64,000 bases of DNA, taken from Firmicutes bacterium ADurb.Bin193 (GTDB taxonomy: Bacteria; Bacillota; Clostridia; Monoglobales; Firm-18). This document shows, one piece after another, positions 1 to 64,000 of the stretch. The notes under the pieces were generated by a model, which saw only the letters and a list, made by a program, of their open reading frames with translations, was not told the DNA's origin and did not search any database. Every line of letters starts with the position of its first letter. The first letter of the stretch is position 1. The position numbers were made by a program, and so were the translations under genes. The stretch lies in the NCBI GenBank assembly GCA_002070105.1, contig MWCQ01000005.1, forward strand, positions 1 through 64,000, read 5' to 3'.

Positions 1-449
<449 letters not shown>

Positions 450-454
450 AATGA

Positions 455-599
455 GTTACTAGTTGCTAGTTGCTAGTAACGGGTCGGAAAGAATATTTGA
501 GTAAGTAATCGAGGATGAATGAAAGATTTCTGCATTATTGAGTTGATCTTGGAGTTGTAACCATACTAGCAACTGGTAACTGGCAACTAGCAACTCAAC
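455..599. repeat. heptamer repeats in the 23S-5S spacer
   Basis: The spacer is bracketed by two clusters of a TAGTTGC-like heptamer. The first (455-480) is itself an imperfect palindrome whose ends are GTTACTAG and CTAGTAAC. The second (565-595) holds the complementary form (CTAGCAACT, GGTAACT, GGCAACTAG). The two clusters can pair with each other, giving a long stem that would bring the 23S end and the 5S start together, possibly for RNase processing. The pairing is seen in the sequence; the processing role is inferred. Confidence 0.6.
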
Positions 600-605
600 C
601 AGCTA

Positions 606-721
606 TCCGGTGACAATAGCGAAGAGGTCCCACCCGTTCCCATTCCGAACACGGTAGTTAAGCTCTTCAGCGCTGATGATACTTGGCGGGCGACCGCCCG
701 GGAAAGTAGGTCGTTGCCGGA
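606..721 (+). rRNA. 5S ribosomal RNA
   Basis: The typical 5S body is present (GAGGTCCCACCCGTTCCCAT, then CCGAACACGG, and the GGAAAGTAGGTCG end). The terminal stem TCCGG (606-610) pairs with CCGGA (717-721), which sets the ends to within a few bases. Length is about 116 nt, as expected. It is followed at once by the operon terminator. Confidence 0.95.
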
Positions 722-724
722 ACA

Positions 725-768
725 AAAAAGACTGCATCACAGAACTAATTGTGATGCAGTCTTTTTTT
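725..768 (+). terminator. rRNA operon terminator
   Basis: The stem AAAGACTGCATCAC / GTGATGCAGTCTTT has a 10-nt loop and is followed by a run of T, directly after 5S rRNA. This is a strong intrinsic terminator. Confidence 0.9.
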
Positions 769-776
769 GTGTTAAC

Positions 777-930
777 GAATACATGCTGTATGCGTTGCTT
801 ACAAAAAGGCTGGGTCGGAATATAAGGGGGGGTGTCATTCTGAGCGTAGCGAAGAATCAAAATAAAATATATAATGGATTCTGCACTTCATTCTACGCTT
901 AGAATAACGCCCTTTTAAGGGTAGTAGCGT
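777..930. repeat. dispersed repeat family A, copy 1
   Basis: Non-coding element with the core TGTCATTCTGAGCGTAGCGA (about 834-853), an upstream segment like ATGCTGTATGCGTTGC, and a downstream hairpin CCCTTTTAAGGG. Related segments in the same order occur at 2152-2256 and, in part, at 59809-59917; the core recurs at 10991-11054. Apart from this element and the ruvB promoters, I see nothing in 770-1083. Confidence 0.65.
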
Positions 931-967
931 AATCAGTGCAGACATTCATTATACATCACGCGCTTGG

Positions 968-1062
968 TTGCTTTTAAGCAGGTGTTGTGATAAAATTGGT
1001 TAACGGGACAGGTTGTTTAACGATAACATTCGGTTGCTTTTAAAAAGGTATTATGCTAAAAT
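968..1062 (+). promoter_or_regulatory. duplicated promoter upstream of ruvB
   Basis: Two sigma-A-like promoters lie 66 bp apart: TTGCTT (968-973), 17 bp, TAAAAT (991-996); and TTGCTT (1034-1039), 17 bp, TAAAAT (1057-1062). The surrounding sequence is also similar (GGTTGCTTTTAA, then TAAAATNGGTTTA-like), so this looks like a tandem duplication of one promoter. The downstream copy would start transcription about 15 nt before ruvB. Confidence 0.65.
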
Positions 1063-1083
1063 GGTTTAGGGAGCTGATTTAAC

Positions 1084-2085
1084 TTGGACGAAAACAGAAT
1101 CACTACCTCTCGGAGCCTTGGCGAGGACTGTGAATTTGAATTGTCGCTTCGACCGAGGACGATGGAGGAATATGTCGGTCAGGAAAAGGTTAAGGAGAAC
1201 TTAAGCATTACGATAGAAGCCGCGCGGCAAAGACGCGAGGCGCTTGACCATGTTCTTTTATACGGCCCGCCCGGACTGGGGAAAACAACTTTGGCAGGGA
1301 TAATTGCAAGTGAGATGGGCGTAAACATCAGGGTAACAAGCGGCCCTGCCATTGAAAAACAGGGTGATCTGGCGGCGCTTTTAACCAACCTTTCTCCTCA
1401 TGACATTCTGTTTATAGACGAAATTCACCGCTTAAGCCGCACGGTTGAAGAGGTTTTATATCCAGCAATGGAGGATTATGCCCTTGACATTATTGTCGGG
1501 CAGGGCCCCTCCGCCCGCTCGATACGCCTTGACCTCCCGCGGTTTACCCTGATTGGTGCGACAACCCGCTCAGGTCAGCTTTCGTCGCCTCTGCGTGACA
1601 GGTTCGGCATAATGGCAAGGCTTGAGCTTTATTCGACCGAGGAGCTTGCAAAGATAATCGAGCGTTCGGCAAGAATACTGAATGTAGAGATAGATGAAGA
1701 AGGGAAGTACGAGATTGCGTCACGCTCAAGGGGAACCCCCCGAATTGCGAACAGGCTTTTGCGGCGTGTGCGTGATTTTGCCCAGATAAAAGGTGACGGA
1801 CGAATAACAAGGGCTGTTGCGGATGAGGCACTTCATATGCTTGAGGTTGACTCTGCGGGTCTTGATAAAATTGATAAGCGTATTATGCTTTCGATAATTG
1901 ATACCTTCGGCGGTGGCCCGGTAGGGGTTGAAACCCTTGCGGCAATGATAGGTGAAGATTCCGTAACGATAGAAGATGTTTACGAGCCCTACCTTATGCA
2001 GCTTGGCTTTCTCAACCGTACACCAAGGGGTAGAACTGCGACTAAGGCGGCATACGATTATTTCGGAGTTCCGCGGATTATATAA
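1084..2085 (+). CDS. ruvB: Holliday junction branch migration helicase RuvB
   Basis: RuvB is the hexameric AAA+ motor that, with RuvA, drives branch migration of Holliday junctions during recombination repair. The 333-residue protein has the normal family length. Walker A is GPPGLGKTT (61-69) and Walker B ends in DEIH (112-115); the C-terminal winged-helix DNA-binding part (GLDKIDKRI to [11 protein letters not shown]) is complete. The start is TTG, preceded at good spacing by AGGGAG. It is not next to ruvA in this window; it follows the rRNA operon and is driven by its own tandem promoter, with its own terminator, so it appears to be monocistronic. Confidence 0.97.
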
Positions 2086-2100
2086 TATATTCGAACATAC

Positions 2101-2143
2101 AAAGCCCCTCGCCCAAAGAATTTAGCAGCGAGGGGTTTTCGTT
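2101..2143 (+). terminator. ruvB terminator
   Basis: Stem CCCCTCGC / GCGAGGGG followed by TTTTCGTTTT just after the ruvB stop codon. Confidence 0.85.
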
Positions 2144-2151
2144 TTAAATGA

Positions 2152-2256
2152 CACCATGTAGTATGCGTGTCGTTCAAAAAAGCTTAGTCGGTAAATAGTA
2201 ATTGTCATTCTTCGCTTTATTCTATTCGTTTTGAGTGACGCCCTTTTAAGGGTACT
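2152..2256. repeat. dispersed repeat family A, copy 2
   Basis: Matches copy 1 in order: ATGTAGTATGCGTGTCG, then AAAAAAGCTTAGTCGG, ATTGTCATTC, and the terminal GACGCCCTTTTAAGGGTACT. The internal GAGCGTAGCGAAG part is degenerate or deleted. Its right edge touches the stop codon of the gene that follows on the minus strand. Confidence 0.6.
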
Positions 2257-2701
2257 AAATTGCCAGCGCCTTAATTCCGTAAAGGCGCACGGCCATACGG
2301 GTTATAAGTCGTTTTCTGTTTCTTCTTACCGTTGACACATCGCAATTTAGAATTTCCGCTATTACCTCATCGCTTTTCCGCTCAAAATATCTCATTTTAA
2401 TAATCAGCGCATAGTAGTCGCCGTCAAAGGCAGAAACAGAGTCGTCAATCCTCGAAATCTCACGCCTGCAATCCTCTATCTGGCGCTTTATGTTGTCGAT
2501 CTTTATCTGCTGGATCTCATCGGGCGAAAGCCTCACCCCGCCGTTTACGCTTCTGTAAAGGATATCCCTTGACTTTGAAGCCGGCCCCTCCTTTAGCATA
2601 TCCTGAAGGTCAAGAAGGTCATTTTCCATCTTCGCCTTAAGGTCGTTATATGCGAAAAGCCGTGCCTCCGTCATCTTATAATAGCATTTATTATCACTCA
2701 C
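2255..2701 (-). CDS. phage-type transcriptional regulator, ArpU/sigma-like HTH
   Basis: A 148-residue protein whose last 45 residues form a sigma-region-4-like helix-turn-helix (KSDEVIAEILNCDVSTVRRN, then RKRLITRMA). The long central part is charged and probably helical (MENDLLDLQDMLKEG; IKRQIEDCRREISRID). This layout matches the ArpU/RinA-like late regulators of Gram-positive prophages, which is how I read it; the target is unknown. The start is GTG at 2701, chosen because GGAG lies about 9 nt before it. It overlaps the upstream gene by 8 nt, so the two are probably translated together. No phage structural genes are nearby. Confidence 0.6.
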   Translation of the reverse strand: MSDNKCYYKMTEARLFAYNDLKAKMENDLLDLQDMLKEGPASKSRDILYRSVNGGVRLSPDEIQQIKIDNIKRQIEDCRREISRIDDSVSAFDGDYYALIIKMRYFERKSDEVIAEILNCDVSTVRRNRKRLITRMAVRLYGIKALAI

Positions 2702-2984
2702 AATAGTTATCTCCTTCCCAATCATCGAAAACATCCAGAGCATTATATTTGGTCAAAAGCTCATTAAATACATCCTGAAGCAGGCATAAATCGCTGAATA
2801 AATACTGCATTACAAGTTCCTTGTTTTCTGTTAAGCTGTCTATCATACAGTCCTCATGAACAATATATCGGGCGCTTGTATAAATTTCGGAAAGGTCATA
2901 CACCGTGTCGCCCGAATATATTTCTCCGTGACAACAACCGCAATACGAAATCGGAGATTCGTTTTGTATATTATATGTAAACAT
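2694..2984 (-). CDS. small Cys-rich protein, phage-like, unknown function
   Basis: A 96-residue protein I do not recognise. It has a possible zinc site (CGCC followed by HEDC some 25 residues later) at the N-terminal half, and a leucine-rich acidic C-terminal half. Start ATG is preceded by GGGAGGT at normal spacing. It overlaps the ArpU-like gene downstream by 8 nt, and its upstream region carries a pair of GTTAAC palindromes. Small proteins of this sort with a zinc knuckle are common in prophage early regions, so the context suggests an accessory phage or integrative-element gene. Confidence 0.5.
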   Translation of the reverse strand: MFTYNIQNESPISYCGCCHGEIYSGDTVYDLSEIYTSARYIVHEDCMIDSLTENKELVMQYLFSDLCLLQDVFNELLTKYNALDVFDDWEGDNYCE

Positions 2985-2997
2985 ATATACCTCCCGT

Positions 2998-3014
2998 GTT
3001 AACGATATGTTAAC
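2998..3014. promoter_or_regulatory. pair of GTTAAC palindromes (candidate operator)
   Basis: Two GTTAAC hexamers (2998-3003 and 3009-3014) lie 11 bp apart just upstream of the Cys-rich gene. The same hexamer sits inside both divergent promoters at 3274-3279 and 3348-3353. The repeated placement suggests repressor binding sites; this is inference from position. Confidence 0.4.
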
Positions 3015-3231
3015 ATTGCGACAAAAATATGTCCTCGAATTTTACGCCGAAAAGCTCAACGAGAATTGCAATCTCGTTAGCATCGAATCTTCCCAGACCT
3101 TTTTCCTTGCGGTTGTAGGTTGCGGTGGAAATTCCGAGTATGCCCGCAATATCACACTGTGTTATCATTTTTTCGGCGCGCAAGCCTTTTAGCTTTGCTA
3201 TCGGTTTTAATTCCCTTTTTGTGTTTTTCAT
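3010..3231 (-). CDS. Cro/CI-type HTH regulator (XRE family)
   Basis: A 73-residue DNA-binding protein made up almost entirely of one XRE helix-turn-helix: KLKGLRAEKMITQCDIAGIL, then GISTATYNRKEKG, and VELFGVKFEDIF. The start ATG at 3231 is chosen because GGAGGTAGAAAG precedes it; an upstream in-frame start lacks a ribosome site and would lie inside the promoter. It is divergent from the repressor-like gene at 3389, the arrangement of cro and cI in temperate phages. A near-perfect consensus promoter drives it. Confidence 0.8.
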   Translation of the reverse strand: MKNTKRELKPIAKLKGLRAEKMITQCDIAGILGISTATYNRKEKGLGRFDANEIAILVELFGVKFEDIFLSQC

Positions 3232-3267
3232 CTTTCTACCTCCCATATAAAATTTTTTGTTAATATC

Positions 3268-3296
3268 ATTATAGTTAACAAACGGTAAACTGTCAA
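3268..3296 (-). promoter_or_regulatory. consensus promoter for the XRE gene at 3010-3231
   Basis: On the minus strand TTGACA (3291-3296), 17 bp, TATAAT (3268-3273): both hexamers are perfect sigma-A consensus. A GTTAAC palindrome (3274-3279) abuts the -10 box within the spacer, where a bound repressor would block RNA polymerase. Confidence 0.8.
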
Positions 3297-3337
3297 CCAC
3301 AAATATTGCACAAAATTATAATAAAAATAAAAAAATG

Positions 3338-3366
3338 TTGCATTATTGTTAACTTGGTGGTATAAT
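3338..3366 (+). promoter_or_regulatory. promoter for the CI-like gene at 3389-3715
   Basis: TTGCAT (3338-3343), 17 bp, TATAAT (3361-3366). A GTTAAC palindrome (3348-3353) lies in the spacer, as in the divergent promoter. Confidence 0.75.
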
Positions 3367-3388
3367 GCTTTTGAAGGGGGGAATAAGA

Positions 3389-3715
3389 ATGGTCAGTTTC
3401 GGTACAAGGCTGAGAGCCTTGCGTCGTGAAAATTTTTTAACTCAGGATGAGCTTGCTAAGGAGCTTGAAAAATTAGGGTGCTTTGCAACGACAAAGTGCG
3501 CTATTTCGCAATATGAGAACGGTAAACGCTTTCCTGATGTGAAGGCGCTTAGAATTATAGCCGATTTTTTCAAGGTGTCCACAGACTATATTTTGGGGAA
3601 TGACGATTGCGAGGAAGAACAAAAAATGCTGTCGCTTTTCAGAAGGCTGGACGAAAAGGGAAAGCAGATGACCATTGCGTATGCCACGGCGCTTTATGAT
3701 TCGGCTAACCGATAA
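3389..3715 (+). CDS. phage-repressor-like HTH protein (CI/XRE family)
   Basis: A 108-residue protein. An XRE helix-turn-helix occupies residues about 5-65 (LRALRRENFLTQDELAKELE, then CAISQYENGKRFPD and IADFFKVSTDYILG), followed by a short C-terminal helix (EEEQKMLSLFRRLDEKGKQM). There is no LexA/CI-type peptidase domain, so this is a short repressor. Start ATG at 3389 follows GGGGGGA at good spacing. It faces the Cro-like gene across a 157-bp region holding both promoters and the GTTAAC palindromes, so the pair probably forms a switch. A strong terminator follows. Confidence 0.8.
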   Translation: MVSFGTRLRALRRENFLTQDELAKELEKLGCFATTKCAISQYENGKRFPDVKALRIIADFFKVSTDYILGNDDCEEEQKMLSLFRRLDEKGKQMTIAYATALYDSANR

Positions 3716-3725
3716 CAAGGTGTTA

Positions 3726-3757
3726 TAACCGGCGGTTTTAAAAGAACCGCCGGTTAT
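3726..3757 (+). terminator. terminator of the CI-like gene
   Basis: Stem AACCGGCGGTT / AACCGCCGGTT with a short loop followed by ATTTA. The T run is short, so strength is uncertain. Confidence 0.7.
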
Positions 3758-3766
3758 TTAATATAG

Positions 3767-3886
3767 AAAATTGCGCAAAATTTGCGCAATTTTACGCTTT
3801 GGCGAAAGTGAATTTCGCCTTCGCTCACGCACGCGCAGCGAGCGGATGTGTTTCGGAAAGCGCTACGCGCCGAAACGCTTTTTTAT
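3767..3886 (+). repeat. dispersed hairpin repeat family B, copy 1
   Basis: Successive hairpins: AAAATTGCGCAAA / TTTGCGCAATTTT (3767-3793), GGCGAAA / TTTCGCC and CGCTC / GAGCG in the middle, and GTTTCGG / CCGAAAC with an inner GCGC / GCGC at the right end. The same order occurs at 32539-32612 and, inverted, at 52271-52385. It lies between the repressor module and the oxidoreductase. Confidence 0.7.
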
Positions 3887-3953
3887 TTTATCTCTCATAA
3901 AACTCCAAAATAAGCAAATACTACTACTAATATTGAACTTAACGGAGGTTATT

Positions 3954-5501
3954 ATGAATATTAAAAAGCACCCTCAATCTTATTGGACAGCGTCATCTTC
4001 ACCGACGGATTATCCGGCGTTAAATGACGATATTAAGGTAGATGTTGCGATTATCGGAGGAGGAATTTCGGGAATATCATGCGCATATATGCTTGCACGG
4101 GAAGGGGTAAAACTCGCTGTAATCGAGGCTGACCGTATATTGCGGGGCACTACCGGACATACTACCGCAAAGATTACCTCACAGCACGATTTGATTTACA
4201 GCAAAATCAAAAGCACAGTAAGCGAAGAATTTGCAAAGCTGTATGCCGATGCAAACGAAACCGCAATTCGGCAGATTGAGGATATATCAAAAAAGCATGA
4301 CATTGAATGCGACTTCACTCCTCAATCGGCATATGTGTTCACACAGCAGGACGACTATATACAAAAAATAATCGATGAGGTAAAGGAAGCACAAAATTTA
4401 GGTATAAAAGCCGAGTATTCAGAGGATATTCCTTTGAATATTCCGATTAAAGCGGCGGTACGATTTGATAATCAGGCACAATTCCATCCCTTAAAATATG
4501 CCTTGGCGCTTGCAGAGGAAATCACCAATGGCGGCGGACAGATTTTCGAGCAAACCAGGGCTACGGACATAGAAGAGCATAATGGATATACAATTACGAC
4601 AGAGCAGGGGAAAAAAGTTTCGGCCAAAAAGGTTGTTATTGCAACGCACTATCCGTTTTATAACAAGGAAGGCTTGTATGTTGCAAGAATATACACGGAA
4701 AGGGCGTATGTCCTCGCCATTAAGGCTAAGGAAAAATTCCCCGGCGGGATGTATATAAACGCCGAAGAGCCTACAAGGTCGTTGCGCCAGCAAAATTCGG
4801 AGGACGGCGAGCTTATTTTTGTAACGGGCGAAAGCCACAAAACAGGGCAGGGCGAAGATACGACCGTTCATTATGAGAATTTAATGCAATTTGCAAACAG
4901 TCATTTCAGCATAGAGGATATACCGTACAGATGGTCAACGCAGGACTGTATGACCGTTGACGGAATACCCTACATCGGTCAGTATAAATCAGACACACCT
5001 AATTTGTATATAACCACAGGATTCGGAAAATGGGGGATGACAAACAGCACGGTATCGGCAATGCTTCTGAAAGATTTGATTGTGTATGGGAAAAGCAGGT
5101 GGCAGGAGGTGTATAACCCGTCCCGACAGACAATAATCGCTTCCGCAAAGAGCATTGTTGTCGAAAACCTTAATGTCGCAAAAGAGCTTATCAAAGGGAA
5201 AATAATGCCCGTGCCGCAGGATGTTGAAATTAAAAACGGAGAAGGAAAGGTTGTCAAGGCGGAAGGGCAGAGAACCGGAGCATACAGGGACGAAAACGAA
5301 AACCTGCATCTGGTGAATACCACATGCACGCATATGGGGTGCGAGCTTAACTGGAACAGCGCCGAAAGGTCATGGGACTGCCCTTGCCACGGTTCAAGAT
5401 TTTCATACGACGGAAAGGTCTTGGAAGGCCCCGCAATTTCTCCCCTGGATTACGATAACGATGTAAATACCGTTGAAAAATTGATAAAGGATAAATTTTA
5501 G
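3954..5501 (+). CDS. FAD-dependent oxidoreductase with C-terminal Rieske domain
   Basis: A 515-residue two-domain enzyme. Residues about 28-400 are a DAO-type FAD fold: the dinucleotide motif GGGISG is at 35-40, and YIGQYKSDTPNLYITTGFGK is the typical C-terminal flavin-binding stretch. Residues about 425-515 are a Rieske domain with C458-T-H460 and C476-P-C478-H479, which would ligate a [2Fe-2S] cluster. Such proteins pass electrons between substrate, FAD and the cluster in the cytoplasm; the substrate is not known. Start ATG at 3954 has CGGAGG seven bases upstream; the open frame extends further up but only through the repeat element. It stands alone, with a terminator on either side. Confidence 0.85.
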   Translation: MNIKKHPQSYWTASSSPTDYPALNDDIKVDVAIIGGGISGISCAYMLAREGVKLAVIEADRILRGTTGHTTAKITSQHDLIYSKIKSTVSEEFAKLYADANETAIRQIEDISKKHDIECDFTPQSAYVFTQQDDYIQKIIDEVKEAQNLGIKAEYSEDIPLNIPIKAAVRFDNQAQFHPLKYALALAEEITNGGGQIFEQTRATDIEEHNGYTITTEQGKKVSAKKVVIATHYPFYNKEGLYVARIYTERAYVLAIKAKEKFPGGMYINAEEPTRSLRQQNSEDGELIFVTGESHKTGQGEDTTVHYENLMQFANSHFSIEDIPYRWSTQDCMTVDGIPYIGQYKSDTPNLYITTGFGKWGMTNSTVSAMLLKDLIVYGKSRWQEVYNPSRQTIIASAKSIVVENLNVAKELIKGKIMPVPQDVEIKNGEGKVVKAEGQRTGAYRDENENLHLVNTTCTHMGCELNWNSAERSWDCPCHGSRFSYDGKVLEGPAISPLDYDNDVNTVEKLIKDKF

Positions 5502-5532
5502 GGGAGTGGTGGCAGGGAGATACTTTTAAAAA

Positions 5533-5560
5533 CAAAAAAGCCCATATGGGCTTTTTTTGT
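5533..5560 (+). terminator. terminator of the Rieske oxidoreductase gene
   Basis: Palindromic stem AAAAAAGCCCATATGGGCTTTTTT; could act on both strands. Confidence 0.85.
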
Positions 5561-5721
5561 GGGTGGATTATTTATGAAAAAGTGTTTACCAAAATACACT
5601 CCTTATTGATATGTCCCTTTGATATTAAAATTTCAAAAAATGTTTCACTAGTTAAATTGAATTTTTAAACAGAAATAAAATATTTTCTAATACAAATAAT
5701 ATATTTTTAAATATGAATATA

Positions 5722-5749
5722 TTGATTTATAGAAAAAATATGATATAAT
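5722..5749 (+). promoter_or_regulatory. promoter of the restriction-modification operon
   Basis: TTGATT (5722-5727), 16 bp, TATAAT (5744-5749) in an extremely AT-rich leader, 30 bp before the first gene. The start of the very AT-rich block is visible from about 5575. I find no clear symmetrical controller box. Confidence 0.55.
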
Positions 5750-5778
5750 AATTAAAACATGCTTATGAGGTGCAAGTC

Positions 5779-6003
5779 ATGGTGATAAGTTATGATAAGC
5801 TTTGGAAATTACTTGTTGATAAAAAGATGACAAAAACACAATTTAGGTTAGCCACAAATATAGGTACTGCTACGCTGGCAAGGCTTGGGAAAGAACAACC
5901 CGTAAGGATGGAAATCTTACTAAAAATCTGTGGCTATTTTAAATGTAACATTTCTGACATTATGGATTTTATTATTGACCAAGGAGGTAGTGACCATGAA
6001 TAA
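5779..6003 (+). CDS. XRE-type regulator of the R-M operon (controller-like)
   Basis: A 74-residue HTH protein (YDKLWKLLVDKKMTKTQFRL, then NIGTATLARLGKEQPVRMEI and ICGYFKCNISDIMDFI). Small XRE proteins of this kind often sit directly in front of methyltransferase genes, where they set the timing of restriction; that role is inferred here from position. Start ATG at 5779 is chosen because GAGGTG precedes it at proper spacing; a GTG nine bases upstream is inside that site. Its stop codon overlaps the methyltransferase start by 8 nt. Base composition is AT-rich like the two genes after it. Confidence 0.75.
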   Translation: MVISYDKLWKLLVDKKMTKTQFRLATNIGTATLARLGKEQPVRMEILLKICGYFKCNISDIMDFIIDQGGSDHE

Positions 6004-8419
6004 TAAATATACATATATTAGTCTTTTTAGTGGAGCAGGAATAGGATGTTACGGGTTTCAAGAAAACGGCTTTGAATGTATTGCTACAAATGAATTGAAT
6101 GAAAACAGAATAATGATACAAAAGGCGAATAATAAATGTAAATATGAAAGTGGATATATATGCGGGGATATTACATTAGATGAAAACCGTTCTATACTAT
6201 ATGATGAAATTGAAAGGTGGAAGAAAAACGAGAATATTAATCGTGTCGATGTTATTATTGCTACGCCACCTTGTCAAGGAATGTCTACAGCTAATTATAA
6301 AAAAGCTGACGAGCAAAACAGAAATTCTCTTGTCGTTAGTGCAATTAAAATTATAAATGATATAAAACCAAGAATTTTCCTTTTCGAAAATGTTAAAGCT
6401 TTTATGAATACAATGTGTACTGATTTAGACGGAAGAGATAAACTAATTTCCCAGAGCATATTAGAGAATTTGTCAGGGGAATATAATATTTATTCAAAGA
6501 TTATAAATTTTAAAGATTATGGCGTTCCGTCAAGCAGACCTCGGACAATTGTTATCGGAACATCAAAACAGTTGTTAAATGTTTCTCCCCTTAATTTATT
6601 TCCAATTAAACAAGAAGAAATTACGCTTAGGAAAGCAATTGGTTTTTTAAAACCATTAGCCTATGGTGAGTGTGATGAAAATGATATCTATCATTTTGCA
6701 AGGGAATATCCCCGTTATATGCAGGAATGGATTTCTGATATAAAGGAAGGGCAAAGCGCTTTTCAAAATAATGAAAATATAAAACCATATAAGATTATTA
6801 ACGGTAAAAAACAATTGCTTCGCTCGGCACATTTGGGTAATAAATTTAGAAGATTATTTTGGGATAAGCCTGGCGCCTGTATTACTACAAGAAACGATCA
6901 ATTAGCAAGTCAGGATACGATTCATCCTTCAGACGATAGAGTTTTGAGCATTAGAGAGTTGATGATCTTGATGAGTATACCTAATACATTTAAATGGACT
7001 AACCAAGATGTATCAACAATTAATGACAAAAAGAAATTTCTGAGGAGAAATGAATTAAATATTCGTAGATGTATTGGTGAAGCAGTTCCCACTAAAATAA
7101 TGGCAGATATTGCAAATAATATCAAGGAAATGCTACAGTTTGAGGATTTTATTAACACATACAAGGGAAGCGATTTAAAAAAGTTATTTAATCAGAATTT
7201 ATTTAAAGATAACTTTTACATTAAAGCATTTTTAGAAGAGGAGTATTTAAAGAATAGAAAATCGACTGGTTCATTTTATACTCCGCAAAGTGTTGTTTTT
7301 AATGCACTGAAAAATTACAAACCTGACAATTTGCAAAGCTTAAGAATACTTGAACCTGCTGTAGGTCTTGGTGCATTTTTACCACAGCTATTAAGGATAA
7401 TTGATGAAGTGCAAGAAGTTGTTATTGATGTAATTGATATTAGTTTTAGTGCTTTAGAAACATTAAAAGAAAGTATAAAGCTTCTAAAGTGGCCGCCTAA
7501 TGTTAAAATTAATTATATATGTCAGGATTTTTTGAAATACGATTTAAAAGATAATAGTTACGATCTTGTTGTTACAAATCCGCCTTATGGAAAGCCCAAA
7601 GGTAATGAATTAAAGGAATATCGCAAATTATTTAATAATAAATCAAATAACTTATTTGATTTTTTTATGCAGAAACTTGAAGGCAGTGCAAAAGAAATAA
7701 TATGTATTATTCCAAAAACATTTTTGATGGCGGCGGACTATGAAGAAACCAGAAAAAAATACGAAAAGTATCCTATTGTTTCTGTTAATGATTTTGGTGT
7801 GAAATTTTTCAAAAGAGTATTTGTTGAGATAATATCTATTCATTTTAAAAAAGACTATAAAGATGATATGATTGTAGAGTCAATGATTAATAAAAAAAAA
7901 CTTGTCCAAAAACAAGGTTACATTTATCACGATAAAGGATGGTTGCTTTATAGGGATGAATGGTTTGATAAATTTATTGAGAGTTTGCAACTTGATTATT
8001 TTACATTTTTTAGAGACAGGCAAATAACAAATAAACATCTTCTCAGCAAGGGGAAAATTAGAGTATTAAAATCAAAAAATATTTTGGATACAGGAGAAAT
8101 AATTAATATTGATGGATATGATGCTTATCTTGATAATGTAGATAATTTTTTAGTAAGTAAGTTCTTAAACAAAAAATGTATTATTATGCCGAATTTCACC
8201 TATAATACAAGAGCCACAATGCTTCCATGTAATTGTATTCCCAATGGATCAATAGTGATTCTAATCCCCAAAAACGGTAATATTAATGAAGTTGCGTTAG
8301 AACTATATGCTACTGAGGAATTTAGAAAATACTACGCAATAATAAAAAATAATGCTAAATTTACATTAAACATTGATTCAAGCTCAATTTATTACATAGG
8401 GGTGAAAAAAAATGATTAA
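5996..8419 (+). CDS. fused C5-cytosine / N6-adenine DNA methyltransferase
   Basis: An 807-residue protein made of two complete methyltransferases. Residues 1 to about 385 are a C5-cytosine enzyme: SAM motif LFSGAG (10-15), catalytic PPCQG (91-95, Cys93), ENV (131-133), RPR (181-183) and the closing GEAVP (361-365). Residues about 395-807 are a gamma-class N6-adenine enzyme: TGSFYTP (424-430), LEPAVGLGAF (452-461) and catalytic NPPY (528-531), followed by a long tail that probably recognises DNA. Two different modifications in one system usually protect the two strands of an asymmetric site, as in Eco31I/Alw26I/Esp3I-type systems, where the enzymes are separate as far as I know. Start ATG follows AAGGAGG. 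The gene overlaps its neighbours on both sides by 8 nt and is very AT-rich, indicating transfer. Confidence 0.9.
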   Translation: MNNKYTYISLFSGAGIGCYGFQENGFECIATNELNENRIMIQKANNKCKYESGYICGDITLDENRSILYDEIERWKKNENINRVDVIIATPPCQGMSTANYKKADEQNRNSLVVSAIKIINDIKPRIFLFENVKAFMNTMCTDLDGRDKLISQSILENLSGEYNIYSKIINFKDYGVPSSRPRTIVIGTSKQLLNVSPLNLFPIKQEEITLRKAIGFLKPLAYGECDENDIYHFAREYPRYMQEWISDIKEGQSAFQNNENIKPYKIINGKKQLLRSAHLGNKFRRLFWDKPGACITTRNDQLASQDTIHPSDDRVLSIRELMILMSIPNTFKWTNQDVSTINDKKKFLRRNELNIRRCIGEAVPTKIMADIANNIKEMLQFEDFINTYKGSDLKKLFNQNLFKDNFYIKAFLEEEYLKNRKSTGSFYTPQSVVFNALKNYKPDNLQSLRILEPAVGLGAFLPQLLRIIDEVQEVVIDVIDISFSALETLKESIKLLKWPPNVKINYICQDFLKYDLKDNSYDLVVTNPPYGKPKGNELKEYRKLFNNKSNNLFDFFMQKLEGSAKEIICIIPKTFLMAADYEETRKKYEKYPIVSVNDFGVKFFKRVFVEIISIHFKKDYKDDMIVESMINKKKLVQKQGYIYHDKGWLLYRDEWFDKFIESLQLDYFTFFRDRQITNKHLLSKGKIRVLKSKNILDTGEIINIDGYDAYLDNVDNFLVSKFLNKKCIIMPNFTYNTRATMLPCNCIPNGSIVILIPKNGNINEVALELYATEEFRKYYAIIKNNAKFTLNIDSSSIYYIGVKKND

Positions 8420-9698
8420 TACAATTATAAAGAATCTTAGAGATGTGAGTTTGTCTCAGAAAAAAGGCAGGTTCTTATCGGACAAATCCTATGGTTTTGA
8501 TACAGTATTTTTTATTGCAAAATTTATAATACATAATTCAAAGAGAGATTTGTTTAATCGCAGGGAGCTGAGGGAAAGCGCTACCGAATATACAGAAGAC
8601 TTATTTAATTTAAGGCCCGGAACCGCTGGTGCTGTTAATTATTTTGTTGAAACAGTTAACTTATTTGAATATGCAAATATTATTGAAAAAGTTGATTCTA
8701 ATAATTATAGAATAATTAATCCTGATATTTTGGAGTTTATTGGTAAGCTACCCGAAAACGCATACATATTTCTTTATCTTTTAACTTATATGACATACAA
8801 AAATGATGGAATATGGCCTTTGTTTGAAAAATATTGTTCAACAAAAAATGTTGAAAAAAAAGAAGATATTGCAAATAGTATTTTTAGTGTTTTCAGCAGT
8901 AAGTCAACTAGTATTGAAGATAAGGAAACGAACTGGTCTAAACAGTTAGTAAAGTATTCGTTAACCATACTCGGATATATAAATGAAGAATATTATATTG
9001 CACGAACATTGAGAGTTCATGATAGAATTTGGACTGTTGAAGATATCGCATTAAATGTAGCAGGAACTCGCACACCTATAACATTGCCAAAAAAGAATGA
9101 TTATATCTCAAAATTTTCAAAAGACTATGTTGCGAATCAGTTAAAGCCTTATTTAATATCAGTACCCAAAATAGAAATTGCCAAAACAGAAATCACAGAG
9201 AGTATTGCAAGCGGCTTAGCGGATATTAAGCTTGAAATGATAGATCTAAAAAAGGTTATGAGCATTGATTCGAAATTTGACAAACAACAATTTATTGAAA
9301 TCGAAAACCAGATAAAAAGAAGAAATCCATCTATCCAGTCAGAATTTAGGAAAAGTCTGTTTGAAAATAATAAAAGTATTTGCACAATTTGTAGCTTTTC
9401 TTATAGAGATTTTTTAATAGCAAGCCATATAAAGCCGTATGCTATTTGTAAAGATACTTATGATGCAATAAACCATTTTAATGGACTGCTCTTATGTCCT
9501 AATCATGATAAGCTTTTTGAAGGGGCAAAACATATGACAATTGATTATAGAACAGGGGAAATAATACTAAATGATTCTGCTAAACGCTCGAAAGAATTTG
9601 GTATGCTTAATGGAAAAAGCATCGATAAAAGACTTGTTCAGTGCGAGCGTAAGCACTATTTGCAATGGCATAATGAACAGTTTGAAAAAAACAGATAA
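8412..9698 (+). CDS. type II restriction endonuclease with C-terminal HNH domain
   Basis: A 428-residue protein whose C-terminal part carries an HNH_2-type nuclease site: C324 and C327 of a zinc pair, ASHIKPY with H339, N357 in FNGLLLCPNHDKLF, then C362 and H365. The N-terminal 300 residues are not recognised; around 50-110 they look like a winged helix and may read the DNA sequence. It begins 8 nt before the end of the dual methyltransferase gene, so both are translated together and this is almost certainly the cognate nuclease. HNH nucleases paired with a C5 and an N6A methyltransferase are known from the Eco31I group (type IIS); specificity here is unknown. The gene is as AT-rich as the methyltransferase. 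Confidence 0.8.
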   Translation: MINTIIKNLRDVSLSQKKGRFLSDKSYGFDTVFFIAKFIIHNSKRDLFNRRELRESATEYTEDLFNLRPGTAGAVNYFVETVNLFEYANIIEKVDSNNYRIINPDILEFIGKLPENAYIFLYLLTYMTYKNDGIWPLFEKYCSTKNVEKKEDIANSIFSVFSSKSTSIEDKETNWSKQLVKYSLTILGYINEEYYIARTLRVHDRIWTVEDIALNVAGTRTPITLPKKNDYISKFSKDYVANQLKPYLISVPKIEIAKTEITESIASGLADIKLEMIDLKKVMSIDSKFDKQQFIEIENQIKRRNPSIQSEFRKSLFENNKSICTICSFSYRDFLIASHIKPYAICKDTYDAINHFNGLLLCPNHDKLFEGAKHMTIDYRTGEIILNDSAKRSKEFGMLNGKSIDKRLVQCERKHYLQWHNEQFEKNR

Positions 9699-9889
9699 GA
9701 TTATAACGATTTAACTGCAGTATGATTATGTCAGTTTCATAACGGAAAAAAAGTAAATATTATATGTCCTTTTGAAAATGCTTTCTACAAAATATTTTAG
9801 GGAGAGATAAGGATTCCCCTTAAAAATTACTCGCCCTCCCTTGAACTCCTTGAATTAATTAATAAGCTTTTCGCTTGCGAAAAGCAACC

Positions 9890-9975
9890 ATAATTCTTCT
9901 TTTTTCTTTTTTCTTTTTTATTTCGAAAGGTCTGATTAAAGAAAAAAGAATAAAGAAGAAAGAAGAAATAAGAAT
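9890..9975. repeat. polypyrimidine/polypurine inverted repeat
   Basis: A stretch of T and C (TTCTTCTTTTTTCTTTTTTC from about 9894) is followed, after a short spacer around ATTTCGAAAGG, by its near-complement of A and G running to about 9975. The pair can form a long A-T-rich hairpin on the top strand, or triplex DNA. Just before it is a smaller hairpin AGCTTTTCGC / GCGAAAAGC. Nothing else is recognisable in 9699-9889. Confidence 0.6.
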
Positions 9976-10020
9976 ACAAAACGAAAAGCCCGCCGATAAA
10001 TCGACAGGCTTTTCGTTTTG
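9976..10020 (-). terminator. terminator of tRNA-Ser
   Basis: Long stem AAAACGAAAAGCC / GGCTTTTCGTTTT with an inner TCGNNG pairing, directly after the tRNA 3' end on the minus strand; it also ends in T on the plus strand. Confidence 0.8.
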
Positions 10021-10110
10021 GCGGAGAGACAGGGATTCGAACCCTGGGTGGGCTATAAACCCACACACGCTTTCCAAGCGTGCGCCTTAAGCCAGCTCAG
10101 CCATCTCTCC
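10019..10110 (-). tRNA. tRNA-Ser (anticodon GGA)
   Basis: On the minus strand the acceptor GGAGAGA pairs with TCTCTCC, followed by discriminator G and an encoded CCA (10021-10019). The anticodon loop reads TTGGAAA, giving GGA for UCC/UCU serine codons. The T arm GGTTCGAATCC and a long class II variable arm are present. Length with CCA is 92 nt. Its 3' end faces the AT-rich R-M operon. Confidence 0.95.
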
Positions 10111-10199
10111 GTAAACTTTATATTGCTTTTACAACTTTATTAGTATATACTGTTTTTAATAAAAAATCAATACTTTTTTAAAGAATCGGGTGATGCTTT

Positions 10200-10964
10200 T
10201 TGCGTAATGTACCGATTAACGATAAGGAGCGCATAGACGATTTGCAGGTTCCGCTTAAAAACGGCAAATCTCTTTGCGTTATACAAAATCCCGACTATTT
10301 CTGCTTCGGCGTTGACGCCGTACTGCTTGCCGACTTTGCCAAAATTCCCAAAAATGCTGTTGTTGCCGACATGGGCTGCGGCTGCGGCGTCATTCCGCTT
10401 CTTATTGCCGCCAAAACCGAAGCATCGCACATAACGGGAATTGAAATCCAAAGCGAGGTCGCCGAAATGGCGCAAAGAAGTGTTGCGCTTAACGGACTTG
10501 AGGATAAAATCTCTGTAATAAACGCAGATATAAAACGCTTTGAAGGTTCGGGCGTTTTTGATGTAATAACCTGCAACCCCCCGTACAAGGAGGGGGGAGG
10601 CGGGCTTAAAAATCCGAATAAGTATCTTGCCGTTGCGCGGCATGAGGTCTGCTGTACGCTTTCGGATGTAATAAAAACCGCAGCCCGCCTTCTAAAGCCC
10701 GGCGGAAAGCTTAATATTATCCACCGCCCAGAACGCCTTGCAGACATAATATGCGGTATGCGCAAAAACGGTCTTGAGCCTAAGCGAATACGGTTTGTGC
10801 ATCCTGCGCCCTACAAAACCGCCACAATGGTTTTAATCGAGGGCGCAAAGGGCGGAAGGCCCAAGCTTTTTTCGGAGCCTCCGCTTTATATCCATGACCA
10901 AAACGGCGAATACAGCGACGAAATAAACCGAATATACGGCAAAACAAAGGACAAGCCTGAATAA
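10200..10964 (+). CDS. TrmN6-like tRNA/protein methyltransferase
   Basis: A 254-residue SAM-dependent methyltransferase of the TrmN6/YfiC family, which N6-methylates adenosine next to the anticodon of tRNA1(Val) in E. coli. SAM motif DMGCGCGVIPLLIA is at about residues 57-70 and the catalytic NPPY is followed by KEGGGG, as in the family. In Firmicutes these proteins are annotated by similarity only, so the exact target is unsure. The start is TTG at 10200 with GGGTGA upstream. It is a single gene between tRNA-Ser and a family A repeat. Confidence 0.8.
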   Translation: MRNVPINDKERIDDLQVPLKNGKSLCVIQNPDYFCFGVDAVLLADFAKIPKNAVVADMGCGCGVIPLLIAAKTEASHITGIEIQSEVAEMAQRSVALNGLEDKISVINADIKRFEGSGVFDVITCNPPYKEGGGGLKNPNKYLAVARHEVCCTLSDVIKTAARLLKPGGKLNIIHRPERLADIICGMRKNGLEPKRIRFVHPAPYKTATMVLIEGAKGGRPKLFSEPPLYIHDQNGEYSDEINRIYGKTKDKPE

Positions 10965-10990
10965 CATCGGTAAAGAATAAACCCAGCGCG

Positions 10991-11054
10991 CCTGTCATCC
11001 TGAGCGAAGCGAAGGATCTTTAAGATTCTTCGTCGCTGCCTCAAAGTGACAGGG
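10991..11054. repeat. dispersed repeat family A, copy 3 (inverted-repeat form)
   Basis: CCTGTCATCCTGAGCGAAGC is followed by AAGGATCTT / AAGATTCTTCG and closes with TGACAGG. The whole 64-bp unit is an imperfect palindrome, more compact than the other copies. It resembles the CCTGTCA...TGACAGG short palindromic repeats seen in many bacterial genomes. Confidence 0.65.
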
Positions 11055-11069
11055 TAAGTGCAGGAATTA

Positions 11070-11103
11070 CAAAGCCCCGCCGATTATTATCGGCGGGGCT
11101 TAA
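11070..11103. terminator. bidirectional terminator between trmN6-like and proA
   Basis: Stem AGCCCCGCCGAT / ATCGGCGGGGCT with a 4-nt loop between convergent genes. Confidence 0.8.
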
Positions 11104-11122
11104 ACTGTGTAAATGCTGATTT

Positions 11123-12370
11123 TTATCTTATCTGCCCGTTCCCGTATATTATATATTTCGTGGTCGTAAGCTCCGAAAGCCCCATGGGCCCGCGCGCGTG
11201 CATTTTCTGCGTGCTAATCCCTATTTCCGCGCCGAAGCCGAACTCAAACCCGTCGGTAAAGCGTGTTGAGGCATTTACATACACCGCCGCGGCGTCAACC
11301 TCGGCAAGGAATTTCTGCGACATATTATAGTCCGCTGTAACAATTGCCTCACTGTGCTTGGTTCCGTATTTTGTTATATGCTCAATTGCCTCGTCAATCC
11401 CGCCCACAACCCTAACGGCAAGGATATAGTCGTTGTACTCCGTCGCCCAGTCCTCCTCGGTTGCGGGTTTTGCACCGGGGAATATGGCAACTGTTTCGGC
11501 ACAGCCCCTTATCTCAACGCCCTTTTCCGCAAGAGCGGTAAGAATCGGAGGAAGAATTTTCCCCGCTACCGCGCGGTCTACAAGAAGCGTTTCCTCGGCG
11601 TTGCATACCGAAGGACGGCTTGTTTTCGCGTTGATTACTATCCGCTTTGCCATTTCGGCATCTGCGGTTTTTTCAATATATACATGACAGTTCCCCGTCC
11701 CCGTCTCGATTACGGGGACCGTTGCGTTTTCAACCACGGATTTAATAAGCCCCGCCCCGCCTCTGGGAATCAGAACATCTATAAAGCCGTTGAGCTTCAT
11801 AAGCTCAACCGCCGTCTCGCGCGAGGTGTCCTCCACAAGCTCAATCGCCCCTACGGGAAGCCCCGCGCCCTCGCCGTTTTTACACATTGATTTTACTATT
11901 GCAATGTTTGAGTTTATTGCCTCGCTTCCGCCCCGAAGGATTGTTGCGTTGCCTGCCTTTATACAAAGTGCGGCGGCGTCGGCTGTCACATTCGGGCGCG
12001 CCTCGTATATAATCCCGATAACGCCGAGAGGTACACTCACCTTACCGATTATAAGCCCGTTGGGGCGCTTTGTCATACCCAAAACCTCACCGATAGGGTC
12101 GGGAAGGGCGGCAACCTGCCTTATACCCTCCGCCATTGCCGAAATCCTTTTTCTATCAAGCGCAAGACGGTCAAGCATAGCCGCGGGAATCCCCTTTTTA
12201 CTTGCGTTTTCAAGGTCAATCCTGTTTTGCTCCAATATATAAGCCGAATCGGCCTCAAGCCCATCCGCGATTGCGAAAAGCGCCCTGTTTTTTGTATCGG
12301 TATCAAGCACCGCAAGCGCCCTTGCCGCACTTTGCGCCATTTCGCCCTTTATTATAAGCTCACTTGCCAT
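11123..12370 (-). CDS. proA: gamma-glutamyl phosphate reductase
   Basis: ProA reduces gamma-glutamyl phosphate to glutamate semialdehyde with NADPH, the second step of proline synthesis. The 415-residue protein matches the family over its full length, with the catalytic cysteine in TGTGNCHVYI and typical blocks VPLGVIGIIYEARPN and ITADAAALCIKAGNA-like. Start ATG at 12370 follows GAGGTG; longer in-frame starts run into proB. It sits 13 bp behind proB in a two-gene operon. Confidence 0.96.
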   Translation of the reverse strand: MASELIIKGEMAQSAARALAVLDTDTKNRALFAIADGLEADSAYILEQNRIDLENASKKGIPAAMLDRLALDRKRISAMAEGIRQVAALPDPIGEVLGMTKRPNGLIIGKVSVPLGVIGIIYEARPNVTADAAALCIKAGNATILRGGSEAINSNIAIVKSMCKNGEGAGLPVGAIELVEDTSRETAVELMKLNGFIDVLIPRGGAGLIKSVVENATVPVIETGTGNCHVYIEKTADAEMAKRIVINAKTSRPSVCNAEETLLVDRAVAGKILPPILTALAEKGVEIRGCAETVAIFPGAKPATEEDWATEYNDYILAVRVVGGIDEAIEHITKYGTKHSEAIVTADYNMSQKFLAEVDAAAVYVNASTRFTDGFEFGFGAEIGISTQKMHARGPMGLSELTTTKYIIYGNGQIR

Positions 12371-12383
12371 AAAAATCAGCACC

Positions 12384-13166
12384 TCACTTTTTTTCACCGC
12401 CGTAGAAGAATGTACCCCTCGGCTTTCCCTCTACTATATCATAAAGAATATTAGGGTTTTCGCCGTTTGCGATAACCGTACTTATCCCCGCCTTCATGGC
12501 AATTTCGGCGGCGTCAAACTTGGTAATCATTCCGCCCGTTCCCCGTGCGGTTGCGCTTCCGCCCGCAAGGGCGCGAAGGTTATCGTCGATTTTCTCAACC
12601 CTGCCGATAAGGCGTGCGCAGGTGTTCCCGTTGGGGTCACAGTTGTAAAGCCCCTCTGTGTCGGTAAGTATAATAAGCAAATCGGCGCTGACCAGTGTTG
12701 CAACATACGCGGAAAGCGTGTCATTGTCGCCGAATTCAATCTCATCCGTGGAAATTGTGTCATTTTCATTTATAATCGGTACAACCCCGAATTTCAAAAG
12801 CGTTTCGAGCGTGGCTAGAGCATTTTTCTGGCGCTCGCCGCCGTCGAGGACATCCTTTGTCAAAAGAAGCTGAGCCACCGAAACACCGTATTCGCCGAAC
12901 ATTGTGCTGTAAAGGTCCATAAGCTCAACCTGCCCGATCGCCGCCAAAGCCTGTTTTTCATCGACCTTATCGGGTCTTTTGTCAAAATTTAGCTTTCCCA
13001 TTCCCACGCTTATCGCGCCGCTTGACACAAGGATAACCTTAACCCCGCTGTTTTTAATGTCCGCAATCGTTCTTGACAAAAGCTCAATCCTGCGAAGATT
13101 CATAAGCCCCGATTCGTGGGTGAGCGTTGAGGTTCCGACCTTTACGACAATTTTTTTAATATCCAT
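12384..13166 (-). CDS. proB: glutamate 5-kinase (catalytic domain only)
   Basis: ProB phosphorylates glutamate to start proline synthesis. The 260-residue protein begins with KKIVVKVGTSTLT and carries the amino-acid kinase blocks LVSSGAISVGMGKL, INENDTIS and GTGGMITKFDAA. It ends after this domain: the C-terminal PUA domain of E. coli and B. subtilis ProB (about 365 residues) is absent, as in some other bacteria. The start is ATG at 13166, the second of two adjacent start codons. proA follows at once, and a promoter lies upstream. Confidence 0.95.
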   Translation of the reverse strand: MDIKKIVVKVGTSTLTHESGLMNLRRIELLSRTIADIKNSGVKVILVSSGAISVGMGKLNFDKRPDKVDEKQALAAIGQVELMDLYSTMFGEYGVSVAQLLLTKDVLDGGERQKNALATLETLLKFGVVPIINENDTISTDEIEFGDNDTLSAYVATLVSADLLIILTDTEGLYNCDPNGNTCARLIGRVEKIDDNLRALAGGSATARGTGGMITKFDAAEIAMKAGISTVIANGENPNILYDIVEGKPRGTFFYGGEKK

Positions 13167-13238
13167 CAAAAATCAATCCCATCACTTTAGTAAGTATTCC
13201 GGCAAATTCCGTATTAGTATCGACACAATCCTTACTAT

Positions 13239-13266
13239 ATTTTATCAGTATTTTGAAAACTGTCAA
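13239..13266 (-). promoter_or_regulatory. proBA promoter
   Basis: On the minus strand TTGACA (13261-13266), 16 bp, TAAAAT (13239-13244), about 70 bp before proB. Confidence 0.6.
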
Positions 13267-13306
13267 GCAATTTTGCGATTTTTAGGCGGTTAATACGAAA
13301 AATGTA

Positions 13307-13336
13307 TTGCATTACCGAATTCAGATGTGGTATAAT
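13307..13336 (+). promoter_or_regulatory. metG operon promoter
   Basis: TTGCAT (13307-13312), 18 bp containing TG before the -10, then TATAAT (13331-13336), 45 bp before metG. No T-box features are visible in this short leader. Confidence 0.65.
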
Positions 13337-13380
13337 TACTTTTAACAACTTTCTAAACAGTTTTGAAAGGAAGCACAGAT

Positions 13381-14922
13381 ATGGGCAGATATTATATTAC
13401 AACACCTATATATTATCCGAGCGGACGCCTTCATATCGGCAATGCTTACACAACCGTTGCGGCTGATACGGTTGCACGCTTTCGCAGGATTATGGGCGAT
13501 GAGGTTTTTTTCCTTACGGGTACGGACGAACACGGTCAGAAAATACAGCGCAAGGCGCAGGAGGCGGGCCTTTCGCCGAAGGAATATGTCGACGGAATCG
13601 TTGCGGGGATTATTGAGCTTTGGAAGGTTTTAAATATTTCATACGACAAGTTTATCCGCACCACCGACGACTACCACATTGCCGCAGTACAGCATATTTT
13701 TACAACGCTTTACGAAAACGGCGATATCTATAAAAGCGAATACGAGGGTTGGTACTGTACTCCCTGCGAGGCTTTCTGGACGGAAACCCAGCTTGACGGA
13801 AAAACGGTCTGCCCCGACTGCGGTCGGAGTGTTGAAAAGGCAAAAGAGGAAAGCTATTTCTTCAGAATGTCGAAGTATCAGCAGAGGCTTGTTGACCATA
13901 TAGAAAGCAATCCCGATTTTATTCAGCCCACATCAAGAAGAAACGAAATGCTTTCGTTTATAAAGTCCGGGCTTGAGGATTTGTGCGTGTCGAGGACGAC
14001 CTTTGACTGGGGAATCCAGGTTCCCTTCGACAAAAAGCATGTGGTTTATGTATGGCTTGACGCTCTTTCAAACTATATGAACGCCCTCGGTTATCCCGAA
14101 AAAACCGAGCTTTTCGAGAAGTTCTGGCCCGCCGATGTTCACCTTGTGGGAAAGGACATTGTCCGATTCCACACCGTAATATGGCCTGCGATTCTGATGG
14201 CTTTGGGCGTTCCTCTTCCCAAACAGGTTTTCGCACACGGCTGGCTTTTGCTTGACGGCGGTAAGATGAGCAAATCCCGCGGCAATATTGTTGACCCTGT
14301 TGTTCTGGCGAATAAGTACGGTGTAGACGCGGTTAGATACTATGTTTTGCGTGAGGTTCCCTTCGGAACGGACGGAAACTTCTCCAACGAGCTTATGATA
14401 AACAGGATTAATTCGGACCTTGCCAATGATTTAGGCAATCTTGTAAGCAGAACCGTCGCAATGATTGAAAAATACTTCGGCGGTACGGTAAAGGGCGGCG
14501 GCGAGGACGAGGGCGTTGATACAGACCTTAAAACGCTTGCACTTGAAACAAACGAAACAAGCAGCGAGCAGATTGACAAACTCCTTTTGTCGAATGCTTT
14601 AACCGATATATGGAAGTTTATATCAAGAACAAATAAATATATAGATGAAACACTGCCCTGGACTCTCGCAAAGGACGAAGAGCAGCGCCCGCGGCTTTCG
14701 CAGGTTTTGTATAACCTTTGCGAAAGCATAAGGCTTATTGCGGCTTATATACAGCCCTTTATGCCGGAAACGGCGGACAAAATACACGCCCAAATCGGCA
14801 CGACAAACACCGACAGAATCTGGAACAACACCGGTGAATACACCGTGCAAAAAGGAGAAGCACTCTTCCCCCGAATCGATTTGGAAAAGGAGCTTGCCGA
14901 CCTTGAAAGCATTACTCTTTGA
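13381..14922 (+). CDS. metG: methionyl-tRNA synthetase
   Basis: MetRS charges tRNA-Met. The 513-residue protein has the class I signatures HIGN (18-21) and KMSKS (295-299), and a zinc knuckle with Cys126, Cys129, Cys144 and Cys147. It ends after the anticodon-binding helical domain, so it lacks the C-terminal tRNA-binding extension that makes B. subtilis MetG about 660 residues. Start ATG at 13381 follows GAAAGGAAG. It leads a probable operon with tatD, a radical SAM gene and leuA; tatD overlaps its last 20 bases. Confidence 0.97.
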   Translation: MGRYYITTPIYYPSGRLHIGNAYTTVAADTVARFRRIMGDEVFFLTGTDEHGQKIQRKAQEAGLSPKEYVDGIVAGIIELWKVLNISYDKFIRTTDDYHIAAVQHIFTTLYENGDIYKSEYEGWYCTPCEAFWTETQLDGKTVCPDCGRSVEKAKEESYFFRMSKYQQRLVDHIESNPDFIQPTSRRNEMLSFIKSGLEDLCVSRTTFDWGIQVPFDKKHVVYVWLDALSNYMNALGYPEKTELFEKFWPADVHLVGKDIVRFHTVIWPAILMALGVPLPKQVFAHGWLLLDGGKMSKSRGNIVDPVVLANKYGVDAVRYYVLREVPFGTDGNFSNELMINRINSDLANDLGNLVSRTVAMIEKYFGGTVKGGGEDEGVDTDLKTLALETNETSSEQIDKLLLSNALTDIWKFISRTNKYIDETLPWTLAKDEEQRPRLSQVLYNLCESIRLIAAYIQPFMPETADKIHAQIGTTNTDRIWNNTGEYTVQKGEALFPRIDLEKELADLESITL

Positions 14923-15679
14923 CAGCCATGCGCATTATGACGACAGAAGGTATGATTCCGACCGTGCGCAGGTCATCAAAAAAATAAAAGAAAGCGGCGT
15001 GGGCGGGGTCGTTAACATAGGCTCCGACATGGCAAGCTCCAAAAGGAGTGTTGCTCTCGCCCGCGAATATGACTTTATATACGCCTCCGTCGGGGTTCAC
15101 CCCCATGAGACAAAGGGTATGAAGGATTCCGATTTAGCGGATCTGGAGCGTTGGACAAAAGAACCAAAGGTTGTTGCCATCGGTGAAATAGGGCTTGACT
15201 ATTACTATGACAACAGCCCGCGCGACACACAAAAATACTGGTTCAAAAAACAGCTTGCCCTTGCCGAAAGGCTTGATTTCCCCGTTGTCATTCATACCCG
15301 AAACGCCATAGAGGATACACTCAAAATCCTAAAGGAAAGCAGTGCAAGAGGCATTGTACATTGCTTTTCGGAAAGCGCCGAAATTGCAAAAAGGGTTGTG
15401 GACATGGGCTTTTATATAGCCTTCGGCGGTACTCTTACCTATAAAAACGCGCGCCATGCCGTAGAGGCGGCAAAGGCAACGCCGCTTTCGCATATACTGA
15501 TTGAAACGGACTGTCCCTATCTTGCGCCGGAGGGCCACAGGGGAGAGCGCAACGACAGCTCCCTGATGCGACTTGTCTGCGAAAGACTTGCCGAAATAAA
15601 GGGCATATCCTTTGACGAGGCGGCAGAGGCAACATATCAAAACGCACGGAAGGTGTATAGAATTGATAATAAGCTATGA
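14903..15679 (+). CDS. TatD family metal-dependent hydrolase/DNase
   Basis: A 258-residue TIM-barrel hydrolase. The N-terminal metal site FDSHAHYDD, GEIGLDYYYD, VIHTR, VHCFS and ETDCPYLAPEGHRG are all in place. TatD/YcfH proteins are 3'-5' exonucleases or nucleotide hydrolases, often next to metG. The TTG start at 14903 is chosen because it gives the family N-terminus (KALLFDSHAH) and has GGAG ten bases before it; it lies inside the end of metG. Its own 3' end overlaps the radical SAM gene. Confidence 0.93.
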   Translation: MKALLFDSHAHYDDRRYDSDRAQVIKKIKESGVGGVVNIGSDMASSKRSVALAREYDFIYASVGVHPHETKGMKDSDLADLERWTKEPKVVAIGEIGLDYYYDNSPRDTQKYWFKKQLALAERLDFPVVIHTRNAIEDTLKILKESSARGIVHCFSESAEIAKRVVDMGFYIAFGGTLTYKNARHAVEAAKATPLSHILIETDCPYLAPEGHRGERNDSSLMRLVCERLAEIKGISFDEAAEATYQNARKVYRIDNKL

Positions 15680-16292
15680 GCTTGGAAATTCCCTTTATAT
15701 AAACCTGACCAACAGATGCTCCAACGCGTGTGATTTCTGCCTGCGCTGCGCAAAGCCCAAGCAGGTTAAGCCGGTCTGGGTAACAAGCGCGGATTTGAGC
15801 GGGGCCGAGGAGTTTTGGCTTGAGCGGGAGCCTTCTGTTTCCGAGATAATAGACGATCTAAAAAGGCGTGACCTCAAAAAGTATCACGAGGTTGTGTTTT
15901 GCGGGTTCGGCGAACCTTTTATGCGCTTTGATGAGTGCGTGGAGGTTGCGAAATGGCTTAAAACGCAGGGCGTAAAAATCCGTGTCAATACAAACGGGCA
16001 GGCGAATTTAATACACGGGCGTGATGTGACGGGTGAAATGGCGGGGCTTTTTGACACGGTTTCAATAAGCCTTAACAATAAAAACGCCGAGGAATATAAT
16101 AATATATGCCACAGCGACTATGGCGAAGAGGCATATAACGCACTTTTGGAGTTCGGGGAAAAATGCGCCGCAAGGGGCATTAAAACGGTATTTACGGTTG
16201 TCGATATACTTCCCCCCGAGGACATACAAAAGTGCCGTGAGATTGCTGAATCTCGGGGCGGTACGCTCCGAATCAGAAAATATATTAATTAA
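15663..16292 (+). CDS. TatD-linked radical SAM protein
   Basis: A 209-residue radical SAM protein with the cluster motif C19-x3-C23-x2-C26 (CSNACDFC) and the GFGEPFMR block typical of the fold. It corresponds to the small family known for its constant link to tatD; its substrate is not known. The TTG start at 15663 lies in the end of tatD, with GGAAGGTG upstream, so translation is coupled. No SPASM or extra cluster domain is present; the protein ends straight after the barrel. Confidence 0.85.
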   Translation: MIISYELGNSLYINLTNRCSNACDFCLRCAKPKQVKPVWVTSADLSGAEEFWLEREPSVSEIIDDLKRRDLKKYHEVVFCGFGEPFMRFDECVEVAKWLKTQGVKIRVNTNGQANLIHGRDVTGEMAGLFDTVSISLNNKNAEEYNNICHSDYGEEAYNALLEFGEKCAARGIKTVFTVVDILPPEDIQKCREIAESRGGTLRIRKYIN

Positions 16293-16309
16293 AAAGGAAG
16301 TGAATGGAA

Positions 16310-17812
16310 ATGGCAAGAAGGATTAAGTTTTTTGACACAACGCTGCGCGACGGCGAGCAAACACCGGGGGTAAACCTGAACCTACAAGAGAAGCTTGAGA
16401 TAGCCCTCGCGCTTGAAAGACTTGGCGTTGACTACATCGAAGCCGGTTTCGCAATATCCTCCGTCGGAGATTTTGAGGCTATACAAGGTATTGCCAAGGC
16501 GCTAAAAACCACATCTGTTGTGTCGCTGTCAAGAGCCCTTGAAAAAGACATTGACCGCTCTTGGGAGGCTGTAAAAAGCGCGGTAAGCCCGCGAATACAT
16601 ACCTTCCTCGCCACAAGCGACATTCACATGAAATACAAGCTTAAAATGACCGAGCAGGAGGTTTTGGAAAATTCGGCAAAAGCAGTCGCATACGCAAAAA
16701 AATACACAAGCGATGTCCAGTTCTCGCCGGAGGACGCCTCACGCACACGCCCCGAGTTTTTGTATAAGGTTTTGGAGGGCGTAATAAAGGCGGGCGCAAC
16801 ATGCCTTAATATTCCCGACACCGTCGGATACTCAAATCCGGACGAGTTTTCGAGGCTTATAAAGGGCATAATGGAAAATGTTTCGGGTATCGAGAAGGTT
16901 GACATATCGGTACACTGTCACAACGACCTCGGGCTTGCGGTGGCTAACTCCGCTGCGGCGGCAGTTGCAGGCGCCTCGCAGATAGAGGGCTGTATAAACG
17001 GTCTCGGCGAGAGGGGCGGAAACGCCGCGATTGAAGAGCTTGTAATGCTTTTCAACACAAGGCGCGATTATTACGATTTCGAGCATAACATTGACTCAAC
17101 AAAAATAAACAGAACAAGCAAGCTTGTAACAAGCCTTACAGGTGTTTATCTTCAGCCGCACAAGCCCATTGTGGGCGCAAACGCCTTTGCGCACGAAAGC
17201 GGTATACATCAGCACGGCGTTATGGAGGAAAGGTCAACCTATGAGATTATGACCCCCGAATCGGTCGGACTTACATCAAACAGGATGGTACTTGGCAAGT
17301 TAAGCGGAAAGCATGCCTTTGTACAAAGGCTTGAGGAGCTTGGCGTAAAGCTTGATACCGAAGATGCGATAAACAGGGCGTTTGGGAAGTTTAAGGCGCT
17401 GGCCGACCGCAAGAAAGAGGTTTTGGACGAAGATATACTGGCGCTTGTCGATGACAACTACGACAAAATCCCCAAGAGGTTTGAGCTTGTTTCCTTCCAG
17501 ATTTCAAGCGGAAACAGAATGATAAACACCGCAACCGTTCAGCTTAAGGTCGAAGATGAAATTATAACAAAGGCGGCAACGGGCGACGGACCTATCGACG
17601 CATCATACAAGGCGATATCCGAAATCTGCGGGTATGACATTGAGCTTAAGGAGTACAACATTCGTGCGGTAACCGGCGGACATGACGCTCTCGGTGAGGT
17701 TAATGTGAAGATGGGCATAGGCGGCAAGGTGTACTTAGGTCGCGGAATCAGCACAGACATTATTGAATCGTCAATTCTCGCCTGCTTAAGTGCGGTAAAT
17801 AGGGCAAGCTAA
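16310..17812 (+). CDS. leuA: 2-isopropylmalate synthase
   Basis: LeuA condenses acetyl-CoA with 2-oxoisovalerate in the first committed step of leucine synthesis. The 500-residue protein has the catalytic start DTTLRDGEQTPG, the metal-binding HCHND and GLGERGGNA, and a full C-terminal LeuA dimer domain (from about 385) that normally carries leucine feedback. The ATG at 16310 is favoured over one six bases upstream because AGGAAG is properly spaced only from it. It is followed by cimA. Confidence 0.95.
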   Translation: MARRIKFFDTTLRDGEQTPGVNLNLQEKLEIALALERLGVDYIEAGFAISSVGDFEAIQGIAKALKTTSVVSLSRALEKDIDRSWEAVKSAVSPRIHTFLATSDIHMKYKLKMTEQEVLENSAKAVAYAKKYTSDVQFSPEDASRTRPEFLYKVLEGVIKAGATCLNIPDTVGYSNPDEFSRLIKGIMENVSGIEKVDISVHCHNDLGLAVANSAAAAVAGASQIEGCINGLGERGGNAAIEELVMLFNTRRDYYDFEHNIDSTKINRTSKLVTSLTGVYLQPHKPIVGANAFAHESGIHQHGVMEERSTYEIMTPESVGLTSNRMVLGKLSGKHAFVQRLEELGVKLDTEDAINRAFGKFKALADRKKEVLDEDILALVDDNYDKIPKRFELVSFQISSGNRMINTATVQLKVEDEIITKAATGDGPIDASYKAISEICGYDIELKEYNIRAVTGGHDALGEVNVKMGIGGKVYLGRGISTDIIESSILACLSAVNRAS

Positions 17813-17855
17813 GCTGTTTTCCTTAATTGATTTCCCCGGAAAGGATTGATTTAAT

Positions 17856-19418
17856 ATGTCTAAGGTTAAAATATTTGACAGCACTCTCCGCGACGGCGCA
17901 CAGGGCGAGGGAGTGGTCTTCTCGGTTGAGGATAAGCTTGCGGTCGCACAGTATCTTGACAGGCTTGGAATCAGCTATATTGAAGGCGGAAACCCCACCT
18001 CAAACCCCAAGGATTGCGAGTTTTTTCAACGCGCTAAAGAGCTTGATCTGAAAAATGCGAAAATAGTTTCTTTTACAAGCACTCATAAGGTAGGTGCAGA
18101 CCCTTCGAAGGATGCGATGCTTGCGGCAATTTTAGAGGCGAATGCCGAGTATGTAAGCGTTTTCGGCAAGTCGTGGGATATGCATGTTACCGATATTCTC
18201 GGTGCAATGCTTGAGCAGAATTTAGGTATAATAACAAGCACAATTCGTTATCTTACGGACAACGGAAAAAGCGTGTTCTTTGACTCAGAGCATTTTTTTG
18301 ACGGCTATAAGGCGAATCCGCAGTACGCCATGGAAACCTTAAAGGCGGCAAGGGATGCGGGTGCGAAGGCGCTTGTTCTGTGCGATACAAACGGCTCTAC
18401 ATTCCCCTTCGAGGTTGAGGAGATAACCAAAAAGGTTGCAGAGGCTTTCCCGAATATTGAAATAGGAATTCATACCCACAACGATACGGGTACCGCGGTT
18501 GCTAGTGCAATTGCGGCGGTGAGAAGCGGCGCCACTCTTGTTCAGGGAACCTTCGGCGGCTTCGGTGAGCGCTGCGGGAATATGGACCTTTGCACCCTGA
18601 TACCGAATCTTCAGCTTAAACTCGGATACGAATGTATTCCGCCCGAAAATATGGAGCTTTTAACCGATACCGCACGGGCAATTGCCGAGTCCGCCAACAT
18701 AGGGCTTGACCCGCGAACACCCTATGTGGGGGCGTCCGCCTTTGCGCACAAGGGCGGAATGCACAGTGATGCCGTAATCAAAAAGCCTGCTTCCTATGAG
18801 CATATTGCGCCCGAAGTTGTGGGCAATGAGCGAAGGGTGCTGATGAGTGAGGTCGCGGGGCGTTCGGCTATTATGCTTGCCTTAAAGTCTGTTGATCCCA
18901 CAATAGACCGCAACAGCGAAAGCACAAAGAGAATTCTTGACAGGCTTAAAGAGCTTGAACACAGCGGATATGAATTCGAGGGTGCCGAAGGTTCCCTTGA
19001 GATGCTGATTAAAAAGGAACTCGGAAGATTTACCCCGCATTTTAATCTCGGTAAATTCAGCGTTGTCGTAAACGAACCGTCCGAAGGTTTAAGCTGTAAT
19101 GCGATGGTGAAAATCTTTGTCGACGGTGAGGAGGAAATCACGGCCGCAGAGGGCGAAGGCCCGGTAAATGCGCTTGACACGGCCCTGCGCCGCGCACTCG
19201 GAACATTTTATCCGGAGCTTAAAAAAATGTCCCTTATCGACTATAAGGTTCGCGTATTGAGCTCCACGGACGGAACCGCGTCAAAGGTCCGCGTTCTTAT
19301 AACCTCCACAAACGGCAAAAAAACATGGCGAACCGTTGGCGTTTCCGCAGATATTATAGATGCCTCGTGGAAGGCGCTTGTTGACTCTATCGAGTACTTT
19401 TTAACAGTTGTAAGGTAG
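17856..19418 (+). CDS. cimA: (R)-citramalate synthase
   Basis: CimA condenses pyruvate and acetyl-CoA to citramalate, a threonine-independent route to 2-oxobutyrate for isoleucine. The 520-residue protein has the family features: IFDSTLRDGAQGEGV at the start, GGNPTSNPKD, HTHNDTG for metal binding and a C-terminal regulatory domain. It differs from LeuA in these active-site stretches, so the two are paralogues with different acceptors. RBS GAAAGGA precedes the ATG. The gene closes the operon at a strong terminator. Confidence 0.93.
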   Translation: MSKVKIFDSTLRDGAQGEGVVFSVEDKLAVAQYLDRLGISYIEGGNPTSNPKDCEFFQRAKELDLKNAKIVSFTSTHKVGADPSKDAMLAAILEANAEYVSVFGKSWDMHVTDILGAMLEQNLGIITSTIRYLTDNGKSVFFDSEHFFDGYKANPQYAMETLKAARDAGAKALVLCDTNGSTFPFEVEEITKKVAEAFPNIEIGIHTHNDTGTAVASAIAAVRSGATLVQGTFGGFGERCGNMDLCTLIPNLQLKLGYECIPPENMELLTDTARAIAESANIGLDPRTPYVGASAFAHKGGMHSDAVIKKPASYEHIAPEVVGNERRVLMSEVAGRSAIMLALKSVDPTIDRNSESTKRILDRLKELEHSGYEFEGAEGSLEMLIKKELGRFTPHFNLGKFSVVVNEPSEGLSCNAMVKIFVDGEEEITAAEGEGPVNALDTALRRALGTFYPELKKMSLIDYKVRVLSSTDGTASKVRVLITSTNGKKTWRTVGVSADIIDASWKALVDSIEYFLTVVR

Positions 19419-19440
19419 CCGTTGTAATTTACATCAAATA

Positions 19441-19484
19441 AAAAACCTCCGCAAAACCGTTTTGGCGGTCTGCGGAGGTTTTTT
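19441..19484. terminator. bidirectional terminator between cimA and hcp
   Basis: AAAAAACCTCCGCA / TGCGGAGGTTTTTT with an inner AACCG/CGGT pairing, between convergent genes. Confidence 0.9.
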
Positions 19485-19510
19485 GAGATTATAGGGAATT
19501 ACATAGATAG

Positions 19511-21052
19511 TTACCCCAATATATCCTGCAAATCCTTTTCGGGAGTTGTAATCGGCTTTATATTATAATTATCAACCAAAACCTTTAATACATTCGGCGA
19601 AACAAATGCGGGCAGTGTCGGCCCCAATCGGATATTTTTAACGCCGAGCGAAAGAAGGGTAAGAAGTATACACACCGCCTTTTGCTCGTACCACGAAAGA
19701 ACAAGCGACAGGGGAAGGTCGTTTATTTCGCAATCGAACGCTTTAGCAAGCGCCCCCGCAACCTTAATTGCGGAATAGGCGTCATTGCACTGCCCCATAT
19801 CCATAATCCTCGGAAGCCCTCCGAGCGTTCCCAAAGCCAAATCGTTAAAGCGGAATTTACCGCAGGCAAGCGTAAGAACAACCGAATCCGCGGGCGTTCC
19901 CTTTACAAAATCGGTAAAATAATTTCGTCCCGGCTTTGCCCCGTCACAGCCTCCCACAAGAAAAATATGCTTCAGGACTCCCGCTTTTACCGCGTCTATA
20001 ACCTTATCCGCAACGGAAAGCACGGTAGCGTGACCGAAGCCCGTAGTAAGCTTAACCCCGCCGTTAATCCCGGCAATAGCGGTGTCCTCGGCGTATCCAC
20101 CGAGGGAGAGAGCCTTTTTTATAACAACGGAAAAATCCTTGTCCTCGCCTATATGCACAAGACCGGGATACCCAACAACCGCGGTTGTAAAAACCCTGTC
20201 GGCATAGCTGCTTTTCGGCGGCATAAGGCAGTTTGTGGTGAACAAAAATGCGCCCGGAACATCCGCAAACTCCTTTTGCTGATTCTGCCATGCTGTTCCG
20301 AAGTTCCCCTTAAGGTGCGGATACTGCTTTAGCCTGGGGTATGCGTGACAGGGGAGCATCTCACCGTGCGTATAAATATTGATACCTTTGCCCTGCGTCT
20401 GTTCAAGCAAAAGCTTCAGGTCGTGAAGGTCGTGCCCCGACACGACGATAAACGGGCCCTTTTCGATTACCGCAGAAACCTCGGTGGGTACAGGATTTCC
20501 GAAGCTTTCGGTGTTTGCCCTGTCAAGAAGCTCCATACACTTTAGATTAACAAAACCAAACTCATTAAGAAGCTCAAGCCACTCCTCAATGCTTTTTTGC
20601 TCGGCAATTGTGCTCATGCCCCCGTAAAACCACTGCATAACCTCGTCGTCGTAATAGCCCAGAGCGTTTGCGTGGTAGTAATATGCCGCCATGCCCTTCA
20701 GTCCGAGGAGCAAAAGCACGCGAAGCGAGCGAACATCTTCATTTTCCGTCCAAATATTGTTCATATCAATATTAAGGCTTTCGCCGTTCGGGTTTTCGGC
20801 GTTAATTTCGGCGACAAGCAGGTTTAGCTTTTCTTCATCAAAATTTACATTGGTTATACAGGAGAAAAGCCCCTTAACCATAACCTCATCGGTTTTTTCG
20901 GTTCTTTTACCGTTATTCACGCTTCTGGCAAGACCCACCAAAGCCCCCATAATCCTGTCCTGCGTATCGGCCGCCACGGGTGTTTTCCCGCAAACTCCCC
21001 CTTTTGTACAGCCGACTCCTCCGGCGGTCTGCTCACATTGAAAACAAAACAT
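19511..21052 (-). CDS. hcp: hydroxylamine reductase / hybrid cluster protein
   Basis: Hcp (prismane protein) carries a 4Fe-4S cluster and a hybrid Fe-S-O cluster and handles NO and hydroxylamine in anaerobes. The 513-residue protein begins with Cys3, Cys6, Cys15 and Cys21 (CFQC, GCTKGGVCG), and later shows the hybrid-cluster ligand regions GHDL, TNCLMPP, GGCDGAKPGR, LACGKF and WYEQKAV. It lies 58 bp behind a ferredoxin-like gene and is probably read from the same divergent promoter region, under the adjacent Crp/Fnr-type protein. Confidence 0.96.
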   Translation of the reverse strand: MFCFQCEQTAGGVGCTKGGVCGKTPVAADTQDRIMGALVGLARSVNNGKRTEKTDEVMVKGLFSCITNVNFDEEKLNLLVAEINAENPNGESLNIDMNNIWTENEDVRSLRVLLLLGLKGMAAYYYHANALGYYDDEVMQWFYGGMSTIAEQKSIEEWLELLNEFGFVNLKCMELLDRANTESFGNPVPTEVSAVIEKGPFIVVSGHDLHDLKLLLEQTQGKGINIYTHGEMLPCHAYPRLKQYPHLKGNFGTAWQNQQKEFADVPGAFLFTTNCLMPPKSSYADRVFTTAVVGYPGLVHIGEDKDFSVVIKKALSLGGYAEDTAIAGINGGVKLTTGFGHATVLSVADKVIDAVKAGVLKHIFLVGGCDGAKPGRNYFTDFVKGTPADSVVLTLACGKFRFNDLALGTLGGLPRIMDMGQCNDAYSAIKVAGALAKAFDCEINDLPLSLVLSWYEQKAVCILLTLLSLGVKNIRLGPTLPAFVSPNVLKVLVDNYNIKPITTPEKDLQDILG

Positions 21053-21110
21053 TTTAAAAACCTCCCGCTTAAAAAATTATGTCGAAAATAAGTCCCCCGG
21101 CAATGCGGGT

Positions 21111-21795
21111 TTAATCGATTACCCCTCCGTTTACGGATATGGTAACGACATTCCACGGTATAAGCCTTTCGCTGTTTACCAAAGCCGTCTTTACGGCATT
21201 GACAATCCCGCCGCAGCAAGGTACTTCCATACGCAAAATCGTAATGCTTTCGATGTTGTTATACTTTAATATATCCGTCAAGCTTTTCGCTGTAATCAAC
21301 CTCATCAAGCTTGGGACAGCCGATTAGGGTAACCTTGTTACGCATATATTTGTGAATGTTGGGATGCGCATAAGCCGTACAGTCAGCGGCGATTAAAAGC
21401 TTTGCCCCTTTGAAAAACGGAGCGACGGGAGGAACAAGCTTAATCTGAACGGGCCACTGCATAAGCTGTGAGGCACGCTCGGCTTCCTCCTCTTTCGGCT
21501 TTTGCTCGTTCTTGTTTTCAAGTGACTTTGCCACTGTTGACGGACAGCCCGAATGAGAACCCGCCATTCTTGCGTTTACTGCGGCCTCGTCAAATGGCTC
21601 CGCCTCCCGCTCAATAATTTCAATTGCGCCTGTGGGACATTCGGGCAAACAGTTGCCGAGCCCGTCGCAATAGCTTTCGCTTATAAGCTCTGCCTTCCCG
21701 TCGACAATCCTGAGCGCGCCCTCATGGCATGCGCCGATGCACAGCCCGCAGCCGTTGCACTTCTCCTTGTTAATAGATATTATCTTTCTTACCAT
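21111..21795 (-). pseudogene. Hcp-associated 4Fe-4S protein, interrupted by a +1 frameshift
   Basis: The first frame encodes a two-cluster ferredoxin domain (CNGCGLCIGACHEGA and CDGLGNCLPECPTGA), then WPVQIKLVPPVAPFFKGAKL and TLIGCPKLDEVDYSEKL, and stops soon after. The missing end, TDILKYNNIESI through RMEVPCCGGIVNAVK to VVTISVNGG, continues in the next frame from the same point (about 21278-21286). Together they give the usual roughly 230-residue Fe-S protein found beside hcp in clostridia. The join reads AAG CTT G ACG, so one extra G would explain it; mutation, read error or ribosomal slippage are all possible. Start ATG at 21795 has GGAGG eight bases before it. Confidence 0.75.
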
Positions 21796-21825
21796 TTTCA
21801 TAACCTCCTCTTGAATTATGGCTTA

Positions 21826-21868
21826 ATTATAGTATAATATCGGTATACGGTCTGTAACCATGGCTACA
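21826..21868 (-). promoter_or_regulatory. hcp-operon promoter with Crp/Fnr-type operator
   Basis: The palindrome TGTAACCATGGCTACA (21853-21868) matches its own complement at 14 of 16 positions. On the minus strand a TATAAT -10 box lies at 21826-21831 with no recognisable -35 hexamer. If transcription starts about 7 bp past the -10, the operator centre is at -41.5, the standard place for a class II activator. A plus-strand TATAAT (21833-21838) could serve the regulator gene, with the operator just downstream of its start. Confidence 0.65.
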
Positions 21869-21900
21869 AAATCAAGGATTCGTTAAAAAGGAGCGGTTAT

Positions 21901-22596
21901 ATGTACGAGGTCTATATTAATGCGGTAAGGGGGAACTCGCTGTTTAAGGGGATTAAGGATAACGATCTTTTAAGCCTTTTGGAATGTACAAGGCCTGAGG
22001 TCATAAGCTTCCAAAAGGGCGAGACGGTTATAATGAGCGGTGAAAAGCTTAAAGGAATAGGCATAGTGGTTTCGGGCGGAGTTGATGTGATAAAGGAAAC
22101 GGCGGGCGGCGACAGATATATATTCGCGAAGCTGGGGAGGGGGGCCGTGTTTGCTGAGGCGGCGGCATTTTTAAATCCGAGCATAGCGCCCGTTACCGTG
22201 GCGTCGGCGGGAAAATCCGAAATCATGTTCCTGCCCGCCGAAAGGGTGATATTCAGCTGCGAAAAAAGCTGTAATTTCCACAGCATTATGATAAGAAACA
22301 TACTCGAAATACTGTCAAATAAGGCAATGCTGCTTAATAAAAAAATCGAATACTTAACGATAAAAAGCATGAGGGGGCGCATAAGCGCATATCTTTTAAA
22401 CATTTACAACAAATCGAAAAAGACATCGTTTAAAATTCCGTACAGCAAAAGCGACCTTGCCGATTACCTCGGTGTGACCCGTCCTTCGATGTCAAGAGAG
22501 TTGGGAAGAATGCGCGATGAGGGGATAATAAACTTCAACGGAAGAGATTTCGAAATTATTGACCTTAATCGCCTTGCGGGCAGTGTAAAATATTAA
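21901..22596 (+). CDS. Crp/Fnr family regulator, probable regulator of hcp
   Basis: A 231-residue protein with an N-terminal cyclic-nucleotide-type beta-barrel (LFKGIKDNDLLSLL, GIVVSGGVDVIKE) and a C-terminal winged helix (SDLADYLGVTRPSMSRELGR). It lacks the N-terminal cysteine cluster of FNR, so sensing is probably by another ligand or cofactor, as in HcpR-like proteins. It is divergent from the Fe-S gene and hcp and shares the operator region. RBS AAGGAG precedes the ATG. A terminator follows. Confidence 0.88.
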   Translation: MYEVYINAVRGNSLFKGIKDNDLLSLLECTRPEVISFQKGETVIMSGEKLKGIGIVVSGGVDVIKETAGGDRYIFAKLGRGAVFAEAAAFLNPSIAPVTVASAGKSEIMFLPAERVIFSCEKSCNFHSIMIRNILEILSNKAMLLNKKIEYLTIKSMRGRISAYLLNIYNKSKKTSFKIPYSKSDLADYLGVTRPSMSRELGRMRDEGIINFNGRDFEIIDLNRLAGSVKY

Positions 22597-22618
22597 TTGC
22601 CAGCGAAATAGGGTAGTA

Positions 22619-22664
22619 ACAAAAAGAGGATGTTAAAAGGCAAATTTTAAACATCCTCTTTTTC
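22619..22664. terminator. bidirectional terminator between regulator and glnA
   Basis: AAAAAGAGGATGTT / AACATCCTCTTTTT with a short loop, between convergent genes. Confidence 0.9.
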
Positions 22665-22702
22665 ATTTGAAACGCAAACCGAAAAATCACATTCGATTAA
22701 AA

Positions 22703-24034
22703 TTAATACTGTGACAGATAATGGTCAAGCTCCCACTGCGAAACGCTGGTGCGATAACTGTCCCATTCTTTTTTCTTTGCCTCTACATAGTTGGTGAAAA
22801 CATGGTTTCCGAGCGTTGCCTTGATAAGAGAATCCTTCTCAAGCTCCGCAACGGCTTCCTCCAAAGAAGCGGGGAGACTGTCTATACCGTTGGCGGCACG
22901 CTTTTCAGCGGACATATGGAATATATTTTCGTCAACGCTTGCCGGCGGTTTCAAATTGTTTTTGATTCCGTCCAGCCCTGCCGCAAGGCAGACCGCAAGC
23001 GACAGATAAGGATTTGCGGACGGGTCGGGGCATCGGAGCTCAACCCTTGTGCTTGCCCCGCGGGAGGCGGGAACGCGGATAAGCGGACTTCTGTTGCGTG
23101 CGGACCATGCTATGTAGCAGGGCGCCTCATAACCCGGAACCAGTCTTTTGTATGAATTTACAAGCGGATTTGTAATTGCCGCCATACCCTTTATATGCTT
23201 TAGAAGCCCCGCAATAAAGTTATAGGCAATCGGACTTAAACCGTTTACATCGCTCTCGTCATAGAAGGCGTTTTTGCCGTCCTTCATAAGCGACATATTC
23301 GTATGCATACCCGAACCGTTGATACCGTAAATCGGCTTTGGCATAAAGGTTGCGTGGAGGCCGTGCCTCTGTGCGATAGTTTTTACAACAAGCTTAAAGG
23401 TCATAATATTGTCCGCGGTTTCCAATGCCGCGCCATACTTAAAGTCAATCTCATGCTGACCCTGCGCAACCTCATGGTGTGAAGCCTCTATTTCAAAGCC
23501 CATATCCTCAAGCATTATGCACATATCCCGTCTTGCGTTTTCGCCCAAATCGACGGGGCCAAGATCAAAATAACTTGCATTATCATGCGTTATTGTTGTG
23601 GAGTTGCCGTTGCCGTCTGTATGGAAAAGAAAAAATTCGCACTCCGGACCCACATTAAAGCTGTACCCCATTTTTTCGGCTTCTTTTAAAACATTTTTAA
23701 GGACATATCTCGGGTCACCCGCAAAGGGTTTGCCGTCGGTAGTATAAACATCGCATATAAGGCGGGCAACCTTACCCTGTTGAGGTCTCCACGGAAAGAT
23801 CGTAAACGAATCAAGGTCGGGATAAAGATACATATCCGACTCCTCGATTCTGACGAAGCCTTCTATTGACGAACCATCGAACATACACCTGTTGTCAAGC
23901 GCTTTTTCAAGCTGGCTTTCGGTTATAGCGACATTTTTCAGCGTTCCGAAAATATCGGTAAACTGAAGTCTAATAAATTTCACATCATTTTCCTTGACTA
24001 ATCTGAAAATGTCCTCTCTTGTGTATTTAGCCAT
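22703..24034 (-). CDS. glnA: glutamine synthetase, type I
   Basis: GlnA makes glutamine from glutamate and ammonia with ATP. The 443-residue length and lack of the adenylylation-loop insertion place it with the GSI-alpha enzymes of Firmicutes, which are controlled by feedback and by protein partners rather than adenylylation. Signature blocks are [39 protein letters not shown] and the R-containing [18 protein letters not shown] precedes the ATG. It is monocistronic, with a consensus promoter and a structured leader of about 110 nt. Confidence 0.97.
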
Positions 24035-24097
24035 AATAATCCCCTCTCATTTCTTGAATTTAACGCTTTTTGCGTAGCGGAAACAACTCCGTCCTAT

Positions 24098-24145
24098 AAT
24101 AAACAATAAGGTATTCCGAATAATCAGAACACCTTTGTTATTACC
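24098..24145 (-). promoter_or_regulatory. leader hairpin upstream of glnA
   Basis: In the glnA leader the minus strand can fold AAGGTGTTC against GGAATACCTT (one G-T pair), extended by AATAACA against TTGTTTATT-like sequence. It lies 64 bases before the start codon, within the transcribed region, and is not followed by a T run. It could be a binding site for a nitrogen-responsive protein or RNA element; I do not recognise a known riboswitch. Confidence 0.45.
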
Positions 24146-24153
24146 TAATAAAC

Positions 24154-24182
24154 ATGATACTACTTTTTGGTTGTTTTGTCAA
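24154..24182 (-). promoter_or_regulatory. glnA promoter
   Basis: On the minus strand TTGACA (24177-24182), 17 bp, TATCAT (24154-24159). Start would be about 115 bp before glnA. Confidence 0.7.
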
Positions 24183-24692
24183 GCCTAAAATGAAAAAATT
24201 TTTCTCTGTTTTTCATTTTAATTAAAAATTACGGGTTTGAAATATAAAATTTTAAGATTTTTGGACATTTTGCATTAAAAATATTCATTTTTTCATATTC
24301 ACACAGCCTGTGTCTTTACAAAAACAGTGGTTTGTGGTATTCTTTGAAAAGATGATTTCATCATATAAGCGTTTGTAATAAACGGTTTTTTAATTTTGTT
24401 TTATAAAAAATGCGTTTTCCGACAATATACGACTCATAGCATAAAATCGTGATAAAACTGGCATTTTCAAAGGCTGGAAGCATATAAAAAAACACGGTTT
24501 TAGGAAATCGCGGGGAAACTGAATAAAACACCGTGATGAAAATTATATGATTAGATTTTTCAAAATTTATGTATAAACGGCAACATGGCGAAAAATTACT
24601 TTTGTATGGCTTTTGCAGAATTTATAATGAGTTTTGCAAATTTAATATAATGTTTCAGACCGTATCGGTATAGAAATGAGGTGACGGATGTA
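24183..24692. other. long AT-rich intergenic region
   Basis: About 500 bp with no credible coding frame. It holds an AT-only inverted repeat (AAAATGAAAAA / TTTTTCATTTT near 24187-24217), a promoter-like TTTACA-N17-TATTCT (24315-24343), a short hairpin CGTTT / AAACG followed by TTTTTT (about 24370-24396) and a hairpin CACGGTTTTA / TAAAACACCGTG (24493-24535). A small RNA gene is possible but unproven. Confidence 0.4.
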
Positions 24693-25403
24693 ATGCTTGA
24701 AAGGGATTTATACGAGCCGGTTAAAAATTTGCTTACCGAAATGGGCTATGATGTAAAGGGCGAGGTAAAGGGCTGCGATATAACGGCGATGAGAGGTGAC
24801 GAGCTTGTAGTTGTAGAGCTCAAAAAGTCATTTAATCTTGAGCTTGTCTTTCAGGCTACACTGCGCCAGAGCGTTGCGGACTTTGTCTATGTTGCGATTC
24901 CCCGCCCCGCAAAGGGCTACCGCACAAGGCGATGGAGGGATATTGTCCGCCTTGCGGACCGCCTCAGCCTCGGAATCATTGTTGTTGCGGACATACAGCA
25001 GGAGCCGGTGGCTGAGATTATTCTCTTCCCGAAGGAGAGCGCAATGCGAAGGTCGAAGAAAAAAAGGCTTGCAACGATAAATGAGCACAACTCGAGAACG
25101 GGAAGTTTTAACACGGGCGGAGTAACCGGTACAAAGCTGATTACGGCATACAGGGAGCAGGTGCTTCACATAGCGGCAATGCTTGAGCTACATGGCAGTC
25201 TTGGGACGAGGGAGCTTCGAAAGCTCGGAACCGGCCCCAAGACATCGGCTATATTGCGAAGCAATTTCTACGGTTGGTTTGCAAAAGAAGAAAAGCGCCA
25301 CACCCTCTCCGAAAAAGGGCGCAAGGCGCTGTTGGAATACAGCGAGCTTTGTGATTACTATAAAAAGCTAAAACTCGACGGGGATATTAAGGCACCGCAA
25401 TAG
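24693..25403 (+). CDS. DUF2161 protein, PD-(D/E)XK-like nuclease fold
   Basis: A 236-residue protein matching the DUF2161 family. The N-terminal half has the outline of a PD-(D/E)XK nuclease site (E24, D29 in GCDITAM, then E42-L-K44), followed by FQATLRQSVADFVYVAIP. The C-terminal part (TRELRKLGTGPKTSAILRSN, then FYGWFAKEEKRHTLSEKGRK) looks like a winged helix. No biochemical role is known to me; DNA cleavage is an inference from the fold. Start ATG at 24693 follows GAGGTGAC; a GTG twelve bases earlier is part of that site. Its end overlaps the convergent decarboxylase gene by 17 bp. Confidence 0.75.
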   Translation: MLERDLYEPVKNLLTEMGYDVKGEVKGCDITAMRGDELVVVELKKSFNLELVFQATLRQSVADFVYVAIPRPAKGYRTRRWRDIVRLADRLSLGIIVVADIQQEPVAEIILFPKESAMRRSKKKRLATINEHNSRTGSFNTGGVTGTKLITAYREQVLHIAAMLELHGSLGTRELRKLGTGPKTSAILRSNFYGWFAKEEKRHTLSEKGRKALLEYSELCDYYKKLKLDGDIKAPQ

Positions 25404-26694
25404 TGACATCCTCCGTTAGAAGCCGTGCGATTTCTTCCGTTATAACCTCTCCGGGGCTTATTATTCCCATACAGGGGGGAGTTTTATAAACAGCCCTTGC
25501 GGCTACCTGCCCGACCGCCTCCGTGGGAGGGACGGTTTTTGTTTTACCGTAATACGCAAGAGAGGGAGGCATTTTCAAAACTGTTTTCGGCGGGGGAGGA
25601 TAATTACCTTCTTTAAGAGCGGGAAGCCGTTTGGCAATACTTAAAAGGGCGGATTTAAGCCTTGCAAGGTCACGGGCTTTTGTCATTGCCTTTGCGATAA
25701 AAACAAGGTTAAGCCCGTCACACATCTCCGCTTTTATATTATATCTCATATCAAGCTCGTCGAAAACCGAAGCGGTGTTATAGCCTGCGTGAACAACAAG
25801 CCTTGTAATATCTTCGTTTTCAAGGCATTTATACCTTCCCGTTTCGTTAACGGCTTTTTTCAGGTCAATACATTTTTTTATAACTTTCTCAAGCCTTGCG
25901 CGCCCGCTTTTTTGCATCTCGGTTGCCGCCCTGTCAAGCGACATCATAATAAGGTAAGAAGGGCTTGTTGTCATAAGAAGGTTGATATTTTCAAGTGCGG
26001 TGTTGGGGTCAATCCGGCTTGTGCCAAGGTGTAAAAACGCCCCCTGGGTGATACAGGGAAGCGTTTTGTGCGCGCTGTTGACAACCCCGTCCGCACCGAG
26101 CATCAAGGCGGATTGCGGGAGCATATCGGAAAACGCAAAGTGAGCGCCGTGCGCCTCATCGACAATAAGCGCCCCACCGTTTTTGTGTGTGATTTCGGCA
26201 ATTCTTCTTATGTCACTGCAAACTCCGTAATATGTAGGCGAGGTTATTAAAACGCCCTTTGCTTCTGGATTCTCACTAAAAGCGCGCTCCACATCCTCTG
26301 GCGCTACGGCCGAATTTATCCCGAAACCGCCGTTGTGTGCGGGATATATAAAAACAGGCCTGATATCGTGAAAAACAAGCGTATTCAAAACGGAAATATG
26401 ACAGCCCCTGTCAATGATAAGCGTATCGCCCCTTTTGCACAGCGACATAATAAGCGCAAAAAGCCCCGAACTTGAGCCGTTTACAAGAAAAAAGGTATGC
26501 AAAGAGCCAAAAGCAAGGCTTGCGTTTTTCTGCGCAAGCCTTATCATACCCGAAGGGCAGCGAAGGTTGTCCGCCTCTTTGATTTCGGTAATGTCATAGC
26601 GCAAGGGAATCGATTTGTCTCCGTTGTGACCGGGCATAAAGAACCTTGCGGTGTTTTTGTTAATAATTTTATCTATACCTTTTTTAATAATCAT
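25387..26694 (-). CDS. Orn/Lys/Arg decarboxylase-family PLP enzyme
   Basis: A 435-residue fold-type I PLP enzyme of the major Orn/Lys/Arg decarboxylase domain, as in B. subtilis YaaO/SpeA. Visible features are FMPGHNG, NGSSSGLFALIMSL, VDEAHGAHF and the PLP lysine in NSAHKTLP. It is shorter than SpeA (about 490). The product is probably a polyamine or a polyamine precursor, but which amino acid is used cannot be told. It starts 5 bp after mecA with a weak ribosome site, suggesting coupling with mecA. Confidence 0.85.
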   Translation of the reverse strand: MIIKKGIDKIINKNTARFFMPGHNGDKSIPLRYDITEIKEADNLRCPSGMIRLAQKNASLAFGSLHTFFLVNGSSSGLFALIMSLCKRGDTLIIDRGCHISVLNTLVFHDIRPVFIYPAHNGGFGINSAVAPEDVERAFSENPEAKGVLITSPTYYGVCSDIRRIAEITHKNGGALIVDEAHGAHFAFSDMLPQSALMLGADGVVNSAHKTLPCITQGAFLHLGTSRIDPNTALENINLLMTTSPSYLIMMSLDRAATEMQKSGRARLEKVIKKCIDLKKAVNETGRYKCLENEDITRLVVHAGYNTASVFDELDMRYNIKAEMCDGLNLVFIAKAMTKARDLARLKSALLSIAKRLPALKEGNYPPPPKTVLKMPPSLAYYGKTKTVPPTEAVGQVAARAVYKTPPCMGIISPGEVITEEIARLLTEDVTIAVP

Positions 26695-26699
26695 ATCTT

Positions 26700-27314
26700 T
26701 TAGAAATGCGAGCTGATTGTTTCAACGGCGTTATTTTCGATAAGAAGCATACCATGCTCGGCAAGCTCACCCGTTCTTATATGTGCACTCGCTCCGTCCT
26801 TTACCGCATACTCCGTAAGAATTACATCCAAATCCTCTAAAACAAGCTCGTTTGTGATATGGAAGGTGATGTAGAATTGCTGATTGTACTTATAAAGACT
26901 GCTCATTCCCGAAAATCTTGTTTCAATATTCTTACAAGCCTCGACAACATCGTCAAAGCTTTTAAACTCATATACTACGGGGCTTACAAGTACTCTCGGT
27001 CTTCTGCGCGTTTTAACATCCTTTTTCACTCTTGGTCTTAAATACTTTTGGACGGGATTGTCCTCGCCCTCTTCAATCCGTGTTATAATCATAACAAAGC
27101 CGTCATTTTTAATCGGCATAGCTTCAACGACAAGCTGTGAGCCGTTTGCATAGAATCCCGCTTCAACCTCTGCGCGGTGAATAAGATTCCAGAACAGGTC
27201 CTGCGCTTCGGGTGAATTGTAAGTAAGACTTTCAAAACTTACATCCCATTCCTTGAGATCGTCTATGGAGAGTGTAACTTTAATTTTGTTCGGTGCAATG
27301 CGTTCAATTTTCAT
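26700..27314 (-). CDS. MecA-like adaptor protein
   Basis: A 204-residue protein of the MecA/YpbH family, adaptors that bring substrates to the ClpC ATPase for degradation by ClpCP. The N-terminal substrate-binding part (KIERIAPNKIKVTLSIDDLK) and the C-terminal ClpC-binding part (YEFKSFDDVVEACKN, then SSLYKYNQQFYITF) are both present and joined by a charged linker (RPRVKKDVKTRRRPR). RBS GAGGAGG precedes the ATG. In B. subtilis MecA controls competence; here the targets are unknown. Confidence 0.9.
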   Translation of the reverse strand: MKIERIAPNKIKVTLSIDDLKEWDVSFESLTYNSPEAQDLFWNLIHRAEVEAGFYANGSQLVVEAMPIKNDGFVMIITRIEEGEDNPVQKYLRPRVKKDVKTRRRPRVLVSPVVYEFKSFDDVVEACKNIETRFSGMSSLYKYNQQFYITFHITNELVLEDLDVILTEYAVKDGASAHIRTGELAEHGMLLIENNAVETISSHF

Positions 27315-27452
27315 AATGACACCTCCTCAAGTATATTATATACCATAAATTAAATTTTGAAAAGAGAAAAAACATATTGTAATTATAATATAATAATAGT
27401 ATAATGTACATAAGTTGCTAAAGCTACTAAAATTTCTCATATTATTATAACA

Positions 27453-27481
27453 AGCGTTCGGGTGCCGTGCACACGAACGCT
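27453..27481. repeat. dispersed hairpin repeat family B, single-hairpin copy
   Basis: Only the terminal hairpin of the family is left: AGCGTTCG / CGAACGCT around GGTGCCGTGCACA. It ends 30 bp before rnfC. Confidence 0.55.
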
Positions 27482-27511
27482 ATATTCAAAATACCTAAGG
27501 AGGCAACCGGG

Positions 27512-28837
27512 TTGTTATTTAGAACCTTTAAGGGCGGAGTGCATCTTCATTACAACAAGGAGCACACAAACCGTGTCAAAATAGTGGATATGCCCGCACC
27601 CGATAAGATAATCTGCCCTTTGTCACAGCACACGGGTAAGCAGAGTGAGCCCACGGTAAAAGCGGGCGACAGGGTAAAGATAGGAAGCCTTATTGGAAAG
27701 CAGTGCGGCTATGTGTCTGCAAATCAACACTCACCCGTTTCGGGAACGGTAATGGCGGTTGAGCCTTATCTGCACCCCTGCGGGTCTATGATTGATTCCG
27801 TTATAATTGAAAATGACGGCAAGGACGAAGTATTTGAAGGCATCAAGCCCTACGGTGACATTTCCGAGCTTTCGGCGAAGGATATAATCGACATTGTGAG
27901 CAATGCGGGAATAGTAGGCTTGGGCGGAGCGGCGTTTCCGACCCATGTAAAGCTTTGTCCCCCGCCCGATACCAGGATAGAAACGCTTATAATAAACGGG
28001 GCGGAATGTGAGCCCTATCTTACGGCAGACCACAGGATAATGCTTGAATATACCGATGAGCTTATGTTCGGCTGCATGGCGCTTGTTAAGGCGGTTGACG
28101 CAAAGGTCTGTGTAATTGCCATTGAGTCCAACAAAAAGGATGCCATTCTGGCAATCAAAGAAAAAATAAGCTCGGCAAAAAGCGGTATCCGTGTTGTCGG
28201 GCTTGCGACCAAGTACCCGCAGGGAAGCGAGAAACAGATAGTATCCGCGGTAACGGGCAAGGAGGTACCCCCCTGCGCTCTTCCCGCCGATGTAGGGGTT
28301 GTTGTGGTCAATGTGCACACCTGTGTGTCGACGGCTCTTGCGATAAAAACGGGAATGCCTCTTACCTCAAGGGTAGTCACCGTTGCGGGGAGCGCGATTT
28401 CAAATCCGGGTAATTTCAAAGTCAGAATAGGAACCCCGATAAAGCATCTTATCGAAGCCGCGGGCGGCTTTAAGGGTACAGCCGAAAAGATTATAATCGG
28501 CGGGCCTATGATGGGGACCTCTGTCTATTCTCTTGACATTCCGATTATTAAAGGTGCGGGCGGGGTTTTAGCGCTTACCGAGAGGGATGTCGCATGGAAA
28601 ACCTCCTCGAATTGTATCCACTGCGGAAAATGCGTCGGGGTATGCCCCGTAAGGCTTGAGCCTGTAACGCTTGACCGCTACTACAGAAAATTCAATGCCG
28701 AAATGCTTGAAAAATACAATCTTTTTGACTGTATCGAGTGCGGCTCCTGCGTGTACATTTGTCCCGCAAGGGTAGAGCTTTTGCGCAGTATCAGAGGCGC
28801 AAAGCGCAGGCTTGCTCAGATGAGGGAATCGAAATAA
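27512..28837 (+). CDS. rnfC: Rnf complex subunit C
   Basis: RnfC is the peripheral NADH/flavin-facing subunit of the Rnf complex, which couples ferredoxin oxidation by NAD+ to export of Na+ or H+. The 441-residue protein has the N-terminal RnfC/barrel-sandwich part, the NuoF-like nucleotide site (GLGGAAFPTHVK, NGAECEPYLTADHR) and two 4Fe-4S motifs near the end (CIHCGKCVGVCPV and CIECGSCVYICPA). The TTG start at 27512 is chosen over a GTG upstream because AAGGAGG precedes it and the upstream stretch is repeat sequence. First gene of rnfCDGEAB. Confidence 0.95.
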   Translation: MLFRTFKGGVHLHYNKEHTNRVKIVDMPAPDKIICPLSQHTGKQSEPTVKAGDRVKIGSLIGKQCGYVSANQHSPVSGTVMAVEPYLHPCGSMIDSVIIENDGKDEVFEGIKPYGDISELSAKDIIDIVSNAGIVGLGGAAFPTHVKLCPPPDTRIETLIINGAECEPYLTADHRIMLEYTDELMFGCMALVKAVDAKVCVIAIESNKKDAILAIKEKISSAKSGIRVVGLATKYPQGSEKQIVSAVTGKEVPPCALPADVGVVVVNVHTCVSTALAIKTGMPLTSRVVTVAGSAISNPGNFKVRIGTPIKHLIEAAGGFKGTAEKIIIGGPMMGTSVYSLDIPIIKGAGGVLALTERDVAWKTSSNCIHCGKCVGVCPVRLEPVTLDRYYRKFNAEMLEKYNLFDCIECGSCVYICPARVELLRSIRGAKRRLAQMRESK

Positions 28838-28910
28838 TAAAGCGGTGCGCTTTTGATAAATTATATTTATGCTTTTGGATGTTTTCACGAAAAGAGGGAA
28901 AAACAATAGT

Positions 28911-30440
28911 ATGGAAAAACTGTTGAAGGTCGGTCCGTCGCCTCACATCTACACGCCCGACGATACAAGTATTCTAATGCAGGATGTAATAATCGCACTT
29001 ATGCCCGCCCTTGCGGCAGGGGTATATATCTTCGGATACCGTGCGGCTGTTATAACGCTGATTTCGGTTTTAAGCGCGGTCATATTTGAGCATCTTTGGA
29101 ATATCGCATTAAAGAAAAAGTCCACAATCGGCGATTTAAGCGCGGTTGTGTCGGGAATACTGCTTGCCTTTAACCTTCCCGCAACCGTACCGTTTTGGAT
29201 TCCGCTTGTGGGTAGCTTCTTTATGATAATAATCGTAAAAATGTGCTTCGGCGGTCTCGGACAAAACTTTTTGAACCCCGCTTTGGGCGCAAGGGCGTTT
29301 TTGTCGGCATCATGGCCCGCACTTATGACATCCTTCGCAAAGCCGTTTGCGAAGCTAATGCCGATATTAAGTCCCGATGTGGTGACGAGCGCAACACCGC
29401 TCGGTATATTAAAAGAAAAAGCGGGCGAGGCATTGCCGACATATATGGATTTATTTATCGGCAATGTGGGGGGCTGTATCGGTGAAACCTCGAAAATTGC
29501 GCTTTTGGCGGGGCTTGTTTACCTTCTTGTAAGGCATGTCATAACATGGCATACGCCTGTGACATTTGTAGGTACGGTCGCACTTTTAAGTTGGATTTTC
29601 GGTGACAAGGGATATTTCAGCGGAGATTGGCTTTTCCACATTTTGTCTGGCGGTCTGTTCCTCGGCGCATTCTTTATGGCAACGGACTATTCCACAACCC
29701 CGATAACAAAAAACGGCCGAGTGGTTTTCGGAGTGGGTTGCGGCATATTAACAGTTATCATACGGCTTGCGGGAGGCTATCCCGAAGGCGTTTCATACTC
29801 AATATTACTGATGAATACGGCGTTTCCCCTTATCGAAAGGGTGACTGCGCCAAGAAGATTCGGAAAGGGAGGTTTAAAAATGCGTGATTATGTAAGACTC
29901 GGAGGAATATTGTTTTTGATTGCTGCGGTTGTTGCGCTTGCGCTGGCATTGGGAAACAAATTTACACAGGACAGAATAAAAGCCAGAGAGTTTGAGGAGG
30001 CGGCAAAATCACAGCAGAAGGTTTTTGACGGCGTCGGCAAGATTGTTGTAAACAGCGGCGCAACCCTTGAGGTTAAAGAGGGAACCTCCGTCACCTCGCT
30101 AACGATGTATGAGCTTGACACAGGCATAACCGTGTATGCGGCGGAGTGCAGTCCGAAGGGATATAAGAGCGACATAAAGATGACGGTCGGAATCGACGAA
30201 AACCTTAAGGTGACGGGCGTAAGCATAACCGATGCGTCGGGCGAAACCACAGGGCTCGGCACAAGGGTTACGGAGCCTGAGTTTATCGGGCAGTTTGTGG
30301 GAAAAACAAAGGATATAACGATAAACGGAACTGCCCCAAACGAAAACGGAATTGATGCGATAACAGGCGCAACCGTATCTTCAAAAGCGGTAACGGCGGG
30401 CGTAAATGATGCACTCAAAGCGGTTGAGGAGGCTCTTTAA
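28911..30440 (+). CDS. RnfD-RnfG fusion protein
   Basis: One uninterrupted frame of 509 residues covers two Rnf subunits. Residues 1-323 are RnfD, a multi-spanning membrane protein with the covalent flavin motif SATP (160-163, Thr162). Residues 324-509 are RnfG, with one N-terminal membrane helix (GGILFLIAAVVALALAL) and the second covalent flavin site TGAT (485-488). There is no stop between them, yet GGGAGG and an ATG at 29880 remain at the boundary, so RnfG might also be made separately. The start of RnfD at 28911 fits the family N-terminus. In other clostridia the two are separate genes in this same order. Confidence 0.9.
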   Translation: MEKLLKVGPSPHIYTPDDTSILMQDVIIALMPALAAGVYIFGYRAAVITLISVLSAVIFEHLWNIALKKKSTIGDLSAVVSGILLAFNLPATVPFWIPLVGSFFMIIIVKMCFGGLGQNFLNPALGARAFLSASWPALMTSFAKPFAKLMPILSPDVVTSATPLGILKEKAGEALPTYMDLFIGNVGGCIGETSKIALLAGLVYLLVRHVITWHTPVTFVGTVALLSWIFGDKGYFSGDWLFHILSGGLFLGAFFMATDYSTTPITKNGRVVFGVGCGILTVIIRLAGGYPEGVSYSILLMNTAFPLIERVTAPRRFGKGGLKMRDYVRLGGILFLIAAVVALALALGNKFTQDRIKAREFEEAAKSQQKVFDGVGKIVVNSGATLEVKEGTSVTSLTMYELDTGITVYAAECSPKGYKSDIKMTVGIDENLKVTGVSITDASGETTGLGTRVTEPEFIGQFVGKTKDITINGTAPNENGIDAITGATVSSKAVTAGVNDALKAVEEAL

Positions 30441-30442
30441 GG

Positions 30443-31045
30443 ATGGACTGGATAAAGGTTTTGAAAAACGGGCTGTTCACCGAAAACCCGACATTCGTCC
30501 AGCTTTTGGGGATGTGTCCGACTCTTGCCATAACAACCTCGGTTGTAAACGGAATAGGTATGGGAATTAGCGCAACAGTTGTTTTGATATGTTCGAATGT
30601 GGTAATATCTCTTATCCGAAATTTCATACCGGGCAAGATAAGAATAGCCTCCTTTATAATTGTAATTGCCGGCTTTGTATCGCTTGTGGACATGGTCTTA
30701 AAGGCGTATACCCCCGCTCTTTCGAATTCCCTCGGAATATTTATACCGCTTATCGTGGTTAATTGTATAATCCTTGCGCGGGCGGAAGCGTTTGCCTCGC
30801 GAAACGGCGTTGTTAGAAGCGCGTTGGACGGGCTTGGCATGGGTTTGGGCTTTACGGGTGCCCTTATAATAATTTCCTCTGTTCGTGAGCTTATAGGCAA
30901 GGGCACGGTTTTGGGCTTTCCGGTTTTCGGCGCGGGTTACTCTCCTGCCTTAATGGCGATACTTCCTCCGGGCGGATTTATCATACTCGGTATTATACTC
31001 GGAGTTATAAATCTTATAACAGCGAGGAGGAGGGCAAGTGCTTAA
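30443..31045 (+). CDS. rnfE: Rnf complex subunit E
   Basis: A 200-residue membrane protein with about six hydrophobic helices, of the NqrD/RnfE type. The paired motif GMCPTLAITTSVVNGIGMG near the N-terminus mirrors RnfA's GICPFLGVSRR and supplies cysteine ligands for the intramembrane iron cluster between the two subunits. It starts 2 bp after the RnfDG stop, with GGAGG in the end of that gene, and overlaps rnfA by 8 nt. Confidence 0.95.
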   Translation: MDWIKVLKNGLFTENPTFVQLLGMCPTLAITTSVVNGIGMGISATVVLICSNVVISLIRNFIPGKIRIASFIIVIAGFVSLVDMVLKAYTPALSNSLGIFIPLIVVNCIILARAEAFASRNGVVRSALDGLGMGLGFTGALIIISSVRELIGKGTVLGFPVFGAGYSPALMAILPPGGFIILGIILGVINLITARRRASA

Positions 31046-31619
31046 GGATTTACTTGTTTTGACCGTAACGGTTATTTTTATCGAAAATTTTGTACTTGTG
31101 CAGTTTTTGGGGATATGTCCCTTTCTCGGTGTTTCAAGAAGGACGGGAACAGCGCTCGGAATGGGAATGGCGGTAATATTCGTAATGGGCGTTGCATCGC
31201 TTCTTACATGGTGCATAGACACTTATATCTTAAAAGCGCTTGGGCTTGAATATCTGCGAACGGTCGCTTTTATTCTTGTTATTGCCTCGCTTGTTCAGCT
31301 TGTTGAGATGTTTTTGCAAAAGGCAATTCCCGTGCTTTACAACGCACTTGGGATATACCTTCCGCTTATAACCACAAACTGCGCGGTTTTGGGCGTTGCG
31401 CTGCTCAATATCCGAAAGGAATTTTCGCTTTTACAGGCGGTTGTTTATGGGGTTGGCGCGGCGGCGGGCTTTACGCTTGCAATAGTGCTTTTTTCGGGTA
31501 TAAGGGAACATCTTGAGTATTCCGAAATTCCGGAGTTTTTGCAGGGCTTTCCCATTGCTTTAATAACCGCGGGGCTTATTGCGACGGCGTTTATGGGTTT
31601 TGCGGGTCTTAAGCTGTAA
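31038..31619 (+). CDS. rnfA: Rnf complex subunit A
   Basis: A 193-residue membrane protein with about six helices, the partner of RnfE in the ion-translocating core. LVQFLGICPFLGVSRRTGTA near the N-terminus and LPLITTNCAVLGVALL in the second half are the two conserved symmetric blocks. The start is GTG with GGAGGG before it, inside the rnfE end. Confidence 0.95.
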   Translation: MLKDLLVLTVTVIFIENFVLVQFLGICPFLGVSRRTGTALGMGMAVIFVMGVASLLTWCIDTYILKALGLEYLRTVAFILVIASLVQLVEMFLQKAIPVLYNALGIYLPLITTNCAVLGVALLNIRKEFSLLQAVVYGVGAAAGFTLAIVLFSGIREHLEYSEIPEFLQGFPIALITAGLIATAFMGFAGLKL

Positions 31620-31677
31620 CGAAAAAAGGATATAATTTTTAATGCTGTAACGACTGCGACAGATAAGGAGTATAAAG

Positions 31678-32463
31678 ATGCAAATACTGATTGCGGTTGC
31701 CGCGCTTGGGGGAATAGGTCTTGTGCTTGGGCTTTTGCTTGCGGCGGCATCAAAATATTTAAGTGTTGAGAAGGACGAAAAAGCGCCTTTAATTGAGAGT
31801 GTCCTGCCCGGTGCAAACTGCGGCGGGTGCGGGTATGCGGGCTGTGCCGCTCTTGCCGAGGCTATTGCAAGGGGCGAGGCGCCGGTTGATGCCTGCCCTG
31901 TGGGGGGCAATGAGACAAGCCGTGAAATAGCGGAAATAATGGGCGTTGCGGCGCCCGATGTATTGGAAAATGTTGCGACCGTGGTATGTTCGGGCGACCA
32001 CAGCTCGGTTGCGAAAAAATACGAGTATGACAGCGATGTGGACTGCAAAACCGCCTCCACGCTTGCGGGCGGTGATAAAAAGTGCCGCCACGGATGCCTG
32101 GGTCTGGGCGACTGTATGGATGTGTGCGCCTTCGGGGCTATAAGCGTAAAAAACGGCGTTGCAAACATTGACCCCGAAAAATGCACGGCATGTACGGCGT
32201 GTATTGATGCCTGCCCGAAGGGAATTATTCGTCTTGTACCCAAGAAAAAAAGCTATATCGTTCGCTGCTCGTCACAAAGTCCGGGACCGGACATGAAGGG
32301 GATATGCACAGTGGGTTGCATAGCCTGCCGTATATGCGAAAAGGAATGTCCCGAAGGCGCTATACAGATAAGCGACAATTTAGCCAAAATAGACTACTCA
32401 AAATGCACCGATTGTGGCGAGTGTTTCCAAAAATGCCCCAAAAAGATAATAAAAAAGAAATAA
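31678..32463 (+). CDS. rnfB: Rnf complex subunit B (ferredoxin-oxidising)
   Basis: RnfB takes electrons from reduced ferredoxin. The 261-residue protein has one N-terminal membrane helix (about 3-25), the Fes-type cluster motif NCGGCGYAGC with the later DACPVGG, and further cysteine groups: CRHGCLGLGDCMDVC, CTACTACIDACPKG, CIACRICEKECPEG and CTDCGECFQKCPKK. The ORF closes the rnf operon; it is 58 bp behind rnfA with AAGGAG before the ATG. A family B repeat follows 75 bp later. Confidence 0.95.
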   Translation: MQILIAVAALGGIGLVLGLLLAAASKYLSVEKDEKAPLIESVLPGANCGGCGYAGCAALAEAIARGEAPVDACPVGGNETSREIAEIMGVAAPDVLENVATVVCSGDHSSVAKKYEYDSDVDCKTASTLAGGDKKCRHGCLGLGDCMDVCAFGAISVKNGVANIDPEKCTACTACIDACPKGIIRLVPKKKSYIVRCSSQSPGPDMKGICTVGCIACRICEKECPEGAIQISDNLAKIDYSKCTDCGECFQKCPKKIIKKK

Positions 32464-32538
32464 ATATTGCAAAAAAAAGCTCAGAGGAGTATAATAAAAG
32501 GTAAACAAAGGAAGCAGTTTTTGTCAGATTATAAAAAA

Positions 32539-32612
32539 CTACGCAAAAACTGCGTAATTCTACGCTCCGGCGGGCGGACGCGTTCGGGAAGGTGCTATGC
32601 ACCCGAACGCTT
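32539..32612 (+). repeat. dispersed hairpin repeat family B, copy 2
   Basis: Hairpin TACGCA / TGCGTA (32540-32556), a G/C-rich middle (TACGCTCCGGCGGGCGG) and the end hairpin GCGTTCGGG / CCCGAACGC with inner GGTGC-TAT-GCACC. Same orientation as the copy at 3767. It separates rnfB from the kinase gene. Confidence 0.75.
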
Positions 32613-32635
32613 TATTTACAAACGGGGGAACGGTC

Positions 32636-33475
32636 TTGAAAAAGATTATTGCGGCGCATGATTTATCGGGTATCGGAAGAGCATCACTGAGCGCGGTATT
32701 GCCCATAATATCGGCGATGGGCGGCGTGGTGTGCAGTCTGCCTACTGCAGTTTTATCCACCGTAACGGGTATTTTTGACGGCTATACCATCACAGACCTT
32801 ACTGCCCAGATGGAAAAAACCATTGACCACTGGTCATTGCTCGGCGTAAAATTCGACTATATATACAGCGGCTTTTTGGGAAGTCCCAAGCAGGTTGACA
32901 CGATTATTTCGGCAATTCGCCTTTTTCAGGGATGCTATGTTGTTGTAGATCCTGTTTTTGCGGACAACGGGAAGCTTTATCCGACCATGGATGCCGAGAT
33001 GGTAAACAATATGAGGCGTCTTGTTACAAAAGCGGATTTAATAACCCCGAATCTTACGGAGGCACAGTTTTTACTTAATGAAGAGTGTACCGACATTTCG
33101 GCCGATATTGCAAAGGACCTGCTTTTGCGCCTTTCGGACATGGGGCCCGAAAGAGTGGTTATTACGGGTTGTCAAATCGGCGGAGAAATGTTTGTTTTCG
33201 CGTATGACAAAAAAGCCGACAGCTTTTGGAGGCTTCGGTGCAACTATGCACCCGCTGATTTTCACGGCACGGGTGACATTTTTACAAGCGTGCTTGTGGG
33301 TGCGCTGTCAAGGGGCGACGGCTTTCCCGATGCAATAGCCCTTTCCGCGTCATTTGTGCGCCATGCCATTGATGCGACGATTGAGGAGGAATGGGACAGG
33401 CGTATGGGTCTCCTAATTGAAAAGGTCTTGGGCTTTCTAAGCCTGCCCCCGTCAATAAATTGCGAAAGGTTATAG
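32636..33475 (+). CDS. pyridoxal/pyridoxamine kinase (PdxK/PdxY type)
   Basis: A 279-residue ribokinase-fold enzyme that phosphorylates vitamin B6 forms. HDLSGIGRASLSAVLPIISAMG at the N-terminus, VVDPVFADNGKLY, TPNLTEAQFLL and the catalytic HGTGDIF anion hole are typical of the PdxY/ThiD-like clostridial kinases. The TTG start at 32636 has GGGGGAA upstream; longer frames extend into the family B repeat. It is 4 bp from the next gene, so the two are probably co-transcribed. Confidence 0.85.
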   Translation: MKKIIAAHDLSGIGRASLSAVLPIISAMGGVVCSLPTAVLSTVTGIFDGYTITDLTAQMEKTIDHWSLLGVKFDYIYSGFLGSPKQVDTIISAIRLFQGCYVVVDPVFADNGKLYPTMDAEMVNNMRRLVTKADLITPNLTEAQFLLNEECTDISADIAKDLLLRLSDMGPERVVITGCQIGGEMFVFAYDKKADSFWRLRCNYAPADFHGTGDIFTSVLVGALSRGDGFPDAIALSASFVRHAIDATIEEEWDRRMGLLIEKVLGFLSLPPSINCERL

Positions 33476-33479
33476 AAAG

Positions 33480-34346
33480 ATGTGGATTGCAGATAGCTGG
33501 CAACAGTACGAGCTTATAGATTCGGGCGAAGGCGAGCGCCTTGAACGGTGGGGCGACTATGTTGTAATACGCCCCGACCCTCAGGCTGTCTGGGAAAGCC
33601 CGAAAAACAACCGCCTTTGGAAAAGCCCTCATGCACATTATCATCGGAGTGACAAGGGCGGCGGTCAGTGGGAGGTCAAAAAAAGACTGCCGGAAAGCTG
33701 GACAATATCTCAAAACGGGCTTAAATTCAAAATAAAGCCGATGGGCTTTAAGCACATGGGATTGTTTCCCGAACAGCTTGTGAACTGGACATGGAGCTCA
33801 AATCTAATTAAAAATGCAAACAGAGATATAAAGGTGTTAAACCTTTTTGCATATACGGGCGGCGCAAGCGTTGCCGCGGCAAAGGCGGGGGCTTTCGTAT
33901 GCCATGTGGACGCCGCAAAGGGTATGGTTGCCCACGCAAGGGAAAACGCCGATCTTTCGGGGGTAGGCGATAAAAGTATCCGGTATATAGTTGACGACTG
34001 CATAAAATTTGTCGAGCGCGAAATAAGGCGCGGCAACAGCTACGATGCGATTATACTTGACCCGCCGTCATACGGTCGGGGGCCGGGCGGCGAAGTGTGG
34101 AAGATAGAGTCCGACCTTTTCGGCTTTCTGAAAAGGTGTGTGTTTCTTTTGTCCGACAGCCCCCTGTTCGTGCTTTTGAACTCATACACGACGGGGCTTA
34201 GCGCCCAAACGATGAAAAATGTTGTCGATATGACGGTCGGGAAAAAATTCGGCGGAAAAACCTATGCCGACGAAATAGGAATACCGATGAGCGAAAACGG
34301 GTTTATACTGCCCTGCGGCTCGTCGGCACGCTGGGAGAAGCCATGA
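33480..34346 (+). CDS. class I SAM-dependent methyltransferase (RlmI/RlmL-like)
   Basis: A 288-residue methyltransferase. After an N-terminal domain ([32 protein letters not shown]) come the SAM motif [19 protein letters not shown] and the catalytic [10 protein letters not shown], as in the PF10672 group of rRNA cytosine methyltransferases. The N-terminal PUA domain of E. coli RlmI is absent. The rRNA target is inferred from the family. Its stop codon overlaps the ecfA1 start by 4 nt. Confidence 0.85.
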
Positions 34347-35194
34347 TTAAAACAGAGAATCTTTCATTCAAATATAATAACGAACAGGAAAGCCTTGTTT
34401 TGGAGGACATTAACCTGACGATTGAAAAGGGCGAGTTTGTGGCGATTATCGGCCACAACGGAAGCGGGAAATCAACCCTTGTCAAGCATTTTAACGCAAT
34501 ACTGCTTCCCGAGGGCGGCACCGTCTATGTAAAAGGCATCGATACAAGGGACGAAAGCCGTCTTTATGATATACGCCAGGCAGTGGGAATGGTTTTTCAA
34601 AACCCCGACAATCAGCTTGTTGCGACAATTGTTGAGGATGATGTCGCCTTTGCGCCCGAAAACTTGGGCGTTGCTCCTTCCGAGATACGAAAGAGGGTGG
34701 ATCGGTCGCTTGAGACCGTTGGAATGTCCGAATATACACACCACGCGCCTCATCTCTTGTCCGGCGGACAGAAACAGCGCGTAGCCATAGCGGGCATTCT
34801 TGCAATGAAGCCCGACTGCATCGTGCTTGATGAGCCTACCGCAATGCTTGACCCGATCGGAAGGCGTGAGGTTATTCAAACGCTTTTGAAGCTAAACAGT
34901 GAAGAGGGAATTACAATCGTTCTTGTCACTCATAATATGGACGAGGCTGTTTCGGCCGAACGGGTTGTTGTTTTGAGCGAAGGCGGAGTTGAAATGGACG
35001 GCAAGCCGAGAGAGATTTTCTGTCAGGTTGAAAGGCTTAAGGCATTGGGTCTTGCCGTTCCGCAGATTACAGAGCTTATGTATGAGCTTAGCAGGGAGGG
35101 CATTAATGTTCCGTGCGATATACTTACCGTAGATGAGGCATATAATGCGCTTTCCCAAATCGAAAACTATAATAAAGGTCTTAAAAGGTCTTAA
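34343..35194 (+). CDS. ecfA1: ECF transporter ATPase EcfA1
   Basis: A 283-residue ABC ATPase of the energy-coupling factor module, which powers uptake of vitamins through exchangeable S components. Walker A is GHNGSGKST, the signature LSGGQKQR and Walker [14 protein letters not shown]. It begins the ecfA1-ecfA2-ecfT-truA order that is standard in Firmicutes. A near-tandem copy of AGGTCTTAAA at its end adds residues to the C-terminus. Confidence 0.95.
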
Positions 35195-35208
35195 AAAGGG
35201 ATGAACTT

Positions 35209-36045
35209 TTGTTGGTAATAAGGGCAGAAAACTTAAGCTACACATACTCAGAGGGCGGCCCGTTCGAAAGGGCGGCTTTGAATGATGTTTCAATGACAAT
35301 AAAAGACGGCGAGTTTGTGGGCATAATCGGGCATACGGGAAGCGGAAAGTCAACGCTTGTCCAGCATTTTAACGGCCTTTTGCAGCCCGTAAGCGGGAGG
35401 GTAATTGTAGGTGATATAGACCTTTCGGCAAAAAAAGCCGATTTGAAAACCGTAAGAACAAAGGTTGGTTTGGTGTTCCAATACCCGGAGCATCAGCTTT
35501 TCGAGGAAACGGTGCGCCGCGATATCGCCTTTGCTCCGGTAAATATGGGGTTTTCGCCGGTCGAGGTAAATGAGCGTGTGGAAAGAGCGGCAAGGCTTGT
35601 GGGACTGTCGGAGGAAATACTCGACAAATCGCCCTTTGAGATAAGCGGCGGGCAGAAAAGGCGCGCCGCCATAGCCGGAGTTCTTGCAATGGACCCGGAG
35701 GTTCTGGTGCTTGATGAACCGACCGCGGGGCTTGACCCTCACGGCAGAAAGGAAATACTGGCGGGGCTGTTAAAGCTCCACAGAGAAACCGGAATAACGG
35801 TTATACTGGTATCGCACGGTATGGAGGATATAGCCGACACGGTACAGAGGCTCTATGTTATGAACATGGGAAGAATAGTAATGGAGGGAACTCCTCTTGA
35901 AGTTTATGCAAGGTATGAGGAGCTTGAGGAAATCGGGCTTACTGCGCCGCCCGTTACAAAGCTTATAAAAAGGCTTTACGGCGCGGATATATGCACTCTC
36001 AGTCAAGCGAAGGAATATATATTGGGGGTGATTGGGCGTGCTTAG
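35209..36045 (+). CDS. ecfA2: ECF transporter ATPase EcfA2
   Basis: The second 278-residue ATPase of the ECF module. Walker A GHTGSGKST, Q-loop VFQYPEHQLFEETV, signature ISGGQKRR and Walker B VLVLDEPTAGLDPHG. The start is one of two adjacent TTG codons (35209 or 35212) after AAGGGATG. It overlaps ecfT by 8 nt. Confidence 0.95.
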   Translation: MLVIRAENLSYTYSEGGPFERAALNDVSMTIKDGEFVGIIGHTGSGKSTLVQHFNGLLQPVSGRVIVGDIDLSAKKADLKTVRTKVGLVFQYPEHQLFEETVRRDIAFAPVNMGFSPVEVNERVERAARLVGLSEEILDKSPFEISGGQKRRAAIAGVLAMDPEVLVLDEPTAGLDPHGRKEILAGLLKLHRETGITVILVSHGMEDIADTVQRLYVMNMGRIVMEGTPLEVYARYEELEEIGLTAPPVTKLIKRLYGADICTLSQAKEYILGVIGRA

Positions 36046-36838
36046 GGATATAACTCTCGGACAGTATTTCCCGGGAAATTCTCCTGTTCACCGCATTGAT
36101 GCAATGGTTAAAATAATACTTGCGGTACTGTATATGACGGTTATTTTTATTGCGAAGAGCTTTTTAGCCTACGGTCTTGTTGCCGCTTTTACATTTTTCG
36201 TCATATTTCTGTCCACGGTTCCTATTAGGTTTGTTTTAAGGGGATTAAAACCGCTTTTGATATTCATTGTTTTCACGGCAGTTTTGAATCTGTTTATGAC
36301 AGGCGGCACGGTTATATGGCAGTGGGGCTTTTTAAGGCTGACAAGGGAGGGTATTATATATGCTTCTCTGATGATTTTAAGGGTAGTTTTTCTTATAATG
36401 AGCACATCTCTTTTGACCTATACAACCTCTCCGATTGCCTTGACGGACGGGATCGAACGCCTTTTGACGCCTCTGGGAAAAATCGGGTTCCCGACGCATG
36501 AGCTTGCGATGATGATGAGCATAGCCCTTCGCTTTATCCCGACGCTTCTTGAGGAAACGGATAAAATAATGAAGGCTCAGATGGCGCGCGGGGCGGATTT
36601 CAAAACAGGAAGCCTTATAAAGAGGGCAAAGGCTTTGATACCGCTGTTGGTTCCTCTTTTCATAAGCGCGTTTCGCCGTGCGGACGAGCTTGCCGTCGCT
36701 ATGGAGTGCCGATGTTATCGGGGCGGGAAAAACCGCACCAGACTTCATGAATCAAAGGTCGGAAGGATTGATTTTATCGCCCTTGGGATTTTGATTGTCT
36801 TTTCTGCTCTGGTTATTCTTTCTAATAAATCGGGGTGA
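36038..36838 (+). CDS. ecfT: ECF transporter transmembrane protein EcfT
   Basis: The 266-residue membrane scaffold that links S components to EcfA1A2. It has five or so hydrophobic helices and the two coupling-helix motifs as MKAQMARGADF and VAMECRCYRGG. GTG at 36038 is taken as the start because GGGGGTG is well spaced from it and the N-terminus LRDITLGQYFPGNSPVHRID matches the family; a TTG six bases upstream is possible. truA follows after 6 bp. No S component is encoded here; one is at 62811. Confidence 0.93.
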   Translation: MLRDITLGQYFPGNSPVHRIDAMVKIILAVLYMTVIFIAKSFLAYGLVAAFTFFVIFLSTVPIRFVLRGLKPLLIFIVFTAVLNLFMTGGTVIWQWGFLRLTREGIIYASLMILRVVFLIMSTSLLTYTTSPIALTDGIERLLTPLGKIGFPTHELAMMMSIALRFIPTLLEETDKIMKAQMARGADFKTGSLIKRAKALIPLLVPLFISAFRRADELAVAMECRCYRGGKNRTRLHESKVGRIDFIALGILIVFSALVILSNKSG

Positions 36839-36844
36839 TGAAAA

Positions 36845-37624
36845 TTGCCTAATTTTGTTCTTGGAATGTGTTTCAACGGGAGCGGTTACCACGGCTGGCA
36901 GATGCAGAAAAATGCCTTGTCCATTGAAGAAATTTTGTCCTCGGCGATACTTAAAATAACGGGCGAAAAATCCGTCATAACGGGTTGCAGCCGTACCGAT
37001 GCATGCGTTCATGCGCTTTACTATGTGTGTAATTTCAAAAGTGAAACCTCAATCCCCACGGAAAAAATCCCGCTTGCCTTAAATACCGCACTGCCCGACG
37101 ACATAAGGGTAAACAGATGTGCGGTTTTGGACGACAGCTTTCATGCGCGGTTTAGCGCTTTATCCAAGACCTATATTTACAAGGCATATACGGCAAGAAT
37201 AGCAAATCCGTTTTTAAAGGATTTTGCCTACCATTTCCCCTATGAAATCGATTTTGAAAAAATAAAAAACGCTGCGGCATACTTTGTTGGAAGCCATGAT
37301 TTTTCGGCATTTATGGCGTCGGGCGGAAGCCAAAAGACAACCGTAAGAACGGTTACGGAGCTTGAAGTAACAAGGCAGGGTGATGAGATTCACTTTACAA
37401 TAACCGCCGACGGATACCTTTACAATATGGTAAGAATAATTGCGGGAACACTTTTGTATGTCGGAATAGGGAAAATAAAGTCGGATGAAATTCCCGAAAT
37501 CATAAAGAGCGGTGACAGAAGAAGAAGCGGTATAACCGCCGGTGCGCAGGGACTTTACCTTGCGAGGGTGGTTTATCCCGACTCATACGGTGTTTTTAAG
37601 GATTGGCCGCAGGGGAGGTTGTGA
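36845..37624 (+). CDS. truA: tRNA pseudouridine synthase A
   Basis: TruA makes pseudouridine at positions 38-40 of tRNA anticodon stems. The 259-residue protein has the catalytic Asp52 in SRTDACVHA and the later FHARFSALSKTYIY and GDRRRSG blocks. The start is TTG with GGGGTGA upstream. It follows ecfT by 6 bp and its stop shares a base with the next start codon (TGATG). Confidence 0.95.
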   Translation: MPNFVLGMCFNGSGYHGWQMQKNALSIEEILSSAILKITGEKSVITGCSRTDACVHALYYVCNFKSETSIPTEKIPLALNTALPDDIRVNRCAVLDDSFHARFSALSKTYIYKAYTARIANPFLKDFAYHFPYEIDFEKIKNAAAYFVGSHDFSAFMASGGSQKTTVRTVTELEVTRQGDEIHFTITADGYLYNMVRIIAGTLLYVGIGKIKSDEIPEIIKSGDRRRSGITAGAQGLYLARVVYPDSYGVFKDWPQGRL

Positions 37625-38715
37625 TGGCAAAACGAAAATCTTCGAATAAAATACGCTTTACGGCAGTATTATTGATATTGACGGGGCTCGTCGCATACGC
37701 GGTCTATATGAATCGTGATACCTTTATGGGCGGGAGGCAACCAGCCAAAGAGATTTTCAGTTTCGAAACGGAAAAACATTACAGGTTTGAAAAACTGGGA
37801 AAAAGTATAATTGCACTCGGAAACGACGGAATGACCTGCGTATCATCATCGGGGAAAACGCAGTGGAACATAGAGAGGAAAATGCAAAACCCCTGTATTG
37901 AAACCGCACAGGGCAATATAATTATATTTGACAGAAACGGAAAGGACATTGCCCTTTACAGCGGAGAAAACTTAATCTGGGAGAAAAAAACCGAACAGCC
38001 CATAATAACCGCAAAGGTCAACGCAAGAGGATATACGGCTGTCGTTACATACGAAATAGGATATAAGGGTATGATAGAAATATTGAACGCAAAGGGTGAG
38101 CCTGTTTATTTATGGCGCCTCGGCGAAGACTATGTGATTGATGTTGACATCTCCCCCGATTGCAGGTACTTTGCCGCCGCAACGCTTAACACGGAGGGCG
38201 AAAAGCTTTCAAGCAAAATAACGGTGGTTGACATAGACGGCGAGAGAATTGCGGGTGAAACAACAAGGGAGGATTCTCTTATAATCAATCTTAAGTATCA
38301 GCCGTCGGGCAACATTGTCGCACTTGGTGAGGGAGAGCTTGTTGGGGTATCCTCGCGCGGCGCGGCAAAATGGGCGGTAAGCTTTGAGGGAAGGGCGCTT
38401 ACGGGTTTTGAGCTTCCCTACGGAACCGACTGTGTCGTTGTCTTTGAGGGTAGTAGGAACAACAGCGTTGTTGAGGTGTATTCCCGTGACGGCGCAAAAA
38501 CAGGTGAGTATGTTTCGGAAAGTGAAATAACATCCATGGATGTTTCCCAAAAGTATATAGCCGTTGCGGAAAATAAAAACATTTCCCTCCTAAACCTTAA
38601 AGGACGGGTCCTAAATAAGGCTGTTTCGCAAAGGGAGGTAAAGGATATTATTCTTTTGCCGGGCAAGGAAATAATTGCGGCGGAGAAAAACTCCGTGCGA
38701 AAAATAGATTTATAA
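37624..38715 (+). CDS. DUF5711-like membrane-anchored beta-propeller protein
   Basis: A 363-residue protein with one N-terminal membrane helix (about 12-28) after a basic start (MAKRKSSNK), so the rest should be outside the cell membrane. The body is a run of WD/PQQ-like beta blades (for instance ECLSSSGK-type, VYSRDGAK, VVDIDGER and LLNLKGR turns). It resembles the DUF5711 family, which is often next to cvpA in clostridia; function is unknown. RBS GGGGAGG precedes the ATG. Confidence 0.7.
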   Translation: MAKRKSSNKIRFTAVLLILTGLVAYAVYMNRDTFMGGRQPAKEIFSFETEKHYRFEKLGKSIIALGNDGMTCVSSSGKTQWNIERKMQNPCIETAQGNIIIFDRNGKDIALYSGENLIWEKKTEQPIITAKVNARGYTAVVTYEIGYKGMIEILNAKGEPVYLWRLGEDYVIDVDISPDCRYFAAATLNTEGEKLSSKITVVDIDGERIAGETTREDSLIINLKYQPSGNIVALGEGELVGVSSRGAAKWAVSFEGRALTGFELPYGTDCVVVFEGSRNNSVVEVYSRDGAKTGEYVSESEITSMDVSQKYIAVAENKNISLLNLKGRVLNKAVSQREVKDIILLPGKEIIAAEKNSVRKIDL

Positions 38716-38734
38716 CTTTGGAGGTGCATTTTCC

Positions 38735-39328
38735 ATGGCAGATATTGTTGTCGGTCTTATAATAGCGGGTATGGCGCTTTGGGGCTGGAGGTCGGGCTTT
38801 GTGCGGTCGGTCTTTCATCTCGGCTACTACATAATTGCTGCCGTGGTTGCATTGTTTTTATATCCCGTGGTATCTTCCTATCTTATAAAATCACCCCTTG
38901 CAACATTCATTCATGATAAAATAATTCTCCCCCGCCTTGCGACCGATTCTGTAAAGCTAAGCCTTCCGCCGTTTCTTAAAGAAGCGGTTTCGGGCGGGAT
39001 TGACGGCGCAACCCTGACCGTTGCAACATCGCTTACAGAATTGGTAATTAACATAATATGCTTTATTGCGGTGTTTATTATTACGGGGATTGGTCTTAGG
39101 CTTGCAATAAATATTCTTGATTCAATCGCCAAGCTTCCGCTTATAAATATTGTCAACAAGGTCGGGGGTCTGGCGATAGGAACTTTCAACGGCTTTATCA
39201 TAGTCTATCTTGTCCTTGCCGCTGCGACGGTATTTATGAACGACAATATATACGGCTATTTGGCATCGTCCAAATACGCTTTGAAGATGTATAACGATAA
39301 TCTTTTGTTGAAGCTATTATTCGGGTAA
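38735..39328 (+). CDS. CvpA family membrane protein
   Basis: A 197-residue protein with four hydrophobic helices and the N-terminal [20 protein letters not shown] block of the CvpA/colicin V production family. Its cellular role is not settled; links to cell envelope and to peptidoglycan hydrolases have been reported for relatives. It lies 19 bp after the DUF5711-like gene and probably works with it. Confidence 0.85.
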
Positions 39329-39342
39329 GAGGAGGGTTACAA

Positions 39343-41004
39343 ATGAAAAGCGATTACATTAAAAAAGGAATCGAAAAGACGCCTCACCGCTCACTGTTAA
39401 AAGCATCGGGGCTGACAGACGAAGAAATAAGCCGGCCTATTATAGGGGTTGTAAACAGCAAAAATGACATTGTTCCCGGACATATCCACCTTAACACCAT
39501 TGCCGCGGCGGTTTCGAGCGGCATAAGAATGGCGGGCGGGACACCTCTTGAATTCCCTGCAATAGGCGTTTGCGACGGTATTGCGATGGGTCATACGGGA
39601 ATGAAATACTCCCTCGCAACGAGAGAGCTTATATGTGACAGCATTGAGGCAATGGCCTTGGCTCATGCTTTTGACGGGCTTGTTCTGATTCCGAACTGTG
39701 ACAAAATCGTTCCGGGAATGCTTATGGCGGCGGCGAGGCTGAACATCCCCGCAATTGTTGTAAGCGGAGGTGCGATGCTTTCGGTTGAGGGTAATGACGG
39801 ACAGTGGATTGACCTTAACTCAACCTTTGAGGCGGTCGGCGGCTACAAGGCAGGGACAATGACGGAGGAGGATGTTAAGAGTATTGAGGATTTCGCCTGC
39901 CCGACCTGCGGCTCATGCAGCGGAATGTTTACCGCAAACTCAATGAACTGCCTTACGGAGGCAATCGGAATGGGGCTTGGCGGAAACGGGACAATCCCCG
40001 CTGTATATTCCGAAAGAATACGCCTTGCCAAGACGGCAGGCATGCAGGTTATGGAGCTTGTAAAAAAGGATATAAAGCCCCGTGATATTATGACAAGTGA
40101 TGCGTTTATGAACGCTTTGACGGTTGACATGGCGCTCGGCTGTTCCACAAATTCCATGCTTCATCTTCCCGCAATAGCGCATGAGGCGGGGGTTGAGATA
40201 AACCTTGACATAGCTAACGAAATATCCGCAAAAACGCCCAACCTTTGTCACCTTGCTCCGGCAGGTCCGCATCACATACAGGATTTATACCGTGCGGGCG
40301 GCGTCTATGCGGTTATGAACGAGCTTACAAAGAAAAACCTTATTAAAACCGATTGCCTCACGGTTACGGGGGCTTCAATCGGCGAAAATATAGCCTCAAG
40401 CGTGATAAAAGATAAAAACATAATAAGACCGATTGAAAGTCCCTATTCCGAAACGGGCGGCATAGCGGTGCTTCGCGGTAATATATGTCCCGACGGCGCG
40501 GTTGTAAAGCGAAGCGCCGTACATCCCGATATGCTCGTCAGAAAATGCACCGCAAAGGTTTTCGACAGTGAGGATGAAGCTATCGAAGCGATATATGCCA
40601 GAAAAATAGAGCCGGGCGACTGTGTTGTAATCCGCTACGAAGGGCCGAAGGGCGGGCCGGGCATGAGGGAAATGCTTTCCCCGACCTCTGCGATATGCGG
40701 AATGGGGCTTGACAAGACCGTCGCACTTTTGACCGACGGACGATTCTCCGGCGCAACGCGCGGCGCGGCGATAGGGCATATCTCGCCGGAGGCGGCAGTC
40801 GGCGGAAACATTGCCCTTATAAAAAACGGCGATATAATCGAGATAGATATTCCCGGCGGAACGCTCAACATGGCGGTTTCACAGGAAGAGCTTGAAAAGC
40901 GTAAAAATGAATGGAAGCCGAAGGAGCCGACAATTAAAACAGGCTATCTCTCAAGGTACTCAAGAATGGTTTCGTCGGCGGCGCAGGGCGCGGTTTTGAA
41001 ATAA
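39343..41004 (+). CDS. ilvD: dihydroxy-acid dehydratase
   Basis: IlvD dehydrates dihydroxy acids to 2-oxo acids in valine, leucine and isoleucine synthesis. The 553-residue protein has the Fe-S cysteines in [10 protein letters not shown] and [15 protein letters not shown], plus [12 protein letters not shown]. It is not next to other ilv genes here but between cvpA and rho, 14 bp after cvpA with GAGGAGG before its ATG. It would serve the same pathways as leuA and cimA elsewhere in the window. Confidence 0.96.
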
Positions 41005-41044
41005 CGGCTTTGCGCAGCGTTAAAAAAATATGGGGAGGTGCAAC

Positions 41045-42364
41045 ATGACCGTGGAAGATATGACGAAAAAACCCCTGGTGGAAATCAGAAAAATTGCGAA
41101 GGAGTACGGAATAAAGAACATAGCAAAGTATAAAAAGGACGAGCTTATCGACGAAATAATCAGTAAAGAAAAAGAAAATTCCTCTTCCTGCATTTCGCAT
41201 GATACTTGTTGCGAGTCCGGACCGGACAAGTCAGAGCGTGTGCGCACGGATACCGTTGAGGTTGAGGGAATTCTTGAGGTGTGTGATGACGGGTTTGGCT
41301 TTTTGCGGTGTGAAAACTATCTTTCGGGGCCAAATGATGTGTATGTATCACCTACGCTCATAAGGCGTTTCCGCCTTAAAACGGGCGACGATATTATGGG
41401 CATAGCAAGGCTTCAAAGAGAGGGCGAAAGGTTTAAGGCGCTTTTGTTTGTAACAACGGTAAACAAGGAAAAACCCGACGCGGCAATCAGAAGGACAGCA
41501 TTTGAGCATCTTGTTCCCGTTTACCCCGATTCTCGTATGCACCTTGAAAGCAAGCATACTAATTATGCCATGCGCCTTATCGATCTTATTGCGCCTGTGG
41601 GAAAGGGACAAAGGGGTATAATCGTATCTCCTCCCAAGGCGGGAAAGACCACTCTTTTAAAGCAGATAGCGAACAGTATAGAGGCTAACCACCCCGATAT
41701 AAAGCTTATAGTCTTGCTGATTGACGAGCGTCCCGAAGAAGTAACCGATATGAGAAGAAGCATAAAAGGAGCGGTTATTTTCTCAACCTTCGACGAGGAG
41801 CCCACCCACCATATCCGTGTTGCAGAAATGGTTTTGGAGAGAGCTATGCGCCTTGTCGAGCATAAAAAAGATGTTGTAATTCTTCTTGACAGTATAACAA
41901 GGCTTGCAAGAGCGTATAACCTGACCATTACTCCGACGGGCAGAACGCTTTCAGGCGGTCTTGACCCCGGCGCGCTTCACAAGCCCAAAAAGTTTTTCGG
42001 CGCCGCAAGGAACATAGAAAACGGCGGAAGCCTTACGATTCTTGCAACCGCGCTTATCGAAACGGGAAGCAGGATGGACGATGTTATTTTTGAGGAGTTT
42101 AAGGGAACAGGCAATATGGAGGTTCACCTTGACAGAAAGCTTCAGGAAAAGAGAATATTCCCCGCAATCGACATAAACAAATCGGGAACAAGGCGGGAAG
42201 ACCTTCTTCTTACCCAAAAAGAGATTGAAGCAGTCTGGGGAATATGCAAGGCGATGTCCAATCAGCCTGTTTCGGATGTAACCGAAATACTGATAAGCCG
42301 GCTTATAGCCACCAAAACAAACACAGACTTTATCGAATCATTATCCCGTTTGGTTAATGCATAA
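41045..42364 (+). CDS. rho: transcription termination factor Rho
   Basis: Rho is the hexameric RNA helicase that ends transcription. The 439-residue protein has the N-terminal Rho_N helical domain ([20 protein letters not shown]), the cold-shock-like RNA-binding domain ([15 protein letters not shown], then [12 protein letters not shown]) and the ATPase core with Walker [11 protein letters not shown] and Walker [25 protein letters not shown] precedes the ATG at 41045. Confidence 0.96.
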
Positions 42365-42432
42365 AAATGATTCTTTCGGCAATGATATAATTCGGTTTTA
42401 CTATAACACAAATTTGGCAAGGACAGGATAAG

Positions 42433-43251
42433 ATGCAGAAAATAGCGAGAAACACACTGTTTATAACAATGACGATAATAATATCGATAAATCTGGTTCT
42501 TTTGACCGCAAAGGGTGAAAAGGAGCAGACTTATATTCCCGTGCTTTTATATCACAATATTACGGAAAACACCGATGGCATGGATATTATCGTAAACATA
42601 ACGCCCCGGCGTTTTCGTGAGCATATGGTCGCTCTAAAGTCGGCGGGCTATAACACAATTACCTTAGACGATTACTACGAGCATATACAAAACGGAAAAA
42701 GTCTCCCCGAAAAGCCCGTCATAATAACATTCGATGACGGATATCTCAGTAATTACGAGTTTGCCTATCCGATTTTGCAGGAGCTTGAAATGAAGGCGAC
42801 GATATTCATAGTAACCGACTCTGTCGGGCCGGGCGGCAAGGTTTCGTACCCTCATTTTACATGGGAGCAGGCAAGGCAGATGCAGCAAAGCGGGGTAATC
42901 GATATACAATCCCACACCCATACTCACAGGGATGTTACGCTGCAAAACAGGGAGGAAACGGTAAGGGAAATACGCCTGTCCAAATATCTGATCGAAAGCA
43001 ATCTGAATAAGGAATGTTCCTACCTCGCATACCCCTACGGCGCGTACAACAACATTAGTATTAGACTTGCCTCCGAGGCGGGATACAAAATGATGTTGGG
43101 GCTTGTCGGCAGAGAAACGGACGGACAAAACAATCCCGACAGGGTTTTAAAGCGAATAACTGTATGGGGTGACAAAGGCGGGGAAGACTTTTTAAGGTTT
43201 TTAGAAGACGGAGTTAAAAAACAAAATCCCGCTGATGCGGGATCCGAGTAA
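42433..43251 (+). CDS. polysaccharide deacetylase (NodB domain), exported
   Basis: A 272-residue protein with an N-terminal hydrophobic segment (about 8-25: TLFITMTIIISINLVLLT) that is a signal or anchor. The NodB domain shows the metal/catalytic motifs TFDDGYLSNY and SHTHTH and the later LAYPYGAYN. Such enzymes remove acetyl groups from peptidoglycan or other surface sugars; the substrate is unknown. Its end carries a hairpin (ATCCCGC / GCGGGAT) that may slow transcription towards the convergent gene. Confidence 0.85.
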   Translation: MQKIARNTLFITMTIIISINLVLLTAKGEKEQTYIPVLLYHNITENTDGMDIIVNITPRRFREHMVALKSAGYNTITLDDYYEHIQNGKSLPEKPVIITFDDGYLSNYEFAYPILQELEMKATIFIVTDSVGPGGKVSYPHFTWEQARQMQQSGVIDIQSHTHTHRDVTLQNREETVREIRLSKYLIESNLNKECSYLAYPYGAYNNISIRLASEAGYKMMLGLVGRETDGQNNPDRVLKRITVWGDKGGEDFLRFLEDGVKKQNPADAGSE

Positions 43252-43267
43252 TAGACTTTCCGTCTCG

Positions 43268-44518
43268 TTAAATTTTTGAATAGTCTAAAATAATATTTTC
43301 AATCGACTCGCCGCCTTTTAGCCTTAAAAGCGTTTTTTTGGCGGGACAGATTCCTTGTGCGGCTCTTTCATAAAGGGGTGACAGAAGTTTTTCTTCACCC
43401 TTTTTTCGTTTTTTAAGTCCATCCTCCGCCGTCTCGACAAGTCTTGTCAAAAGCCCCTGCGGCAAACTTGTTCCCTCCCCGTTTATTACACAATCACGAA
43501 GATACGAGGTTTTGTAACCTTCCAAAACGCCCTCCATAATCTGCCTTGCTCTGTCCATATTGTATAGAATCCCAAGCGAAAAGGCGGGCGGAGCAAACGC
43601 CTCGGATACGGGCTGGGCGCAGTCGCTTCGGATTTCAAGCGTTCCTCTTGCGGTTATCTCGACATTTTTGAAGGATAAAAAGTGCTTTGTGTCGTTCCCG
43701 TTGCCGTCTTTGAAATATTCATATACGGTAACGGGAGGGAATGTAATATATTTTCCCCTGCGCACAGTGCAAAACATCTTTCTTGTAAGAAAATCGTTTA
43801 TAATGTCATCGGTGTTTTTATAAATGCCGTCAACCTTCCCTGTGTTGGGGAAGGCGCTTTTTTCCCAGAGGAAATCGCGAATACATAGAGTTTTGTCGTT
43901 ATCCCATGAGGGAGAGTTTGAAAACAGCATCCCACGAATAAAGTCAAGGCGCGCAAAAAGCGTCAGCGCTTCGGGAAGCTTTTCAAGCGGGAGGTCAAGG
44001 TGTGTCTGAACCGACGAAATATAAGCCGGAAAGTCGGGAAAGCTGTGCTCTGCAGGATAGCTGTGCAAAAATTCGTCCACCATATTATAAACGGGAAAGT
44101 CAACATGCGACTTTGTTATATATTGTTTATAAGGGTTTGACCCCATCCCGCACAACAAATGACGGCTTGGCGTTAAAAAGTCCTGCGCGGCGGTAAAGTA
44201 GCGGTAAAAGCGGTCGGCGGCGGAGCAAAGGCTGTCACCGAAATCCAGCGAAAACTCAAAATTGTTGTAGGAGTTGTCAAATGACAGTACATCTCCAAAA
44301 TCATTTGAAATAAACGCAGGATTGTTGTCGGATGTCTTAGCCTCAACCCGAAAGCCGTTTTTTAAAAAATACTCCAAAAGCCCGTTTGCAACCTCTGCCG
44401 CAACGGGCTTTTTATCCATGTTGATAAGAGGAAACTCAAGCTCAACGCCTATGTTTCCGAAGGTTTTTTTACCAAACGGCAGGATAAACCTGTTTTGAAT
44501 TATTGAAAAAGCGTTCAA
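43268..44518 (-). CDS. glutamate-cysteine ligase family (GCS2) protein
   Basis: A 416-residue protein with GCS2-like blocks: GNIGVELEFPLIN near the N-terminus, NYNNFEFSLDFGDSL, SVQTHLDLPLEK and GTLEIRSDCAQPV. This points to a carboxylate-amine ligase fold, possibly gamma-glutamylcysteine synthesis, but a different amino acid acceptor is equally possible. No glutathione synthetase is seen nearby. Start is TTG with GAGG upstream. It is on the opposite strand to the deacetylase and precedes, in reading direction, only convergent neighbours. Confidence 0.65.
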   Translation of the reverse strand: MNAFSIIQNRFILPFGKKTFGNIGVELEFPLINMDKKPVAAEVANGLLEYFLKNGFRVEAKTSDNNPAFISNDFGDVLSFDNSYNNFEFSLDFGDSLCSAADRFYRYFTAAQDFLTPSRHLLCGMGSNPYKQYITKSHVDFPVYNMVDEFLHSYPAEHSFPDFPAYISSVQTHLDLPLEKLPEALTLFARLDFIRGMLFSNSPSWDNDKTLCIRDFLWEKSAFPNTGKVDGIYKNTDDIINDFLTRKMFCTVRRGKYITFPPVTVYEYFKDGNGNDTKHFLSFKNVEITARGTLEIRSDCAQPVSEAFAPPAFSLGILYNMDRARQIMEGVLEGYKTSYLRDCVINGEGTSLPQGLLTRLVETAEDGLKKRKKGEEKLLSPLYERAAQGICPAKKTLLRLKGGESIENIILDYSKI

Positions 44519-44549
44519 ACAAACCCGTCCTCTTTTGCATTGCCGAACC

Positions 44550-46574
44550 TTACGGTCGGCTTAAATAATTATACACCATAATAAGCGCATCGGCGTTTGT
44601 AAGGTTTTTGGAAGGATAGAAATAGCCGTCGCTTCCCGCAATAAGTTTAAGCCCTCTTGCAAGCGCAACATAGCCGAAATACTCCTCCCTGATCTCGCCC
44701 GAATCGGCAAACGGCATCTTAAAAATTCCCTTAAGCTCCGCAACGCCTTTATATCCCGTTGCCCGAAGAAGAAGCATTGCCGCTTCCTCACGGGTTACGA
44801 AGCCGTTTTTGTTGACCCTATTCTTTTCAATAACGCCCTTTGTTATAAAGTCATTATAAATCATATCCAATTCCTCGTCGGTGATACCGCCTGTTTTCTC
44901 ATATATCGGCATTCCGTCGGGGGATATGGAAGCCAAAAGTACGATAAAATCCTTCTGGTAAATATAATCGTCCAAAAACACATTGCCCTCCGAAACGAAA
45001 ATATCGCAGTCCGCCAAAGCGGTGACAATATTCTGAGCGTAATGTCCGTCAAGTCCGATATATGAAAGAGAACGCTTTGGCTTTACGGGCTTTCCGTCAT
45101 AGGACAAAACAATCCCGCTTTTGGCATCAATTATGGCAGGGACCTGAGAATTCACGGTATAAACCAGGCGGGCGAAAAATGCCTCCGTCTGCATATAAAT
45201 AAGCGAAAGCCCTACCCTGTCAAAAAACACATCGTATGCCTGTGACAGAGATATAACCTTGTCGGGACTTTCAAATTCGACATTATCCCATGTAAAAGCC
45301 AAGGATGCGATATCCCCTTCGGGGTTTATTAAAAACTGGGCGTAGTTGCTTTTATACGGTATTCCGTTTACGGTTCTTTCGTATGTTACGACGAAAGAGC
45401 CGCTCCCCGGAACTTCAACGGCGGTGGCGTCCGAAGCGGTAAGAAGGTCAAAATATTTCCTCATGTAGACATACAAAAAGTTGTTGGTTATGGCGCGCGC
45501 TTTTTCCGCCCCCACGCCCTCTCCGCCGCTTTTATTGACTGACTCGCTGTTTGTAAAGCCGACTATGTCAAGCGTCTTTGCATTAAGAGTAACATCGGCA
45601 ATCTCCTTATCCTTGACAAACCTGATTGTCATAAGATAGTCGCCGTTTGTATCCATGTAGTATTTCGCCTGCTGCGGAGAATACTCCGAATCTATTTTAA
45701 GCCCCGGCATTTCTCTGACCCGCTTTTGAGCCTCATTTCCCGTTTTAAGACCTTCCAAAAGAGCGTTCCTGTTTTCAATGGATATTACCGTCCCGTCGGC
45801 TGTCATGGGTGTTCGGTCGTAGATCGCTGTAATTTCCTTATATCCGTCGGTTTTTGCGGTGACCATCTGGCTCGTCGCCTCGCCCGTTACCGCATCGATA
45901 GAGGCTGTAAGCGACGGAACATATACGAGATACGGAACAACCCTTCCGTCCTCGATTTTTCGGTTGTAGCGAAGCTTTAATTTTATATTGGTCTTAAAAA
46001 ACTCCTCCGCCTGCGCCTTTGAAATAATTTCATGCGCGGGAAGAAAGCTCATGTCCTTATTCCAGACACGGCTGTATCTTGTGACCTCGCCGCTTTGGGC
46101 ATCAACCCACACGCTGACGCTGTCATTTGAATAATTTACTCCGCCCACATTTCTTAAAAAGCGGATGTTGTATCCGCCCGTGCCGGAGCTGTTGTATGTA
46201 TTTGAAAAAACCTTCATGTTAAGCTCGCCGACAATATCGGAAGCAACCCTCTCCACAAACGAAATCGCAGTTTGCGTAGCCTGCGTCTTGCTTATTTTCG
46301 GAAGCCGCTTCTTTGTAGCGAAGCTGCCGCTGTCAACCATATAGCTTAAAACGGTTCCGTCTGCGGCAGTCGTAACCCTCGCCGAATGTTTCGATTCGGA
46401 ATAAAAAATTATGCTGTAATTAAGGCTGTCATCCGAACTGCTGTCCACAGCGGTATATTCGGAAAGCGAAGGAATCAAAGAGTAAATCTTCTGTGTAATG
46501 TCATAGGGGAGCTTGTCCGCCGAAACTGTAAAAGAAAGAGCAAGAAAAACGAGGCAAAGCAGTATTTTCCTCAC
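44550..46574 (-). CDS. secreted YcdB/YcdC-domain protein with SLH repeats
   Basis: A 674-residue exported protein. A signal peptide (ILLCLVFLALSFTVSA) is followed by two to three YcdB/YcdC (PepSY-like) repeats, recognised from AQSGEVTRYSR, AVTGEATSQM and related turns, and by S-layer-homology repeats from about residue 510 (DGHYAQNIVTALADCDIFV; NGFVTREEAAMLLLRATGYK; EYFGYVALARGLKLI). The protein is therefore probably bound to the cell wall. GTG start after GAGGTGG. The function of YcdB/YcdC modules is not known. Confidence 0.75.
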   Translation of the reverse strand: MRKILLCLVFLALSFTVSADKLPYDITQKIYSLIPSLSEYTAVDSSSDDSLNYSIIFYSESKHSARVTTAADGTVLSYMVDSGSFATKKRLPKISKTQATQTAISFVERVASDIVGELNMKVFSNTYNSSGTGGYNIRFLRNVGGVNYSNDSVSVWVDAQSGEVTRYSRVWNKDMSFLPAHEIISKAQAEEFFKTNIKLKLRYNRKIEDGRVVPYLVYVPSLTASIDAVTGEATSQMVTAKTDGYKEITAIYDRTPMTADGTVISIENRNALLEGLKTGNEAQKRVREMPGLKIDSEYSPQQAKYYMDTNGDYLMTIRFVKDKEIADVTLNAKTLDIVGFTNSESVNKSGGEGVGAEKARAITNNFLYVYMRKYFDLLTASDATAVEVPGSGSFVVTYERTVNGIPYKSNYAQFLINPEGDIASLAFTWDNVEFESPDKVISLSQAYDVFFDRVGLSLIYMQTEAFFARLVYTVNSQVPAIIDAKSGIVLSYDGKPVKPKRSLSYIGLDGHYAQNIVTALADCDIFVSEGNVFLDDYIYQKDFIVLLASISPDGMPIYEKTGGITDEELDMIYNDFITKGVIEKNRVNKNGFVTREEAAMLLLRATGYKGVAELKGIFKMPFADSGEIREEYFGYVALARGLKLIAGSDGYFYPSKNLTNADALIMVYNYLSRP

Positions 46575-46638
46575 TTAAACCACCTCATATTTATTATACT
46601 TCATAATAGGTTTAATCTCAATAAATAAGGGTTATTTG

Positions 46639-47748
46639 TTATTTTAATTTAACATTGGAAAGCACAAACCTTGCCAAAAAGAAAGCTAAGTAGACCCCGA
46701 CCGCGACACACAGCATTGAAAAGGAAAACCGCCATGCCTCAAAGACGGAAATGTCGTCTTTGGCAAAAACCGTAGCAGAGCCGAGAGGAAGGCGGGTCAA
46801 AAGCATTGCATAGACTCCCGCAAAAACAGCCTGCAAAGCCTTTGCGGCGACGAAAACACGCGAGGAAAGACCGCTTTTTGCGATAATCCCCGAAACCTGA
46901 AGTATAACGCTAACGCCCGACCATGCAATGACCATGGAGATAAAAACGACCCTGAAATCGCCGATAGGGAGCGAGGCAAACCTTACGGTTCCGTTTGCAA
47001 TCTCCAAAAAGCCCAGCACAGCCGCCTTTGATACATTCTGGGAAATACCCGTAAGCGCAAGAGCGTCCGAAAGAAACCCCGTAATCTTAAAATGCTCCAA
47101 AATAACAATAAAGGTGCTGAAAAAAACTATAAATCCGCAGACATAGACGATAAGCTCCGCCGACTTTGCAACGGAATGCGAAAAAATTTCGCCTATGCTT
47201 TTTCGCGTAGCTTTCTGTGCATGATATGCGGCGCAGGGAAGGGTCATTCTCTCGCTATACTTATAGAATCTGAAAACAAGCCCGACACTTATTGCGCTCA
47301 GAATGTGAATGAGATACAGCAAAAGACCCGCTCTGCCCGAAAAGAGCATACCCGCCCCCACCGAGCCGATAATAAACAGGGGGCCGGAATTGTTGCAAAA
47401 ACATATAATCCTCTGTGCCTCCGCTTTTGTGCAGAGGTTTTTTTCATACATATCCACGCCTGTCTGGGCGCCGACGGGGTACCCGCTTAACAGTCCGAGG
47501 ACAAAGGCAATCCCCCCGATGCCCGGCACATTAAACAAGGGGCGCATAATGGGCGAGAACCACCGCCCGATCCTTTGCGCCGTCCCCGTTTCAATAAGAA
47601 GCTTAGAGCATATAAAAAACGGAAAAAGTGAGGGAATAATAATCTTTGCACAAAGCATAAGACCCCTTTCCGCACCCGCAAGGCACCGGGAAGGGGCGGT
47701 GACAAGTCCGATAAAGACAAACAGCGCAAAGCCGGCCAAAAGCTTCAA
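46639..47748 (-). CDS. ylbJ: sporulation integral membrane protein YlbJ
   Basis: A 369-residue polytopic membrane protein with two nucleoside-recognition (Gate) domains: PSLFPFFICSKLLIETG, GLLSGYPVGAQ, CNNSGPLFIIGSVG and the second GLEIANGTVR-like half. YlbJ is needed for spore cortex formation in B. subtilis. The TTG start at 47748 has AAGGAGATG well placed; a longer frame upstream has no ribosome site. It is divergent from yqfC, with 152 bp between them. Confidence 0.88.
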   Translation of the reverse strand: MKLLAGFALFVFIGLVTAPSRCLAGAERGLMLCAKIIIPSLFPFFICSKLLIETGTAQRIGRWFSPIMRPLFNVPGIGGIAFVLGLLSGYPVGAQTGVDMYEKNLCTKAEAQRIICFCNNSGPLFIIGSVGAGMLFSGRAGLLLYLIHILSAISVGLVFRFYKYSERMTLPCAAYHAQKATRKSIGEIFSHSVAKSAELIVYVCGFIVFFSTFIVILEHFKITGFLSDALALTGISQNVSKAAVLGFLEIANGTVRFASLPIGDFRVVFISMVIAWSGVSVILQVSGIIAKSGLSSRVFVAAKALQAVFAGVYAMLLTRLPLGSATVFAKDDISVFEAWRFSFSMLCVAVGVYLAFFLARFVLSNVKLK

Positions 47749-47900
47749 AAAATCATCTCCTTTGCAAAATGGAAAAACCATACCTGCCTTTAATATATAT
47801 ATTCATAACCCCGCCATTTTTGCATAAATTTATAAAGAGAAAAAACCGATTGCGAAAGGCGTGCCTAAACGCCGAAAAAGCAAAAGAAGGGGAAAGTAAT

Positions 47901-48167
47901 ATGAAAAAATCAAAAAAAGAAAGACTGACCGAACTTTTGGATATGCCCAAGGAGGTTATACTCGACCTGCCCAAGCTTACGCTTTACAGCAATAATCAGC
48001 TTACAATCGAGAATTACAGCGGAATACTTGAATACACAAGCGAACATATACGATTAAAGACGGCGGATAAAACCGTTGCGGTAAGCGGTTCTAACCTTGA
48101 GCTTCGGACAATAACCGACATTGATGTTTTGATTGAGGGCGATATATCAAAGATTGAATACATTTGA
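47901..48167 (+). CDS. yqfC: sporulation protein YqfC
   Basis: An 88-residue protein of the YqfC/YabP family (MPKEVILDLPKLTLYSNNQL, then IENYSGILEYTSEHIRLKT). YqfC is made in the mother cell under SigE in B. subtilis; its mechanism is not established. The ATG at 47901 is supported by AAGGGGAAAG; longer frames lack a site. It heads the yqfC-yqfD-phoH-ybeY-dgkA-era-yqzL-recO cluster. Confidence 0.9.
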   Translation: MKKSKKERLTELLDMPKEVILDLPKLTLYSNNQLTIENYSGILEYTSEHIRLKTADKTVAVSGSNLELRTITDIDVLIEGDISKIEYI

Positions 48168-48178
48168 GGGGTGCGGGA

Positions 48179-49372
48179 ATGTTTCTTGTTAAGCTGTTTA
48201 ACCTGATACAGGGCTATGTAACAATAATAATAGAGGGTGTCTTTCCCGAACGGTTTTTGAATATCTGCGCACGGCGGGGGATATATCTGTGGGATGTTAA
48301 GCGTACGGGCAAATTAAGCTTAAGCGCAAACGCAAGCGTAAGAGGCTTTCGGCTTATGCGTCCCATAGCGAAAAAGGCGCGGTGTACGGTGCGGATAAAA
48401 AAGAAGCGGGGTATTCCCTTTTATATCTATAAGCACAGACGCCGAAAGGCTTTTGCGGTCGGAGCGGGGCTGTTTGTGCTTCTTTTGTTTGTTATGACAA
48501 GGTTTATATGGGTAATCGATGTAACGGGAAACGACATTCTTTCAACGGAAACGGTGCTTGAAAACCTTGAACGGGCAGGGCTTAAAACGGGGATGTTGAG
48601 CGGGAAAATCGATACCGAATATATACGGGACAAAATGATGATAAGCCTTGAGGAACTTTCGTGGATAGGCATTAACATAAAGGGCACCACGGCGCATATA
48701 GAGATTAAGGAGCGCGAGCAAAAGCCCGATCTTTTCCCGAAGGACGAGCCGTGCAGCATATACGCCCTTACTGACGGCGTGATACAGTCGATTGATGCCC
48801 AAAACGGACAAAGGCTTGTTGCGGCGGGCGATGTGGTGAAAAAGGGACAGCTTTTAATAAGCGGCGCGCTTGACAGTAAAACGGGCGAAGGCGTAAGGTA
48901 TGTCCACGCCGACGGCGAGGTTATGGCAAGAACATGGAGGGAAATAACCGTTCCCATACCCGGTTATGCAGAGGAAAAAGTGCGTACGGGGAGGTCAAAA
49001 TCGAAGCACATGGTAAAAATTTTTAGTTTTTACATAAAATTTTTCACAAATGATAGAATTTCCTATACAAACTATGATAGAATAAGTTATGTAAAAAAAC
49101 TTTCGATAGGAAAGGATATGGTACTGCCCTTTTCATTTCATTATGACAACTATTACGAGGTCGAGATAATAAGGCGCGAAACAGACCGCAACGAGGCACT
49201 GGACATTGCGCGCAGTGAGGCAAAAAACAGGGTCAAAGACATTTTGGTCGTATCAAGCGTAGAGGAGGAATCACAGGATACTCTGAAAATTACATACGAG
49301 TGTCTTGAGAACATAGCACAAAAGAAGGCAATTCTAAAGGGGGAAACAAATGATAATGGAGAGAATACTTGA
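48179..49372 (+). CDS. yqfD: sporulation protein YqfD
   Basis: A 397-residue protein with one membrane helix near residues 94-112 (AFAVGAGLFVLLLFVMTRFI) and a large outer part (VDVTGNDILSTETVLENLER-like, then GVIQSIDAQNGQRLVAAGDV). It matches YqfD, a SigE-controlled sporulation protein of unknown mechanism. GGGGTG precedes the ATG at 48179, and its end overlaps phoH by 23 nt. Confidence 0.92.
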   Translation: MFLVKLFNLIQGYVTIIIEGVFPERFLNICARRGIYLWDVKRTGKLSLSANASVRGFRLMRPIAKKARCTVRIKKKRGIPFYIYKHRRRKAFAVGAGLFVLLLFVMTRFIWVIDVTGNDILSTETVLENLERAGLKTGMLSGKIDTEYIRDKMMISLEELSWIGINIKGTTAHIEIKEREQKPDLFPKDEPCSIYALTDGVIQSIDAQNGQRLVAAGDVVKKGQLLISGALDSKTGEGVRYVHADGEVMARTWREITVPIPGYAEEKVRTGRSKSKHMVKIFSFYIKFFTNDRISYTNYDRISYVKKLSIGKDMVLPFSFHYDNYYEVEIIRRETDRNEALDIARSEAKNRVKDILVVSSVEEESQDTLKITYECLENIAQKKAILKGETNDNGENT

Positions 49373-50312
49373 GGTTGAAACCATCGAGCAGGTTGTAAAC
49401 ATATTCGGAAGCATTGACCAGAATATAAAAATTCTTGAAAATCACTATGATGTTCAGGTTGTTCACAGAGGAACACAGCTTAAAATAACCGGCGGCGAGG
49501 AGGGAACGGAAAAAGCGCACAGGGCTTTACTGGGGCTTATAGCCGTCACCGCAAGGGGAGAGCAGATAAGCGAGCAAACCATCAGGTATGTGATGAGCCT
49601 TGTTGACGACGGCGAGGATGACAAATTAAACTTTATCGGCAAGGACTGTGTCGCAATAACGGCAAAGGGTAAACCGATAAAGCCGAAAACTCTCGGACAG
49701 CGTACCTATATCGAAGCAATAAGGGAAAGCGTAATAACCTTCGGTATAGGCCCTGCGGGGACGGGGAAAACCTACCTTGCGGTTGCAATGGCGGTTACCG
49801 CGCTTAAAAACAAGGACATAGACCGCATTATAATAACCCGACCTGCGGTTGAAGCGGGGGAAAAGCTGGGCTTTTTGCCCGGTGACCTTCAGAACAAGGT
49901 TGACCCTTATCTGCGTCCGCTCCACGATGCGCTTTATGATATGCTCGGCGTGGAAACATACCAGAAATATGTCGAAAAGGGAGTAATAGAGGTTGCGCCC
50001 CTTGCGTATATGAGGGGCAGAACGCTGGACGATTCTTATATAGTTCTCGATGAGGCGCAAAACACAACCCCCGAACAGATGAAAATGTTTCTTACCAGAA
50101 TAGGCTTCGGCTCAAGGGCAATCGTGACGGGGGACATAACACAAATCGATCTTCCGGAGGGGAAGAAAAGCGGGCTTAAGGAGGTAATGCGTATATTAAA
50201 GGGGATAAAGGGCATAACCTTCTGTACACTGACCGAAAAGGATGTGGTACGCCACCCGCTTGTTCAGGCGATAGTAAAGGCGTATGAGAGGGATGAACAA
50301 AAGAAAAAATGA
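49350..50312 (+). CDS. phoH: PhoH family ATPase
   Basis: A 320-residue protein: an N-terminal KH-like part (HRGTQLKITGGEEGTEKA) and a P-loop ATPase with Walker A GPAGTGKTYLA and Walker B YIVLDEAQNT. PhoH proteins are thought to act on RNA and are almost always followed by ybeY, as here. The start lies inside yqfD with GGGGGAAAC before it. Confidence 0.95.
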   Translation: MIMERILEVETIEQVVNIFGSIDQNIKILENHYDVQVVHRGTQLKITGGEEGTEKAHRALLGLIAVTARGEQISEQTIRYVMSLVDDGEDDKLNFIGKDCVAITAKGKPIKPKTLGQRTYIEAIRESVITFGIGPAGTGKTYLAVAMAVTALKNKDIDRIIITRPAVEAGEKLGFLPGDLQNKVDPYLRPLHDALYDMLGVETYQKYVEKGVIEVAPLAYMRGRTLDDSYIVLDEAQNTTPEQMKMFLTRIGFGSRAIVTGDITQIDLPEGKKSGLKEVMRILKGIKGITFCTLTEKDVVRHPLVQAIVKAYERDEQKKK

Positions 50313-50746
50313 TAGATTTCAAAAACACCCAGACCAAAATTGAGTTTACTTCTCAAACCGAAGTCCTTATTCGGGATGTAATAAAAAAGGTTTTTGAATA
50401 CGAGGGAGTAAAAGAGCGGGGCGTAAGCGTTGTTATTACGGATAATGAGGGGATAAGGGAGCTCAATCGTGACTATCGGAATACGGACAAGCCCACCGAT
50501 GTTTTGTCCTTTCCGCTTTTTGACGAGGACGGAAGCCTTGATGATGAGGAGCTCGGCGACATAGTCATATCTCTTGAGCGCGCGAAGGAGCAGGCACAGC
50601 TTTACGGTCACAGCACAGAGCGCGAAATTGCGTTTTTGACCGTCCATTCAATGCTTCATCTTTTGGGTTGGGACCATGAGGACGAGGATTGCGAAATGTT
50701 CCAAAAGCAGGAGGAAATACTTGCCCGAATAGGGCTTTCGAGGTGA
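50309..50746 (+). CDS. ybeY: endoribonuclease / rRNA maturation factor YbeY
   Basis: A 145-residue zinc-dependent RNase for 16S rRNA 3'-end maturation and ribosome quality control. The metal motif HSMLHLLGWDH (H-x3-H-x5-H) and DYRNTDKPTDVLSFPL are complete. Overlaps phoH by 4 nt. Confidence 0.96.
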   Translation: MIDFKNTQTKIEFTSQTEVLIRDVIKKVFEYEGVKERGVSVVITDNEGIRELNRDYRNTDKPTDVLSFPLFDEDGSLDDEELGDIVISLERAKEQAQLYGHSTEREIAFLTVHSMLHLLGWDHEDEDCEMFQKQEEILARIGLSR

Positions 50747-50751
50747 AGGAT

Positions 50752-51210
50752 ATGCTGACAAAAAGACTTTATCAAAGTTTTAAGTACGCCTTTGCGGGGC
50801 TTTGGTTCTGCATAAAAAACGAGCGCAATTTCAGAATTCACATTGTTGCCGCGGCGACGGTTTTTCTTGCGGCACCCTACTACCATTTCACCGTCACACA
50901 AATGCTGTTGCTTACGATAGCGGTGGCTTTGGTAATTATATGCGAAATGCTGAACACCGCGCTTGAAGCCTCGATAGACCTTGCCTGCTGCGAGTACAAA
51001 GAGCTTGCGAAAATAGCAAAGGATGTAAGCGCCGGAGCGGTTTTGATTTCTGCTCTTTGTTCGGTTGTTTTCGGATTTTTTCTGTTTTTCAGAATCAATA
51101 TAATACATAATATAATATCCGACATATTAAAATCGCCTCTGCTTGTCGCAGGGCTTTTGGCGTATATTTCGGCTGGATATCTGTTTGTGAGAGGATTTGA
51201 TAAAAAATGA
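50752..51210 (+). CDS. dgkA: undecaprenol/diacylglycerol kinase
   Basis: A 152-residue membrane kinase. The signature ICEMLNTALEASIDL and the NERNFRIH stretch with three hydrophobic helices match B. subtilis DgkA, which phosphorylates undecaprenol for cell-wall recycling. A further hydrophobic helix at the C-terminus (SPLLVAGLLAYISAGYLFV) makes it longer than the usual roughly 125 residues. ATG at 50752 follows GAGGTGAAGG. Its stop overlaps the era start (ATGA). Confidence 0.9.
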   Translation: MLTKRLYQSFKYAFAGLWFCIKNERNFRIHIVAAATVFLAAPYYHFTVTQMLLLTIAVALVIICEMLNTALEASIDLACCEYKELAKIAKDVSAGAVLISALCSVVFGFFLFFRINIIHNIISDILKSPLLVAGLLAYISAGYLFVRGFDKK

Positions 51211-52091
51211 GCTATAAATCAGGCTTTGTATCAATTGTCGGCCGCCCCAATGTAGGGAAATCGACATTGCTGAATAAAATTTTGGGTGAGAAAATAGCGG
51301 CGGTTTCGCCAAAGCCCCAGACAACCCGAAACAGGATAACAGGCGTATTAACTGATGATACAGCGCAAATCGTATTTGTCGATACGCCCGGCATCCACAA
51401 GCCGAAAAACAAGCTCGGCAGGTTTATGGTAAGCGAGGCGAGGCAAAGCACGGGCGAGGCGGACATTGTTTTGTATATGCTTGATGCGACCGATGTAAAG
51501 ACGGCGGCAGAGGAGGAAATTCTGCAATCTGTTAACGCTCCGACCGTGTTTTTGGTTATAAACAAAACTGACAAGGTTTCAAAGCCCGAAATCCTGCCGC
51601 TTATTTCCGCGTTTTCGGGTATAAAAAATTTTAATGAAATAATCCCGATAAGCGCGCTTACGGGCGACGGAGTTCAAAGACTTGTAACTCTTATTGCAAG
51701 TTATCTGCCCGAAGGACCGAAGTTTTTTCCGGACGATACCCTGACCGACCAGCCCGAACGCCAGATATGCGCCGAGTTCATACGCGAGAAGATGATGCGG
51801 TATTTAAGCGACGAAATACCCTACGGAACTGCCGTAAAGGTTGAGGAAATGTCGCTTGACGAACAAAAATCGCTTACCAAAATTGAAGCGATTATATACT
51901 GCGAGAAGGATTCCCACAAGTCTATAATCATCGGAAAGGGCGGGGCGATGCTTAAAAAAGTCGGCGAAAGCGCACGCCGCGATATCGAAAGATTTACAGG
52001 CACAAAGGTATTTTTAAGGCTTTGGGTTAAGGTGCGCGAAAACTGGCGAAACAGCGATATTCAGCTTAAAAATTTCGGTTATGAAGAGTAG
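51207..52091 (+). CDS. era: GTPase Era
   Basis: Era is the GTPase that helps 16S rRNA maturation and 30S assembly. The 294-residue protein has G1 GRPNVGKST, G3 DTPG, G4 NKTD and the C-terminal KH domain (IIIGKGGAMLKKVG). Full length. Confidence 0.97.
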   Translation: MSYKSGFVSIVGRPNVGKSTLLNKILGEKIAAVSPKPQTTRNRITGVLTDDTAQIVFVDTPGIHKPKNKLGRFMVSEARQSTGEADIVLYMLDATDVKTAAEEEILQSVNAPTVFLVINKTDKVSKPEILPLISAFSGIKNFNEIIPISALTGDGVQRLVTLIASYLPEGPKFFPDDTLTDQPERQICAEFIREKMMRYLSDEIPYGTAVKVEEMSLDEQKSLTKIEAIIYCEKDSHKSIIIGKGGAMLKKVGESARRDIERFTGTKVFLRLWVKVRENWRNSDIQLKNFGYEE

Positions 52092-52185
52092 ATTTTAGTT
52101 TTGAAATTAATCAGCGGTTATGGTTAATCTTTCATGTATTATAATTTTGCATATGCAGCAACCTATTGTATAGGGGGCGATGGAA

Positions 52186-52344
52186 ATGCTAAAAGATTTT
52201 ACATGGAGTTTTTTCGAAAAAACAGGAAATATAGAAACATTTTTAGAATATAATATGATTCAAAATGCAAATAAAGCGTTCGGGTGCGAAGCACTTTCCC
52301 GAACGCAACCACTCGCCGCGCCAGCGGAAGCGAAGGCGGATTGA
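52186..52344 (+). CDS. yqzL: YqzL-like small protein with repeat-derived tail
   Basis: A 52-residue protein between era and recO, the usual place of yqzL. The first 27 or so residues (MLKDFTWSFFEKTGNIETFL, then EYNMIQ) match the YqzL pattern of a short aromatic-rich N-terminal helix with a TG turn. From about residue 30 the frame enters a family B repeat, so the tail AFGCEALSRTQPLAAPAEAK is encoded by the element. GGGGG eight bases before the ATG at 52186 supports the start. Function of YqzL is unknown. Confidence 0.7.
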   Translation: MLKDFTWSFFEKTGNIETFLEYNMIQNANKAFGCEALSRTQPLAAPAEAKAD

Positions 52345-52385
52345 TTCCGCCGCAGCGTGAAATTACGCGTTTTTTGCGTAATTTC
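52271..52385 (-). repeat. dispersed hairpin repeat family B, copy 3 (inverted)
   Basis: Read on the minus strand it starts with TACGC / GCGTA (52364-52380), has a middle hairpin GGCGGA / TCCGCC and ends with GCGTTCGGG / CCCGAACGC (52275-52306). It carries about 35 bp more in the middle than copy 2. It overlaps the 3' half of yqzL and lies 25 bp before recO. Confidence 0.75.
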
Positions 52386-52410
52386 CTATAAGTTAAAAAA
52401 GGTGAAGAGA

Positions 52411-53136
52411 ATGACGACGACAAAGGGTCTGATAATTAAAGAGACAAAGGTTGGCGAGGGGGATAAAATCCTTACAATTTTAACCTCCGAGTTAGGGAAA
52501 ATTCAGGCGGGCGCAAACGGGGCGAGAAGCTATAAAAGCAAGCTTATCGCAGGGTGTCAGCTTTTTTCTTATTCCGATTTTGTCCTTACGAAAAAGAAGG
52601 AGTGGTACCGCGTTTCCTCTGCAGAGCCCTGCGAGACTTTTTACAATCTTCGCCTTGATATTAAAAAATTAAGCCTTGCCACATATTTTTGCGACCTTAT
52701 CTGTGAGGTTGCAACCGATGGGGCCGACGGCGGGGATATCCTGCGCCTCGCCCTCAACACCCTTTACATATTGACAAAAAACGATAACCTTCCTCTGATA
52801 AAAGCGGTGTTTGAGCTTCGGCTTATGTGTGTGTCGGGCTTTGCACCGTCCGTTTTGTCCTGTGCCGTTTGTGCGGGGCAGGAAAATCTTACCCGTTTTG
52901 ATGTAAGCGGGGGAGTGTGCTGCGAAAGCTGCGGCGGGGTAAAAATATCCGCCGGCACGATAGATGCCCTTCGCCATGTATGCGAATGTGACCTAAAAAA
53001 ACTATTTTCTTTTAATGTCTCGAAGGCGGTCTTGGATGAGCTTTCATCGGTGGCGGAAAATTATATCGTATCTCAAACGGGCCGGAGCTTTAAGTCCTTA
53101 AAATATTATTTGACAATATCGGAAAAAATGGTATAA
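52411..53136 (+). CDS. recO: DNA repair protein RecO
   Basis: RecO anneals single strands and with RecR loads RecA in gap repair. The 241-residue protein has the N-terminal OB fold (TKGLIIKETKVGEGDKILTI) and a zinc site with two cysteine pairs (CAVC and CCESC). ATG at 52411 follows AGGTGAAG; the frame upstream runs into the repeat. Confidence 0.93.
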   Translation: MTTTKGLIIKETKVGEGDKILTILTSELGKIQAGANGARSYKSKLIAGCQLFSYSDFVLTKKKEWYRVSSAEPCETFYNLRLDIKKLSLATYFCDLICEVATDGADGGDILRLALNTLYILTKNDNLPLIKAVFELRLMCVSGFAPSVLSCAVCAGQENLTRFDVSGGVCCESCGGVKISAGTIDALRHVCECDLKKLFSFNVSKAVLDELSSVAENYIVSQTGRSFKSLKYYLTISEKMV

Positions 53137-53175
53137 TATACTTTCAAATAGGCATAAAAAATAGGAGGCACGATA

Positions 53176-55806
53176 ATGTCAAAAAAATTTGTTTATCTTT
53201 TCAGCGAGGGCGATTCCTCAATGAGAAATCTTTTGGGCGGAAAAGGTGCTAATCTTGCGGAGATGACAAGGCTCGGGTTCCCCGTTCCGCAGGGATTTAC
53301 GGTTACAACCGAGGCATGCACCAAGTATCATGCCGACGGGAAGGTTTTAAGCAGTGATTTGGTTGCGGAAATCGAACAGAATCTTGAAAAGCTTGAAGGG
53401 ATTGTAGGGAAAAAATTCGGTGATCCGTCAAATCCGCTGTTGGTATCCGTGCGTTCGGGGGCAAGAGCATCCATGCCCGGCATGATGGATACAATTTTGA
53501 ATCTCGGTCTTAATGATGAGGTTGTGGAGGGGCTTGCAGGCCTTACCTCTAACCCAAGGTTTGCATACGACAGCTACCGAAGGTTTATTCAGATGTTTTC
53601 GGATGTTGTTATGGAGCTTCCCAAAAGCAATTTCGAACGCATAATAGACGATATGAAGCACGAAAAGGGGATTAACCTTGATACGGAGTTTACCGCGGAT
53701 GATTTGAAGCAAATGGTCCGAAGGTTCAAGGAATACTATAAGCAAAACAGGGGTGAGGAATTCCCGCAGAACCCCAAGGTTCAGCTTCTTGAAGCGGTTA
53801 AAGCGGTTTTCCGCTCATGGGACAATCCGAGGGCAATAGTTTATCGCCGCATGAACGACATCCCGTACGACTGGGGCACGGCGGTCAATGTTCAGATGAT
53901 GGTGTTCGGAAACACCGGAAACGACAGCGGTACGGGCGTTGCCTTTACGCGCGACCCCTCCACCGGCGAAAAGGTGCTGTACGGAGAATTTCTTATGAAT
54001 GCTCAGGGTGAGGATGTTGTTGCGGGAATCAGAACTCCGCAAAAAATTTCCCAGCTTAAAGAGGTTATGCCTGAGGTTTATGCACAGTTTGTCGACATAG
54101 CGAAAAAGCTTGAAAATCACTACCGCGATATGCAGGATATGGAGTTTACCATAGAAAACAAAAAGCTCTATATGCTTCAGACCCGAAACGGGAAAAGAAC
54201 CGCACAGGCGGCTATAAAGATTGCCGTTGACCTTGTCGAAGAGGGCATGATTGATAAAGAGCAGGCTGTTTTGAATGTTGACCCCAAACAGCTTGATGCG
54301 CTTTTACATCCTATGTTCAGCGCAAGCGCGCTTGCAAAGGCTCCCGTTCTTGCCACGGGACTTGCCGCATCACCCGGCGCTGGCGCGGGCAGGGTTTATT
54401 TCACGGCTGCCGATGCAGTCGCCGCGGCAGAGCGCGGCGAGGATGTTATACTTGTTCGCCTTGAAACCTCACCCGAGGATATAGAGGGCATGAACGCCGC
54501 AAGCGGAATACTCACCGCAAGAGGAGGAATGACCTCTCACGCTGCGGTTGTGGCAAGGGGAATGGGTCGTTGCTGTGTAGCGGGCTGCGGAGATATAAGG
54601 GTTAACGAAGAGGAAAAATATTTTACGGTAGGCGACAAAATGTTTACCGAAGGTTCATATATTTCGATTGACGGAAGCACGGGCAAAGTGTATGAAGGAA
54701 AAATTGAAACCATAGAGGCGAAGCTTACGGGTGATTTTGCAAAGTTCATGTCGTGGGCGGACGAAATCAGAACCCTAAAGGTAAGGGCAAACGCGGATAT
54801 TCCGCGTGATGCTTTGGCGGCTGTTAACTTCGGCGCAGAGGGAATAGGTCTTTGCAGGACGGAGCACATGTTCTTTGAAGAGGACAGAATACCGATTGTC
54901 CGTGAAATGATAGTCGCAAAGACGGTTGACCAGCGCAAAAGGGCGCTTGACAAGCTCCTTCCCATACAGAGGGGCGATTTTGAGGGTCTGTTCAAAGCGA
55001 TGAACGGAATGCCCGTTACAATACGCCTTTTGGACCCGCCGCTTCATGAGTTTTTACCTTCCGCTGATGAGGATATCAAGTCCCTGTCGATTGAAATGGG
55101 CATTTCGTTTGACGAGCTTAAGGAAACGGTTGAGAGCCTGCATGAGTTTAACCCCATGCTCGGTCACCGCGGCTGTCGTCTTGCGATAACATATCCCGAA
55201 ATTGCCGCAATGCAGACAAGGGCAATAATCGAAGCGGCAATAAATGTAACAAAGAGCGGGCTTAACATTATACCGGAGATAATGATTCCGTTGGTAGGCG
55301 AGGTTAAAGAGCTTCAGTATGTTAAAAATGTGATAACCAAGACGGCCGACGAGGTTATTGCCGCCGCAGGCGTTACAATGAAGTATCTTGTGGGTACCAT
55401 GATAGAGGTTCCCCGTGCGGCGGTTACGGCCGACAGCATAGCCACAGAGGCAGAGTTCTTCTCCTTCGGAACCAACGACCTTACCCAGATGACCTATGGT
55501 TTCTCACGCGATGATGCGGGCAAGTTCCTCGAAGACTATTACGCAAAGAAAATCTTTGAGTCAGACCCGTTTGCACGCCTTGACCAGACAGGCGTCGGAA
55601 GGCTTATTGAAATGGCGGTTGAGCTCGGGCGCAAAACCCGCCCCGACATAAAGCTCGGTATATGCGGAGAGCACGGCGGCGACCCGTCGTCCATAGAATT
55701 CTGTCAAAGAGTGGGGCTTAATTATGTGTCCTGCTCACCCTACCGCGTTCCGATCGCACGCCTTGCGGCGGCTCAGGCAAAGATTAAGGCTGATAAACAG
55801 AAATAA
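53176..55806 (+). CDS. ppdK: pyruvate, phosphate dikinase
   Basis: PPDK interconverts pyruvate, ATP and phosphate with PEP, AMP and pyrophosphate; in anaerobes it often works in glycolysis. The 876-residue protein has the ATP-grasp part (LLGGKGANLAEMTRLGFPVP), the phospho-histidine loop GGMTSHAAVVARGMG and the C-terminal PEP-binding barrel (GLCRTEHMF, SFGTNDLTQMTYG, CGEHGGDP). AGGAGG precedes the ATG; a promoter-like TATAAT ends 38 bp upstream in the recO tail. A terminator follows. Confidence 0.97.
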   Translation: MSKKFVYLFSEGDSSMRNLLGGKGANLAEMTRLGFPVPQGFTVTTEACTKYHADGKVLSSDLVAEIEQNLEKLEGIVGKKFGDPSNPLLVSVRSGARASMPGMMDTILNLGLNDEVVEGLAGLTSNPRFAYDSYRRFIQMFSDVVMELPKSNFERIIDDMKHEKGINLDTEFTADDLKQMVRRFKEYYKQNRGEEFPQNPKVQLLEAVKAVFRSWDNPRAIVYRRMNDIPYDWGTAVNVQMMVFGNTGNDSGTGVAFTRDPSTGEKVLYGEFLMNAQGEDVVAGIRTPQKISQLKEVMPEVYAQFVDIAKKLENHYRDMQDMEFTIENKKLYMLQTRNGKRTAQAAIKIAVDLVEEGMIDKEQAVLNVDPKQLDALLHPMFSASALAKAPVLATGLAASPGAGAGRVYFTAADAVAAAERGEDVILVRLETSPEDIEGMNAASGILTARGGMTSHAAVVARGMGRCCVAGCGDIRVNEEEKYFTVGDKMFTEGSYISIDGSTGKVYEGKIETIEAKLTGDFAKFMSWADEIRTLKVRANADIPRDALAAVNFGAEGIGLCRTEHMFFEEDRIPIVREMIVAKTVDQRKRALDKLLPIQRGDFEGLFKAMNGMPVTIRLLDPPLHEFLPSADEDIKSLSIEMGISFDELKETVESLHEFNPMLGHRGCRLAITYPEIAAMQTRAIIEAAINVTKSGLNIIPEIMIPLVGEVKELQYVKNVITKTADEVIAAAGVTMKYLVGTMIEVPRAAVTADSIATEAEFFSFGTNDLTQMTYGFSRDDAGKFLEDYYAKKIFESDPFARLDQTGVGRLIEMAVELGRKTRPDIKLGICGEHGGDPSSIEFCQRVGLNYVSCSPYRVPIARLAAAQAKIKADKQK

Positions 55807-55845
55807 TAAGTTCGATTTTTGGGGTTATAAATACAAATATGCATT

Positions 55846-55882
55846 AAAAAAGCACGGCGGTTATAAAACCGCTGTGCTTTTG
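55846..55882. terminator. bidirectional terminator between ppdK and spoIID
   Basis: AAAAAAGCACGGCGGTT / AACCGCTGTGCTTTT with a 4-nt loop. Confidence 0.88.
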
Positions 55883-55900
55883 CTATATGTAATAAATACC

Positions 55901-56905
55901 CTAATACCTTACCACCGTTGCTCCGCTGTAATAGCTTTCCAAAATCTCCTTATACCCCTTACCCTGTTTTGCCATATGGTTTGCGCCGTACTGGCTCATT
56001 CCCACGCCGTGCCCAGCGCCTTTTACCGTAAAAACAATGCTTTCCCCCTCGAATGAAATATCAAAGCAGGCAGAATAAAGCCCGAACATTGACCTAACTT
56101 GCGTACCCTTTATAACCTCCCCGCCGATTACAACGCTTTCGACATAGCCGCCCTCGGTGCGGGTTGTTTTGCCTATCCAGCGTGAGCGATCCTTGGGGAA
56201 GGAGGCTTTTGGAAAGCCTGCCTTTATTGCGCTTGCAAATTCGCTGCACCCCACGGATACGCTTGTGATATAGTTTTGCTTTTGCTCCTCGCCGCTGCTT
56301 TTAACGCTTACGAGGTATGGAAGCGGCTCTCCCCAGACATCTGCGCTTGACTCCGTTGCGCCGTTTGCGCTTGCCGAATGAAAAACCGCAAGAATAGGCT
56401 CATTGTCGTAAACCAGTATTTCGCCTTGCGTGGCATCGACATATCCGTGAATTTTTGAAAGATAATCCTCAATCCATTGCTGGCCGTGAAGCTCTTTAAG
56501 CTTTTGAGGGGAGTAGTATGCACTGCAATGCGTAGGATTTGTGCAGATGTGCGCATCGGGATGCTCCGCGGAGCGTGATGCCTCGTCGTTTTCATAGCTT
56601 AAATATTTGTAATAGGCATAAGTCCTTGCGGCTACCGCTTGTGCCTTTTGCGCTTCGGGGTGAAAAAGTGCGGGAATTTCCGCAGGGACAACCCCCTTTA
56701 CATATTCCTCAAGGTCAATGGGGCGGGTTACTCCTTCATCGGAGAAATAAACATTTATTTGTGCGGGAAGGATGCTCTCTCCCAATAAAGGCGTCGGCAG
56801 GGACAGCTTTCCTTCCCTTTGCGCGGAGGGAATCATGGCAACAAGTACGGGAAGTCCGAATATAACAACCATACAGCCCAAATATGTTAAGACAAGCCGC
56901 TTCAT
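55901..56905 (-). CDS. spoIID: stage II sporulation protein D
   Basis: SpoIID is a membrane-bound lytic transglycosylase that, with SpoIIP and SpoIIM, digests peptidoglycan during engulfment. The 334-residue protein has an N-terminal anchor helix (LVLTYLGCMVVIFGLPVLVAM) and the family blocks EEYVKGVVPAEIPA, QAVAARTYA, FHSASANGATESSADVWG and GHGVGMSQYGANHMA. ATG at 56905 gives the family N-terminus; its AAAGG site is somewhat distant, so a TTG 12 bases earlier is possible. Confidence 0.94.
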   Translation of the reverse strand: MKRLVLTYLGCMVVIFGLPVLVAMIPSAQREGKLSLPTPLLGESILPAQINVYFSDEGVTRPIDLEEYVKGVVPAEIPALFHPEAQKAQAVAARTYAYYKYLSYENDEASRSAEHPDAHICTNPTHCSAYYSPQKLKELHGQQWIEDYLSKIHGYVDATQGEILVYDNEPILAVFHSASANGATESSADVWGEPLPYLVSVKSSGEEQKQNYITSVSVGCSEFASAIKAGFPKASFPKDRSRWIGKTTRTEGGYVESVVIGGEVIKGTQVRSMFGLYSACFDISFEGESIVFTVKGAGHGVGMSQYGANHMAKQGKGYKEILESYYSGATVVRY

Positions 56906-56965
56906 TGGTAAAATCAAATCCTTTCAACACTAATTTCTACTATTTTATTAATTTTATACTTTTTT

Positions 56966-57032
56966 AGAACAGGGCGCTGTGGTGCGCCGCGTTTTCCCGA
57001 ACGCAACCGCCCGCCGGACTGCGGCAAATTTT
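56966..57032 (-). repeat. dispersed hairpin repeat family B, degenerate copy
   Basis: Contains CCCGAACGCAACCGCCCGCC and a GGCGC / GCGCC hairpin in the same order as copy 3, but the pairing GCGTTCGGG arm is lost. It lies between the divergent spoIID gene and the promoter at 57034. Confidence 0.5.
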
Positions 57033-57033
57033 C

Positions 57034-57062
57034 TTGACATAGATATGTTTTTAATGTATACT
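57034..57062 (+). promoter_or_regulatory. promoter before the orphan membrane protein and secDF
   Basis: TTGACA (57034-57039), 17 bp, TATACT (57057-57062). It may drive 57130-59756 as one unit. Confidence 0.75.
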
Positions 57063-57129
57063 TTTTATGTTTGTTAATGGATATATTTCCAATGATAACC
57101 TATTTTGCGATCAGGGCGAGGGAAACCGA

Positions 57130-57483
57130 ATGACTGTAAATTACAGGACGAAAAAATTAATATTAGCGGTTTTAATTCTTGTTTGCTTTGCCCTTTTGGC
57201 AGTAACGGGTCATTCTTCCGAAAGCATACGGATTGTTCGCTGCGGCGAAAACAGGACAACCTCGCTTTTCAGCGGCGGCGTAGGCGATTGCTTTATATGT
57301 CTTCCCAATGAGCGATGCGTTGAAACGGTCAGCGTAAGAAACAGCGCCGTATTGCCTATGTTTTACTCCGGCGTAAATATTGAGAATGAAAAGTGCTGTG
57401 ATGTTCCGGGCGAAGTCCGTGCGGGAGTTTACACATCGCTTGAAATAGTTTTAAGCACAAATAAAAGTGACGGCAAAAAGTGA
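57130..57483 (+). CDS. small membrane-anchored Cys-rich protein, unknown
   Basis: A 117-residue protein I do not recognise. One hydrophobic helix at about 11-28 (LILAVLILVCFALLAVTG) after a basic start suggests a short inside tail and an outside domain of some 85 residues. That domain has five cysteines (in VRCGE, GDCFICLPNERC and KCCD), perhaps for disulfides or metal. ATG at 57130 follows GAGGG. It is 54 bp before secD and may be transcribed with it. Confidence 0.55.
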   Translation: MTVNYRTKKLILAVLILVCFALLAVTGHSSESIRIVRCGENRTTSLFSGGVGDCFICLPNERCVETVSVRNSAVLPMFYSGVNIENEKCCDVPGEVRAGVYTSLEIVLSTNKSDGKK

Positions 57484-57537
57484 CTTTTTTGAATTTTGGG
57501 AAACACTATCTATATAACTATAAAGGAGGAGTTTTGC

Positions 57538-58812
57538 TTGCGTGGTAGAAAACCTGTGTTTTTCATACTTGTGGCAATAATTGCGGTTTTAGGCTATATC
57601 GCCGCCTACGGGCTTGAGTTTTCGATCGGCGACAAGGATTACAGCTTTAAGGGCGCAAATAAAATGAGATACGGCATAGATATCAGGGGCGGAATCGAGG
57701 CGATTTACGAGCCGAAGGACGCCCAGGAAAAACCTACGGAGGAACAGCTTGAGGCGGCAAGGGCGATTATCGAAACCCGTCTTGATTTTCAAAACATTAC
57801 CGACAGGGAAATAACGGTTGATGTTGACAATTCGATGATTATAGTGAGGTTCCCGTGGCAATCGGAGGAAATTGACTTTGACCCGCAGGCAGCGATTGCG
57901 GAACTTGGAGAAACCGCACTTTTAACCTTCCGTGACCCTGAAGGCAATGTTGTGCTTAAGGGCGATATGATTGTTAAAAGCCAATCCGATTTCAACCAAC
58001 AGAACAATTCATATTATATAGACCTCGAGTTCAACGAAGAGGGTAAGGAGCTTTTCAAGGAAGCTACAACAAGGCTTGTTAATCAAAATATAGGTATTTA
58101 TATGGATGAGGATATGATTTCAAATCCGGTTGTTGAAACGGCGATTACAGAGGGAAGGGCACAGATAACGGGGCGGTTTACCGCTGACGAAGCTAAGGCG
58201 CTTGCGAATAAAATAAGCTCAGGTTCCTTACCGTTTTCGCTTAAAACCGAAAACAACAGCTCAATAAGCCCGACGCTTGGCAAGTCAGCGCTCGATATAA
58301 CGGTAAAGGCGGCAATTTTGGCGTTTATACTCGTATGCCTGTTTATGATTTTCTATTACAGGCTTCCGGGCTTTGTGGCGGTTTTCGCGCTCTGCCTTCA
58401 GCTTATCGGACAGCTTCTTGCGCTTTCGCTTCCTCAGTTTACGCTGACCCTTCCGGGTATTGCGGCGGTTATACTGTCAATCGGTATGGGCGTTGACGCG
58501 AACATTATCTCGTCAGAGCGAATCAAAGAAGAAATCCGAGACGGAAAAAGCGTGGGCGCCTCGGTTGAAGCGGGCTTCCACAAGGCGTTCTCCGCAGTGT
58601 TTGACGGAAACATTACCGTTATGATAGTTGCGGTTATAATATGGTATCTTGGTTCGGGAACCATGAAGTCCTTCGGATATTCACTGCTAACCGGCGTAAT
58701 TCTGAACTTTTTGGCGGGTGTAACGGTATCACGAATGATGATAAAGTCGCTTATTCAGTTTAAATGGCTCAGAAAGCCCGAACTTTACGGAGCAAGGAGG
58801 GTTGCGAAATGA
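57538..58812 (+). CDS. secD: protein translocase subunit SecD
   Basis: SecD, with SecF, uses the ion gradient to help pull proteins through SecYEG. The 424-residue protein has an N-terminal helix, the large periplasm-side domain (MRYGIDIRGGIEAIYEP) and the C-terminal RND-like helices (AVILSIGMGVDANIISSERI). It is shorter than E. coli SecD (615), as is usual in Firmicutes. The TTG start at 57538 has AAAGGAGGA before it. Overlaps secF by 4 nt. Confidence 0.95.
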   Translation: MRGRKPVFFILVAIIAVLGYIAAYGLEFSIGDKDYSFKGANKMRYGIDIRGGIEAIYEPKDAQEKPTEEQLEAARAIIETRLDFQNITDREITVDVDNSMIIVRFPWQSEEIDFDPQAAIAELGETALLTFRDPEGNVVLKGDMIVKSQSDFNQQNNSYYIDLEFNEEGKELFKEATTRLVNQNIGIYMDEDMISNPVVETAITEGRAQITGRFTADEAKALANKISSGSLPFSLKTENNSSISPTLGKSALDITVKAAILAFILVCLFMIFYYRLPGFVAVFALCLQLIGQLLALSLPQFTLTLPGIAAVILSIGMGVDANIISSERIKEEIRDGKSVGASVEAGFHKAFSAVFDGNITVMIVAVIIWYLGSGTMKSFGYSLLTGVILNFLAGVTVSRMMIKSLIQFKWLRKPELYGARRVAK

Positions 58813-59756
58813 TTGATTTTTATAAAAACAGATGGAAGTATTATATAATATCTCTGGCGATAATTGCTTTGGGAATTATTATGATTTTCGTAAACGGCGG
58901 CATTAAACTTGCTATTGAGTTTAAGGGCGGCGCGATTATAAGATACTCCTTTGAAGGCGAGCTTGACATAAACGAGGTTGGTGCTTTTGCCGCCGAAATC
59001 ATGGGCAGAGATGTTGCGGTTCAGGAAATTTCGAGCAACATCAGCGGCAAAGAGGGTGACGCCGCAAGCAAAAAAATCGTACTGAATTTTGCGGGCGATG
59101 AGGGACTTTCCGACGAGGCTCAGCTAAAGCTTGATGCGGCTCTTAAAGAAAAATATCCCGACGCAAAATTTGTTTCGGCAGGTTCGTCCGTAGTAAAGCC
59201 CTTTATCGGAAAAAGATTCTTGGCAAGAAGCATGAGGGCGATATTGCTCGCATCCATCCTTATGATTCTTTATATCTGGTACAGCTTCAGAAAAATTTCC
59301 GGCCTTTCCGCGGGTGTTATGTCGTTTGTTGCGCTTTTGCATGATGTTATCGTGGTATTTTTCGTTTTTATAATATTCAATATACCGATTAACGAATCAT
59401 TTATTGCGGTTTCACTGACAATACTGGGTTATTCGCTTAACGACACAATCGTAATTTTTGACCGCATAAGGGAAAACAAACGCTTTATGGGCGCTAAGGT
59501 ACCGATTGAGGAAATTGTTACAAAAAGCATAAACCAATCCCTTACACGCTCAATAAATACAGGCGTTGCAACATTTATAAGCATTGTGGTGGTTTATATA
59601 TTTGCGGCGATTTATGATATTGAGTCAATAAAAACCTTTGCGCTTCCCATGGCGTTCGGTATAATATCGGGCGCATACTCCACGATTTGCCTGGTGGGGC
59701 CGATGTGGACCTCATGGCAAAAATTCATAACAAAGGACAAAATAAAAACAGCTTAA
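58809..59756 (+). CDS. secF: protein translocase subunit SecF
   Basis: The 315-residue partner of SecD. It has the N-terminal helix, LAIEFKGGAIIRYSF and the conserved SLTILGYSLNDTIVIFDRIR, followed by NQSLTRSINT. ATG at 58809 overlaps the secD stop; AAGGAGGG precedes it. A strong terminator follows. Confidence 0.96.
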   Translation: MIDFYKNRWKYYIISLAIIALGIIMIFVNGGIKLAIEFKGGAIIRYSFEGELDINEVGAFAAEIMGRDVAVQEISSNISGKEGDAASKKIVLNFAGDEGLSDEAQLKLDAALKEKYPDAKFVSAGSSVVKPFIGKRFLARSMRAILLASILMILYIWYSFRKISGLSAGVMSFVALLHDVIVVFFVFIIFNIPINESFIAVSLTILGYSLNDTIVIFDRIRENKRFMGAKVPIEEIVTKSINQSLTRSINTGVATFISIVVVYIFAAIYDIESIKTFALPMAFGIISGAYSTICLVGPMWTSWQKFITKDKIKTA

Positions 59757-59765
59757 TAAAAGCTT

Positions 59766-59800
59766 TAATGCCCCGCCGCAAAATGCGGCGGGGCATTATT
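59766..59800 (+). terminator. secDF terminator
   Basis: ATGCCCCGCCGCA / TGCGGCGGGGCAT with an AAA loop, then TTATTATG. Confidence 0.85.
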
Positions 59801-59808
59801 ATGTCAAT

Positions 59809-59917
59809 GAATACCGTATGCGTTTACCTTAAAAAACTGTGCCTATTAAAAACCTGTCATTCTGAACATAGCGAAGAATCTTAAAAAAGTAATTCAAAAC
59901 TATATTCGCTTACCCTA
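59809..59917. repeat. dispersed repeat family A, copy 4
   Basis: AATACCGTATGCGTTTACCTT, then CCTGTCATTCTGAACATAGC with GAAGAATCTT, and a weak TATTCGCTTACCC end. Same order as copy 1, lying between the secDF and rpsT terminators. Confidence 0.6.
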
Positions 59918-59952
59918 AAAAAACAAATGCCCGATTTTCTTCGGGCTTTGGT
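59918..59952 (-). terminator. rpsT terminator
   Basis: On the minus strand GCCCGA / TCGGGC around AGAAAA, followed by ATTTGTTTTTTT. Confidence 0.85.
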
Positions 59953-59959
59953 TTTCGTA

Positions 59960-60223
59960 TTATACGGCGGTATTGAGTTTTTTGGCAAGCTGCGATTTTT
60001 TTCTCGATGCGGTGTTCTTGTGCAAAACACCCTTTGCTGTTGCCTGGTCCAGCTTTTTGACCGCTGCGGTATAAGCGTTCTTTGCTTCCTCGCTGTTTCC
60101 CTGTGACACCAAAAGTTCAAACTTTTTTATATAAGTTTTGAGCTGCGACTTAATCATCTGGTTGCGCAGCGTTTTAGCCTCAATAACCTTCACTCTTTTT
60201 TTGGCTGATTTAATGTTCGGCAA
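59960..60223 (-). CDS. rpsT: 30S ribosomal protein S20
   Basis: An 87-residue basic protein ([40 protein letters not shown]) of the S20 family. The TTG start at 60223 is right after GGGAGGTGAAAG and gives the expected N-terminus. It is divergent from gpr, as is common in Firmicutes. Confidence 0.96.
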
Positions 60224-60378
60224 ATCTTTCACCTCCCGCAATAATTTAAATCAAAAGCCGCCCTGCGGCAATTTACCGAGTTAGCAAAAGTTAGTATAAC
60301 ACTTTTTTTCATAAAATGCAAGGCTTTTTTTGAATAAATTTAAAAATAAGACAAACATTATAGTAAAGAGGTGAAAGT

Positions 60379-61353
60379 ATGTTTAATATAAGAACGGATT
60401 TGGCGGTCGAGGCGCATGAGCTGTACCGCGAGACGGACAGCCGTGAAGAGGTTCCGGGCGTTGTGGTTGATACCGAAAAACTTAAAAAAATTTCAATTAC
60501 AAGAGTTCATATAAAGGACAAAAAAGGCGAGGAGGCACTCGGCAAAAAAAAAGGAGTATATATTACACTTGAAATCCCGACCCTTATCCATAAAGAACAG
60601 GAAACCTTTGAAGACACCATTGCGGTTTTGTCGGACGAGCTAAAGCGTATTATGAACTTGAAAGAAAAGGACACCGTACTTGTTGTCGGGCTTGGAAACT
60701 GGCAGATTACCGCAGACTCGTTAGGACCGAAGGTTACCGAATCGCTTCTTATAACCCGCCATATGATAGAGCTTATGCCCGAGGAGATAGAAAAAGGCGT
60801 CCGGCCCGTATGCGCCCTGTCACCCGGCGTTTTGGGTCTTACGGGAATAGAAACAAGCGAAATCATAAAGGGTGTTGTTCAAAGAGTAAAGCCAAGTGTT
60901 ATTATAGCGATAGACTCTCTTGCCGCCAGAAAGCTAAGCAGAATAAGCACAACCATCCAGCTTACCGATACCGGCATAACCCCCGGCGCGGGGATAGGAA
61001 ACCCAAGGCAGGGGCTTTCGATTGATGAACTCGGAGTTCCTGTTATCGCCCTCGGAGTGCCAACGGTTGTCGATGCCGCAACAATGGCTAATGATACCAT
61101 CGACCTTATCATAGACCACCTTATGCAGCAGACGGAGCAGGACAGCAAGTTTTACGATGTGCTGAAAAACATCGACAGAGATAAAAAATACTCCTTAATC
61201 CAGCAGGTTCAGGGGCTTGAGCAGGGAGCCCTGGTGGTTACGCCGAAGGAGGTTGACGAAATAATAGAGGACATTTCCGAAATTATCGCCAACGCAATAA
61301 ATATAGCGATTCATGATTCCATAACATTGGACGACCTTAACAAGTATCATTAA
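60379..61353 (+). CDS. gpr: spore germination protease GPR
   Basis: GPR degrades the small acid-soluble proteins in germinating spores. The 324-residue zymogen has the propeptide-like start (RTDLAVEAHELY), the conserved VLVVGLGNWQITADSLGPK with an aspartate proposed in catalysis, and DTGITPGAGIGNPRQGLS. AGAGGTGAAAG precedes the ATG. With spoIIP next, this is the standard rpsT/gpr/spoIIP order and evidence that the organism can or could sporulate. Confidence 0.96.
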   Translation: MFNIRTDLAVEAHELYRETDSREEVPGVVVDTEKLKKISITRVHIKDKKGEEALGKKKGVYITLEIPTLIHKEQETFEDTIAVLSDELKRIMNLKEKDTVLVVGLGNWQITADSLGPKVTESLLITRHMIELMPEEIEKGVRPVCALSPGVLGLTGIETSEIIKGVVQRVKPSVIIAIDSLAARKLSRISTTIQLTDTGITPGAGIGNPRQGLSIDELGVPVIALGVPTVVDAATMANDTIDLIIDHLMQQTEQDSKFYDVLKNIDRDKKYSLIQQVQGLEQGALVVTPKEVDEIIEDISEIIANAINIAIHDSITLDDLNKYH

Positions 61354-61452
61354 AGGGCTTGTCTTAAAAAAACACCTTTTACAGTAAAACCCCGTCATAT
61401 ACCGACCCGCCTTGAATATACTTATAAAGACAGGCAAAAGGAGGCGAGACGG

Positions 61453-62616
61453 TTGAGGGGTGCATCAAGATACCGTGTAAGGGTAATCAATATCAAAAAG
61501 ATAAAGATGGCTACGGTTGCGGCATTTACCGCCGCAGGGGTAATACTGCTCGGACAGGGGCTTTCCGGCGGGGTGCCTCTCGATGTGAATTCCCAGTGGC
61601 TAAAAGCAATATTCTGTGAGAGTGTTCCGGTTGCAAGACCCTATATAAATCCGATAATAAAAACGGACATATCCGTTTTGGAAATTCTGTTCGGTTTTAA
61701 TATAAAAGAGCCGTTTACAATCATATCAAGTCAGATTGCGGTTGTTTCGGCATCGGGCGGCAAGGATTACGGCGAAGCAACCGACAAAAAAACTCCGCCC
61801 CCAAAGCCGACTCCCATTCCGGCAAAAGCAAAACCGATAGAAGAAATAACGATAGACCCGCAGGAACAAAGCGGCTATCAGTCGTCGAACAAAGTATTTG
61901 TAAAAAATGAAACATCATACGATATTGACATAGAAAAAACACTTAACGAAAAGCTTTCTTTCAGTATAAAAAAAGGCTCGCCGCAGGTTTTGATCGTTCA
62001 TACCCACACCTCCGAGGCATTTGCCCCGACAGATAAAAACTATTATGTCCCGACCGACCCCGACCGAACCGAGGACAACAACTACAACATAACGCGTGTC
62101 GGCGCCGAAATGGCAAAAACACTCAACGAAATGGGAATACAAACCCTCCACGATACGACCGGGCATGACTATCCGTCCTATAACGGCTCATATAAAAACT
62201 GCCTTGCCACAGTCCAAAGCTATCTTAAAAAATATCCGTCAATAAAAATAGTTCTTGACATTCACCGCGACGGAATGACAACGGCGGACGGAAAAAAGCT
62301 TAAGGTCTGCACGACCCTGGACGGCAAAAAAACAGCGCAGGTTATGATACTGTGCGGAACGGACGCAAACGGGCTTGACCATCATCTATGGCGCGAGAAT
62401 TTTAAGCTTGCGCTTAAAATACAGGCAAAGATGACCGATATGTATCCCTCCCTTGCCCGCCCCTTAATGCTTGTGAAGGAGCGGTATAATATGAACACAA
62501 CGACAGGCTCCCTGCTGATAGAGGTAGGAAGCAACGGCAACACATTGGAGGAGGCAATAAACGGCGGTCATTATGCGGCAAAGGCGATAGGCAAGCTACT
62601 GGGCGAACTTCAATAA
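61453..62616 (+). CDS. spoIIP: stage II sporulation protein P
   Basis: SpoIIP is the amidase/endopeptidase partner of SpoIID in engulfment. The 387-residue protein has an N-terminal anchor helix (VAAFTAAGVILLGQGLSG), a proline-rich linker (KTPPPKPTPIPAKAKP) and the catalytic amidase domain with VLIVHTHTSEAF, LDIHRDG and SLLIEVGSNGNTLEEA. The TTG start follows AAAGGAGG. A SigE-like promoter (GTCATAT and, about 15 bp on, ATATACTTA) may lie at 61395-61425, but this is weak. Confidence 0.95.
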   Translation: MRGASRYRVRVINIKKIKMATVAAFTAAGVILLGQGLSGGVPLDVNSQWLKAIFCESVPVARPYINPIIKTDISVLEILFGFNIKEPFTIISSQIAVVSASGGKDYGEATDKKTPPPKPTPIPAKAKPIEEITIDPQEQSGYQSSNKVFVKNETSYDIDIEKTLNEKLSFSIKKGSPQVLIVHTHTSEAFAPTDKNYYVPTDPDRTEDNNYNITRVGAEMAKTLNEMGIQTLHDTTGHDYPSYNGSYKNCLATVQSYLKKYPSIKIVLDIHRDGMTTADGKKLKVCTTLDGKKTAQVMILCGTDANGLDHHLWRENFKLALKIQAKMTDMYPSLARPLMLVKERYNMNTTTGSLLIEVGSNGNTLEEAINGGHYAAKAIGKLLGELQ

Positions 62617-62636
62617 GTTTACCGAAGGAGAAAAAC

Positions 62637-62846
62637 ATGAGCAGAGCAAAAAGACAGGCGCAGCATTACGCCGCTTCAAGATTTTCAACCATTTCATCCG
62701 AAACAAAAAAAACAGCATTAGTGATAATGCTGTTTATCTATACGGTTATTTGCGGAATTATCATAGCCGATTGCGGGACAAGCGCAATCGCGGGTTTTTC
62801 ACGGGCTTTGTTAGTCAATAAAATTATTGATATTATACGCCTTTAG
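62637..62846 (+). CDS. possible small membrane protein
   Basis: A 69-residue frame with a good GAAGGAG site, a basic N-terminus (MSRAKRQAQ) and one hydrophobic helix (LVIMLFIYTVICGIIIA). It follows spoIIP by 20 bp. Against it, the frame contains a terminator that serves the opposite strand and overlaps the end of the ECF S-component gene by 36 bp. I do not recognise the protein; it may be real and sporulation-linked, or chance. Confidence 0.4.
   Translation: MSRAKRQAQHYAASRFSTISSETKKTALVIMLFIYTVICGIIIADCGTSAIAGFSRALLVNKIIDIIRL
62703..62734 (-). terminator. terminator of the ECF S-component gene
   Basis: On the minus strand AACAGCATTA / TAATGCTGTT with a 4-nt loop is followed by TTTTTT. It falls inside the small frame at 62637-62846. 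Confidence 0.75.
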
Positions 62847-63308
62847 CTTTTGCACAAGATAAAGCCCCACGGGCAGGCTTAAAGCATACTCAAAAAACAG
62901 ATAGGGCACGCTCGCTATAATCGGGGCAACCCAGTTTCCGAATATAAAGCCCTCGGCTATATAGTACCCGCCGACTGCGATAACCCCCGCGACGGTATAA
63001 AGAAGCCACTTTACGGCGCCCTTCTTATAATATCCGATACCGACAACAACACCGATAAGAAATTTAATTATAATCGTAGAGGGAACCCACACCGAATAAC
63101 CTCCGAGAAAATCGGCAAGAGATGAACCGACGCTTCCGACAATCCCTCCGAAAACAGGGCTGAATATACATGAGGCGACAATAATAATAATCGTTCCTGC
63201 GTTTAAATAACCGTAGCCTACGGGGATTTTTACATAGAGAGTACATAGCAGTACCAATGCTGACATAAGTCCCATATAAGCAATCCTTTTGTAAGTGACT
63301 TTTTTCAT
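62811..63308 (-). CDS. ECF transporter S component
   Basis: A 165-residue membrane protein with about six helices, of the PF07155-like S-component group (YLNAGTIIIIVASCIFSPVF, then GGIVGSVGSSLADFLGGY). It would bind a vitamin and dock on EcfA1A2T encoded at 34343-36838. The ligand cannot be told; no riboswitch precedes it. Start at 63308 is the second of two close ATG codons, better spaced from GGTGGGG. Confidence 0.8.
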   Translation of the reverse strand: MKKVTYKRIAYMGLMSALVLLCTLYVKIPVGYGYLNAGTIIIIVASCIFSPVFGGIVGSVGSSLADFLGGYSVWVPSTIIIKFLIGVVVGIGYYKKGAVKWLLYTVAGVIAVGGYYIAEGFIFGNWVAPIIASVPYLFFEYALSLPVGLYLVQKLKAYNINNFID

Positions 63309-63369
63309 TTTCATTTCCCCACCCTTTCCTCTGTTTTATTAAAGTCCTTATTTCTTTGAGTTATCGCTT

Positions 63370-63398
63370 ATTATAACACCGCGCCTTAAATATTTCAA
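63370..63398 (-). promoter_or_regulatory. promoter of the ECF S-component gene
   Basis: On the minus strand TTGAAA (63393-63398), 17 bp, TATAAT (63370-63375). The leader is only about 55 nt, too short for most riboswitches. Confidence 0.65.
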
Positions 63399-63447
63399 GA
63401 AAAAATTTCAGCCATATTCCGAAAAAATCCGCTAAAATCGGCTACAC

Positions 63448-63476
63448 TTGACGGATTTGTTTTTTTCTATTATAAT
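63448..63476 (+). promoter_or_regulatory. promoter of the DAHP synthase gene
   Basis: TTGACG (63448-63453), 17 bp, TATAAT (63471-63476), 33 bp before the start codon. Confidence 0.7.
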
Positions 63477-63509
63477 TACTGCATAATTATTCCTAAAGGG
63501 TGATGACCT

Positions 63510-64000
63510 ATGATTATTATTCTAAAACCCAATTCGGGAGACAATGAAATAAAAAAAGTAACATCTTCTCTTGAAGGGTATAAGGTATCGTTTCATATCT
63601 CGAAGGGTCAGCATACCACAATCATAGGGCTTGTGGGTGATATTTCCGCCATCGACCGTGAGATGATAGAAACAAATCCTTATGTCGAGCGTGTGATGAC
63701 GGTTTCCGAGCCGTTTAAAAAAAGCAACAGGAAATTCCACCCCGAAAACACCGTCATAAGTGTATGCCAAAGGGAGATAGGCGGAAAACACCTTGCGATT
63801 ATTGCCGGACCCTGCTCGGTTGAATCGGAGGAACAGATTTACAGTATAGCCCAATCGGTCAAACAAAGCGGCGCAATGTTCCTGCGTGGCGGGGCGTTTA
63901 AGCCGAGGACATCGCCCTATGCGTTTCAGGGTCTTGAAGCAGAGGGAATCAGACTTTTGAAATTAGCGAGGGAAAAAACCGGACTTCCGATTGTGACTGA
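63510..64000 (+). CDS. aroF: DAHP synthase (3-deoxy-7-phosphoheptulonate synthase), 5' part
   Basis: The first 163 codons of a DAHP synthase, which joins PEP and erythrose 4-phosphate at the entry to aromatic amino acid synthesis. An N-terminal ferredoxin-like regulatory domain (MIIILKPNSGDNEIKKV to about residue 72) leads into the barrel with AIIAGPCSVESEEQI and RGGAFKPRTSPYAFQG, the type I-beta pattern. AAGGGTGATG precedes the ATG. The gene runs off the window end. Confidence 0.94.
   Translation, partial: MIIILKPNSGDNEIKKVTSSLEGYKVSFHISKGQHTTIIGLVGDISAIDREMIETNPYVERVMTVSEPFKKSNRKFHPENTVISVCQREIGGKHLAIIAGPCSVESEEQIYSIAQSVKQSGAMFLRGGAFKPRTSPYAFQGLEAEGIRLLKLAREKTGLPIVT

Follow-up and report, generated by a model that had tools for sequence, protein, structure and literature searches.

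A fused C5-cytosine and N6-adenine DNA methyltransferase in a putative Type IIS-like restriction-modification operon of Firmicutes bacterium ADurb.Bin193

Asymmetric restriction sites require two strand-specific marks, which must appear together. In Firmicutes bacterium ADurb.Bin193, one gene next to a nuclease gene encodes both a C5-cytosine and an N6-adenine DNA methyltransferase, which raises the question of whether its two halves mark opposite strands of a single site. The window analyzed was the first 64,000 nucleotides of contig MWCQ01000005.1, in which the fused gene (M) occupies positions 5996 to 8419 on the forward strand and encodes 807 amino acids. Its frame runs uninterrupted from an ATG at 5996 to a stop codon at 8417 to 8419, and is preceded by a strong Shine-Dalgarno sequence (AAGGAGGT, 5981 to 5988). 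An earlier note on this DNA had read M as a genuine fusion in which both halves keep their catalytic motifs, and this was borne out. The frame was checked for a stop codon or frameshift near residues 380 to 400 and neither was present, while an assembly join between the domains could be ruled out because the same junction was found in dozens of independent assemblies.

The N-terminal half of M (residues 6 to 377; 6011 to 7126, forward strand) matched PF00145 (E value, 3.4e-45; 155 bits against the Pfam cut-off of 22). Motifs I (residues 9 to 18), IV (90 to 95), VI (130 to 133), VIII (179 to 184), IX (320 to 323), and X (359 to 365) followed the canonical order, with a variable or target recognition (TRD) region at residues ∼200 to 300. 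All three C5 signatures named in the earlier note were found (PPCQG, 91 to 95; ENV, 131 to 133; GEAVP, 361 to 365), and together with the match above the Pfam cut-off, these motifs identify the half as a C5-cytosine DNA methyltransferase. It is joined by a linker (residues ∼381 to 412; 7136 to 7231, forward strand), predicted to be helical and the least conserved stretch of the protein (bin conservation, 0.35 to 0.45), to a second domain at residues ∼413 to 807 (7232 to 8416, forward strand). Pfam matches here were PF07669 (residues 483 to 602) and PF02384 (419 to 639). The gamma-class motifs expected from the note were likewise all present, as TGSFYTP in motif X (424 to 430), LEPAVGLGAF in motif I (452 to 461), and NPPY (528 to 531) in motif IV (528 to 532), and were followed by a C-terminal recognition domain at residues ∼640 to 807. 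An AlphaFold2 model of M reached a pLDDT of 90.2 and a pTM of 0.90. Foldseek aligned its C-terminal half with CamA, M.BseCI, and M.TaqI (E values, 6e-20 to 7e-16) and its N-terminal half with M.HaeIII, the closest solved structure, and other C5 enzymes. The motif order X-I-IV(NPPY)-TRD and the M.TaqI-like fold place the C-terminal half among the gamma-class N6-adenine methyltransferases.

Both halves look catalytically intact. Across 54 aligned family members, T90-P91-P92-C93-Q94-G95, E131-N132-V133, and R181/R183 were invariant in the C5 half, as was N528-P529-P530 in the gamma half. Degeneration of either half to a DNA-binding or structural part, for which the gamma half would be the likeliest candidate, appears very improbable. 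The gamma catalytic core shows the greater divergence, with identities of 0.29 to 0.55 across pairs, but NPP, the SAM motif, F461, and D511 were invariant or nearly so across 86 sequences, and the M.TaqI/CamA-like fold was recovered at high confidence from the model. The gamma recognition region exceeded the catalytic core of the same half in conservation (identity ratio, 1.1 to 1.4) and is therefore under selection, which is consistent with a constant target. The same reasoning was rejected for the C5 half, as unrelated C5 methylases used as controls gave equal or higher ratios.

M is the middle gene of a three-gene overlapping operon in the order C-M-R. The first gene (5779 to 6003, forward strand) encodes a 74-amino-acid HTH_26 protein of the Cro/C1 type (PF13443; E value, 1.7e-16), and the third encodes a 428-amino-acid restriction nuclease (R; 8412 to 9698, forward strand) with a C-terminal HNH domain. 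M shares 8 nt with each neighbor, its start with the 3′ end of the regulator gene and its end with the start of R; from these overlaps the three genes look translationally coupled. At least nine relatives (L024 to L028, L044, L071, L072, and L095) carry a homologous HTH gene directly 5′ of M. In a controller (C) protein operon, a small HTH gene lies 5′ of M and R and is inherited along with them, as is the case here, and the HTH_26 gene is likely the controller gene. A promoter-like site (TTGATT-16-TATAAT with TG; 5722 to 5749, forward strand) lies ∼30 nt 5′ of the regulator gene, although matches to this consensus occurred across the region at chance level, and a hairpin 3′ of the nuclease gene (9866 to 9885; a scan match given on the reverse strand) is a possible terminator. 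The GC content of the block was 28 to 32%, against ∼44 to 52% in most flanking kilobases, and no full-length relatives were found among 50 further genomes from the order and 397 more sampled across the phylum; both observations indicate horizontal acquisition of the operon. Just 5′ of the block, window positions 2255 to 3715 (GC, ∼40 to 42%) hold small phage-like or regulatory genes, including a sigma-70 region 4-like protein and XRE-type open reading frames.

Relatives were identified more widely. An earlier scan of genome contigs with the single M protein as query returned none, whereas an alignment-based scan of 84,980 species genomes returned 314. The best 80 of these all aligned over the full length of M; the list was ranked by match, which places fused members first, and these 80 do not represent the fused fraction of the whole. 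They came from Clostridia, Bacilli, Bacteroidales, Campylobacterales, candidate phyla radiation bacteria, and others, and fused full-length relatives were also found on one Psychrobacter plasmid and on two fecal contigs deposited as phage. The distribution of the fused family is sporadic. One relative (L066) has an in-frame stop codon inside the gamma half. Eight loci, mostly from Bacteroidales (L045, L064, L080, L082, L094, L096, L098, and L100), carry a conserved extra domain of ∼175 amino acids before the C5 half, for which Pfam gave no match.

The family has already been profiled. Residues 3 to 805 of M aligned to positions 5 to 820 of the 823-position PADLOC profile PDLC03277 (MTase_II; E value, 2.6e-183). 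Relatives with separate halves matched PDLC03370 and PDLC03382, and the nucleases of one group of relatives (clade B) matched PDLC03488 (REase_II); PADLOC labels all four as parts of Type II restriction-modification systems. On the strength of these full-length, split-half, and nuclease profiles, M is a member of a known and widespread family. R itself had only a weak PADLOC match (1.1e-10), confined to the HNH domain, and did not match PDLC03488; it shares the N-terminal domain with those nucleases and differs in its HNH domain. The full-length profile and the 314 relatives contradict the earlier expectation that a natural single-chain version would be uncommon. Nor does the accompanying view hold that the Eco31I/Alw26I/Esp3I group uses separate enzymes only, since the modification component of Esp3I/BsmBI is itself a fusion, M.Esp3I being described as gammaM~[GAGACG]~m5C-MTase (PMC3874165).

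Like M, M.Esp3I and M.BsmBI (Type IIS, CGTCTC) combine a gamma-class N6-adenine and a C5-cytosine methylase in one chain and have a partner nuclease. They apply one chemistry to each strand of the asymmetric site (PMC3874165), and the same is probably the case for M. However, the C5 half of M.Esp3I is circularly permuted (PMC5944983), whereas in M the C5 half comes first and its motifs I, IV, VI, VIII, IX, and X are canonical. The reverse domain order and canonical C5 half place M outside the Esp3I/BsmBI methylase family, but it probably works as that fusion does. Eco31I/BsaI and Alw26I also pair m5C with m6A on an asymmetric site, as proposed for M. Unlike M, Eco31I/BsaI has separate methylase genes and M2.Eco31I, M2.BsaI, and M.Alw26I have a permuted C5 domain, distinctions made here by description; Eco31I genes were not found in the EC958 stretches examined. 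The McrBC-related LlaJI system likewise uses two methylases for its asymmetric site, GACGC/GCGTC (PMC1459862). These are two separate m5C enzymes, accompanied by a B3 recognition domain (PMC12707154), in contrast to the single m5C~m6A chain and different N-terminal domain of the M family.

The N-terminal domain of R (residues 1 to 250; 8412 to 9161, forward strand) is common to nearly all partner nucleases, and a nuclease with a related N-terminal module lay beside or near M in 86 of 89 loci; of the other three, two had McrBC-type genes and the third lay at a contig end. The HNH motif (residues 324 to 370; 9381 to 9521, forward strand) matched PF13391 (2.5e-7). In profile searches it was most similar to modification-dependent or phosphorothioate-dependent HNH nucleases, namely, PDB entry 6yex (1.7e-11) and an NCBIfam model for phosphorothioate-dependent nucleases. 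These matches would suit a modification-dependent, Type IV-like R with a specificity unrelated to M, the operon then being a defense island pair. Yet the similarity is restricted to the HNH domain, the N-terminal domain contains no known modified-base reader, related nucleases are classed by PADLOC as Type II, and R overlaps M by 8 nt and co-occurs with it almost universally, so that we regard such a pairing as improbable. The two-domain layout fits a Type IIS nuclease, and the N-terminal domain, which had no significant fold match in the PDB, is probably the DNA recognition module. A winged-helix identity is not claimed for it, as the winged-helix-like matches, including that to MukE (E = 0.066), were weak.

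The most likely reading, to which we assign a probability of roughly 75% from sequence and structure prediction, is that the locus is a Type II (Type IIS-like) operon, gained by horizontal transfer, in which the halves of M mark opposite strands of one nonpalindromic site. The N-terminal half would place m5C on one strand of this short sequence and the C-terminal half m6A on the other. The N-terminal domain of R would find the same site when unmodified and its HNH domain would cut the DNA, a step that the dual mark would block, with the small HTH protein probably timing expression of the operon. Alternatively, the halves could methylate two independent motifs, as a bifunctional enzyme combining, for example, self-protection with a regulatory or anti-restriction mark. 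The AlphaFold2 model shows a separate recognition region for each half, and fused double methylases are not required to share a site. This was judged unlikely given that a single nuclease with a conserved N-terminal domain accompanies the methylase in nearly every locus, that the halves co-evolve, and that split forms adjoin the same nuclease family. Trees of the C5 and gamma halves were congruent (r = 0.90), with only two conflicting well-supported split pairs, and the clade containing the window and 22 close relatives (clade A) was monophyletic in both (support, 1.0), indicating that the halves have travelled together and been inherited jointly. In Acinetobacter (L012 and L014) they are two separate overlapping genes with the same nuclease family directly after, as expected if two methylases serve one asymmetric site; the halves are likewise split into overlapping genes on a viral contig (L109).

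Attempts to identify the proposed site gave no lead. When the family loci were pooled and compared with control loci for depleted k-mers, no clear asymmetric motif emerged. GACGC/GCGTC was dropped as a candidate, its value of 0.79 against 0.89 in controls being within the spread of other 5-mers, and none of the characterized specificities of MnlI, HphI, HpyAV, BccI, and LlaJI could be linked to the M family.

The cutting portions of the partner nucleases differed between clades. Those of clade A mostly ended in HNH_2, while those of clade B carried a different histidine-metal-type motif (HHIFP...N...H) that had no match in Pfam. The N-terminal domains of the two clades were homologous (hhalign probability, 97.8; E value, 1.1e-12; 217 columns) and the C termini were unlike each other. 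Within clade A, the N-terminal domain was fused to an McrB-like AAA motor in L038 and L041, with RE_LlaJI (PF09563) or McrBC (PF10117) nuclease genes coming next, and in L039 and L043 it was a separate small protein followed by the motor and a LlaJI-type nuclease (the Pfam scan covered L039). M-type methylases accompany an McrB-like motor and LlaJI-type nuclease in L038, L039, and L043, and PF09563 was confirmed in L038 and L039. In L030 and L036, motor and nuclease genes were found with no detectable N-terminal domain (Pfam scan on L030).

Some relatives carry further fusions. The C5 half, gamma half, and nuclease form one 1,286-codon frame without a stop in Alistipes (L073, 5893 to 9753), and a clade B nuclease continues in frame into a perforin-like MACPF domain in L078 (8492 to 11263; PF01823, 4.1e-12), a frame that also gave weak TPR matches. 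In L037 (8384 to 11721), the partner nuclease ends early, just past the N-terminal domain, and is followed by transposition genes resembling an IS21-type istA/istB pair. Two nuclease-like open reading frames, possibly a tandem duplication, lie 3′ of one fused methylase in L106 (3106 to 4371 and 4995 to 6260).

A tentative interpretation, to which we would give somewhat less than even odds, is that one recognition and protection kit, the C5~gamma methylase with a matching nuclease N-terminal domain, has been combined with at least three cutting engines, namely, HNH_2, a second kind of His-Me-type nuclease, and an McrB motor that is driven by NTP and paired with an McrC or LlaJI nuclease. Such an exchange may be undescribed; no paper on it was found in a literature largely without subscription journals. 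The constant N-terminal domain and exchanged cutting modules provide a natural test set for recombining recognition and cleavage, and if the site proves constant, they would amount to a series of natural domain swaps that could reveal the rules for fitting a restriction enzyme with a new engine. Fusion of the methylases guarantees an equal dose of both strand marks, and the M family would represent a C5-first version of fused two-strand protection spread over many phyla, each system being a candidate Type IIS enzyme.

The same genome encodes a second dual methylase fusion, on contig 4 at ∼16.3 to 18.7 kb (L018, 7276 to 9753, reverse strand). It joins a beta-class N6/N4 methylase to an apparently circularly permuted C5 methylase with motif I at the C-terminal end, in which PYQ replaces the catalytic PCQ. 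An intact 389-amino-acid C5 copy lies beside it, within an element flanked by integrase/recombinase genes.
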